A stretch of DNA of 38,819 bases from Streptomyces xanthophaeus. GTDB lineage: Bacteria > Actinomycetota > Actinomycetes > Streptomycetales > Streptomycetaceae. A program made the position numbers and the translations under genes. The stretch is from the NCBI RefSeq assembly GCF_000725805.1, contig NZ_JOFT01000061.1, forward strand, positions 1-38,819. The letters run 5' to 3'. Below the pieces are notes generated by a model, which was not told the origin of the DNA, did not search any database, and was given only the letters and a program-made list of their open reading frames with translations. This document shows positions 1 to 38,819 of this stretch, piece by piece; within the stretch, counting starts at the first letter, position 1, and every line of letters begins with the position of its first letter.

Positions 1-91
1 CGACTGGTACAACTACCACCGGCCCCACACCGGCATCCAAGGCCAAACACCCGCCAGCCGCGTCACCAACCTGTCCGGACAACACATCTAG
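1..91 (+). CDS. IS481-type transposase, C-terminal end (cut by window edge)
   Basis: The frame starting at base 2 reads 29 codons to a TAG at 89-91. It begins DWYNYHRPHTGIQGQTPASR. The YNYHRPH segment followed by PxSRV is typical of the end of the rve-type DDE integrase core in IS481/IS3-like transposases. Only the last residues are inside the window, so intactness cannot be judged. No terminal inverted repeat could be defined between 91 and 239. The fragment shows that a mobile element sits directly upstream of the degenerate dipeptidase gene. The family call rests on a short stretch and is moderate. Confidence 0.65.
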   Translation, partial: DWYNYHRPHTGIQGQTPASRVTNLSGQHI

Positions 92-193
92 GTCGTCTCT
101 TCGGGCGTCCGGCGGAGGTGGTGACCGGGTGTGACCTGCGGATTACACCCGAACGCCACATCCGCCGGGCGACCGGGGCGTCCCACATGTCAC

Positions 194-221
194 GGTGGCA
201 GCATCTCTCCCTGCTGCCGCC
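194..221 (+). other. Hairpin just upstream of the dipeptidase-like start
   Basis: GGTGGCAGCA at 194-203 can pair with TGCTGCCGCC at 212-221 (ten positions, one T-G pair), with an 8-nt loop. It ends six bases before the GGAG ribosome-binding site at 228-231. It could affect translation or be a remnant of the element end. No function is shown. Apart from this I see no gene in 92-239. Confidence 0.3.
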
Positions 222-239
222 GAGACCGGAGCGAACGCC

Positions 240-1322
240 ATGGCCGACCTGCAGGACGAACGACCCGACACGGGCCTGGTCCCCGTCGGCCCGGGTTCCC
301 TCGGAGCCGAGGACGTCCCCGCCGCACCGCTGCCCGGCGCCCTCGACCGGGCCGCCGCGCTGCTGTCCGTCCATCCCGTCGCGGACGGCTGCAACACCCT
401 GGTCTGGGCCCTGCGCCAGAACCCGTACCACGACCTCGACACGCCGGAAGCCGGGATCGACACCGACATCCCCCGGCTGCGGGCGGGCGGGGTCGGGGCC
501 CAGTTCTGGTCGCTGCTGACCCCGCGCGAGGCGGACGCGGCCGACCAGGTGGTCGCCGACACCCTCGAACAGATCGACGTGGCGCTGGCCCTGATGCGCC
601 GCTACCCCGACAGCCTCTGCCTCGCGCTGAGCGCCGACGACATGGCCGACGCCCGCAACCGGGGCCGGATCGCCTCGTTCCTGGGCCCCGTGCCCGGCCG
701 CACCCTCACCGACGCCCTCGGCACCCTGCGCGCCTTCCACGCGCTGGGCGTACGGATCCTCGCGCCCGCGGGGGCGCCCTGGGCCCAGGAGGGCCTCACG
801 GCCTTCGGCCACGAGGTGGTCCGGGAGGCGAACCGCCTCGCGGTGCTGCTGGACCTGGCCGGCTGCCCGGCGCCGGCGGCCTGCCAGCTCGCGGGGGCCT
901 CCAAGGCCCCGGTGATCGTCTCCAACACGGCCGCGGCGGCCCTCAACCCGTATCCGGGGAACGTCACCGACGAGGTGCTGCTCGCGCTGCGCGCGGCGAA
1001 CGGCCTGGCCATGGTCACCTTCGACACCGCGCGGACCGGGGACTCCCTGCACGCGGTGGCCGACCACGTGGAGCACGTGCGGGCCGTCGCCGGCCCGCAC
1101 TGCGTCGGCCTCGGCGCCACCTTCGGCACCGCACCGGGACACCCCCGCCCGACCGGGCTCGTCGACCCCTCGGGCTACCCCAAACTCATCGCGGAACTCC
1201 TGGACCGGGGCTGGCCGGAGGCCGACCTGGCCCTGCTGACCTGGGGCAACGCCCAACGGGTGCTCCGCGACGCGGAGTTCACGGCCCGCGCGGCCCAGCA
1301 CCGCCGCACGGCCGCTCCGTGA
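240..1322 (+). CDS. M19 (renal) dipeptidase homologue lacking all metal ligands
   Basis: This 360-residue protein belongs to the membrane dipeptidase (peptidase M19) family. Recognisable blocks include TDIPRLRAGGVGAQFWSLL near residues 75-93, EGLTAFGHEVVREANRL near 184-200, and a C-terminal SGYPKLIAEL...DLALLTWGNAQRVLRDAE. The start at 240 has a GGAG site eight bases upstream, better than the in-frame codon at 195. Active family members need a DGHND motif, a Glu, two His and an Asp for the binuclear zinc centre. Here these positions read DGCNT (C51, T53), V151, G208, N229 and T294. The substrate-binding Arg after the second His is also gone (A233). The fold should be kept, but dipeptidase activity is not expected. 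The frame is intact, so this is a pseudoenzyme rather than an obvious pseudogene. Its 3' end is overlapped antisense by the extended ugd frame. Confidence 0.85.
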   Translation: MADLQDERPDTGLVPVGPGSLGAEDVPAAPLPGALDRAAALLSVHPVADGCNTLVWALRQNPYHDLDTPEAGIDTDIPRLRAGGVGAQFWSLLTPREADAADQVVADTLEQIDVALALMRRYPDSLCLALSADDMADARNRGRIASFLGPVPGRTLTDALGTLRAFHALGVRILAPAGAPWAQEGLTAFGHEVVREANRLAVLLDLAGCPAPAACQLAGASKAPVIVSNTAAAALNPYPGNVTDEVLLALRAANGLAMVTFDTARTGDSLHAVADHVEHVRAVAGPHCVGLGATFGTAPGHPRPTGLVDPSGYPKLIAELLDRGWPEADLALLTWGNAQRVLRDAEFTARAAQHRRTAAP

Positions 1323-2761
1323 CCCCTGCCGAGGGCTAGGCCGTCTCTTTCGGATCTTGCCGGGTCCGCGCCGCCCGGCACCGCGCCTCGCCGCACTGCC
1401 GGGGCAACCGAGTACGTCCAGTACACGGCAGCCCCCATCGCCCGGTAGGTCCAGCCCGCCGCGCGCCAGCGCAGGGGGTCGAGGGCGTTGCGGCCGTCGA
1501 GGACGAGGCGGTCGGTGACGACGGTGGCCAGCTCGGCCGGGTCGAGGTCGCGGAACTCGCGCCATTCGGTCAGGTGCAGCACGACCTCCGCGCCACGGGC
1601 CGCCTCCAGCGCGGAGTCCGCGTACCCCAGGGTGGGGAAGACCCGCCGGGCGTTGTCCATGCCCTTGGGGTCGTAGACGGTCACCTGGCCGCCCTGGAGG
1701 TGGATCTGTCCGGCCACGTTCAGCGCGGGGGAGTCGCGGACGTCGTCCGAGTCCGGCTTGAAGGTCGCGCCGAGCACCGCCACCCGCTTGCCGAGGAACG
1801 AGCCGCCCACCGCGTCACGGGCCAGTTCCACCATGTGGCCGCGGCGCCGCATGTTGATGGAGTCGACCTCGCGGAGGAAGGTCAGCGCCTGGTCGGCGCC
1901 CAGCTCGCCGGCCCGTGCCATGAAGGCGCGGATGTCCTTCGGCAGGCAGCCGCCGCCGAAGCCGATCCCGGCCCGCAGGAACTTCGCACCGATGCGCTCG
2001 TCGTAGCCGATGGCCTCCGCAAGCTTGGCCACGTCGCCGCCGGCGGCCTCGCAGACCTCAGCCATCGCGTTGATGAAGGAGATCTTGGTCGCGAGGAAGG
2101 AATTGGCGGCGGTCTTCACGAGCTCCGAGGTCGGGAAGTCGGTGACCACCAGCGGGGTCCCCTCCGCCATCGGGGTCGCGTACACCTCGCGCAGCAGCTT
2201 CTCGCCGCGCTCGCCCTGGACGCCGACCACGATCCGGTCCGGGTGCAGGGTGTCCTGCACGGCGAAGCCCTCCCGCAGGAACTCCGGGTTCCAGGCCAGC
2301 TCCACCTCCGCGCCGGCCGGAGCCAGCTCCGTCAGCTTCGCCGCGAGCCGCTCCGCCGACCCCACCGGCACCGTGGACTTGCCGACCACCAGCACCGGAC
2401 GGGTCAGGTGCGGGGCCAGCGAGGCGAACGCGGAGTCGACGTAGGACATGTCGCAGGCGTACTCACCGTGCTTCTGCGGGGTGTTCACGCACACGAAGTG
2501 GACGTCGCCGAAGGCGCCGACCTCCTCCCAGGAGGTGGTGAACCGCAGGCGCCCCGTCGAGCCCGGCAGCCCGGCGACGTGGGCGCGGAGCAGTTCCTCC
2601 AGCCCCGGCTCGTACATGGGCACCCGGCCCGACGCCAGCATCTCGATCTTCTCGGGCACCACGTCCAGTCCCAGCACCTCGAACCCCAGCTCCGCCATCG
2701 CGGCGGCGTGCGTCGCGCCGAGGTATCCGGTGCCGATCACAGTGATCCTGAGGGGGGCCAT
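1175..2761 (-). CDS. ugd: UDP-glucose 6-dehydrogenase with aberrant C-terminal extension
   Basis: It oxidises UDP-glucose to UDP-glucuronate with two NAD+, supplying uronic acid for envelope glycans. The ATG at 2761 has GGAG upstream and starts MAPLRITVIGTGYLG, the Rossmann NAD motif. The catalytic Cys lies in GFGGGCLPKD, and the C-terminal UDP-binding domain ends at the conserved GWTYRAMG. Family members of this type end within a few residues of that point, at roughly 440-450 residues. Here no stop follows. The frame continues for about 80 residues of Arg/Ser/Ala-rich sequence, through the repeat-like region at 1336-1440 and 148 bases into the 3' end of the convergent M19 gene, stopping at 1175-1177. 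In one alternative frame a TAG occurs at 1336-1338, so a frameshift or sequence error near the end is possible. The enzyme assignment is firm; the true end is not. Confidence 0.9.
   Translation of the reverse strand: MAPLRITVIGTGYLGATHAAAMAELGFEVLGLDVVPEKIEMLASGRVPMYEPGLEELLRAHVAGLPGSTGRLRFTTSWEEVGAFGDVHFVCVNTPQKHGEYACDMSYVDSAFASLAPHLTRPVLVVGKSTVPVGSAERLAAKLTELAPAGAEVELAWNPEFLREGFAVQDTLHPDRIVVGVQGERGEKLLREVYATPMAEGTPLVVTDFPTSELVKTAANSFLATKISFINAMAEVCEAAGGDVAKLAEAIGYDERIGAKFLRAGIGFGGGCLPKDIRAFMARAGELGADQALTFLREVDSINMRRRGHMVELARDAVGGSFLGKRVAVLGATFKPDSDDVRDSPALNVAGQIHLQGGQVTVYDPKGMDNARRVFPTLGYADSALEAARGAEVVLHLTEWREFRDLDPAELATVVTDRLVLDGRNALDPLRWRAAGWTYRAMGAAVYWTYSVAPAVRRGAVPGGADPARSERDGLALGRGHGAAVRRCWAARAVNSASRSTRWALPQVSRARSASGQPRSRSSAMSLG
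1336..1440. repeat. Candidate dispersed repeat between the M19 gene and ugd
   Basis: The stretch begins CTAGGCCGTCTCTTTCGGAT and contains a perfect hairpin (TGCCGGG 1358-1364 with CCCGGCA 1374-1380). The start resembles CTAGGTCGTCTCTT at 88-101 (13 of 14) and 35584-35605 (19 of 22 by eye). It separates the conserved end of Ugd from any stop codon. That suggests an inserted or recombined repeat unit, possibly also acting as a terminator. Boundaries are approximate. Confidence 0.35.
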
Positions 2762-2931
2762 GGGTGCTCCGTACGGTGCGGGGGCGGCCGGCGGGCCGTT
2801 TGCGGCCACTGAGCATAGTCGGGCCCATGTGGGGGGACGTTCTCCGGCGGTACCCGGTTCCGGCACGGCTGTCATGCAGCTCACGTACGCCGTACATATC
2901 GCTGCCAGGACGCCGGACACTAAGATTTGGG

Positions 2932-2948
2932 TTACTTAACGGTAGTTA
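2932..2948. promoter_or_regulatory. Candidate operator upstream of the acyl-CoA dehydrogenase
   Basis: An AT-rich 17-bp element in a GC-rich setting has symmetric ends (TTACT 2932-2936 and AGTTA 2944-2948) around TAACGGT. It lies in the divergent ugd/acyl-CoA dehydrogenase spacer, 33 bases before the TTG start. This suits a dimeric repressor site such as a TetR-type fatty-acid regulator. The regulator is unknown and the symmetry covers only the outer bases. Confidence 0.3.
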
Positions 2949-2981
2949 GCATCACGCATCATCATCTGGGGAGTGAGAGTC

Positions 2982-4154
2982 TTGGCGGGTTCTGCCGACT
3001 TCGACCTGTACCGTCCGGCCGAGGAGCACGACATGCTCCGCGAGTCGGTCCGCTCGCTCGCCGAGGCGAAGATCCTGCCGTTCGCCGCCGCGGTCGACGA
3101 GGAGTCCCGCTTCCCGCAGGAAGCCCTCGACGCCCTCGTCGCCAGCGACCTGCACGCCGTCCACGTGCCCGAGACCTACGGCGGCGCGGGCGCCGACGCC
3201 CTCGCCACCGTGATCGTGATCGAGGAAGTGGCCCGCGTCTGCGCCTCCTCCTCCCTCATCCCGGCCGTCAACAAGCTCGGCTCGCTCCCGGTGATCCTCT
3301 CCGGCTCCGAGGAGCTCAAGGCCAAGTACCTCGGCCCGCTGGCCAAGGGCGACGCGATGTTCTCGTACGCGCTCTCCGAGCCGGACGCGGGCTCCGACGC
3401 CGCCGGCATGAAGACCCGCGCCGTGCGCGACGGGGACTTCTGGGTCCTCAACGGCGTCAAGCGCTGGATCACCAACGCGGGCGTCTCCGAGTACTACACG
3501 GTCATGGCCGTCACCGACCCCGAGAAGCGCTCCAAGGGCATCAGCGCCTTCGTCGTCGAGAAGGGCGACGAGGGCGTCTCCTTCGGCGCCCCGGAGAAGA
3601 AGCTCGGCATCAAGGGCTCCCCGACCCGCGAGGTCTACCTCGACAACGTCCGGATCCCCGCCGACCGCATGATCGGCGCCGAGGGCACCGGCTTCGCCAC
3701 CGCGATGAAGACCCTCGACCACACCCGCATCACGATCGCGGCCCAGGCGCTCGGCATCGCGCAGGGCGCCCTGGACTACGCCAAGGGCTACGTCCAGGAG
3801 CGCAAGCAGTTCGGCAAGCCGATCGGCGACTTCCAGGGCGTGCAGTTCATGCTCGCGGACATGGCCATGAAGATCGAGGCCGCCCGCCAGCTGACGTACT
3901 CCGCGGCGGCCCGCTCGGAGCGCGTGTCCGGCGGCGGCCCCCACGAGGACCTCACCTTCTTCGGCGCCGCGGCCAAGTGCTTCGCCTCCGACGTGGCCAT
4001 GGAGGTCACCACCGACGCGGTCCAACTCCTGGGCGGTTACGGCTACACCCGCGACTACCCGGTGGAGCGCATGATGCGCGACGCCAAGATCACCCAGATC
4101 TACGAAGGCACCAACCAGGTCCAGCGCATCGTCATGGCGCGCAACCTGCCGTAA
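2982..4154 (+). CDS. Acyl-CoA dehydrogenase
   Basis: This FAD enzyme performs the first alpha,beta-dehydrogenation of acyl-CoA in fatty-acid or branched-chain degradation and passes electrons to ETF. The protein is 390 residues, the usual size. It shows the N-terminal helical domain (EEHDMLRESVRSLAEAKI), the middle beta domain (FSYALSEPDAGSDAAGMKTR, WITNAG) and the C-terminal helical domain (ERKQFGKPIGDFQGVQFMLADM). The catalytic-base Glu is in the QIYEGTNQVQR motif near the end. A TTG start at 2982 is preferred because GGGGAG at 2968-2973 is spaced eight bases from it, whereas the GTG at 2973 overlaps that site. It is followed by a strong terminator. Chain-length preference cannot be told from sequence. 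Confidence 0.92.
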   Translation: MAGSADFDLYRPAEEHDMLRESVRSLAEAKILPFAAAVDEESRFPQEALDALVASDLHAVHVPETYGGAGADALATVIVIEEVARVCASSSLIPAVNKLGSLPVILSGSEELKAKYLGPLAKGDAMFSYALSEPDAGSDAAGMKTRAVRDGDFWVLNGVKRWITNAGVSEYYTVMAVTDPEKRSKGISAFVVEKGDEGVSFGAPEKKLGIKGSPTREVYLDNVRIPADRMIGAEGTGFATAMKTLDHTRITIAAQALGIAQGALDYAKGYVQERKQFGKPIGDFQGVQFMLADMAMKIEAARQLTYSAAARSERVSGGGPHEDLTFFGAAAKCFASDVAMEVTTDAVQLLGGYGYTRDYPVERMMRDAKITQIYEGTNQVQRIVMARNLP

Positions 4155-4164
4155 AGCGGAACCG

Positions 4165-4200
4165 GGCCGGAGGCGGACGCCGACACCGCCTCCGGCCTTT
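4165..4200 (+). terminator. Rho-independent-type terminator after acyl-CoA dehydrogenase
   Basis: A perfect 12-bp stem (GGCCGGAGGCGG 4165-4176 with CCGCCTCCGGCC 4186-4197) with a 9-base loop is followed by TTT, ten bases after the stop codon. Confidence 0.85.
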
Positions 4201-4263
4201 GCACGCCCCCCGGATGGGCTAAATTTGAACCTTCGTACGCCAGAACCGGTTGGGGAGAACGTA

Positions 4264-5346
4264 ATGACGGAAGCGATCCTGCTGGTCGGCGGACAGGGGA
4301 CGCGCCTGCGGCCCGTGACGGTGAACACCCCCAAGCCGATGGTTCCCACGGCCGGTGTCCCCTTCCTCGCCCACCAGATAGCCAGGGCCGCAGCTGCCGG
4401 CGTCACGCACATCGTGATGGCCACCTGCTACCTCGCCGAGGTCTTCGAGCCCTACTTCGGCGACGGATCCGACTTCGGCCTCACCCTGGAGTACGTCGTC
4501 GAGGACGAGCCGCTGGGCACCGGCGGCGCCATCCGCAACGCCGCGCAGCGCCTGACCGGCGGCCCCGACTCGGCCGTCCTCGTCTTCAACGGTGACATCC
4601 TCACCGGCCTGGACATCGCCGGCCTGGTCGAGTCCCACAAGACGGCCGACGCCGACGTCTCCCTGCACCTGGTGCGGGTCGAGGACCCGCGCGCCTTCGG
4701 CCTGGTCCCCACCGACTCCGAGGGGCGGGTGCTGGCCTTCACCGAGAAGCCGCAGACCCCCGAAGAGATCATCACCGACCAGATCAACGCCGGCTGCTAC
4801 GTCTTCCGCCGCAGCGTGATCGACTCCATCCCGGCCGGCCGCCCCGTCTCCGTCGAGCGCGAGACCTTCCCCGACCTGCTCGCCTCCGGGGCCAAGCTGC
4901 ACGGCGTCACCGAGAACACGTACTGGATGGACCTCGGCAAGCCCGAGTCCATCATCCAGGCCTCCGCCGACCTGGTCCGCGGAGTCGTCTCCTCCCCGGC
5001 CGTCCCCGGACGCCGTGGCGAGTCCCTGGTGCTGCCCGGCGCGCGCGTCGCGGCCGGGGCCAAGCTGTCCGGCGGCACCGTCGTGGGCGCGGGCGCCAGC
5101 ATCGAGGCGGGCGCCGTCGTCCAGGGCTCCATCGTGCTCGCCGACGCGGTCATCGGCCCGGACGCGCAGATCAACGCCAGCCTGATCGGCGCCGGCGCCG
5201 AGGTCGGCGCCCGCACCGTCCTGGACGGGACCGTCGTCGGTGACGGCGCGGTCGTCGGAGCCGACAACGAGCTGCGCACCGGGGCCCGCGTGTGGTGCGA
5301 GGCCCGGCTTCCCGCCGCCGCGATCCGCTTCTCCTCGGACTCCTGA
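4264..5346 (+). CDS. manC: Mannose-1-phosphate guanylyltransferase-like NDP-sugar pyrophosphorylase
   Basis: It joins a sugar-1-phosphate to an NTP; the likely product is GDP-mannose, the donor for polyprenol-phosphate-mannose and mannosylated envelope molecules. The 360-residue protein has the nucleotidyltransferase signature GGQGTRLRP at residues 9-17, the TPKPM motif, EPLGTGGAIRNA, the metal-binding FNGDIL and FTEKP. From about residue 260 it has left-handed beta-helix hexapeptide repeats rich in GA/GT steps. GGGGAG precedes the ATG at 4264. Sequence alone does not separate GDP-mannose from other NDP-hexose synthases. manA and manB 25-29 kb away and the conserved actinobacterial neighbourhood favour the mannose role. 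Confidence 0.75.
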   Translation: MTEAILLVGGQGTRLRPVTVNTPKPMVPTAGVPFLAHQIARAAAAGVTHIVMATCYLAEVFEPYFGDGSDFGLTLEYVVEDEPLGTGGAIRNAAQRLTGGPDSAVLVFNGDILTGLDIAGLVESHKTADADVSLHLVRVEDPRAFGLVPTDSEGRVLAFTEKPQTPEEIITDQINAGCYVFRRSVIDSIPAGRPVSVERETFPDLLASGAKLHGVTENTYWMDLGKPESIIQASADLVRGVVSSPAVPGRRGESLVLPGARVAAGAKLSGGTVVGAGASIEAGAVVQGSIVLADAVIGPDAQINASLIGAGAEVGARTVLDGTVVGDGAVVGADNELRTGARVWCEARLPAAAIRFSSDS

Positions 5347-5374
5347 GACCGGGCGCCCGACGGCCGGCCGGACC

Positions 5375-5407
5375 GGCGCGCGCGTGCCGCATCAGGCACC
5401 GCGCGCC
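5375..5407 (+). terminator. Hairpin terminator after manC
   Basis: GGCGCGCGCGTGCC (5375-5388) pairs with GGCACCGCGCGCC (5395-5407) with a single bulge and a 6-base loop. A second hairpin, AAGGTCACTGTCC (5417-5429) with GGACGGTGACCTT (5432-5444), straddles the stop codon of the convergent LCP gene. Together they probably stop transcription from both sides. Confidence 0.55.
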
Positions 5408-5420
5408 GCCCGCCGCAAGG

Positions 5421-6776
5421 TCACTGTCCCCGGACGGTGACCTTCTGGTCGTTCTGGATCTCCTTCACCAGCTGCTGCACCTTCGCCTTGTCCCAGACGA
5501 GGTTGCCGCCGCGCTGCCCGGAGATCGGCATGTTCATCGAGACGCCGTCACCGCTGTTGACGCCCTTCATCGCGAAGAACATCTGCCCCATGTCCCACAG
5601 GCCCATGTCCTTGTCCACGATGAGCGTGTCCAGGCCCGCGCCCAGCGTCGGGTACAGGGCGAACGGGTTCAGCACCGTGGCCGGGGTGGCCGCCTGGCTC
5701 GCGAGCGCCGCCAGGAACTTCTGCTGGTTCTTCGTCCGCTGGAGGTCCGACTCCGCGAAGGCGTAGCGGGTGCGCACGAAGGCCAGGGACTGCTCGCCGT
5801 TCAGCGTCTGCTTGCCGGCCTTGAAGTCGGCGCCCGACTTCTCGTCCTTGAAGCCCTCCTCGATGTCCAGCTCCACACCGCCCAGCGCGTCGACGATGTT
5901 CGCGAACCCGGCGAAGCCGATCTCCGCGTAGTGGTCGATGCGCAGCCCGGTGTTGTGCTCCACCGTCCGCACCAGCAGCTCGGGACCGTCCTCCGCGTAC
6001 GCCGCGTTGAGCTTGACCCGGCGTCCCTGCGCGGGGAACTTCTTGCCCGACTGGGAGCCGACGAAGGAGGGGATCTCCACGTCCGAGTCGCGCGGCAGCG
6101 AGATCATCGTGTTCCCGCTGGAGCACTTCGCCAGGATCATCATCGAGTCGGTGCGCTTGCCCTCGGCCGAGCCCGTGTGGAGCTTCTTCTTCTCCTCGTC
6201 GGACATGCCCTCGCGGCTGTCGGAGCCCACGATCAGGTACGTGGTGCAGTCGCCCTCCTTCGGGCGCTCGATCACCTTGGACAGGTCCACCTCGCGGCGC
6301 ACCTTGGAGTCGGCCCAGAAGTAGGTGGAGACCGAGGTCACCAGCAGCGCCGAGACCAGCACGATCGAACCGACCTTGATCCGCTTGCGCCAGTCCGGGG
6401 CCGGGCCGGGCGGCCGCCCGGGACCCGCCGGGGGCCGCGGACCCGCGGGACCGCCCGGAGCACCGGGGGCGCCGCCGGAGGGCGCGCCGTAGACCTGGCC
6501 GGTGTTGTAGCCGCTGTCGTAGCCGCCGTACGTGTCGTGGTCCGGCGACTGCTGCGGCGGGACCCCGTACGCGGGCGGACCCGCCGGGGGACGGCCGGGC
6601 GGCGGGACCGCCGGCTGCCCGGGACGCCGCTGCGGCTGCGGCGGCTGCTGCCGCTGGACGTGCCGCATCCGCTGCGCGCCCTCGGGCTGCGCCTGCGCGC
6701 TGCCGCGCCCGTATCCGTCGTCGCGGCGGCCGCGCTCGTCGCGGTCCCCGGTCCACCCCTCTGGCCAGTCATTCAT
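5421..6776 (-). CDS. LCP-family glycopolymer transferase 1 (LytR-CpsA-Psr)
   Basis: LCP proteins transfer undecaprenyl-diphosphate-linked glycopolymers (teichoic acids, arabinogalactan-like or capsular polymers) onto peptidoglycan outside the membrane. This 451-residue protein has a long cytoplasmic tail rich in Pro/Gly/Gln (about residues 1-125), one membrane helix (VGSIVLVSALLVTSVSTYF) and the LCP domain. Family motifs are GSDSREG, KRTDSMMIL, SLPRDSDVEIP, KLNAAYAEDGPELLVRTVE and the Arg-rich FVRTRYAFAESDLQRTKNQQ. It ends after the LCP domain, with no LytR_C module. It is divergent from the thioesterase gene (spacer 6777-6882) and has no strong ribosome-binding site. It is one of five paralogues in ten kilobases, and its polymer is unknown. 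Confidence 0.9.
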   Translation of the reverse strand: MNDWPEGWTGDRDERGRRDDGYGRGSAQAQPEGAQRMRHVQRQQPPQPQRRPGQPAVPPPGRPPAGPPAYGVPPQQSPDHDTYGGYDSGYNTGQVYGAPSGGAPGAPGGPAGPRPPAGPGRPPGPAPDWRKRIKVGSIVLVSALLVTSVSTYFWADSKVRREVDLSKVIERPKEGDCTTYLIVGSDSREGMSDEEKKKLHTGSAEGKRTDSMMILAKCSSGNTMISLPRDSDVEIPSFVGSQSGKKFPAQGRRVKLNAAYAEDGPELLVRTVEHNTGLRIDHYAEIGFAGFANIVDALGGVELDIEEGFKDEKSGADFKAGKQTLNGEQSLAFVRTRYAFAESDLQRTKNQQKFLAALASQAATPATVLNPFALYPTLGAGLDTLIVDKDMGLWDMGQMFFAMKGVNSGDGVSMNMPISGQRGGNLVWDKAKVQQLVKEIQNDQKVTVRGQ

Positions 6777-6882
6777 GCGGACAAGAATGCCCGGCCGGGC
6801 GTGTCGTCCGACAGCCCGGTGGGGGTTCCGTACCGGTGCTGTTGCAGAGCTGATGCCTGCGCGGCCGATCTAAGGTGTCCGT

Positions 6883-7419
6883 ATGACACAGATAGCGGGC
6901 GAGCCGGCCGGGAAGCCGACCTCGGCCTCCCGGACCACCCTCAGCCACATCATGACCGCCAACGACACCAACCTCCTCGGCACGGTGCACGGCGGCGTGA
7001 TCATGAAGCTGGTGGACGACGCGGCGGGCGCCGTGGCCGGCCGCCACTCCGGTGGCCCCGCGGTCACCGCCTCCATGGACGAAATGGCGTTCCTCGCCCC
7101 CGTGCGGGTGGGCGACCTCGTCCACGTGAAGGCCCAGTGCAACTGGACCGGCCGCTCCTCCATGGAGATCGGCGTACGGGTCCTCGCCGAGCGGTGGAAC
7201 GAATCCACCCCCGCCACCCAGGTCGGCAGCGCCTACCTCGTCTTCGCGGCGGTGGACGCCGAGGGCAAGCCCCGTACGGTCCCGCCGGTCCTCCCCGAGA
7301 CGGAGCAGGACGAGCGCCGCTACCAGGAGGCCCAGATCCGCAGGACCCACCGGCTCGCCCGCCGCCAGGCGATCATGGCGCTGCGCGAGGAGCGGGCGGC
7401 GCAGGGCTTCGACGACTGA
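6883..7419 (+). CDS. Hotdog-fold acyl-CoA thioesterase
   Basis: This is a 178-residue cytoplasmic protein of the YciA/BACH-like acyl-CoA hydrolase type. The diagnostic part is TANDTNLLGTVHGGVIMKLVDDAAG (residues about 24-48 by position), with the catalytic Asp and the conserved GxVHGG helix start, followed by the strand MDEMAFLAPVRVGDLV. It should hydrolyse acyl-CoA to free acid and CoA; the chain length is not predictable. The ATG at 6883 follows AAGGTG. It sits alone on plus between two minus-strand LCP genes. The C-terminal tail is Arg/Glu-rich. A link to envelope work is only positional. Confidence 0.85.
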   Translation: MTQIAGEPAGKPTSASRTTLSHIMTANDTNLLGTVHGGVIMKLVDDAAGAVAGRHSGGPAVTASMDEMAFLAPVRVGDLVHVKAQCNWTGRSSMEIGVRVLAERWNESTPATQVGSAYLVFAAVDAEGKPRTVPPVLPETEQDERRYQEAQIRRTHRLARRQAIMALREERAAQGFDD

Positions 7420-7446
7420 CCGCCGGCCGCCCGGACGGGGCGGTCA
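7417..7446. terminator. Bidirectional hairpin containing both stop codons
   Basis: TGACCGCC (7417-7424) pairs perfectly with GGCGGTCA (7439-7446). The two arms include the TGA of the thioesterase gene and, on minus, the TGA of LCP 2. It is a compact convergent-gene terminator candidate. Confidence 0.5.
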
Positions 7447-8940
7447 CTTCCCGCAGACCACCTGGTCGCCGGTGACCACCCCGAACTGGCCCTGGTAGGG
7501 GTCCTCGGCCCGCACCGGCACCACCTTGCGGTAGTCCGCGCCCGCCGTCACCAGCACCGTCCTGCCCTGGCCCGCCACCGCCCGCAGCTCGCTGCCCGGC
7601 AGCGCCGTCGACACGGACCGGGCCGAGCGGTCCCAGCGCGGGTCGTACGTGATCACCGTGCGCTTGACCTCGCGGCTGGCGCCGTTGCCCGGGGCCCGGG
7701 TGGTGTCGAAGCCGGTGGCGCGCAGCGCGGCGTCGACCCGCCCGCCCAGCCCGTCGATCCGCGTCCCGTTCTCCACCTGGACCCGGATCTGCTGCGGCGG
7801 CACGTCCACCGGCACCGCGGCGGGCCGCCCGGCCGGGCGCCCGGGGCGGGCCGGGGCCAGCGGCCGGTCGTCGCGCAGGGCCGCGAAGAGCTTGGCGGCC
7901 TTCGGCTCGTCCCACTTCACGGTGGAGCCGATGCCCTTGACCGGGTACGAGGGGTCGCCGACGGGTACCGAGGCGAATTCGGAGGAGGTCGGGGTGAAGT
8001 CCCGCATGGCCTGTCCGAGCGCGAGCATCTGTTCCGAGCCGAAGCCCTCGTCGGCGCGTACGGACCCGAGCAGGGTGGAGCTCACCTGCTTGAACTTCAC
8101 CGGGTTGAGCAGCACCCCGCCGTTGGTCGCCTGCTTGATCAGCGCGGCGACGAACCGCTGCTGGCGCTGCATCCGCCCGAGGTCGGAGGCGCCGTCGATG
8201 TGGCGCGAGCGCACGTACTGCAAGGCCTGTCCGCCGCCGAGCCGGTGGGTGCCGGGCAGCAGGTCGAGCCCGGTGTTGCGGTCGCGCATGGTCTTGGCGG
8301 TGCAGATCTCCACGCCGCCGACCGCGTCGACCGTCTTCATGAAGCTGGTGAAGTCGACCTCCAGGTAGTGGTCGATCTTCACCCGGGTCATGTTCTCGAC
8401 GGTCCGCACGGTCAGGCCGGGCCCGCCCTCCGCGTAGGCCGCGTTCAGCTTCAGCGGGTGGGCCTTGTGCGCCTTGCCGGTGACCAGGTCCCGGTGGGCG
8501 GGCACCTGGGCGTAGCTGTCGCGGGGCAGGCTGATCACGCTCGCCCGTTCCCGGTCGGCCGACAGGTGCACCAGCATGATCGTGTCGGTGCACCGGCAGG
8601 GGGCGCCGCCGAGGCGGTACTCGCGCTTCTCCTCCGGGCTGATCTTCTCGCGGCCGTCGGTGCCGACCAGCAGGAAGTTCAGGCCGTGCCCGGCCTCGGG
8701 CCGGTTCTTCATGTCCTTGAAGGGGTCCACCCGCTGGATCCCGGTGTCCAGGCCGGTCATCACCGCGTGCCCGATCGCCCCGCAGCCCAGCACCACGACG
8801 GACAGCCCGGCCGCGATCCGCACGCCCCACCGCGGCCGCTCGTCTCCGCGCCGCGCCGGGCCGCCGCCGCGGCCGCCGCGCCGCGCTCGCTGCGGCTGGG
8901 GTGGCCTGGCGGGACGGGTGGGACGGTGCGGCTGGGGCAC
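7444..8940 (-). CDS. LCP-family glycopolymer transferase 2 with LytR_C domain
   Basis: This is a 498-residue LCP protein. The short basic Arg/Pro/Gly N-terminus is followed by one membrane helix (VRIAAGLSVVVLGCGAIGHA). The LCP core has VGTDGREKISPEEK, CTDTIMLVHLSADRE, SLPRDSYAQVP, KLNAAYAEGGPGLTVRTVE and YVRSRHIDGASDLGRMQRQQ. After a Pro/Ala/Arg linker there is a LytR_C module (QIRVQVENGTRIDGLGGRVD). The residue just before the conserved Thr-Asp is Cys, where Arg is common in the family. The GTG at 8940 is preferred because GGAGGT lies seven bases upstream; the GTG at 8949 overlaps that site. It is divergent from the glycosyltransferase at 9118. Confidence 0.9.
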   Translation of the reverse strand: MPQPHRPTRPARPPQPQRARRGGRGGGPARRGDERPRWGVRIAAGLSVVVLGCGAIGHAVMTGLDTGIQRVDPFKDMKNRPEAGHGLNFLLVGTDGREKISPEEKREYRLGGAPCRCTDTIMLVHLSADRERASVISLPRDSYAQVPAHRDLVTGKAHKAHPLKLNAAYAEGGPGLTVRTVENMTRVKIDHYLEVDFTSFMKTVDAVGGVEICTAKTMRDRNTGLDLLPGTHRLGGGQALQYVRSRHIDGASDLGRMQRQQRFVAALIKQATNGGVLLNPVKFKQVSSTLLGSVRADEGFGSEQMLALGQAMRDFTPTSSEFASVPVGDPSYPVKGIGSTVKWDEPKAAKLFAALRDDRPLAPARPGRPAGRPAAVPVDVPPQQIRVQVENGTRIDGLGGRVDAALRATGFDTTRAPGNGASREVKRTVITYDPRWDRSARSVSTALPGSELRAVAGQGRTVLVTAGADYRKVVPVRAEDPYQGQFGVVTGDQVVCGK

Positions 8941-9117
8941 GGTGGACACCTCCGCGGGGGTCAGCTGGGAGACCGGTCGACAGATGGGCCAGGTTCGTCG
9001 GATTCGTCAGAACAGTAGGCCCATACGATCAGCGTTTGTCCGTACCGCTCACTCGGCGCGCACCCGGTTCCCCCGTACGCGGTAACGTGACACCGATACC
9101 CGACCTTGAAGGACGAC

Positions 9118-10140
9118 ATGCCCGCCCAGCAGCCCGCAGTCTCGGTGATCATGCCGGTGCTCAACGAGGAGCACTACCTCCGCGATTCCGTCCGCCACAT
9201 CCTGGAACAGGAGTACGCGGGCGAGATGGAGGTGGTGATCGCGCTGGGCCCGTCCACGGACCGCACCGACGAGATCGCCGCCGAACTCGTCGCCGAGGAT
9301 TCCCGAGTCCACACCGTCCCGAACCCCACCGGCCGGACCCCGGCGGCCCTCAACGCCGCCATCAAGGCCTCGCGTCACCCGATCGTGGTGCGCGTGGACG
9401 GCCACGGCATGCTCTCGCCGAACTACATCGCCACCGCCGTCCGCCTCCTGGAGGAGACGGGCGCGCAGAACGTCGGCGGCATCATGCACGCCGAGGGCGA
9501 GAACGCCTGGGAAGAGGCCGTCGCGGCCGCGATGACCTCCCGGATCGGCGTCGGCAACGCGCCCTTCCACACCGGCGGCCAGGCCGGACCGGCCGAGACC
9601 GTCTACCTCGGCGTCTTCCGCCGCGAGGCGCTGGAGCAGCAGGGCGGCTACAACGAGGAGTTCATCCGCGCCCAGGACTGGGAGCTGAACTTCCGTATCC
9701 GTGAGGCCGGCGGTCTGATCTGGTTCTCGCCCGAGCTGCGGGTCCAGTACCGCCCCCGGCGGTCCGTACGGGCCCTGGCCAAGCAGTACAAGGACTACGG
9801 CCGGTGGCGGCACGTGGTGGCCCGCTACCACGCGGGCTCCATCAACCCGCGCTACCTGGCCCCGCCGACGCTCGTCACCGCGCTCGCGGCCGGCGTGGTC
9901 GTGGGCGCGGTCCTCACCCCGTGGGGCTTCGCCCTCCCGGCCGGCTACTTCGCGGCCATCGCCGCGGGTTCCGTACCGGCGGGCAAGGGCCTGCCGCTGA
10001 AGGCCCGGGCGCAGATCCCCGTCGCCCTCGCCACGATGCACCTGTGCTGGGGCTTCGGCTTCCTGACCAGCCCGCGCTCGCTCGCGAACAAGGTCATCGC
10101 GAGCCGCCGCCCGGCGGTCCACCGGGATTCCTCGCAGGTC
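9118..10140 (+). CDS. Family 2 glycosyltransferase with C-terminal membrane segments
   Basis: This 341-residue GT-A enzyme resembles ExoA-type synthases that add sugars to lipid-linked intermediates. It has PAVSVIMPVLNEEHYLRDSV at the N-terminus, the donor site VVRVDGHGML (DGH in place of DxD), GGYNEEFIRAQDWELNFR with an acceptor-side ED/QDWE motif, and YRPRRSVRALAKQYKDYGRW. Hydrophobic segments follow around residues 245-285 and 305-320. The ATG at 9118 follows AAGGA. It lies among LCP genes, so it probably helps build the polymer those proteins export or attach; this is inference. Donor and acceptor are unknown. The stop TGA is at 10141-10143. Confidence 0.85.
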
Positions 10141-10190
10141 TGAGGCACGCAGGCCGCGCAGGCCGCGAAGGACGCGCAGAGACGCGAAAG

Positions 10191-10239
10191 AAGGGGCCCT
10201 GCGGGGGCTGTGACCGGCACAGCCCCCGCAGGGCCCCTT
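10191..10239. terminator. Perfect 22-bp bidirectional terminator
   Basis: AAGGGGCCCTGCGGGGGCTG plus TG (10191-10212) is the exact reverse complement of 10218-10239, around a 5-base loop ACCGG. It separates the convergent glycosyltransferase and LCP 3 genes. The A-start and T-end give U-tracts on both strands. Confidence 0.9.
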
Positions 10240-10257
10240 CGTCGTGTCCCGGGGCGC

Positions 10258-11997
10258 CTACCAGGTGAAGCCGGGCTGGATCGCCATGCAGGCCTTGTCG
10301 TTGTCCCCGTTGAGGGGATGCGCGGAGTCCGGGGCCTTGGTCGGGGCGGGCGGCGGCGCGGCCGGCAGCTCGCCGGTCCGCCAGTCCTTGCCGACGAACA
10401 GGACGATCCCCGGGACCTCCGCGGACTGCTGCACCGAGGAGGCCGGCAGGCCGAGGGCGGTGGCCAGGGTGCGTGCGCCCGCCTCCTGGTCGGCGCGGGC
10501 GAAGCGGACCACCGTGGTGTCCTCGGCGCCCGTCCGGTTCTCGGCGACGGCCCCGGTGAAGCCCTTGCCGCCCAGCAGGGCCGCGACCTCGGTGGCCCGG
10601 TTCTTGGCCCTGGCCTCGGCACCGTCCTTGCCGCTCGTGGAGTTGCGGACGGTGAACGAGATCTTCGACGGGGCCACGGGCGCAGCCGAGGTCGCCGCCG
10701 GCGGGGGCGTACTCGACGCGCCTGCGGGGCTGCTCGACGCGGGAGCCGGGGTGCCGGAAGCGGCGGGCGTGGGGGCCGCGGAGCCCTGTCCGTCGAGGGC
10801 GATGTCCTCGCGGACCATCCGGAACAGGTCCTCGGCCTCGCCCTCCTTGGGCTCGACGCGGCCGCTCATGCCGGGCTTGGTGCTGTAGACCCACGGCATG
10901 GTCGTCATGGTGATCCGGCCCGGCGGGACCTTCTTGAGCTCCATGCTGAGGTCGTACAGCTTGTCGATCTTGTTCAGGCCGGTGTCCACGACCATGGCGT
11001 CGATGGCGGCCTGCGCCAGGCTGTTGAGCTTCACCGGATTGGTGAGCTTGGCGTTCTTGCGGAACTCGCGGGCCATCGAGTTCATGTACTGGTGCTGGGC
11101 GTGGGTGCGGCCGATGTCGGTGCCGTCCTCGAACCCGTAGCGGGTGCGCAGCCACTGCAGGGCCTGCTCGCCCTGGATGATGCTCTCGCCCGCCGGGAGC
11201 TTCAGGCCGGAGCCCTCGCCCTTGCTGTTCCGGGAGTGCACGTTCTGCTCCACGCAGACCGGGACGCCGCCGATGGCGTCCGCCATCGAGACGACGCCCT
11301 TGAAGTCGATCAACATGAAGTGGTCGATGGGTACCTTCGTCAGCTCGGTCCAGGCGGCGACCGTGCAGCCCGGACCACCGCGCTGGAGCGACTCGTTGGT
11401 CTGGACGAGGCCCTTGCTCTCGGGGTGCACCTTGCCGTTCGGCTCCGTGCACTTGGGCATCTTCAGCAGGGTGTCGCGCGGCATCGACACCACCGACATG
11501 TTGCTGCGGTCCGCGGACAGGTGCAGCAGCATCTGCACGTCCGCCAGCGGCGGGCCGTCGAAGGTGTCCGAGGCGCCGCCGAGGGCCTGGTTCGCCTCGT
11601 CGTTGCGCGCGTCGGAACCGATGAGCAGGATGTTCAGGGGGGTCTGCCCGAAGGCGTTGGGCTTGGAACCGCCCAGCTTGTTCTCGCCGAGGTTCAGCAC
11701 GTCCGTGTGGATGCTGCCGTTGAGGTGGCGGTAGTAGAGGTAGCCGGCCGCCCCCGTCCCGAGTATCAGCAGGGACAGCACGGAGGCCACCCAGCGCAGC
11801 ACGCGGCGCCGCCCCCGCCGGGACGTACGCCGGCCGGCGGCGCGGGCCGCGGAGCGGCGGGCGGCACGGGATCCGCCCCGGGGGGCGGGTATCGCGCCGC
11901 CCGCGCCCGCGCTCGTGCCGTCGTCGTCCCCGTCGCCGGAAGCGTCACCGGCGGACTGGGCCGCCGCCCCCTCCCCTTGCACGCTGCTGTGCCTCAC
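10258..11997 (-). CDS. LCP-family glycopolymer transferase 3 with LytR_C domain
   Basis: This 579-residue LCP protein has an acidic then Arg-rich cytoplasmic tail (residues 1-75) and one membrane helix (WVASVLSLLILGTGAAGYLYY). The LCP core has LLIGSDARND, LADVQMLLHLSADRS, SMPRDTLLKMP, DHFMLIDFKGVVSMADAIGG and WLRTRYGFEDGTDIGRTHAQ. A Ser/Thr/Pro/Ala linker leads to a LytR_C module (KISFTVRNST...). The residue before the conserved Asp is Ala (LADV), whereas LCP 1 and LCP 5 keep Arg near it. GTG at 11997 is chosen because a G-rich site precedes it; the TTG at 12024 lacks one. It lies 66 bases after LCP 4 on the same strand, so co-transcription is likely. Confidence 0.9.
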   Translation of the reverse strand: MRHSSVQGEGAAAQSAGDASGDGDDDGTSAGAGGAIPAPRGGSRAARRSAARAAGRRTSRRGRRRVLRWVASVLSLLILGTGAAGYLYYRHLNGSIHTDVLNLGENKLGGSKPNAFGQTPLNILLIGSDARNDEANQALGGASDTFDGPPLADVQMLLHLSADRSNMSVVSMPRDTLLKMPKCTEPNGKVHPESKGLVQTNESLQRGGPGCTVAAWTELTKVPIDHFMLIDFKGVVSMADAIGGVPVCVEQNVHSRNSKGEGSGLKLPAGESIIQGEQALQWLRTRYGFEDGTDIGRTHAQHQYMNSMAREFRKNAKLTNPVKLNSLAQAAIDAMVVDTGLNKIDKLYDLSMELKKVPPGRITMTTMPWVYSTKPGMSGRVEPKEGEAEDLFRMVREDIALDGQGSAAPTPAASGTPAPASSSPAGASSTPPPAATSAAPVAPSKISFTVRNSTSGKDGAEARAKNRATEVAALLGGKGFTGAVAENRTGAEDTTVVRFARADQEAGARTLATALGLPASSVQQSAEVPGIVLFVGKDWRTGELPAAPPPAPTKAPDSAHPLNGDNDKACMAIQPGFTW

Positions 11998-12063
11998 ACG
12001 TACCCCCCCTGAAGAAAATCCCAATTCGGTCCAGATGATGCCGGTCCTACCGGCTGCGGCCCG

Positions 12064-13791
12064 TCACTTGACGCACACCGACTTGTCCGCCTCGATCCGC
12101 TGCACGTCCTCGGACAGCTCCTGCGGGGCCGGGGCCGTCAGCGGCGTCCCCGCCTCCTTGAAGTCCGGCCCGAGGGTCAGCTTCATCGGGGTCTTCGCCC
12201 CCGCGTCCGCCGTCCCCATCTTCAGTGCGGAGGCCGGCAGGCCCATCAGGTCCGCCAGGGCCCGGGCCTGATCGGCCTGGTTGGGCCCGTACTCCAGCTG
12301 GGTGGCCCCGACCTTCGCCGGGGCGTTGCCGAGGTTGCTGGCCCGGGCGACGCCCTTGGTGTTCTGCAGCCAGTTCAAGGTGGTGGAGGCGGCGCCCTTG
12401 GGCCCGCCGCCGTTGAAGACGTCCACCCGTACGTCGGCCACCGGCGCGCGGTTGCCCTGGAGCAGCGCGTCCTGCTTGCTCTGCGCCTCCGCGTCGGCGG
12501 CTGCCTTCGCGGCCTGCTCCTTCTTCTCGACCTCCGTGAGCGAGACGTCCCCCCGGATCATCTGCAGCAGCGGATCGGCACGGCCCTGGTCGAGCACGAC
12601 GGTGGCCTTGACCTTCTCGGCCGGGTTGTCGAGCACCGGAAGGGTGGTGAAGGTGATGTTCTTGAGGTCTATGGCCTTCAACTCACCCGCGAGGTCGGTG
12701 AGTTTGTTGATGGATCCCAGCCCCTGGTCCACCGTCAGCGACTTGGTGGCCGCCTCCGCGAGCGAGAAGAACTTCTTCGGACTGGTCAGCGTCTCCTTCG
12801 ACTTCATCTCGCGCATCATCGAGCTGAGGAACGCCTGCTGGGTCTTGATCCGGTCCAGGTCGCTCTCGTTGCCGAAGGCGTGCCGGGTCCGTACGAAGGC
12901 CAGGGCCTGCTCGCCCGACAGCCGGCTCTCGCCCGCCGGGAGCTTCAGCTTCGAATCCGGGTCGTCCACGGCCTTCTCCACGCAGACCGGGACCCCGCCG
13001 ACCGCCGTGCTCAGGTTCTTCACCGCGTTGAAGTCGACCATCATGAAGTTGTCGATCTCGATGCCGGTGAGCCCCGTGACCGTGCGCATCGTGCAGCCCG
13101 GGTCGCGGCCTTCCTGCCCCAGGCTGTTGTTGAAGCGGGTGCCCTTGGACGCGGGGACGTTCTTCGTCGAACCGTCGGGCTGCTTCGTCGGGCAGACGGG
13201 GATGTCGGCGATCAGGTCGCGCGGGATCGACAGCGCGGTCGCGTTGCTGCGGTCCTTGGAGACGTGGAAGAGGATCGTGGTGTCGGCGTGGCCGACGCTC
13301 TCCGCGTCCCCGTAGCCCTCGTTGCCCGCACCGCTGCGCTTGTCGGTGCCGATGACCAGGATGTTGATGGCCTGGTCCTTCTTGAACCCGCCGGTGCCCG
13401 CGCCCGAGATGTCGGTGACGCTGAGGTTGCCGTTGAGGTGGTCGTAGTACAGGTACGCCGCCAGCGAGCCACCGACCAGGAGGAACGCGAGGGACCCGCC
13501 GGTGATGAGCAGCGCCTTGCGGCGGCCGCCGCCCCCGAGCTTGCGGGAGCGCCCGCCGCGCCTGCCCCCGGGCGGGCCGTCGCCGCGCCGCGGTTTGGGC
13601 ACACCGGGAGACGGTGCCGTGGGGGACGGGGCCGTACGGGGCGAGGCCGATCTGCGCGGCGCGGTGACGGAAGGGCCCGGCTGCGGAGCGGAATTGCTCA
13701 GTCGCAGCTCGTAGTGGCCGGTGCGGGGGTTGATCACCCACTGGTCTGCGGGGTCGATCTCGTCTGCCCGCCCACGGCTTTGCGCATCCAC
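12064..13791 (-). CDS. LCP-family glycopolymer transferase 4 with LytR_C domain
   Basis: This 575-residue LCP protein has a cytoplasmic tail that starts with a polar segment (DQWVINPRTGHYELRL) and becomes Pro/Ser/Arg-rich. One membrane helix follows (ALLITGGSLAFLLVGGSLAAY). The LCP core has LVIGTDKRSG, HADTTILFHVSKDRS, SIPRDLIADIP, NFMMVDFNAVKNLSTAVGG and FVRTRHAFGNESDLDRIKTQ. A charged Ala/Lys/Glu stretch leads to a LytR_C domain (DVRVDVFNGGGPKGAASTTL). GTG start at 13791, with GGAGGA 11 bases upstream. It is probably co-transcribed with LCP 3 below it. A 222-bp spacer above holds its own promoter region. Confidence 0.9.
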   Translation of the reverse strand: MDAQSRGRADEIDPADQWVINPRTGHYELRLSNSAPQPGPSVTAPRRSASPRTAPSPTAPSPGVPKPRRGDGPPGGRRGGRSRKLGGGGRRKALLITGGSLAFLLVGGSLAAYLYYDHLNGNLSVTDISGAGTGGFKKDQAINILVIGTDKRSGAGNEGYGDAESVGHADTTILFHVSKDRSNATALSIPRDLIADIPVCPTKQPDGSTKNVPASKGTRFNNSLGQEGRDPGCTMRTVTGLTGIEIDNFMMVDFNAVKNLSTAVGGVPVCVEKAVDDPDSKLKLPAGESRLSGEQALAFVRTRHAFGNESDLDRIKTQQAFLSSMMREMKSKETLTSPKKFFSLAEAATKSLTVDQGLGSINKLTDLAGELKAIDLKNITFTTLPVLDNPAEKVKATVVLDQGRADPLLQMIRGDVSLTEVEKKEQAAKAAADAEAQSKQDALLQGNRAPVADVRVDVFNGGGPKGAASTTLNWLQNTKGVARASNLGNAPAKVGATQLEYGPNQADQARALADLMGLPASALKMGTADAGAKTPMKLTLGPDFKEAGTPLTAPAPQELSEDVQRIEADKSVCVK

Positions 13792-14013
13792 GGTTGCTCG
13801 AATCCTCCGTCGGTGCCTCGCGACGCGCCTCCCCCAGGCGCACGGTCAACGATCCGGCTGCTGGTGCCCCACCTCTTGCCGGCCGGGGCACCGGATCGCT
13901 CACCTTATCCGTCAGGTTCGGCTGCAAACCATGCTGGTGACAAATTCCACTCCCCTTATAACGGGGCGAACTGCTCATCCTGCTCGGTTCGGTCACCGGC
14001 TTTTGGGATTGCT
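13792..14013 (-). promoter_or_regulatory. Promoter/leader region of the LCP 4-LCP 3 pair
   Basis: The spacer is less GC-rich than its surroundings. It holds CCCCGTTATAAGGGG on minus (about 13953-13967) and a hairpin GGTGCCCC 13863-13870 with GGGGCACC 13885-13892. GTTATAA could be part of a -10 region and the hairpin part of the 5' leader. No confident -35 partner was found. Confidence 0.3.
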
Positions 14014-15222
14014 TTACCGGCAGTCGGCCGTACCTGCGGTGGTTCCTGTGAAGGTGGGGACGGGAACGGGGGACGAACCGGTTCCGCCACCCGTCTTCTC
14101 ACCGTCCGTCGAGGTCCCGCCGGCTTCCGCCGGTCCGGTCCCGGTCTCCGGCTCGGGCGGGGTCACCGTCACCGGCCGGTCCTCCCGCAACTGCTTGAAG
14201 AGCCGTTCCGCATCGGGTTCGACCAGCTCGTCCCGGTTCGGGTTGGGTGCGTACGGCCGTCGGGGCACCGTAAGGAACTTGATCTGCTCGGTCGGTATGT
14301 CCCGTACCCCCCGAACGAGTTCGTACAGACCCCGCAGCGAGGCCAGCCCCGGGTCCGTGGTCACCGAGGAGGTCGCCGCGTCCAGCAGCGGGTACAGCCG
14401 TGTCGGATTGAGCAGGACCCCGTTGCTCTGCACCTTCTTGACGAGCGAACCGAGGAACTGCTGCTGGCGCTGCATCCGTTCGGTGTCGCTGCCGTTGCCC
14501 ATGCTGTACCGGGCGCGGACGAAGCCCAGCGCCTGCTCGCCCTCCAGGACCTGCCGTCCGGCGGGCAGCTTCAGCTTGGCCTCCGAGTCGTCCATCGGCT
14601 CCTTGAGGCAGACCTCCACCCCGCCGACGGCATCGACCATCTGCTTGAAGCCGCCGAAGTCGATCACCATGTGGTGGTTGATCCGGATCCCGGTGAGCTT
14701 CTCCACCGTACGGATGGTGCAGGCGGCCCCGCCCCACTCGAAGGCCCAGTTGAACTGGGCGAGCTGCTCGGTTGTGCGGTCCCCGTCGGCCTTGAGGCAG
14801 GACGGCACCTGCGTCATCAGGTCCCGGGGGATCGAGACCGCGGTCGCGCTCTTTCGGTCCGCGGGCAGGTGCAGCAGGATCGTGGTGTCCGAGCGCTGCG
14901 TCCCCCGGTCGCGCCCGTACGGGGCGTTCTCCTTGCCGGAGCGCGAGTCCGAGCCGATCAGCAGGATGTTCTGGGCCCCCGTGGCGAGGTGCGCCGGCCG
15001 CTCCCGCTCGTAGCGGCGCAGTTCGGCCGCGGCGGAGCTGTCCTCGGTGATGTTCCCGTCGAGCTTGTTGTAGAGCCACCAGCCGGTCGCCGCCCCCAGC
15101 AGCACCAGCAGGGCCGCCCCGAGGCCGATCCAGCGCAGCAGGCGGCGCCGGCGGCCGTGCGGAGGACGGTGGGTGCCTCCGGCCGCTCCGGTGCCACCCG
15201 GTATGCCCGCGCTGTCCGTCAC
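14014..15222 (-). CDS. LCP-family glycopolymer transferase 5
   Basis: This 402-residue LCP protein has a short Gly/His/Arg-rich cytoplasmic part, one membrane helix (IGLGAALLVLLGAATGWWLY) and an LCP core. The core has LLIGSDSRSGKENAP, QRSDTTILLHLPADRK, SIPRDLMTQVP, HHMVIDFGGFKQMVDAVGG and FVRARYSMGNGSDTERMQRQ. It has the most canonical metal-binding RSDTT of the five. The C-terminus is a Thr/Gly/Glu/Pro-rich tail without a LytR_C module. GTG start at 15222 after GAGGGGACGG. It is the first of three minus-strand LCP genes in a row, 222 bases from LCP 4. Confidence 0.9.
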   Translation of the reverse strand: MTDSAGIPGGTGAAGGTHRPPHGRRRRLLRWIGLGAALLVLLGAATGWWLYNKLDGNITEDSSAAAELRRYERERPAHLATGAQNILLIGSDSRSGKENAPYGRDRGTQRSDTTILLHLPADRKSATAVSIPRDLMTQVPSCLKADGDRTTEQLAQFNWAFEWGGAACTIRTVEKLTGIRINHHMVIDFGGFKQMVDAVGGVEVCLKEPMDDSEAKLKLPAGRQVLEGEQALGFVRARYSMGNGSDTERMQRQQQFLGSLVKKVQSNGVLLNPTRLYPLLDAATSSVTTDPGLASLRGLYELVRGVRDIPTEQIKFLTVPRRPYAPNPNRDELVEPDAERLFKQLREDRPVTVTPPEPETGTGPAEAGGTSTDGEKTGGGTGSSPVPVPTFTGTTAGTADCR

Positions 15223-15284
15223 TCGCGTCCGTCCCCTCGCCGCTGCGACAACAAGCCGTACGGGTGAGCACGGCCACTGCCGAT

Positions 15285-15320
15285 CCTGCCCCCGGGGCGC
15301 CGGAGCAGCCCGGGGGCAGG
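15285..15320 (-). terminator. Terminator after the TIGR03089-type gene
   Basis: CCTGCCCCCGGG (15285-15296) pairs perfectly with CCCGGGGGCAGG (15309-15320). It lies 60 bases downstream of the minus-strand gene ending at 15381 and upstream of the LCP 5 start. A clear U-tract is missing. Confidence 0.55.
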
Positions 15321-15380
15321 GTCCTGTCTAGGGCCGTCCGGGTGACAAATCGCCCGAGTGTCGGCGAGGGGCGGCGCGGA

Positions 15381-16130
15381 TCAGACGGTGTGGGTGACGC
15401 GCTCGCTCTCGGTCCGCTGCTCCCGCGCCTGCGGCGACAGCCGGTCGAGGTTGCGGCACAGCACCACCGAGCCGCCGGAGGCCAGGGCGGCGTAGAGCCC
15501 CGCCGACAGCCCCTCCCAGGTGTCGTAGCCGAGCCCGGTCAGCACCCGGGAGCCCTCCCCGAGGCCGAGCTCCGCCGCGTCGCGCCGCGCCCGTTCCGTC
15601 AGCTCCGCGTACGAGAGCTCCTCGCCGCCGACGACCAGCCCCGGACCCGCGGCGTCCACCGGGACGAACGGAGCGAAGCGGTCGCCCTGCCCCGGCACCT
15701 CCACCGCGTAGTCCACGAACCCGGCCGGCGGCTGCGGGAACCGTCCGCCCAGCGGGCGCAGCGCCAGCGCCACCCGCTCCCCGGAACAGGCCAGGGCCGC
15801 CTCCAGCGAGTCCGGGCCGCTGACCACGAGGTCGGCGTCGGCCGGATCCCCGCCCACCTCCGCGACCACCCCGACCGAGGCACAGGCGAGCAGCCACACG
15901 GCGCTCTGCCAGTGCGCGGGCAGCATCAGCGCGAGCCGGTCGCCCGGCTCGGCGCCCAGGTCGCCCTGGAGCAGATTGGCGGTCTTGGCCACCCAATTGG
16001 CGAAGGTGGCGACGGACAATTCGACGCGCTCGCCCGTGGCATCGTCGTAGAAGGTGACGAGCGGGCGGCCGGGATCGGCGGCGAGCGCGGATCGCAGCAG
16101 GTCGGCAGGGGTGCGGTCAGTGGCGTTCAC
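15381..16130 (-). CDS. TIGR03089-type AMP-binding-like protein
   Basis: This 249-residue protein resembles the N-terminal part of acyl-CoA/AMP-forming synthetases: TPADLLRSALAADPGRPLVT, FANWVAKTANLLQ, and GDRLALMLPAHWQSAVWLLA, which matches the adenylate-forming A2 region. It stops after about 250 residues. It lacks the P-loop-like TSGTTGxPK, the YGxTE motif and the C-terminal lid domain. Activity as a ligase is therefore unlikely unless a partner supplies the rest. Actinobacteria keep such a short protein near cpsA-type LCP genes (TIGR03089), so the truncation is a family trait, not local decay. GTG start at 16130; its ribosome-binding site is weak. Function unknown. Confidence 0.75.
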   Translation of the reverse strand: MNATDRTPADLLRSALAADPGRPLVTFYDDATGERVELSVATFANWVAKTANLLQGDLGAEPGDRLALMLPAHWQSAVWLLACASVGVVAEVGGDPADADLVVSGPDSLEAALACSGERVALALRPLGGRFPQPPAGFVDYAVEVPGQGDRFAPFVPVDAAGPGLVVGGEELSYAELTERARRDAAELGLGEGSRVLTGLGYDTWEGLSAGLYAALASGGSVVLCRNLDRLSPQAREQRTESERVTHTV

Positions 16131-16154
16131 CCGGCACAGGGTACGCGGGCCCGT

Positions 16155-16191
16155 CCCCCGTACGGGTTCCGCCCGATCCTCCGTACGGGGG
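16155..16191. promoter_or_regulatory. Perfect inverted repeat in the divergent TIGR03089/amidase promoter region
   Basis: CCCCCGTACGG (16155-16165) and CCGTACGGGGG (16181-16191) are exact reverse complements, 15 bases apart. The GTACGG core and the position between divergent starts fit either an operator or an mRNA hairpin. Regulator unknown. Confidence 0.35.
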
Positions 16192-16269
16192 AGGGACGGG
16201 CGCGCCGTAGCGGACGGACAGTCAGTTCTCGGATGGCGCCGGGCGGTGCGCCTGCCCACCATCCTTTTC

Positions 16270-17655
16270 ATGCGTGGATTCCTTGCTTCCTCGATCGGCG
16301 TCGCGACGGCCGCCGTACTGGCCCTGCCCCTCGCGCTCCCCACTCCGGCCCTGGCCGAGTCGGTCCCCGTGGGCCCGGCCGGGTCCACCCAGTCACTGCC
16401 GCTCGTCCCCCTGGGACCCGCGGTGAACCGCACCCCCGGCGTCCCCGGCATGAGCGCCTCGCCGCAGGTGCCCGAGACGCAGGGCCTGCCTGCGCGCGAG
16501 GTCGAGACGTTCTCGCTGGTCGGCGTCGTCTGGGACGACGTGAGCAGCGAACTGCACGGCCGGGTCCAGGTGCGCACCCGCTCCGCGCGGACCGCGACCT
16601 GGTCCGACTGGCAGGACGTCGAGACGCACAACAGCGAACACGCCGCCGACCCCGACGCGGCGGAACGCGGCTCCGGCCGGGTCCGCGGCGCCACCGCCCC
16701 GCTCTGGGTCGGCGAGTCCGACGGGGTCGAGGTCCGCGTCCAGGCGGAACCCGGCACCACCACCGCCCAGGCCCCCGGCCGTCTGCCCTCGGGCATGCGC
16801 ATCGAACTCGTCGACCCGGGCGCGGCCCCGCCCGACGGGACGAACGACGGCAAGAACGGCAGCCCCGGCGGCGACGACAAGGGCACGGTGGCCGTACCGG
16901 CCATGTCGATGGCCACGGCGGAGTCCTCCGCGGCGAACCTGCCGCACGCCCTGCTCGGCGCCAACGAGATCACCGCGCTCGACAAGGCCGACTCCACCGC
17001 CGACGCCGTCTTCGCCAGCGACGGCGCCCTGACCGCGGCGGCGGCCCCGTTCATCGGCCCGCGCCCGCGGATCGTCACCCGCAAGGGCTGGGGCGCGGAC
17101 GAGTCGCTGCGCGAGTCGGGCTTCGTCTACACGAACACCGTCAAGGCCGCCTTCGTCCACCACAGCGCCTCCGGCAACAACTACGCCTGCAAGGACGCCC
17201 CGGCGGTCCTGCGCAGCCTGTACCGCTACCACGTGCTCAGCAGCGGCTGGCGCGACATCGGCTACAACTTCGCCGTCGACAAGTGCGGCACCGTGTACGA
17301 GGGCCGCGCGGGCGGCGTCACCAAGGCCGTGCTCGGCGCGCACACCATGGGCTTCAACACGGACAGCATGGGCATCGCGGTCCTCGGCTCCTTCACCTCG
17401 ACCCCGCCCCCGGCCGTGGCGGTCGACGCCGTCGCCCGCCTGACCGCCTGGAAGCTCGGCCTCTTCGGCCGCGACCCGCGCGCGAAGACCACGCTGAAGT
17501 CGGGCGGCGGCAACCTCTACGCCAAGGGCCAGAACGTCACGATGAACGTCATCTCGGGCCACCGCGACGGCTTCGCCACGGAATGCCCGGGCAAACAGCT
17601 CTACGGCAAACTCCCGACGACCCGCACGTCCTCAGCAAAACTCCAAGGCCGCTGA
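16270..17655 (+). CDS. Secreted N-acetylmuramoyl-L-alanine amidase (PGRP/Amidase_2 type)
   Basis: It cleaves the bond between N-acetylmuramic acid and L-Ala in peptidoglycan, outside the cell. The 461-residue protein opens with a signal peptide (MRGFLASSIGVATAAVLALP, then an ALA cleavage site near residue 30). About 230 residues of actinobacterial PGRP-associated sequence follow, including TWSDWQDV. The C-terminal PGRP domain has RKGWGADE, a zinc-ligand His in VHHSASGN, SSGWRDIGYNFAVDKCGTVYEGRAGG, the second His in SGHRDG and the Cys in TECPGK. All three zinc ligands are present, so it should be active. The ATG at 16270 has no clear ribosome-binding site; GTG 16246 is an alternative. The LCP neighbours suggest wall remodelling. 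Confidence 0.9.
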   Translation: MRGFLASSIGVATAAVLALPLALPTPALAESVPVGPAGSTQSLPLVPLGPAVNRTPGVPGMSASPQVPETQGLPAREVETFSLVGVVWDDVSSELHGRVQVRTRSARTATWSDWQDVETHNSEHAADPDAAERGSGRVRGATAPLWVGESDGVEVRVQAEPGTTTAQAPGRLPSGMRIELVDPGAAPPDGTNDGKNGSPGGDDKGTVAVPAMSMATAESSAANLPHALLGANEITALDKADSTADAVFASDGALTAAAAPFIGPRPRIVTRKGWGADESLRESGFVYTNTVKAAFVHHSASGNNYACKDAPAVLRSLYRYHVLSSGWRDIGYNFAVDKCGTVYEGRAGGVTKAVLGAHTMGFNTDSMGIAVLGSFTSTPPPAVAVDAVARLTAWKLGLFGRDPRAKTTLKSGGGNLYAKGQNVTMNVISGHRDGFATECPGKQLYGKLPTTRTSSAKLQGR

Positions 17656-17699
17656 CCCTGCGGGCGGCCCGGCCCGGCCCGGGCTGCGCCAAGCCTTCT

Positions 17700-17988
17700 G
17701 GGGCTCCGCCCCAGACCCCACTCCTCAATCGCCGGAGGGGCTGAATTTTGGCCTCGTTGCAGCGGGGCCTGTGCGTGGGGGGTCGGGGAGCGGTGCCCCT
17801 CCGGGGTGTCTCCTCGGCTCGCGCACTGAGCCCCGTCGGACACGTTCGGCCCTGGTTGCGCGCTCGTCCTGCGGGGACACCCCGCAGTGTCCCCACTCCC
17901 CTCGACCCCGGCCAGCACATCCAGCGCCCTGCCTGGGCAAAATCCAGCCCCTCCGGCGTTTGAGGAGCGGGGTCCGGGGCGGAGCCCC
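17700..17988. repeat. Large inverted repeat pair with 50-nt arms
   Basis: Bases 17700-17749 and 17939-17988 are inverted copies, matching at 46 of 50 positions when one is reverse complemented. Each arm runs from GGGGCTCCGCCCC through CGCCGGAGGGGCTG to TTTT. The 189-base centre has no coding signal I trust. Similar GGGGCTCCGCCCC...GCCGGAGGGGCTG tracts are, from memory, common in Streptomyces intergenic DNA. The paired arrangement resembles a MITE-like element or a double terminator after the amidase gene. Confidence 0.75.
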
Positions 17989-18240
17989 GTGCAGCGGCGC
18001 CGCAGGCGGGACACCGCCACACGGCCGAGCCCCGCACGGGACACCGCGGAGCCCCGTGCAGCGGCGCCGCAGGCGGGACACCGCCACACGGCCGAGCCCC
18101 GCACGGGACACCGCGGAACCCGTGCAGCGGCGCCGCAGGCGGGACACCGCCACACGGCCGAGCCCCGCACGGGACACCGCGGAACCCGTGCAACGGTGCC
18201 GCAGACGGGCCACCACCACACCGCCCAGCCCCGCAGGGCT
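17981..18240. repeat. 67-bp minisatellite, about 3.9 copies
   Basis: Units start at 17981, 18048, 18115 and 18181 (67, 67 and 66 bp, then a diverged partial copy). Each contains GGAGCCCCGTGCAGCGGC, the palindrome GCGGCGCCGC, and a small hairpin GGCGG-GACA-CCGCC. The first two units are nearly identical. The fourth carries several changes and ends about 11 bases before the ATG of the glycosylase gene, so copy number sets the distance between any promoter and that gene. All six frames across it are open only because of GC content. Confidence 0.9.
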
Positions 18241-18251
18241 ACGCTCGTGCC

Positions 18252-19262
18252 ATGGCCGGCCGCTTCGATCCGCTCACCCGCGCCGCCGTCCGCGGCGGCC
18301 GGACCGACGTACCCGCAGGGCGCGGCACCGCAACCGGCACCGCAACCGGCACCGCAACCGGAGCCAAGGCCCGCAACTGGCGACCCGCCGGACCCGTCGA
18401 CCTCGGCCTCACCCTCGGCCCGCTCCGGCGCGGCCCCGCCGACCCCACCTTCCGCACCACCCCCGACGGCTCCGTCTGGCGCACCAGCCTGACCCCCCAG
18501 GGCCCCGCCACCCTCCGGGTGGCCACCGCCGCCGAGGAGGTCCACGCCGAGGCCTGGGGCCCCGGCGCCGAGTGGATGCTCGAACAGCTGCCCGCGCTCC
18601 TCGGCTCCGGCGACGACCCCGCCGCCTTCGTCCCCCGCCACCGCCTCGTGCACGCCAGTCACCGCGCCCGCCCGGGCCTGCGGCTGACCCGTACCGGGCT
18701 GGTCCTGGAGTCCCTGGTCCCCACGGTGCTGGAGCAGAAGGTCACCGCGGACGAGGCCTACCGCGCCTGGCGGCGCCTCGTGCGCCAGTACGGGGAGCCC
18801 GCACCGGGGCCGCAGGACATGTACGTCGTGCCGAGCGCCCGGACCTGGGCCATGATCCCGTCCTGGGACTGGCACCGGGCCGGGGTCGACTCCAAGCGTT
18901 CGGCGGCCATCGTCCGGGCCGCCCGCGTGGCCCACCGCCTGGAGGAGGCGGCGGGGATGCCGCCGGAGCAGGCCGCGGCGCGGCTGGAGGCCGTCCCCGG
19001 CATCGGTCCCTGGACCTCCGCCGAGACCCTCCAGCGCAGCAACGGCGACCCCGACGCCGTCACCACCGGCGATCTGCACCTGCCGGGCATCGTCGGCTAC
19101 GCCCTCGCCGGGAACCGGGACGCCGACGACGCCGCCATGCTGGAGCTCCTCGCCCCGTACGCGGGACAGCGCCACCGGGCCGCCCGCCTGATCCTGCTCG
19201 CGGGCCGCACCCCACCGCGCCGCGCCCCGCGCATGCCGCGCGGGGACATCGGCCGCCTCTGA
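18252..19262 (+). CDS. AlkA-like DNA-3-methyladenine glycosylase (HhH-GPD)
   Basis: It removes alkylated bases from DNA in base-excision repair. The 336-residue protein has a Gly/Thr/Arg-rich N-terminus with three TATG units encoded by an exact 12-bp triplication (18324-18359), an AlkA-like beta domain, and the HhH-GPD fold from about residue 150. Key features are ESLVPTVLEQKVTADEAYRA, the hairpin VPGIGPWTSAETLQRSNGDP and the catalytic Asp in VTTGDLHLPGIVGY. It ends 11 bases from the convergent fbiB stop. The ATG at 18252 directly follows the minisatellite; no good Shine-Dalgarno is seen. Substrate range cannot be read from sequence. Confidence 0.85.
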   Translation: MAGRFDPLTRAAVRGGRTDVPAGRGTATGTATGTATGAKARNWRPAGPVDLGLTLGPLRRGPADPTFRTTPDGSVWRTSLTPQGPATLRVATAAEEVHAEAWGPGAEWMLEQLPALLGSGDDPAAFVPRHRLVHASHRARPGLRLTRTGLVLESLVPTVLEQKVTADEAYRAWRRLVRQYGEPAPGPQDMYVVPSARTWAMIPSWDWHRAGVDSKRSAAIVRAARVAHRLEEAAGMPPEQAAARLEAVPGIGPWTSAETLQRSNGDPDAVTTGDLHLPGIVGYALAGNRDADDAAMLELLAPYAGQRHRAARLILLAGRTPPRRAPRMPRGDIGRL

Positions 19263-19273
19263 CCCCCGGAGGG

Positions 19274-20575
19274 TTAGCGGACCTCGACGAACTCCTGCAC
19301 CGGCCGCGCCGGCCGCTGCGCCGGGGCCGCCGCCGGGTGTCCCACGGCCACCGCCCCCATCGGGTCCCAGTCCTCGGGCAGGCCCAGCACCTCGCGCACC
19401 ACGTCGCGGCAGAACATCGTCGAGGACACCCACGCCGAGCCCAGCCGCTCCCCGGCCAGCGCGACCAGGAAGTTCTGCACGCCCGCGCCCATCGCGACCA
19501 CGAACATCTCCCGTTCCGCCCCGTCGCGCCGCTCGTCGCCGTAGTGGTGCGCCCCGTCCGTCACCAGGCAGGGCACCACCAGGTAGGGCGCGGCCCGCAG
19601 TACCTCGCCCCGGCGCACCCGCTTGGCCACGGACTCCTCCGACTTCCCGTCGGCCCGCAGGTCAGCGATCCACGCGTCCCGCATGGCGTCCAGCAGCCCG
19701 GTCCGCGCAGCCTCGGACTCCAGCAGGACGAACCGCCACGGCGTCGTGTGGTGCGGGGCCGGGGCCGTCACGGCCGCCGCCACCGCGCGGCGCACCGCGC
19801 CCGGGTCCACCGGCTCCGCCGTGAAGGCCCGTACGGTGCGCCGCTGCGTGACGGCTTCCCGTACCGCCTCCGAGGTGCCCAGCCGGAACATGTCGTCGTG
19901 CGGGGAGCGGATCAGCTCCCGCGCCGAGCCCTCGCCCAGGAGGTGGCCCAGCCCGCGTACGACGGCCACGGGGAGCCCGGCCGCCTTGCCCTTGACCAGG
20001 TCGCCCGCGGCGGCGAGTTCGTCCGCGGTGGCGACCACCGTCGCGCTCAGCGGGTTGCCGTGCGCGTCGGTGCCCCCGCGCAGGTCGTCCAGGACCCGTA
20101 CGCCGGCCGAGCCGATGGCCACGTCGGTCAGCCCGGTGCGCCACGGCCGCCCGAAGGTGTCCGTCACGACCACGCCCACGTCCACGGACAGCGCGTCGCG
20201 CACGCCCGCGCGGATCGCGGCCGCCGAGGCGTCCGGGTCCTCGGGCAGCAGGAGCACGGTGCCGGGGGCCGTGTTGGAGGCGTCGACCCCGGCGGCGGCC
20301 ATCACCAGCCCCTGCCGGTTCTCGACGATCCGCAGCGGGCCCCGGCGCGCGACCACCCGTACCGTCTCGGCGTCTATGGCCTCCTCGCGCGAGGAGGCCT
20401 CGGTGATCCGGCCCTCCGCCTTGGAGACGATCTTCGAGGTGACCAGCAGGACGTCGCCGTCCCGCAGGTCTGGTGCGGCCGTCGTGATCAGCTTCGCCAG
20501 GTCGTCGCCGGGCCTGACCTCCGGGATCCCCTCGACGGCCCGCACCTCGTACGAGGGCACGCGCGCCGCGCTCAC
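19274..20575 (-). CDS. fbiB: Coenzyme F420-0:L-glutamate ligase / FMN-binding domain protein
   Basis: FbiB adds L-glutamates to F420-0 with GTP. In actinobacteria the C-terminal domain reduces dehydro-F420 using FMNH2. The 433-residue protein has both parts. The ligase (residues 1-245) shows [35 protein letters not shown] and [21 protein letters not shown] nitroreductase-like domain (about 250-420) shows [20 protein letters not shown] and [16 protein letters not shown]. The GTG start (20575-20573) overlaps the fbiA TGA by four bases (GTGA), so the two are translationally coupled. fbiC and fbiD are not in the window. Confidence 0.95.
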
Positions 20576-21531
20576 CGCGAGGCCTCCGCCAGGTCCAGCG
20601 CGGCCCGGGCCATGGCGGCGGTCGCGGCCAGGTCGCTCATCATCAGGGGCACGGCCCGGCAGCTGATGCCGGCGGCCTCCACCTGGGCCACGGCGTCCGC
20701 GTCCGCGGTGTCCACGAGCCAGCCGTCGAGCAGGGCGGTCCCGTAGTGCAGGGCGACCGCCGAGGCGGTGGACTCGACGCCGACCGCGGCCAGCACCTTG
20801 TCGGCCATGCCGCGTACGGGGGCGCCGCCGACGATGGGGGAGAGCCCGACGACGGGGGCCTGGGCGGCGGCCACGGCGTCCCGGATTCCGGGCACGGCGA
20901 GGATCGTCCCCACCGAGACCACCGGGTTGGAGGGCGGGAAGAGGATGACGTCGGCGGCGGCGAGGGCCTCCAGCACGCCGGGTCCGGGCTTGGCCTGCTC
21001 GGCGCCCACGGGGACGACGGCCTCGGCGTCCACCGAGGCGCGCAGCCGCACCCAGTACTCCTGGAAGTGGATGACGCGGCGTTCCCCGGTGTCCGCGTCG
21101 GTGATCGCGACGTGGGTCTCGACGCGGTCGTCGGTCATGGGCAGCAGCCGGACCCCGGGCTGCCAGCGGTCGCAGAGGGCTTCGGTGACGGCGCTCAGCG
21201 GGTAGCCGGCGCCCAGCATCTGGGTACGGACGATGTGGGTGGCGAAGTCGCGGTCGCCGAGGCCGAACCAGGTGGGTCCGACCCCGTACGCCGCGAGTTC
21301 CTCCTTGACGGTGAAGGACTCGTCGAGGCGTCCCCAGCCCTGGTCCTCGTTGATGCCACCGCCGAGGGTGTACATCACCGTGTCCAGATCGGGGCACACC
21401 TTGAGCCCGAACAGGTGAATGTCGTCACCGGTGTTGCCGATGACCGTGATGTCCGCGTCGGGCACTGCCGACTTGAGTCCGCGGAGGAACCGGGCGCCGC
21501 CTATACCGCCGGCCAGAACAACGATGCGCAT
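20572..21531 (-). CDS. fbiA: 2-phospho-L-lactate (phosphoenolpyruvate) transferase FbiA
   Basis: FbiA transfers the lactyl-phospho or phosphoenolpyruvyl moiety from the activated guanylyl donor to the deazaflavin Fo, making (dehydro-)F420-0. The 319-residue length is normal. The N-terminus [19 protein letters not shown] holds the conserved GGxGGA(K/R) loop. [44 protein letters not shown] and [14 protein letters not shown] are all family motifs. It is the promoter-proximal gene of the fbiA-fbiB pair. The region just upstream carries the divergently unrelated 3' end of the cysteine dioxygenase gene, which is on the same strand 27 bases above. No strong ribosome-binding site is visible. Confidence 0.95.
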
Positions 21532-21558
21532 GCACCGAAGTCTGTCAGGCCGCGGGGC

Positions 21559-22089
21559 TCAGGCGGAGACGGCCTCGGTCTCGGCCTCGGAGGCCGCCGG
21601 GGAGCAGCCGTGCATCGGCATCCGGGTCAGGCCGGGGAAGTAGACGTGCAGGCTGACCGCGCCGTCGAGGGTGTCGTTGACGACCTCGTGGGCGTAGCCG
21701 GGGGCGAAGACGCGCTGGGAGCCGGGGCCCAGCGACAGGCGTCCGCGGGCGGTGTGCTCGGTGAGCTCGCCTTCGAGGACGGTCATGACGCCGGAGGAGT
21801 CCCCGTGGCCGTGCAGGCCGCTGCCCTGGCCGGGGACCCAGCTGAGCAGCCAGACCTCGTAGCCGGGGCCGGTGCGCAGCCGGTGGTACCAGCGGGTGGT
21901 GGCGTCGTAGCGGACCAGGTGTTCCCAGGAGGCGCGGTCCGCGGCGACGGAGCGGGCGAGGCCGACGAATTCGGCGACGGTGGCCGGGTGTTCGCGGGCG
22001 GGCTGGAGGAGGTGCTGGACGGCGAGGATGTCGCCGGCGATCTGGAGGTCGCTCTCGGTGTGCGCGTGGGGGGTGGTGGTGCTGTTCAT
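21559..22089 (-). CDS. Cysteine dioxygenase (type I, cupin)
   Basis: It oxidises L-cysteine with O2 to cysteine sulfinate, using a mononuclear Fe(II). The 176-residue protein has the cupin core. WYHRLRTGPGYEVWLLSW leads to the metal motif GLHGHGDSSGVMTVLEGELTE (two His), and the third His is in FAPGYAHEVVND. The length suits bacterial cysteine dioxygenases. The ATG at 22089 has GAGGT about 11 bases upstream. It lies 27 bases before fbiA on the same strand, so read-through into fbiA is possible. The upstream leader encodes a run of six Cys codons (see 22177-22263), pointing to control by cysteine supply. Confidence 0.88.
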   Translation of the reverse strand: MNSTTTPHAHTESDLQIAGDILAVQHLLQPAREHPATVAEFVGLARSVAADRASWEHLVRYDATTRWYHRLRTGPGYEVWLLSWVPGQGSGLHGHGDSSGVMTVLEGELTEHTARGRLSLGPGSQRVFAPGYAHEVVNDTLDGAVSLHVYFPGLTRMPMHGCSPAASEAETEAVSA

Positions 22090-22126
22090 CGTGGGAGTAC
22101 CTCGACGGATGTCAGTGGGGCTGGCG

Positions 22127-22176
22127 GTTGCTGTGGGGGAGGGCCGGAGCTCTGAGGAGCCATGGCTCCACGGGCA
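22127..22176 (-). promoter_or_regulatory. Possible attenuator structures between leader and dioxygenase
   Basis: On minus, just after the leader stop, GGAGCCATGGCTCC forms a perfect 14-nt palindrome (about 22155-22168). Further on, ACAGCAAC (22134-22127) is complementary to GTTGCTGT within the Cys codons. A ribosome stalled on the Cys run would block the long-range pairing. No U-tract follows, so control might be at translation or by Rho. Confidence 0.35.
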
Positions 22177-22263
22177 TCAACAGCAGCAACAGCAACAGTG
22201 AACCTGGGCAGCACACAGGAACCCACGAATGGGGGTCCCGGAGGTGGCTGCGGTCACTGACAT
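22177..22263 (-). CDS. Poly-cysteine leader peptide upstream of cysteine dioxygenase
   Basis: A 28-codon ORF on minus starts with ATG at 22263-22261. It reads MSVTAATSGT... and ends ...AQVHCCCCCC, with TGA at 22179-22177, 87 bases before the dioxygenase ATG. The six Cys codons mix TGT and TGC (TGT TGC TGT TGC TGC TGT). One more Cys lies at residue 17. No Shine-Dalgarno precedes the ATG. Instead TTGACA (22300-22295) is followed after 18 bases by TCTCCT, with seven bases to the ATG, the geometry of a leaderless mRNA. Poly-cysteine leaderless short ORFs acting as cysteine-responsive attenuators are known in mycobacteria. The same role here is inference. The poly-Cys tract can pair with ACAGCAAC (22134-22127) in the spacer. 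Confidence 0.7.
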   Translation of the reverse strand: MSVTAATSGTPIRGFLCAAQVHCCCCCC

Positions 22264-22275
22264 GGGCACAAGGAG

Positions 22276-22300
22276 ACCGGTTCGAGGGCCGGACTGTCAA
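22276..22300 (-). promoter_or_regulatory. Promoter driving the leaderless poly-Cys ORF and cysteine dioxygenase
   Basis: On minus, TTGACA (22300-22295) is a perfect -35. Eighteen bases downstream TCTCCT (about 22276-22271) is a weak -10 at the correct place. A start site at the A of the leader ATG (22263) would leave no 5' UTR. Confidence 0.5.
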
Positions 22301-22614
22301 CCCAATGTCTCTTTTGGGGCAAAAGTTTCACCTCATCCGGTTACTGTGCGCGGAGAAAGGTTTGTGCAGTGTGGACCAGGGGATGTGGCGCCTTGCCGGA
22401 TCCAAACCAAACCCGCCATCTCGTGACCGGAATGTGATCTGCGCCGCTTCCGCGGCCCCATCGCAACCACACCGCAGAGGGTCACGTGGATTACGGGTGA
22501 AGACGGGCATCGCGTGACGCCCGTGGCATGTGTCACGATTTTTGGCGATATGAACACTTTCTGCATACGCTTGGTTCCGCAGAGTGAATAAGGGGCCCAA
22601 TAGCAGATCCCGGC

Positions 22615-22644
22615 TTGACTGCTCCGGAGCCACGCACTTGTAAT
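22615..22644 (+). promoter_or_regulatory. Vegetative-type promoter of whiB
   Basis: TTGACT (22615-22620) and TGTAAT (22639-22644) are separated by 18 bases, a good fit for the principal sigma factor. The start of transcription would be near 22651, about 65 bases before the whiB ATG. The stretch 22301-22614 holds no gene. It has several GTGA/TCAC half-sites, including CGTGAC 22514-22519 and GTCACG 22533-22538. Confidence 0.55.
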
Positions 22645-22670
22645 TTCACTCGTGTCGTTACGTAGCGATC

Positions 22671-22685
22671 AGTGACGGCATCACC
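22671..22685. promoter_or_regulatory. AGTGA-N5-TCACC inverted repeat in the whiB leader (BldD-like box)
   Basis: AGTGA (22671-22675) and TCACC (22681-22685) form an inverted repeat just after the predicted transcription start. It matches the half-site pattern described for the developmental repressor BldD (AGTGA...TCAC). As I recall, whiB is under developmental control of this kind. Binding is not shown. Confidence 0.45.
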
Positions 22686-22716
22686 ACGGGGACGCACAGA
22701 AGAGCGAGGGGCGCAC

Positions 22717-22980
22717 ATGACCGAGCTGTTTCAGGAACTGCTGGTCGAGGAGGCGGACGAGGAGCTCGGATGGCAGGAGCGCGCTCTGTGCGCCCAGACC
22801 GACCCCGAGTCCTTCTTTCCCGAGAAGGGCGGCTCCACCCGCGAGGCCAAGAAGGTCTGCCTGGCCTGTGAGGTCCGCTCCGAATGCCTCGAATACGCCC
22901 TCGCCAACGACGAGCGGTTCGGCATCTGGGGCGGTCTGTCCGAGCGTGAGCGGCGCCGCCTGAAAAAGGCAGCGGTCTGA
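22717..22980 (+). CDS. whiB: Sporulation transcription factor WhiB
   Basis: WhiB is a small iron-sulfur transcription factor that works with WhiA to switch aerial hyphae from growth to sporulation septation. The 87-residue product has the four cluster cysteines C25, C48, C51 and C57 (one Cys, then CLAC and a fourth), the GIWGG turn and the basic C-terminus ERERRRLKKAAV. The sequence is recognisable as WhiB itself, not another Wbl protein, by the N-terminus MTELFQELLVEEADEELGWQ. The ATG at 22717 follows GAGGGG; the upstream in-frame GTG at 22672 would lie inside the BldD-like box. A hairpin terminator follows at 23069-23107. Confidence 0.97.
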   Translation: MTELFQELLVEEADEELGWQERALCAQTDPESFFPEKGGSTREAKKVCLACEVRSECLEYALANDERFGIWGGLSERERRRLKKAAV

Positions 22981-23068
22981 GCCGGCCGAGGCACTCCCCG
23001 CCGGGCACCTACCGCACATCGCACGACATATCGAGCCGCACCTCCGACAGGGCGCCGGCTGGAGCAAA

Positions 23069-23107
23069 CGGTCCGCCTCCCGCACCTTCCCCGCAGGAGG
23101 CGGACCG
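23069..23107 (+). terminator. Terminator after whiB
   Basis: CGGTCCGCCTCC (23069-23080) pairs perfectly with GGAGGCGGACCG (23096-23107) across a 15-base loop, 88 bases after the whiB stop and before the glycosyltransferase start. Confidence 0.65.
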
Positions 23108-23197
23108 CTCTGCTGCCAGCCGTTAGTGTGGGGCGCTGTCCAGCAGCCTCCGAGGGCACACCACCCCCGGACCCCCGGCCGGAGGGCCCGTACCGCG

Positions 23198-26100
23198 ATG
23201 TCCCTGCACAGCCAGTCGACGGCCTCCCACCAGGCCGACGCGACCCCCGAGTTCCCCCGGCACGTCGTCACCGCGGTCCTCGTCGCCCACGACGGCGCCC
23301 GCTGGCTGCCCCGGACCCTGGCCGGCCTCCTCGGCCAGGAACGCCCCGCGCAGAACCACATCGCAGCCGACACCGGCAGCGCCGACGACTCCGCCCGCCT
23401 GCTGCACGAGGCCCTCGGCGACGAACGGGTCCTGCACCTCGCCCGCCGCACCGGATTCGGCGCCGCCGTCGAGGAAGCCGCCCGCACCGCCGGCACCCTG
23501 ACCCCCGAGGACCTCCCGTACCTCAAGCGCCCCAGCGGCTGGGACCCCGTCAGCCGCACCTGGCGCGACGACGCCTACGACCTCCCCGAACTGCCCCACG
23601 GCGAACCCGTCCAGTGGCTCTGGCTCCTCCACGACGACAGCGCCCCCGAGGCCGACGCCCTCACCGAACTCCTGCGCGTCGCCGAGGAGAACCCCGACGC
23701 CGCCGTCATCGGCCCCAAACTGCGCGGCTGGTACGACAAGAAGCAGCTCCTCGAAGCAGGCGTCAGCATCGCCCGCAGCGGCCGCCGCTGGACCGGACTC
23801 GACCGCCGCGAACAGGACCAGGGCCAGCACGACCAGGTCCGCCCCGTCCTCTCCGTCTCCACCGCCGGCATGCTCGTGCGCCGCGACGTCTACGAGGCCC
23901 TCGGCGGCTTCGACAGACGCCTGCCCCTGATGCGCGACGACGTGGACCTCTGCTGGCGCGCCCAGAGCGCCGGCCACACCGTCCTCGTCGCCCCCGACGC
24001 CGTCATGCGGCACGCCGAGGCCTCCGCCCGCGAGCGCCGCACCGTCGACTGCGCAGGACGCACCACGTCCAGCCCGCACCGCGTCGACAAGGCCGGCGCC
24101 GTCTACACGATGCTCGCCAACAGCTCCGGACGCGCCCTCCCCTACGTCCTGGTGCGCCTGCTGCTCGGCACCGTGCTGCGCACCCTCGCCTACCTCATCG
24201 GCAAGGCCCCTGGCCAGGCCGTGGACGAGCTCACCGGCCTCCTCGCCACCCTGCTCCGCCCCGGCCGCGTCCTCGCCGCCCGCAAGGCCCGCCGCGGCCC
24301 CGTCGTCCCCGCGAGTGAACTGCGCCCCCTGTTCCCGCCGCCCGGCGCCTCCCTGCGGGCCAACGCCGAACAGCTGGCCGGCTACTTCGGCGACGGCCGT
24401 GACACCGAGCCCGCCGCCGCCGGACGGCACGGCGCGCCCAGCGTCCTGACCGCGCCCGGCGAGGACGGCGACTACCCCGAGAGCGCCGAACGGTTCGCGC
24501 GCCTCAAGCGGATGGCCCGCAACCCCGCCCCCGTCCTCTTCGGCCTGCTCCTGCTCGTCTCCGTCGCCGCCTGCCGCTCCCTGCTCGGCGGCGGCTCCCT
24601 CATGGGCGGCGCCCTGCTGCCCGCCCCCGACGACGGCCTCGACCTCTGGCACGGCTACACCGACACCTGGCACGCCGTCGGCACCGGCTCCACCGCCGAC
24701 GCGCCCCCCTACCTCGCCGTCCTCGGCGCCTTCACCGTCCCGCTCTTCGGCTACACCCAGGCCGCCCTGACGCTGCTGCTCGTCGGCTCCGTTCCGCTCG
24801 CCGGCCTCGCCGCCTACTTCGCGTCCCGGCCGCTCGTCGAGTCCCGCCTGCTGCGCGCCTGGGCCGCCTTCGGCTACGCCTTCCTACCCGCCGTGACCGG
24901 CGCCCTGGCCGGAGGCCGCCTCGGCACCGCCGTCCTCGCCGTGCTGCTGCCCCTCATCGCCCGCGCCGCGGTCTCCGCCTTCGCCCTCGGCGGGGACGCG
25001 CCCCGGCAGGGCGCCAAGGGCGGCTGGCGCTCCGTGTGGACCTGCACGCTGCTGCTGACCCTGGCCACCGCCTTCACCCCCGTCGTCTGGCCGCTGGCCG
25101 CCGTCCTGGGCACCGCCGCGCTCGTCCTGCGCCGCGCGCAGTGGAAGACGTACGGCCCGCGGCTGCTCGCCACCCTCGCCGTTCCCCTCCTCGTGCTCGC
25201 CCCCTGGTCCCTGGGCCTGCTGACCCACCCCGGCCGGTTCCTGCGCGAGGCCGGACTGCCCTACGGATCCGGCTCCGCCACCGCCCTGGACCTCCTCGGC
25301 ACCAGCCCCGGCGGACCCGGGACCGCCGGCGGCCTGCTCCTCGCCGGGACCGTGCTGGCTGCCCTCGCCGCCCTGCTCCGCGCCGACCGGCAGTTCGCCG
25401 TCCGCACCGCCTGGGCCGTCGCCCTGACCGCGCTGCTCCTCGCCGCCCTCCTCAACCGCACCGCCTGGGCCGGCCCCGCCACCCTCCTCTACGGGCTGGC
25501 CCTGCTCGCCGCCGCCGTGCTCGGCGCGGACGGCGCCAAGGAGCGGGTCGCCGCCCGCAGCTTCGGCTGGCGCCAGCCGCTCGCCGCCCTCGTCGCGCTC
25601 GCCGCCGCCGCGGGCCCGGTCCTCGCCGCCGCCGGATGGCTGCTCGCGGGCGCCGCGGGCCCCCTGGAGCGGCGCGACCCCGTACAGGTCCCGGCCTTCG
25701 TCGCCGAGGCCGGCGGGGACGACAACCAGACCCGCACCCTGATCCTCGACCCCGCCTCGTCCGGCGCCGTCTCCTACAGCCTCGTCCGGGGCTCCGGCGG
25801 CCGCCTCGGCGCCGCCGAGACCGCCGCCGCCACCGGCAGCGACCCCCGCCTCGACAAGGTCGTCTCCAACCTCGTCGCGGGCTCCGGGGCCGACCAGTCC
25901 AGCCAGCTCAGCGCCTACGCCATCCGCTTCGTGATGTTCCGGCCCGGCGGCCCCGAGGACGTCCGCCGCGTCCTCGACGCCACCCCCGGCCTGAGCCGGC
26001 GCCACCAGCAGGACGGCACCGCGCTGTGGGGCGTCGAACCCTGGCTGCCCCGCGCCGTCATCGTTCCAGGCAAGGCGGGCGAGGCCCCCATCCCCGTCGC

Positions 26101-26845
26101 CTCCGGCCCCGTCGAGGCCCACGGCAAGATCCCGGCCGGTGAGGAGGGCCGCGTCCTGCGCATCGCCGACCGGGCCGCCCCCGGCTGGCAGGCCACCCTC
26201 GACGGCAAGCCGCTCAAGCCCAAGACCCTCGACGGCTGGGCCCAGGGCTTCGAACTCCCCGCCGCCGGCGGCCGCCTCGACCTCGTCCACGCCACCTCCC
26301 TGCCGCGGACCGCCTGGCACTGGACCCAGGGCCTGCTCGGCCTGGTGCTGCTGGTCATGGCGCTCCCCGGCCGCCGCGCCCGGCTCGACGACGACCTGCC
26401 CGAGGAGGAGGCCGTGCTCCCCGCCCAGGCCGGACCGGGCGAGGCCGGGGAGGGCCGCCGCGCCCGCCGCCTGCGCGCGGAGGCGGAGCCGGCCCCCGCC
26501 GCCCCCGCCGACACGGCCTCGGCCGCCGACCCGTACGCGCAGATCCCGGCGCAGCCGGTGTACGGCGAGGAGTCGTACGCCTACCAGCCCCAGCCGGACC
26601 AGGGCGGCTACGCCTACGAGCAGCAGCCCGCGCAGCCCTACGGGCAGCAGCCCGCGCCCGGCTACGAGCCGTACCCCTACCCGCAGCAGGGCGCGCAGGG
26701 CTACGACGCCCCGTACGCCGAGCAGCAGCAGCCGTACCCCTACCCGTACGAGCCCTACGAGGCCTACGAGCCGTACGACCCCCACGCCCAGCAGTCCCAG
26801 CACACCCAGCACGATCAGCGCCCGGACGGGAGCCCCCAGCAGTGA
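23198..26845 (+). CDS. Large multi-domain membrane glycosyltransferase (GT2 plus polytopic region)
   Basis: This protein is 1,215 residues. Residues 1-290 form a GT2 catalytic domain: VVTAVLVAHDGARWLPRTLA, ADTGSADDS, acidic metal site HDDSAPEADAL near 144, and GGFDRRLPLMRDDVDLCWRA. From about 310 to 850 there are many hydrophobic segments, such as PVLFGLLLLVSVAACRSLLG. An extracytoplasmic region of about 200 residues follows, then a last helix near 1045 (GLLGLVLLVMALPG) and a cytoplasmic tail. The final 90 or so residues are a low-complexity Tyr/Gln/Pro/Glu stretch with repeated PYPYP and YEPY motifs. It probably polymerises or exports an envelope glycan. The start at 23198 follows GGAGGG; an in-frame GTG at 23126 is possible. 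The stop overlaps the next gene. Confidence 0.85.
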   Translation: MSLHSQSTASHQADATPEFPRHVVTAVLVAHDGARWLPRTLAGLLGQERPAQNHIAADTGSADDSARLLHEALGDERVLHLARRTGFGAAVEEAARTAGTLTPEDLPYLKRPSGWDPVSRTWRDDAYDLPELPHGEPVQWLWLLHDDSAPEADALTELLRVAEENPDAAVIGPKLRGWYDKKQLLEAGVSIARSGRRWTGLDRREQDQGQHDQVRPVLSVSTAGMLVRRDVYEALGGFDRRLPLMRDDVDLCWRAQSAGHTVLVAPDAVMRHAEASARERRTVDCAGRTTSSPHRVDKAGAVYTMLANSSGRALPYVLVRLLLGTVLRTLAYLIGKAPGQAVDELTGLLATLLRPGRVLAARKARRGPVVPASELRPLFPPPGASLRANAEQLAGYFGDGRDTEPAAAGRHGAPSVLTAPGEDGDYPESAERFARLKRMARNPAPVLFGLLLLVSVAACRSLLGGGSLMGGALLPAPDDGLDLWHGYTDTWHAVGTGSTADAPPYLAVLGAFTVPLFGYTQAALTLLLVGSVPLAGLAAYFASRPLVESRLLRAWAAFGYAFLPAVTGALAGGRLGTAVLAVLLPLIARAAVSAFALGGDAPRQGAKGGWRSVWTCTLLLTLATAFTPVVWPLAAVLGTAALVLRRAQWKTYGPRLLATLAVPLLVLAPWSLGLLTHPGRFLREAGLPYGSGSATALDLLGTSPGGPGTAGGLLLAGTVLAALAALLRADRQFAVRTAWAVALTALLLAALLNRTAWAGPATLLYGLALLAAAVLGADGAKERVAARSFGWRQPLAALVALAAAAGPVLAAAGWLLAGAAGPLERRDPVQVPAFVAEAGGDDNQTRTLILDPASSGAVSYSLVRGSGGRLGAAETAAATGSDPRLDKVVSNLVAGSGADQSSQLSAYAIRFVMFRPGGPEDVRRVLDATPGLSRRHQQDGTALWGVEPWLPRAVIVPGKAGEAPIPVASGPVEAHGKIPAGEEGRVLRIADRAAPGWQATLDGKPLKPKTLDGWAQGFELPAAGGRLDLVHATSLPRTAWHWTQGLLGLVLLVMALPGRRARLDDDLPEEEAVLPAQAGPGEAGEGRRARRLRAEAEPAPAAPADTASAADPYAQIPAQPVYGEESYAYQPQPDQGGYAYEQQPAQPYGQQPAPGYEPYPYPQQGAQGYDAPYAEQQQPYPYPYEPYEAYEPYDPHAQQSQHTQHDQRPDGSPQQ

Positions 26846-28332
26846 AGCAGCGCGCACCCCTGACGCTGGCGGCCGTGGCCGCAGCGCTCGCCGCGGTCAC
26901 GGCCGTCGCCGCCCTCGCCGCCCCCGAGGCGGAGGGCAAGGCGGCCGGCGCCGAGGCGGCGGCCGCGGCCCGGATGCCGGTGGAGCGGTCCCTGCTGGTG
27001 TGCCCGGCGCCCAGCTCCTCCGACATCGCGGAAACCACCTACACGGCGTTCACCCCGGGCCCCGCCGCCTCCGCCGAGGGCAAGGGCTCGGCCCGGCTGC
27101 TCGGCGCGACCAAGGACGCCAAGGCGGTGCTGGAGCTCAAGGAGACCGGCAAGCCCGCCGGGGCCACCGCCACCGGAGCCGACGCGCCCGCCCTGACGGG
27201 CAGCGCCGACGGGGTCCTCGCCCCCGGCTGGACCGCCCAGCAGACCACCAAGGTGTCCGTCGGCCGCTCCCGCGGAGTCCTCGGGGCGGCCTGCACCGCG
27301 CCGGGCACCGACTTCTGGTTCCCCGGGGTGAGCACCGCCGCGGGCCGCGAGGACTACGTGCACCTCACCAACCCGGACGACGCCGCGGCCGTCGTCGACA
27401 TCAGGATCTTCGGCCCGGACGGCGTCGCCAAGCCCGACCAGGGCACCAGCGAGAACATCCGCATCGACCCGAAGTCCACCAAGTCCGTCCTGCTGTCCTC
27501 CCTCGCCCCCGGCGCCCAGCTCGCGGACGCCACCGCCCACGTCACCACCCGCGCGGGCCGGGTCGGCGCCTCCGTGCAGGTAGCCGAGGAGGGCGTGGGC
27601 ACCGACTGGCTGCCCGCCTCCACGGACCCGGCCGGCTCACTCGTCCTTCCGGGCATCCCCGCGGACGCCACGTCCGTCCGGCTGGTCGCCTTCGCGCCCG
27701 GCGAGGACGACGCGGACCTGAAACTGCGCCTGGCCGCCCCGAACGGGGCCATCAGCCCGGCGGGCAACGAGCAACTGCACGTCAAGGCGGGCATGACCGC
27801 GACCGTCGACCTCAAGGACCTGACCCGGGGCGAGGCGGGATCACTCCTGCTGTCCCCGGCGGACGCGGGCAAGGCCGTGCCCGTGGTCGCGGCGGTCCGC
27901 GTGGTCCGCGGCAGCGGAGCCAAGCAGGAGCTGGGCTTCGTACCGGCTGCCGGGCCGGTGGGCGCGCGGGCGACGGTGGCCGACAACCGGGCCGAGGAGA
28001 ACGCGACCGTGCTGTCGCTGACGGCGCCGGGCGACAAGGACGCACAGGTCAAGGTGACGGCCTCGCCGACCACCGGGGGCGGTGAACCGGCCTCCCAGGA
28101 CGTGACGGTCAAGGCGGGCACGACCCAGTCGGTGACCCTGGCCCCGGCGGGCGGCAAGGGCTCCTACGCCCTCACCGTGGAAACCGTCTCGGGCGGCCCC
28201 GTACACGCCGCCCGCACCCTGTCCCTGCCGCACGAGGGCATCGCGATGTTCACCGTCCAGACCCTGTCGGACGACCGCTCCACGGTCTCGGTGCCCCGCG
28301 CCGTCCAGGACCTCTCGGTCCTGACCCGCTGA
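26842..28332 (+). CDS. DUF5719-family secreted or anchored protein
   Basis: The GTG start (26842-26844) overlaps the glycosyltransferase TGA (26843-26845) in a GTGA junction, so the pair is translationally coupled. The 496-residue protein opens with a hydrophobic Ala/Val segment (LTLAAVAAALAAVTAVAALA) that is a signal peptide or anchor. The rest is mostly beta-type repeats with short Ala/Thr/Val-rich strands, for example EDYVHLTNPDDAAAVVDIRI and two similar halves ending in VTLAPAGGKGSYALTVETV. This architecture and the linkage match DUF5719. No enzyme motif is visible. It likely works outside the membrane with the large glycosyltransferase; this is inference from coupling. Confidence 0.8.
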   Translation: MKQRAPLTLAAVAAALAAVTAVAALAAPEAEGKAAGAEAAAAARMPVERSLLVCPAPSSSDIAETTYTAFTPGPAASAEGKGSARLLGATKDAKAVLELKETGKPAGATATGADAPALTGSADGVLAPGWTAQQTTKVSVGRSRGVLGAACTAPGTDFWFPGVSTAAGREDYVHLTNPDDAAAVVDIRIFGPDGVAKPDQGTSENIRIDPKSTKSVLLSSLAPGAQLADATAHVTTRAGRVGASVQVAEEGVGTDWLPASTDPAGSLVLPGIPADATSVRLVAFAPGEDDADLKLRLAAPNGAISPAGNEQLHVKAGMTATVDLKDLTRGEAGSLLLSPADAGKAVPVVAAVRVVRGSGAKQELGFVPAAGPVGARATVADNRAEENATVLSLTAPGDKDAQVKVTASPTTGGGEPASQDVTVKAGTTQSVTLAPAGGKGSYALTVETVSGGPVHAARTLSLPHEGIAMFTVQTLSDDRSTVSVPRAVQDLSVLTR

Positions 28333-28371
28333 CGGACCCCGCCCGCGCCACGGCCGACGACGGACCGCTTC

Positions 28372-28875
28372 TTAGTCCTGGCCGTAGCGCGGGTCCACCG
28401 TCTCGGGGGACAGGCCCAGCAGCTCCGCCACCTGCTCCACCACGATCTCGTGCACCAGCAGCGCCTTCTCGTCGCGGGTCTTCGTACGGATGTCCACCGG
28501 CCGCCGGAACACCACGATCCGGGCCGGGCGCCCCTCGCGGGACTCGTACAGCGCGCCCAGCGGGACCGCCTCGTCGTTCCAGCCCGCCTCCGCGCCGCCC
28601 GGCGGGCCCGGGACGTCCCCGATCAGGAATTCGACCTCGGCCAGCTGCGGCCAGCGCCGCTCCAGGCGCTCGACGGAGTCCCGTACCAGGTCCCCGAACA
28701 TCTCGGACCGGCTCGCCGACAGCGGCACCTGCGGCGGAGCCACCGGCCCGCGCATCCCCCGGCCGTGCCGGTCGCGCCTGCGCTGGCGCGGTTCGGCGGG
28801 GGCCCCGGCGGGGGCTCCGGCGGGGGCTCCGGCGGGGGGCTCGGCAGGGCGGGGAGGCAGGGAGCTGTCCGTCAC
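28372..28875 (-). CDS. Zincin-like metallopeptidase-family protein lacking HExxH
   Basis: This 167-residue protein resembles the short actinobacterial metallopeptidase-family (Zincin_1-like) protein found between whiB2 and manB in mycobacteria. The N-terminus is Pro/Ala/Arg-rich, with four GAPA units from a near-perfect 12-bp repeat (about 28798-28843). The conserved part begins MRGPVAPPQVPLSASRSEMF and contains SVERLERRWPQLAEVEFLI and VEQVAELLGLSPETVDPRYG. The place where an HExxH helix should be reads HEIVVEQ: the first His and Glu are present but the second His is Val. Protease activity is doubtful. Two starts are possible, GTG 28875 or the internal Met. It is convergent with the DUF5719 gene, 39 bases apart. 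Confidence 0.75.
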   Translation of the reverse strand: MTDSSLPPRPAEPPAGAPAGAPAGAPAEPRQRRRDRHGRGMRGPVAPPQVPLSASRSEMFGDLVRDSVERLERRWPQLAEVEFLIGDVPGPPGGAEAGWNDEAVPLGALYESREGRPARIVVFRRPVDIRTKTRDEKALLVHEIVVEQVAELLGLSPETVDPRYGQD

Positions 28876-29016
28876 CCCCGCAGGGTAGCCCTTGGCGGAA
28901 CGGCGGTTTACGGACTCCCGCCGCGCCGCCGCCACCCGTCGGCGGGCACGACACGGGGGAGTGAGCGGCGGGAGCCTCGTCGCGGCCCGGTCAAGAGTGC
29001 GGTACCGTCCAACGTC

Positions 29017-29385
29017 GTGAGCCTTGTACGTCGTTGTTCGCGCACCGCGTGCGGCCGCCCTGCCGTCGCGACGCTGACGTACGTCTACGCCGATTCGACC
29101 GCAGTCCTCGGCCCGCTCGCCACCTACGCCGAACCCCACTGCTACGACCTGTGCGCCGAGCACTCGGAACGCCTGACCGCCCCGCGCGGCTGGGACGTCG
29201 TCCGGCTGTCCGACGGGTCCGCGCCGTCCCGCCCCAGCGGCGACGACCTCGAAGCCCTGGCCAACGCCGTGCGCGAGGCGGCCCGTCCGCCCGAGCGCAC
29301 CCCGGAGCCCGGAGCCCGGGGCGGTCCCGCGACCGGCGAGACCCGGCGCGGACACCTGCGCGTGCTCCGTTCGCCGGATTCCTGA
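29017..29385 (+). CDS. DUF3499-family zinc-ribbon-like protein
   Basis: This is a 122-residue protein starting MSLVRRCSRTACGRPAVATL. It has two cysteine pairs, C7/C12 near the N-terminus and two more in PHCYDLCAEHSERL, which look like a small zinc-binding fold. It then runs GWDVVRL and ends in a Pro/Glu/Arg-rich tail. DUF3499 proteins are conserved in actinobacteria directly before manB. No function is known; a regulatory or chaperone role is guesswork. GTG start at 29017 has no clear Shine-Dalgarno. manB follows after 77 bases on the same strand. Confidence 0.85.
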   Translation: MSLVRRCSRTACGRPAVATLTYVYADSTAVLGPLATYAEPHCYDLCAEHSERLTAPRGWDVVRLSDGSAPSRPSGDDLEALANAVREAARPPERTPEPGARGGPATGETRRGHLRVLRSPDS

Positions 29386-29462
29386 CGCCCGGATCGTCTG
29401 AAAACCAGATCCTCGTTCGGGGTAGGTTTGCTGTCCGCACAGGACCTTCAGGAGGGCAGGCA

Positions 29463-30833
29463 GTGGCCGCAGATCTTTCGAACATCGTCAAGGCTTACGA
29501 CGTACGGGGCGTCGTACCGGACGAGTGGGACGAGCACCTGGCCGAGCTGTTCGGTGCCGCATTCGTCGAGGTCACCGGCGCCACCGCGATCGTGGTCGGC
29601 CACGACATGCGCCCCTCCTCCCCGGGGCTGTCCGGCGCCTTCGCGCGCGGCGCCGCCGCCCGCGGCGTGGACGTCACCCTGATCGGGCTGTGCTCCACGG
29701 ACCAGCTGTACTACGCCTCGGGCTCCATGAACCTGCCCGGCGCCATGTTCACGGCCTCGCACAACCCCGCCCAGTACAACGGCATCAAGATGTGCCGGGC
29801 GGGCGCCGCCCCCGTGGGCCAGGACACCGGTCTCGGCCAGATCCGGGAACTGGCGGAGAAGTGGAGCGACGAGGGAGCCCCCGCGATCGCCCCCGGCACC
29901 GTCCCCGGCACGGTCACCGAGCAGGACACCCTGACCGGCTACGCCGCGCACCTCAAGGGCCTCGTCGACCTCGCCGCCATCCGCCCGCTCAAGGTCGTCG
30001 TCGACGCGGGCAACGGCATGGGCGGCCACACCGTGCCCACCGTCTTCGAGGGCCTGCCGCTGGACCTGGTCCCCATGTACTTCGAGCTGGACGGGACCTT
30101 CCCCAACCACGAGGCCAACCCCCTCGACCCGAAGAACATCGTGGACCTCCAGGCCCGCGTGCTCGCCGAGGGCGCCGACCTCGGTATCGCCTTCGACGGC
30201 GACGCCGACCGCTGCTTCATCGTGGACGAGCGCGGCGAGGGCGTCTCCCCGTCCGCCGTCACCGCCCTGGTCGCGGCCCGCGAGCTGGAGCGCAACGGCG
30301 GCACCGGCACCGTGATCCACAACCTGATCACCTCCTGGTCGGTCCCCGAGGTCGTCCGCGAGCACGGCGGCACCCCCGTGCGCACCCGCGTCGGCCACTC
30401 CTTCATCAAGGAGGAGATGGCCAAGACCGGAGCGATCTTCGGCGGCGAGCACTCGGCGCACTACTACTTCAAGGACTTCTGGAACGCGGACACCGGCATG
30501 CTCGCCGCGCTCCACGTCCTGGCGGCCCTCGGCGGCCAGGACGGCCCGCTGTCGGACCTGGTGTCCTCCTACGACCGCTACGCGGGCTCCGGCGAGATCA
30601 ACTCGACCGTCGCCGACCAGGCGGCCCGCCTCGCCGCGGTCAAGGAGACCTACGGCGGCCAGGACGGCATCACCCTGGACGAGCTGGACGGCCTGACCGT
30701 CACGGCCGCCGACTGGTGGTTCAACGTGCGCGCCTCCAACACCGAGCCGCTGCTGCGCCTGAACGTCGAGGCCCGCGACGCGGCGACCCTCGCCAAGGTC
30801 CGCGACGAGGTCCTCGCCCTCATCCGCGCGTGA
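29463..30833 (+). CDS. manB: Phosphomannomutase / phosphoglucomutase
   Basis: It interconverts mannose-6-phosphate and mannose-1-phosphate (and possibly the glucose forms), feeding GDP-mannose synthesis. The 456-residue protein has all four domains. KAYDVRGVVP is at the N-terminus. The active-site serine loop is FTASHNPAQYNGIKM. The metal loop DGDADRCF follows, then the sugar-binding GGEHSAHYYF and the phosphate-binding RASNTEPLLRLN. GTG at 29463 has GGAGGG eight bases upstream. It sits in the DUF3499-manB-Trm112-SIS-manA cluster. A terminator-like hairpin follows, so the downstream genes probably have their own promoter too. Confidence 0.95.
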   Translation: MAADLSNIVKAYDVRGVVPDEWDEHLAELFGAAFVEVTGATAIVVGHDMRPSSPGLSGAFARGAAARGVDVTLIGLCSTDQLYYASGSMNLPGAMFTASHNPAQYNGIKMCRAGAAPVGQDTGLGQIRELAEKWSDEGAPAIAPGTVPGTVTEQDTLTGYAAHLKGLVDLAAIRPLKVVVDAGNGMGGHTVPTVFEGLPLDLVPMYFELDGTFPNHEANPLDPKNIVDLQARVLAEGADLGIAFDGDADRCFIVDERGEGVSPSAVTALVAARELERNGGTGTVIHNLITSWSVPEVVREHGGTPVRTRVGHSFIKEEMAKTGAIFGGEHSAHYYFKDFWNADTGMLAALHVLAALGGQDGPLSDLVSSYDRYAGSGEINSTVADQAARLAAVKETYGGQDGITLDELDGLTVTAADWWFNVRASNTEPLLRLNVEARDAATLAKVRDEVLALIRA

Positions 30834-30841
30834 TCCGGGTC

Positions 30842-30874
30842 CCCCGGGTGAGGCACGTCCTGCCTCGCCCGGGG
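30842..30874 (+). terminator. Terminator-like hairpin after manB
   Basis: CCCCGGGTGAGGCA (30842-30855) pairs with TGCCTCGCCCGGGG (30861-30874), 14 positions with one G-T pair and a 5-base loop, eight bases after the stop. Confidence 0.65.
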
Positions 30875-30970
30875 CCACTTCCGAGCCCCGCCCGCGTTCG
30901 AGGCGCGGGTCCGGGCAGAGCCCGGTGCCCGGCGGAGCCGGGGTCTCCCGGGGCGCAGCCCCGGGGCTCC

Positions 30971-31058
30971 GGGCCGTACCGGAGGTGACCCGGCGCCGCA
31001 CCCGCCCGACGGCGAAGCAACGCGGACACCTGCGGGCCGCACCGGAGGTGACTCGGCG
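30971..31058. repeat. 25-nt direct repeat before the Trm112-like gene
   Basis: GGGCCGTACCGGAGGTGACC plus CGGCG at 30971-30995 recurs at 31034-31058 with two changes, 63 bases apart. The region 30875-31103 is otherwise GC-rich without a gene. The second copy lies about 45 bases before the Trm112-like start and may be part of a promoter or a local duplication. Confidence 0.45.
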
Positions 31059-31103
31059 GTACGCTGACCTCGCCCAAACCGCATGTTCGAAGGGAACCGC
31101 CCC

Positions 31104-31289
31104 ATGCCGCTCGAAGCCGGTCTTCTGGAGATCCTCGCCTGCCCCGCCTGCCACGCGCCCCTCGAGGACAAGTCGGCCGACGAGAGCTCTCCCGAGCTGA
31201 TCTGCACCGGCCAGGACTGCGGCCTCGCCTACCCGGTCCGCGACGGCATCCCCGTGCTCCTCGTGGACGAGGCCCGCCGCCCCGCCTGA
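31104..31289 (+). CDS. Trm112-family zinc-ribbon protein
   Basis: This 61-residue protein has two cysteine pairs (CPAC near residue 13 and CTGQDC near 35) and the family ending [18 protein letters not shown]. In eukaryotes Trm112 activates methyltransferases; small bacterial homologues are of unclear role, and the gene is usually near manA/manB in actinobacteria. The ATG at 31104 follows GAAGGGA. It precedes the SIS gene by 78 bases. Confidence 0.85.
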
Positions 31290-31367
31290 CCCTCCCGGGC
31301 CGCAGCCGGGGCCGCCACCGCACCGGACGCGCAGACTGGTTCCGCCACACGACAGCCGGAGGCCGCC

Positions 31368-32501
31368 ATGCTCGACGAGTCGCTCCTCGACGCACCGGAC
31401 GATCTCGCCCGCGCCGACCGCCGGGGCCTGCTCCGCGGCGCCGCCGACGCCGGGGCCAGAGTCCGTACCGCAGCACGGCACGCCGCCGAGGCGGGCCTCG
31501 GGGACCTGCGCCCCGACGGCCGCCCCCGGGCCGTCCTCATCGCCGGACCCGGCTCCGCGGCCACCGGCGTCGCCGACCTGCTCGGCGCCCTCGCCGGGGC
31601 CTCGGCCCCCGTCATCAGGCTCGACCCCACCGGCGTCGCGCACGCCGCCGGAGCCCTGCGCTGGACGCTGCCCGGCTGGGCCGGCCCCGTCGACCTGCTG
31701 CTCCTCACCACCACCGACGGCACCGAGCCCGGGCTCGCCGTCCTCGCCGAACAGGCGTACCGGCGCGGCTGCACCGTGGTCGCCGTCGCCCCCGAGCGGT
31801 CCCCGCTGAGCGAGGCCGTGGACGGGGCGCACGGGCTCCTCGTACCGATGGCCAAGGCGCCGTACCAGGAGTACGACGAGTCCGCCGCGGCCGGACCCGG
31901 CGCCCTGTGGGCCCTGCTGACGCCCCTGCTGGTGCTCCTCGACAAGGTCGGCCTGATCACCGCGGCCCCCGACACGCTGCAACTGGTCGCCGACCGCCTC
32001 GACCGGACCGCCGAACGCTGCGGTCCCGCCGTCGCCACCTACTCCAACCCGGCCAAGACCCTCGCCGCCGAGCTCGCCGACTCCCTGCCGCTCATCTGGA
32101 GCGAAGGCGTCGGCGCCGGACCCGCGGGACGCCGCTTCGCCGCGACCCTGGCCGAACTCGCCGGACGCCCCGCGCTGGCCGCCGTCCTGCCCGAGGCCCT
32201 GCCCGCCCACGGCGTCCTGCTCGCCGGGTCCTTCGCCGCCGGGGCCGACCCAGAAGACTTCTTCCGTGACCGGGTCGAAGAGCCCCAGGCTCTGCGCGCC
32301 CGCATCGTCCTGCTGCGTGACCGGCCGACGGGCGGCCTGAGCGCCGCCCCGGCCGCACGCGAACTCGCCCTCAGCCACGACACGGCCATCAGCGAGCTCG
32401 AACCGGAGGAGGGCGCCGAGCTGGAACAGCTCGCCGAACTCCTCGCCGTCACGGATTTCGCCACCGCCTACCTGGCGCTGGCGTCCGGGGGACACAGCTG
32501 A
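31368..32501 (+). CDS. SIS-domain protein (TobH-like / PMI-PGI-type)
   Basis: This 377-residue protein has a sugar-isomerase (SIS) fold. It begins MLDESLLDAPDDLARADRRG, carries RPRAVLIAGPGSAATGVADLL (a SIS phosphosugar-binding loop), then VVAVAPERSPLSEAVDGAHG and a C-terminal half resembling the bifunctional phosphoglucose/phosphomannose isomerase C-domain (SNPAKTLAAELADSLPLIWS). It lies between manB and manA, as in other actinobacteria. It may act on mannose-6-P or glucose-6-P or simply bind them; the catalytic role is unproven. The ATG has GGAGG upstream. manA follows 40 bases later. Confidence 0.8.
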   Translation: MLDESLLDAPDDLARADRRGLLRGAADAGARVRTAARHAAEAGLGDLRPDGRPRAVLIAGPGSAATGVADLLGALAGASAPVIRLDPTGVAHAAGALRWTLPGWAGPVDLLLLTTTDGTEPGLAVLAEQAYRRGCTVVAVAPERSPLSEAVDGAHGLLVPMAKAPYQEYDESAAAGPGALWALLTPLLVLLDKVGLITAAPDTLQLVADRLDRTAERCGPAVATYSNPAKTLAAELADSLPLIWSEGVGAGPAGRRFAATLAELAGRPALAAVLPEALPAHGVLLAGSFAAGADPEDFFRDRVEEPQALRARIVLLRDRPTGGLSAAPAARELALSHDTAISELEPEEGAELEQLAELLAVTDFATAYLALASGGHS

Positions 32502-32541
32502 GGCACACTTCCCAAGCCCAGCTCTATCCAGGAAGACGACG

Positions 32542-33699
32542 ATGGACCGCCTGACCAACACGATCCGCCCCTACGCCTGGGGATCCCCCACCGCCATCCC
32601 CCGGCTCCTCGGCACCGAACCCACCGGTGAGCCCCAGGCCGAGATGTGGATGGGCGCACACCCCGGCGCCCCCTCCCGCCTCGACCGCGGCTCCGGCACG
32701 ACCACGCTCCGCGAGGTCATCGCCGCCGACCCCGAGGGCGAACTCGGCGCGGCCGCCGTCAGCAAGTTCGGCCCCGGACTGCCCTTCCTCCTCAAGATCC
32801 TCGCCGCCGGCGCCCCGCTCTCCCTCCAGGTCCACCCCGACCTGGAGCAGGCCAGGGCGGGCTTCGAGGACGAGGAGCGGCGCGGGGTCCCCGTGGACGC
32901 GGGCCACCGCAACTACAAGGACCCCAACCACAAGCCCGAGATGATCTGCGCGCTCACCCCGTTCGACGGGCTGTGCGGCTTCCGCGCCCCCCACGAGGCC
33001 GCCGAGCTGCTCGAAGGCCTCGGCGTCGACTCCCTCAAGCCGTACGCCGACCTGCTGCGCGCCCACCCCGAGGACGCCGCGCTGCGCGAGGTGCTCACGG
33101 CCGTACTGACCGCGGACCGTGACCAGATGGCGGCCACCGTCACCGAGGCCGCGGCCGCCGCCGAACGCCTGGGCGGCCCGTACAAGCCGTACGCCTCCCT
33201 GGTCCACGACTACCCGGGCGACCCGGGCGTCATCGCGGCCATGCTGCTCAACCACGTGCAACTCCAGCCCGGCGAAGCCATGTTCCTCGGCGCGGGCGTC
33301 CCGCACGCCTACATCGACGGCCTCGGCGTCGAGCTGCTCGCCAACTCCGACAACGTGCTGCGCGCCGGGCTCACCCCCAAACACGTGGACGTACCCGAGC
33401 TGCTCAAGATCGTGAAGTTCGAGTCGGGCGACCCCAAGGTGCTGCGGCCCGAGGGCGACGCCGAAGAGGTCTACGAGACCCCCATCGACGAATTCCGGCT
33501 CTCCCGCTTCCTCCTCGCCCCCGGCGGCGCCTCCCGCACCCTCCCGGCCGGCGCCCCGCAGATCCTGCTCTGCACGGCGGGCTCCCCGAAGGCGGGCGAA
33601 CTGACCCTGGCGCCGGGCGAGTCGGTCTTCGTACCGGCGGACGAAAAGGTCGAACTGTCCGGAACGGGTACGGTCTTCCGTGCCACCGTGGTGGTCTGA
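32542..33699 (+). CDS. manA: Mannose-6-phosphate isomerase, class I
   Basis: It interconverts fructose-6-phosphate and mannose-6-phosphate, the entry to the mannose pathway. The 385-residue protein is a zinc cupin-type isomerase. RPYAWGSPTAIPRLLG and EMWMGAHPGAPS come first. The zinc site comprises Gln and His in SLQVHPD, Glu in KPEMICAL and His in GVPHAYIDGLGVELLANSDN. The conserved RAGLTPKHVD follows. All ligands are present. GGAAG precedes the ATG. It is the last gene of the mannose cluster; the transporter gene starts 72 bases on. Confidence 0.95.
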   Translation: MDRLTNTIRPYAWGSPTAIPRLLGTEPTGEPQAEMWMGAHPGAPSRLDRGSGTTTLREVIAADPEGELGAAAVSKFGPGLPFLLKILAAGAPLSLQVHPDLEQARAGFEDEERRGVPVDAGHRNYKDPNHKPEMICALTPFDGLCGFRAPHEAAELLEGLGVDSLKPYADLLRAHPEDAALREVLTAVLTADRDQMAATVTEAAAAAERLGGPYKPYASLVHDYPGDPGVIAAMLLNHVQLQPGEAMFLGAGVPHAYIDGLGVELLANSDNVLRAGLTPKHVDVPELLKIVKFESGDPKVLRPEGDAEEVYETPIDEFRLSRFLLAPGGASRTLPAGAPQILLCTAGSPKAGELTLAPGESVFVPADEKVELSGTGTVFRATVVV

Positions 33700-33771
33700 G
33701 GCGGCGTCCGCGGCCGTAGCTGCAACAATGTGCGGCCGGTAGTCAGTGGCTAGGAAGGACACCCCGCATCC

Positions 33772-34713
33772 ATGAGCGCGTCGGGCGGTACCAAGGCGAT
33801 CGTGGCGGCACTCGCCGCCAACCTCGCCATCGCTGTAGCCAAATTCGTGGCATTCCTCTTCAGCGGATCCTCGTCGATGCTCGCGGAAAGCGTCCACTCG
33901 CTGGCGGACTCCGGCAACCAGGGGCTGCTGCTCCTGGGCGGGAAGAAGGCCCAGCGCGAGGCCACGCCGCAGCACCCCTTCGGGTACGGGCGTGAGCGTT
34001 ACATCTACGCCTTCCTCGTCTCCATCGTGCTCTTCACCGTCGGTGGCATGTTCGCCATCTACGAGGGCTACGAGAAGATCCACGACCCGCACGAGATCAC
34101 GCACTGGTACTGGCCCGTCGGCGTCCTGGTCTTCGCGATCATCGCCGAGTCCTTCTCCTTCCGCACCGCGATCAAGGAGTCGAACCAGATCCGCGGCAAG
34201 CAGACCTGGGGCCAGTTCATCAAGCGGGCCAAGGCCCCGGAGCTCCCGGTCGTCCTCCTGGAGGACCTCGGCGCGCTCGTCGGCCTGGTCCTGGCCCTCG
34301 GCGGCGTCGGTCTCGCCCTGCTGACCGGCAACGGCGTCTGGGACGGCATCGGCACCCTGTGCATCGGCATCCTGCTCATCGCGATCGCCATCGTCCTGGC
34401 GGCCGAGACCAAGTCCCTGCTGCTCGGCGAGGCCGCGGGCACCGAGGACGTCGAGAAGATCAAGGCGGCGCTCGTCGACGGGGTCTCCGTCACCCGCCTG
34501 ATCCACATGCGCACCCTGCACCTCGGCCCCGAGGAACTGCTGGTCGCCGCGAAGATCGCGGTCCGGCACGACGAGACCGCGACCGAGGTGGCGAACGCGA
34601 TCAACGCGGCCGAGGACCGCATCCGCGAGGCCGTCCCGATCGCCCGGGTGATCTACCTGGAGCCGGACATCTTCCAGGCCGAGGCCGCCGTGACGGGCAC
34701 CGAACAGGCCTGA
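33772..34713 (+). CDS. Cation diffusion facilitator (CDF) family transporter
   Basis: This 313-residue inner-membrane protein should export Zn2+ or another divalent cation by proton exchange. Six membrane segments are predicted, starting IVAALAANLAIAVAKFVAFL. The second carries the metal site SVHSLADSGNQGLLLLG and the fifth EDLGALVG with an acidic pair. A cytoplasmic C-terminal domain runs from about residue 215 (IHMRTLHLGPEELLVAAKI). The first motif has HSxxD rather than the classic DxxHD, so metal preference is uncertain. AAGGA lies upstream of the ATG. A strong terminator follows at 34731-34762. Confidence 0.9.
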   Translation: MSASGGTKAIVAALAANLAIAVAKFVAFLFSGSSSMLAESVHSLADSGNQGLLLLGGKKAQREATPQHPFGYGRERYIYAFLVSIVLFTVGGMFAIYEGYEKIHDPHEITHWYWPVGVLVFAIIAESFSFRTAIKESNQIRGKQTWGQFIKRAKAPELPVVLLEDLGALVGLVLALGGVGLALLTGNGVWDGIGTLCIGILLIAIAIVLAAETKSLLLGEAAGTEDVEKIKAALVDGVSVTRLIHMRTLHLGPEELLVAAKIAVRHDETATEVANAINAAEDRIREAVPIARVIYLEPDIFQAEAAVTGTEQA

Positions 34714-34730
34714 CGGACCACGGACGTACG

Positions 34731-34762
34731 AAGGCCCCCGCAGCCACGGCCGCGGGGGCCTT
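34731..34762. terminator. Bidirectional terminator between the CDF and signal-peptidase-like genes
   Basis: AAGGCCCCCGC (34731-34741) pairs perfectly with GCGGGGGCCTT (34752-34762), 10-base loop. It lies between convergent stop codons at 34713 and 34767. Confidence 0.85.
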
Positions 34763-34766
34763 CGGT

Positions 34767-35453
34767 CTACTCGGAGCGCGCCGCACCCCATACGGGATGC
34801 ACCGGCACCGGCTGCGGCCCGTGAACGTGCCTGCGCCGCACCACCCGCCAGGCGATCCCGAGCCCCAGCGCGACCGGCAGCAGGCACACACCGGCGGACA
34901 TGGACGCGCCCAGGCCCAGCGCCACCGGGTGGTCATCGCCGAACTGGATCCCGGTCACCGCCGATTCCGGCAGCGTCCCGTGCTCGGACTCCGCGTGGAA
35001 GCGGGAGTCCGCGGAGTCGCCCCGGTTGTCGCCCAGCAGGAAGACGCGGCCGCGCGGCACCGTGACGTCGAAGTCCACACCGCCGGCCCCGGGCGCCCCG
35101 CCCTGTACGTACGGCTCGTTGAGGAGCCGTCCGTTGAGGATCAGCGTCCCGGCGCCCTCCGCGTAGGAGATCCGGTCGCCCCCCACCGCCACCACACGGC
35201 CGAGGAAGGGGCCGCGCAGCCCCCAGTCGCCCGGGTCGTAGAGCACGACGTCACCGCGCCGGACCGTGGACGGGTCCTTCCGGAAGACGACGAGGTCGCC
35301 GGGCGTGACCGTGGGCAGCATGTTCTCGCTGCTCACCCGCGCTGCGGTGAACCGGCTCAGCATGAACGCGACCGGCCCGCCGATCAGCGCGATGCCGAGC
35401 ACGAGCACGGCGACCGCCCAGGTCCCCAGTCTTCGCCCAGGCCTGTGTGCCAT
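34767..35453 (-). CDS. Signal peptidase I-like (S26) protein lacking the catalytic Ser-Lys pair
   Basis: This 228-residue protein has an N-terminal membrane helix (WAVAVLVLGIALIGGPVAFM), the S26 beta core and a C-terminal helix (near 180-205, GLGASMSAGVCLLPVALGLG). In active type I signal peptidases the nucleophile is the Ser of SMxPT and the general base is the Lys before RV. Here they read NMLPT (N44) and LGRVVAV (G85). The box E motif LLGDNRGDSADSR is intact. Secretory cleavage activity is therefore not expected by the usual mechanism, though S41/S42 are near. The ATG at 35453 has GGGAGGGGAC upstream; the ATG at 35480 overlaps that site. It may be a pseudoprotease. Confidence 0.8.
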   Translation of the reverse strand: MAHRPGRRLGTWAVAVLVLGIALIGGPVAFMLSRFTAARVSSENMLPTVTPGDLVVFRKDPSTVRRGDVVLYDPGDWGLRGPFLGRVVAVGGDRISYAEGAGTLILNGRLLNEPYVQGGAPGAGGVDFDVTVPRGRVFLLGDNRGDSADSRFHAESEHGTLPESAVTGIQFGDDHPVALGLGASMSAGVCLLPVALGLGIAWRVVRRRHVHGPQPVPVHPVWGAARSE

Positions 35454-35510
35454 GAAACCCGTCCCCTCCCAGCAGTACATGTGGCCGGAAGAGTACGTTC
35501 TGGCCGGTTA

Positions 35511-35564
35511 CCGGCAACGACCGGGTCCCGTACCGGCGCTGGTACGGGACCCGGTCGTTGCCGG
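35511..35564 (-). terminator. Perfect 24-bp stem terminator after the PTS gene
   Basis: The 24 bases 35511-35534 (CCGGCAACGACCGGG...) are the exact reverse complement of 35541-35564, with a 6-base loop GGCGCT. It lies 30 bases downstream of the PTS stop and upstream of the signal-peptidase-like gene. Confidence 0.85.
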
Positions 35565-35593
35565 TGAGCGGTCGGGGTGCGGCCAGGCCGTCT

Positions 35594-37687
35594 CTAGCGG
35601 ATCTCCCGCAGCACGTCCAGGATCGACGCCTCGTCAGGAGCCGTCTGCAGCCGGGCCCGGAAGTCGGAGTCCATGAGCTTGCGCGACAACAGCGCCAGGA
35701 TCCGCAGGTGTTCGTCGCCCGCCGCGGCCTCCGGGACCGAGATCATGAACACCAGCCGGGCCTTCGTCCCGTCCAGCGCACCCCACTCGATGCCCGCGTC
35801 GGACCGGGCGAAGCCCACCGTGGGCCGGGCCACCGCGTCCGTCTTGGCGTGCGGGATGGCGATCGACTCGCCGAGACCGGTCGTGCCCTGCGCCTCCCGG
35901 GCCAGGGCGACCCGGACGAGCTCGTCCACGTCGCGGACGTTCCCGGTGCCGGCCAGCATCTCGGCCATCTCGCGGATGGCCGCCTCCTTGGAGTCCGCGG
36001 CCAGTTCCGTCTTCACGGTGCGCCCGGTCAGGTAGCCCGAGAGCACCTCCTCGGGCTGTCCGGCCGGGGCGACGGCGGCAGCGGCGCCCGCAGCGGGCGC
36101 GGCCTGGGACCGTACGGCCGTACCGGCACCGGCACCGGTACCGGCGGCACCGGTACCGGCGGCACCGGCACCTGCTCCGGCGCCCACACCGGCCAGGACC
36201 GGCTCCGGGGAGAGCGCGGCCGGAGCGGCGCGGCCCTCGCGGCGCTGCCTGATCTCGATGAGCGCGTTCGTGGTCAGCGCGGTGACGAGGGTGCCCGCCG
36301 CGATCGCGACGAAGAACATGCCGACCCCGCTCACGGCGCCGAACAGCGAGACGATCGGACCGCCGTGCGGCACCGAGTCCTCCACCCCGGCCAGGCCCGC
36401 GATCGCACCGGCCACGGCGCCACCGAGCATGTTCGCGGGGATGACCTGCGCCGGCCGGGCGGCGGCGAACGGGATGGCGCCTTCGGAGATGCCGAAGAAG
36501 CCCATGAAGAGCGCGGCGATGCCGGTCTCCCGTTCCTGGTCGCTGTAGTGCCTCCGGCGCAGCAGCGTGGCCAGGCCCTGGCCGAGCGGCATGACGGGGA
36601 TGGCCGCGGCGGCCATGCCCATGACCGCGTTGTTGGTACCGATCAGGCCCACCGCGACGAGGAACGCCGTCTTGTTGACGGGGCCGCCCATGTCGAAGGC
36701 GATCATGAGGCCGATGATCGCGCCCAGCAGGATCGCGCTGGAGCCGGTCATCCCGTTCAGCCAGTTGGTCAGGTGCGTGAACACCCAGGAGATCGGCTGC
36801 CCGATCACATAGATGTAGAAGAGCCCCAGCGCCAGCGTGGACACGATCGGGATCACGATGATCGGCATGATCGGCTGGACGAACTTGGGGACCTTGACCT
36901 TCTTGATCCAGACGACCAGGTAACCCGCCAGGAAACCGGTCGCGATCGCGCCCAGGAAGCCCGCGTTCGCCTCGGCCTTGTAGATGGTCGTGGCGTCGGC
37001 GGCGAGGAAACCGCCGATCATGCCCGGCACCAGCGCCGGCCGGTCGCCGAGGGCGTAGGCGATGTACCCGGAGAAGATCGGCAGCATCAGCGTGAAGCCG
37101 AGGCTGCCCAGCGCGTTGACGTAGAACCAGAAGGATCCCTCGTCGAAGGTGATGCCCTTCGACGAGGAGTGCCCGCCGAGCGCGATCGAGACGGCCAGCA
37201 GCAGACCGCCCACGACCACGAACGGGATCATGTGCGAGACGCCGTTCATCAGCGCCTTGTACGCGGCGCTGCGCTCCTTGCCGCCCCCGCCCGCGCCCGC
37301 GCTGCCGCCGTCCGCGGCGGCACCGGACTGGACGGGCGCGCTCTGCACGCGCTCGATCAGCTCCTCCGGCCGGTGGATGCCGTCCGCGACGCCCGTGGAC
37401 AGGACCCGCTTGCCCGCGAAGCGCTCGCGGTCGACCTCCTTGTCGGCGGCGATGATGATGCCGTCCGCTTCTCTGACATCGTTGTCAGAGAGCACGTTCT
37501 CGGCCCCGATGGAGCCCTGCGTCTCCACCTTCATGTCGATGCCGAGGCGGTCGGCGGCCTGCTGGAGCTTCTCCGCGGCCATGTAGGTGTGGGCGATTCC
37601 CGTGGGGCACGCGGTGACGGCGAGCAGTTTCAGGCGCTTCTGCCCCCTTGCGTCCCCGCCTGCGGGCGGGCCGGCCGGACTGGTCAC
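35594..37687 (-). CDS. fruA: Fructose-type PTS permease, EIIB-EIIC-EIIA fusion
   Basis: It takes up and phosphorylates a sugar, fructose by family. The 697-residue protein has EIIB (residues about 15-110, phosphorylated Cys in TACPTGIAHTYMAAEKL), a linker, the EIIC membrane domain (about 135-480, from SHMIPFVVVGGLLLAVSIAL; glycine-rich SGDR-like loops and PLGQGLA), a low-complexity Ala/Gly/Thr linker encoded by repeats of ACCGGTACCGGCGGC type (about 36115-36190), and EIIA (about 560-690, phospho-His in SIAIPHAKTDA). The GTG at 37687 has AAGGAG eight bases before it. No fruK or fruR gene is next to it, so it is an orphan permease. Sugar specificity is inferred from family only. Confidence 0.85.
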   Translation of the reverse strand: MTSPAGPPAGGDARGQKRLKLLAVTACPTGIAHTYMAAEKLQQAADRLGIDMKVETQGSIGAENVLSDNDVREADGIIIAADKEVDRERFAGKRVLSTGVADGIHRPEELIERVQSAPVQSGAAADGGSAGAGGGGKERSAAYKALMNGVSHMIPFVVVGGLLLAVSIALGGHSSSKGITFDEGSFWFYVNALGSLGFTLMLPIFSGYIAYALGDRPALVPGMIGGFLAADATTIYKAEANAGFLGAIATGFLAGYLVVWIKKVKVPKFVQPIMPIIVIPIVSTLALGLFYIYVIGQPISWVFTHLTNWLNGMTGSSAILLGAIIGLMIAFDMGGPVNKTAFLVAVGLIGTNNAVMGMAAAAIPVMPLGQGLATLLRRRHYSDQERETGIAALFMGFFGISEGAIPFAAARPAQVIPANMLGGAVAGAIAGLAGVEDSVPHGGPIVSLFGAVSGVGMFFVAIAAGTLVTALTTNALIEIRQRREGRAAPAALSPEPVLAGVGAGAGAGAAGTGAAGTGAGAGTAVRSQAAPAAGAAAAVAPAGQPEEVLSGYLTGRTVKTELAADSKEAAIREMAEMLAGTGNVRDVDELVRVALAREAQGTTGLGESIAIPHAKTDAVARPTVGFARSDAGIEWGALDGTKARLVFMISVPEAAAGDEHLRILALLSRKLMDSDFRARLQTAPDEASILDVLREIR

Positions 37688-38819
<1,132 letters not shown>

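Follow-up and report, generated by a model that had tools for sequence, protein, structure and literature searches.

A conserved cysteine-codon leader with an embedded RNA fold upstream of cysteine dioxygenase in Streptomyces: a candidate attenuator

The cysteine dioxygenase (CDO) gene of Streptomyces is preceded by a short upstream open reading frame (uORF) that ends in a cluster of cysteine codons, and this association with CDO recurs across the genus. The arrangement was analysed in a window of 38,819 nucleotides from Streptomyces xanthophaeus (contig NZ_JOFT01000061.1; "the window" denotes this whole stretch). The reading frame and the Cys tail of the uORF are kept, and the peptide body between start and tail is not. 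The uORF is also an RNA structure, and for most species of the clades other than the window's, the beginning of CDO is complementary to its Cys run. Judged from these sequence features, we lean slightly towards the reading that the uORF acts as a cysteine-codon attenuator of the CDO gene. Cys-codon attenuation itself is already known from mycobacteria (Canestrari et al. 2020, doi 10.1111/mmi.14498), and the Streptomyces CDO leader probably extends this cysteine-sensing switch to an unexpected target.

The elements of the site are listed in Table 1. The uORF runs from an ATG at 22263, with no Shine-Dalgarno sequence 5′ of it, to a TGA at 22179-22177, and 87 nt separate its stop from the CDO ATG at 22089. 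The elements named in the original prediction (the TTGACA, the -10 element, the uORF ATG, the Cys run, the palindrome, the spacer motif and the CDO start) all lie where it placed them. Its assignment of the downstream gene to cysteine dioxygenase is likewise borne out by a Pfam match (CDO_I, PF05995, 67.4 bits), and matches to the sequences of solved structures are mostly cysteine dioxygenases (best E 2.3e-9). The gene order is whiB (divergent), CDO and cofD, with WhiB and CofD identified by Pfam in the window and both neighbours present by motif in 80/80 named Streptomyces loci.

Table 1. Elements of the CDO leader region in Streptomyces xanthophaeus contig NZ_JOFT01000061.1
Feature	Position	Strand	Basis or remark
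-35-like TTGACA	22295..22300	-	sequence; ends 31 nt 5′ of the uORF ATG
Weak -10-like TCTCCT	22271..22276	-	sequence; family pattern TNTCCT; no sigma-70 consensus match
Leaderless-type uORF, 28 codons plus stop, MSVTAATSGTPIRGFLCAAQVHCCCCCC	22177..22263	-	ORF reading and conservation
Six-Cys codon run (TGT TGC TGT TGC TGC TGT)	22180..22197	-	sequence and conservation
P1 hairpin within the ORF body	22208..22251	-	covariation across relatives
P3, flanking the uORF stop codon	22142..22185	-	covariation in other clades
GGAGCCATGGCTCC, GGAGC-loop-GCTCC hairpin in the window's clade	22156..22169	-	clade consensus
ACAGCAAC in the spacer, clade-specific P2′ partner strand	22127..22134	-	complementarity to the Cys run
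CACTGACAT	22109..22117	-	pairs with the uORF 5′ end (22263-22255)
GAGG, Shine-Dalgarno-like element of CDO	22100..22103	-	sequence
Cysteine dioxygenase (CDO_I), presumed target of control	21559..22089	-	Pfam and structure-sequence search

We surveyed 220 main CDO loci of the genus (80 of them named), which are the better ones among the matches listed; some genomes occur twice, weak CDO matches were left out, and 17 loci (L210-L226; second CDO genes or other families) were removed before counting. A uORF was scored when it began 29-34 nt after TTGAC, had 20-60 codons and carried at least 2 Cys. Such a uORF, with this promoter spacing and the Cys run, precedes CDO at 218 of the 220 main loci among the matches listed, the exceptions being L013 and L202; a Cys run missing from close relatives, which the original prediction had named as evidence against itself, was therefore not what we found. 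The 218 loci yield 179 distinct ORFs, every one with 3-7 Cys after residue 20. Clustered Cys codons in a short ORF 5′ of a target gene, the anatomy of a Canestrari-type attenuator, are present throughout this set. Of the 80 named loci, 79 yielded the uORF to a rule combining promoter and Cys tail, and the rule matched nothing else in the 875,332 bases of these loci, both strands counted; this conservation excludes a chance origin.

The frame was examined with landmarks that are blind to it (TTGAC, ATG and TGTTGA), which matched in 189 of 197 loci; the others were L013, L017, L028, L083, L122, L131, L132 and L188, among which L028 and L083 have an ORF that extends beyond the usual stop and fewer clustered Cys. 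The distance between landmarks is divisible by three in all 189 matched loci. On the CDO tree (114 loci), ORF length takes 8 values and has changed at least 22 times, always by a multiple of three, to which triplet slippage in the repeated tail may contribute. The spacer between uORF stop and CDO start has 55 lengths in the same 114 loci; it changed length at least 86 times and does not clearly favour any frame (46/38/30 modulo 3). The 189 in-frame distances and the length changes in whole codons point to selection on a translated frame, as in attenuators of the Canestrari type.

The promoter is conserved as well. The gap from TTGACA to ATG is 30 or 31 nt in 169/169 distinct landmark loci (one reads TTGACT), and among 158 distinct promoters T at -8 is invariant and C stands at -1 in 99%. 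Conserved spacing together with the invariant T at -8 places the start site at the ATG by geometry, in agreement with the promoter layout originally proposed, so that transcription would begin at or near the uORF ATG and the uORF would be of the leaderless type, behind a -10 that departs from consensus. A sigma-70 consensus scan of 21900-22700 returned no promoter, because the scan demands a second hexamer with A as its second base, and that A is missing here. TTGACA with TNTCCT is possibly an activator-dependent or alternative-sigma promoter common to Cys-leader genes, and the CDO leaders L256 and L257 of another family also read TTGACT...ATCCTTGGCGC-ATG. A block 5′ of TTGACA (window 22326-22400; CAAACCTTTC, CGGATGAGGTGAAAC) is kept in all three clades and may be part of the divergent whiB promoter.

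It could be argued that the conserved DNA as a whole is a divergent whiB promoter and the ORF its by-product, as the divergent WhiB motif in all 80 named loci and the further conserved block upstream of TTGACA would allow. We regard this as very improbable: the frame, the Cys tail, the covariation and the pairing with CDO are all found on the side of CDO, at a distance of 409-495 nt from the start of whiB.

What is kept in the peptide differs between tail and body. In the seven length groups that could be compared, the body gave dN/dS values of 1.36, 0.99, 1.22, 0.62, 2.06, 0.92 and 1.73, and an eighth group of 3 sequences has no amino-acid change in the body. The expectation that the Cys run would persist while other residues drift is therefore upheld, with 3-7 Cys in all 179 ORFs and a body dN/dS of about 1. 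Within the tails, TGT outnumbers TGC by 687 to 212, compared with 1 to 11 in four window genes. The dN/dS near 1 and the TGT excess indicate that the nucleotides are more constrained than the peptide, and conservation as a peptide was rejected on the same dN/dS values.

These values bear on a TnaC-like reversal of the logic, in which plentiful cysteine and the nascent peptide together halt the ribosome close to the stop codon, exposing the CDO start or shielding a Rho site, and CDO is induced by excess. Such a scheme suits a catabolic gene. Known arrest peptides, by contrast, are conserved as peptides, and no such conserved arrest peptide was found among the seven length groups (body dN/dS 0.62-2.06). 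In view of this and of the expression data discussed below, we consider a TnaC-like switch unlikely.

The RNA of the uORF shows covariation. The structure was taken from single folds, mainly that of L015, and then tested in an alignment (A1) of 47 diverse sequences that includes L015; 3 of 50 chosen sequences (L134, L143 and L156, with odd lengths or tails) were omitted. P1, as defined on L015, joins ORF nt 13-19 with 50-56 and 27-33 with 38-44. In P1 and P3 combined, both partners vary in 9 of the 19 pairs, against a shuffled mean of 4.5, and the covariation score is 0.229 versus 0.172 after shuffling (reached by 0/500 shuffles). When the structure was slid along the alignment the score fell to 0.04-0.10, a control biased towards the structure because the structure had been read from single folds. 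The number of further pair types in P1 and P3 is unremarkable (25 vs 23.4; 88/500 shuffles), and with RNAalifold the MAFFT alignments made for each clade yielded only weak consensus structures. Outside the window's clade the terminal pair of P3 is A-T in 47 cases, G-C in 7 and G-T in 1, with 14 unpaired and the motif absent in 11; in the window, P3 joins 22185-22181 with 22146-22142 and this terminal pair is a mismatch.

A third helix, P2, is formed in most loci outside the window's clade by the Cys tail as antisense to the CDO start, typically as GCUGUUGCUGUUC with GAACAGCGACAGC. Measured against the first 21 nt of CDO, the tail has a run of at least 10 uninterrupted pairs in 113 of 130 such loci and of at least 13 in 86 of them, compared with at least 10 in 3 of 39 loci of the window's clade and 7 bp in the window itself. 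Across 149 loci, the best helix of the last 45 ORF nucleotides falls on the CDO start in 110, on the spacer in 37 and elsewhere in 2. The tail often tracks changes in CDO, as with MNMDSD (2/3 loci), MNSDVQ and MNSNSD; where CDO has gained an AGC codon, the tail follows in L111 and not in L138. A tail paired with its own CDO start outscores 200/200 permutations by a small margin (30.05 vs 29.30), a comparison in which relatedness is uncontrolled; the tail stands out more from the 5′ part of the ORF, which scores 10.9 against 30.05 for the tail. Tree-aware tests of paired change had little power: among the cases listed, well-supported branches offered no more than 3 independent pairs, with which p 0.05 is unreachable.

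The window's clade has moved the partner strand. In its 39 loci the tail has the spacer sequence ACAGCRAC as its partner, and in the window ACAGCAAC complements GTTGCTGT of the Cys run (22196-22189); among the 38 loci scored, tails with C face G in 5/5 cases and A never. The pairing originally proposed between Cys run and spacer is thus supported in this clade, and in most loci elsewhere the CDO start takes the place of the spacer. The neighbouring palindrome, GGAGCCATGGCTCC, corresponds to a hairpin in the window's clade that is missing from the consensus of the two remaining clades. Pairing of the 5′ end AUGUCAG with a CUGACAU located 14-21 nt 5′ of the CDO ATG is present in 35 of the 39 loci of the clade that includes the window and in 5 of 130 elsewhere.

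Such pairing raises the possibility that structure came first, the tail being kept for its complementarity to the CDO start (AAC AGC GAC AGC) and control being exerted through general translation of the uORF. Poly-Cys would then be what the complement of the CDO start spells in one of three frames, and cysteine would not be the signal. A body dN/dS of about 1, the dominance of T-ending Cys codons, as pairing with AAC and AGC requires, and the frequent changes from Cys to Arg or Ser where pairing permits are all in keeping with this account. It is harder to reconcile with a frame that is intact in every landmark locus and with at least 3 Cys in 179/179 ORFs, where all 899 TGN codons of the tails encode Cys and TGG occurs 0 times. 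Moreover, the window's clade retains its Cys run although the pairing partner has moved, and leaderless-type uORFs with Cys codons also stand before CDO genes whose leaders are unrelated to this one, both in the window's genome and in a small number of other families. We therefore think a purely structural origin of the tail rather unlikely, while RNA structure and Cys-coding frame both appear to be kept.

Under the attenuator reading that we favour, RNA polymerase would start at or near the uORF ATG, and ribosomes would bind the leaderless end and move through the uORF to its Cys run. Where Cys-tRNA is plentiful they would complete the uORF and dissociate, and the Cys run would pair with the CDO start in most relatives, or with the spacer element in the window's clade; with the Cys run paired, translation of CDO, which we infer to be the controlled step, would be low. 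With scarce Cys-tRNA a ribosome would wait at the first Cys codon, cover the Cys run and block its pairing, and with the run covered, ribosomes would initiate on CDO. Opening upon Cys-tRNA scarcity would mean that CDO is turned on together with the sulfur-acquisition genes and not opposite to them. A cysteine-destroying enzyme induced at low cysteine is physiologically odd, and this counts against the attenuator reading.

Folding predictions bear on this scheme. The cost of opening the CDO initiation region (Shine-Dalgarno to +12) was computed with ViennaRNA, with a ribosome placed at chosen codons. Across 130 loci outside the window's clade, the predicted mean is 15.2 kcal/mol with no ribosome and drops to 9.6 kcal/mol with a ribosome at the first Cys codon; the corresponding values are 11.5 kcal/mol with a ribosome at the stop and 16.1 kcal/mol at codon 9. 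A ribosome at the first Cys codon is predicted to free the CDO start in 108 of the 130 loci, and this lower cost suggests that a ribosome waiting at the Cys codons should turn CDO on outside the window's clade. One at the stop codon is predicted to open it by more than 2 kcal/mol in 81 of the 130, a result that a TnaC-like arrest could also use. For the 39 loci of the window's kind, among them the window itself, no stalling effect is predicted (9.0, 8.9, 8.8 and 9.4 kcal/mol, in the same order), and the folding model leaves the link between Cys run and CDO initiation in that clade unexplained.

An intrinsic terminator (hairpin plus U run), as in trp-type attenuation, was not found on the minus strand of 21900-22700, an outcome that fits TnaC-like control. 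The spacers are C-rich, and their excess of C over G is about equal to that of the early CDO coding sequence; with the coding sequence equally rich in C, Rho control is not claimed, and this similarity counts against the TnaC-like scheme.

Published expression data address the sign of the response. In Streptomyces coelicolor, 0.15 mM peroxide raised 28 genes at the cut-off used in that study, including ssu, cysNDCHI and cysM, and by RNA-seq SCO3035 rose 6.54-fold and SCO5772 8.00-fold, as given in PMC4991794. SCO5772, the second CDO of this species, is described as a putative cysteine dioxygenase (PMC3087709). We take SCO3035 as the CDO of the window's type because its number adjoins that of whiB, SCO3034 (PMC4255298), an identification by position. 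The rise of SCO3035 alongside cysteine-biosynthesis genes argues against the reversed logic that the original prediction had allowed for a degradative target, and against its TnaC-like form; the predicted opening of the CDO start by a ribosome dwelling on the Cys codons, outside the window's clade, speaks against it as well. The peroxide rise is lost in an hbpS-senS-senR mutant and the response is at the mRNA level (PMC4991794), so the rise could be due to a transcription factor. Growth of Streptomyces SCUT-3 on feather medium raises two CDO genes 50.2- and 8.3-fold (PMC7181669), which could reflect induction by plentiful cystine and fits the TnaC-like alternative.

Peroxide also invites a further reading, that the nascent poly-Cys chain senses redox state or a metal in or near the exit tunnel, not the supply of Cys-tRNA; the response of SCO3035 and the Cys-X-Cys spacing of many tails would accord with it. 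Peroxide, however, would deplete thiols too, and the spacing and number of the Cys vary (3-7), so that we find redox or metal sensing quite improbable.

The attenuator reading has a bolder form, in which the Cys codons are sensor and effector at once, forming an antisense lock on the CDO start, and CDO belongs to the low-cysteine response as a sulfur-recycling enzyme. We offer this form tentatively, as one that may well not hold. If true, Streptomyces CDO would be a sulfur recycler, more than a means of simple cysteine disposal, and the reach of cysteine-codon attenuation, beyond the sulfur genes of mycobacteria, would come to include a cysteine-oxidising enzyme in a large antibiotic-producing genus. 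The design would be compact, with sensing codons doubling as the locking strand. It raises the question of why a cysteine-destroying gene bears a cysteine-starvation leader, and hence that of the role of CDO in actinomycetes.

By its anatomy, the leader's membership in the mycobacterial type of attenuator is supported. Like Ms5788A and Ms4527A, the polycysteine leaderless short ORFs of Canestrari et al. (2020), a kind also treated by Shell et al. 2015 (PMC4633059), it is a leaderless-type short ORF with Cys codons clustered near its end, 5′ of a sulfur-metabolism gene, and the idea proposed there, that ribosome speed at the Cys codons controls the downstream gene, is the one put forward here. 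The targets differ, being CDO in Streptomyces and genes named in those accounts as sulfur acquisition and hypothetical genes in mycobacteria. The window uORF also belongs to a different peptide family with no NCBIfam match, and it has an embedded covarying RNA and, in most relatives, Cys codons that pair with the target start. NF042934 (cis_reg_atten, "putative leader peptide") describes a Cys-containing leader as well; the window peptide and representatives of the two other clades gave 0 NCBIfam matches at E<=1, the leader profiles NF042933, NF042934 and NF042936 included, and Pfam returned no match for the uORF peptide.

Two better-known mechanisms offer partial parallels. In erm and cat translation attenuators an antibiotic is the signal, and a ribosome stalled on the leader ORF unmasks the next gene's start. 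A stalled leader ribosome would do the same here; unlike in erm and cat, the signal would be a shortage of Cys-tRNA, the uORF looks leaderless and the peptide is not conserved. TnaC, a conserved arrest peptide that senses excess, also stands before an amino-acid-degrading gene, but the peptide here drifts.

As far as our searches reach, what is new is the leader family, CDO as its target, an RNA fold with covarying pairs, and Cys codons that would themselves serve as locking strand. Rfam gave 0 matches in the window at gathering scores and 0 in 22000-22720 at E 1, and a plasmid search gave no match. Among the literature titles listed, a set that mostly leaves out subscription journals, none concerned the leader of a cysteine dioxygenase gene. 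A covariance model of the leader (R1) has one strong match in the window's genome, at 82 bits, followed by one of 19.4 bits (E 0.10). When R1 was run on 60 genomes of the class, strong matches (82-119 bits) occurred only before the CDO genes of the four members of the same genus, and the next score, 29.8 bits, is a second site in G056. Outside the genus, L255 (in G365) has an ORF ending GGRCCRCC directly before CDO, with a tail very similar in DNA to Streptomyces tails; its R1 score is 23.3 bits (E 0.005), and similar scores occur elsewhere.

Other CDO genes carry Cys leaders with unrelated peptides. The second CDO of the window's genome (L304, contig C34 1029-2011), which overlaps a rhodanese gene 3′ of it, has the leader MTGNDVRLWRRVHMDLLRYAGCVCRPSC, matching NF042934 at 36.9 bits (cut-off 27). 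Five second CDO genes of the genus (L210, L211, L213-L215) have leaders of the (V/L)RV(A/S)SALC kind, and L212, from another family of the same order, has MYQRADRLHHVKLRRVASALCCCLCCRPSL after TTGAC. In a comparison of four such second-CDO leader peptides with the NF profiles, one scored over the cut-off and two under it, and L212 was unmatched. No Cys leader was found at the ten loci of family f3 of the order (L216-L225; L221 is shortened by a contig end), nor such a uORF in the stretch examined at L226, a second, partial CDO match in G257. Among 54 CDO loci from a search of the class (L250-L303, a set that includes the second CDO of the window's genome), 4 have a Cys uORF (L256, L257, L268 and L303; TTGAC begins 36 nt upstream of it), 17 more have a short Cys-bearing ORF under a loose rule and 33 have none. 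This association of CDO with Cys leaders of unrelated peptide sequence supports cysteine as the signal, though it is far from universal.

Additional leader-like ORFs were observed along the way. The window's genome holds seven NF042934 matches over the cut-off (L305-L311), and the L306 leader precedes a protein that by eye resembles a cysteine synthase (putative). In family f6, short ORFs ending in ECCR plus 1-3 residues lie near CDO at L288, L293, L294 and L298; they have no TTGAC promoter at the usual distance and may represent a further class of leader.
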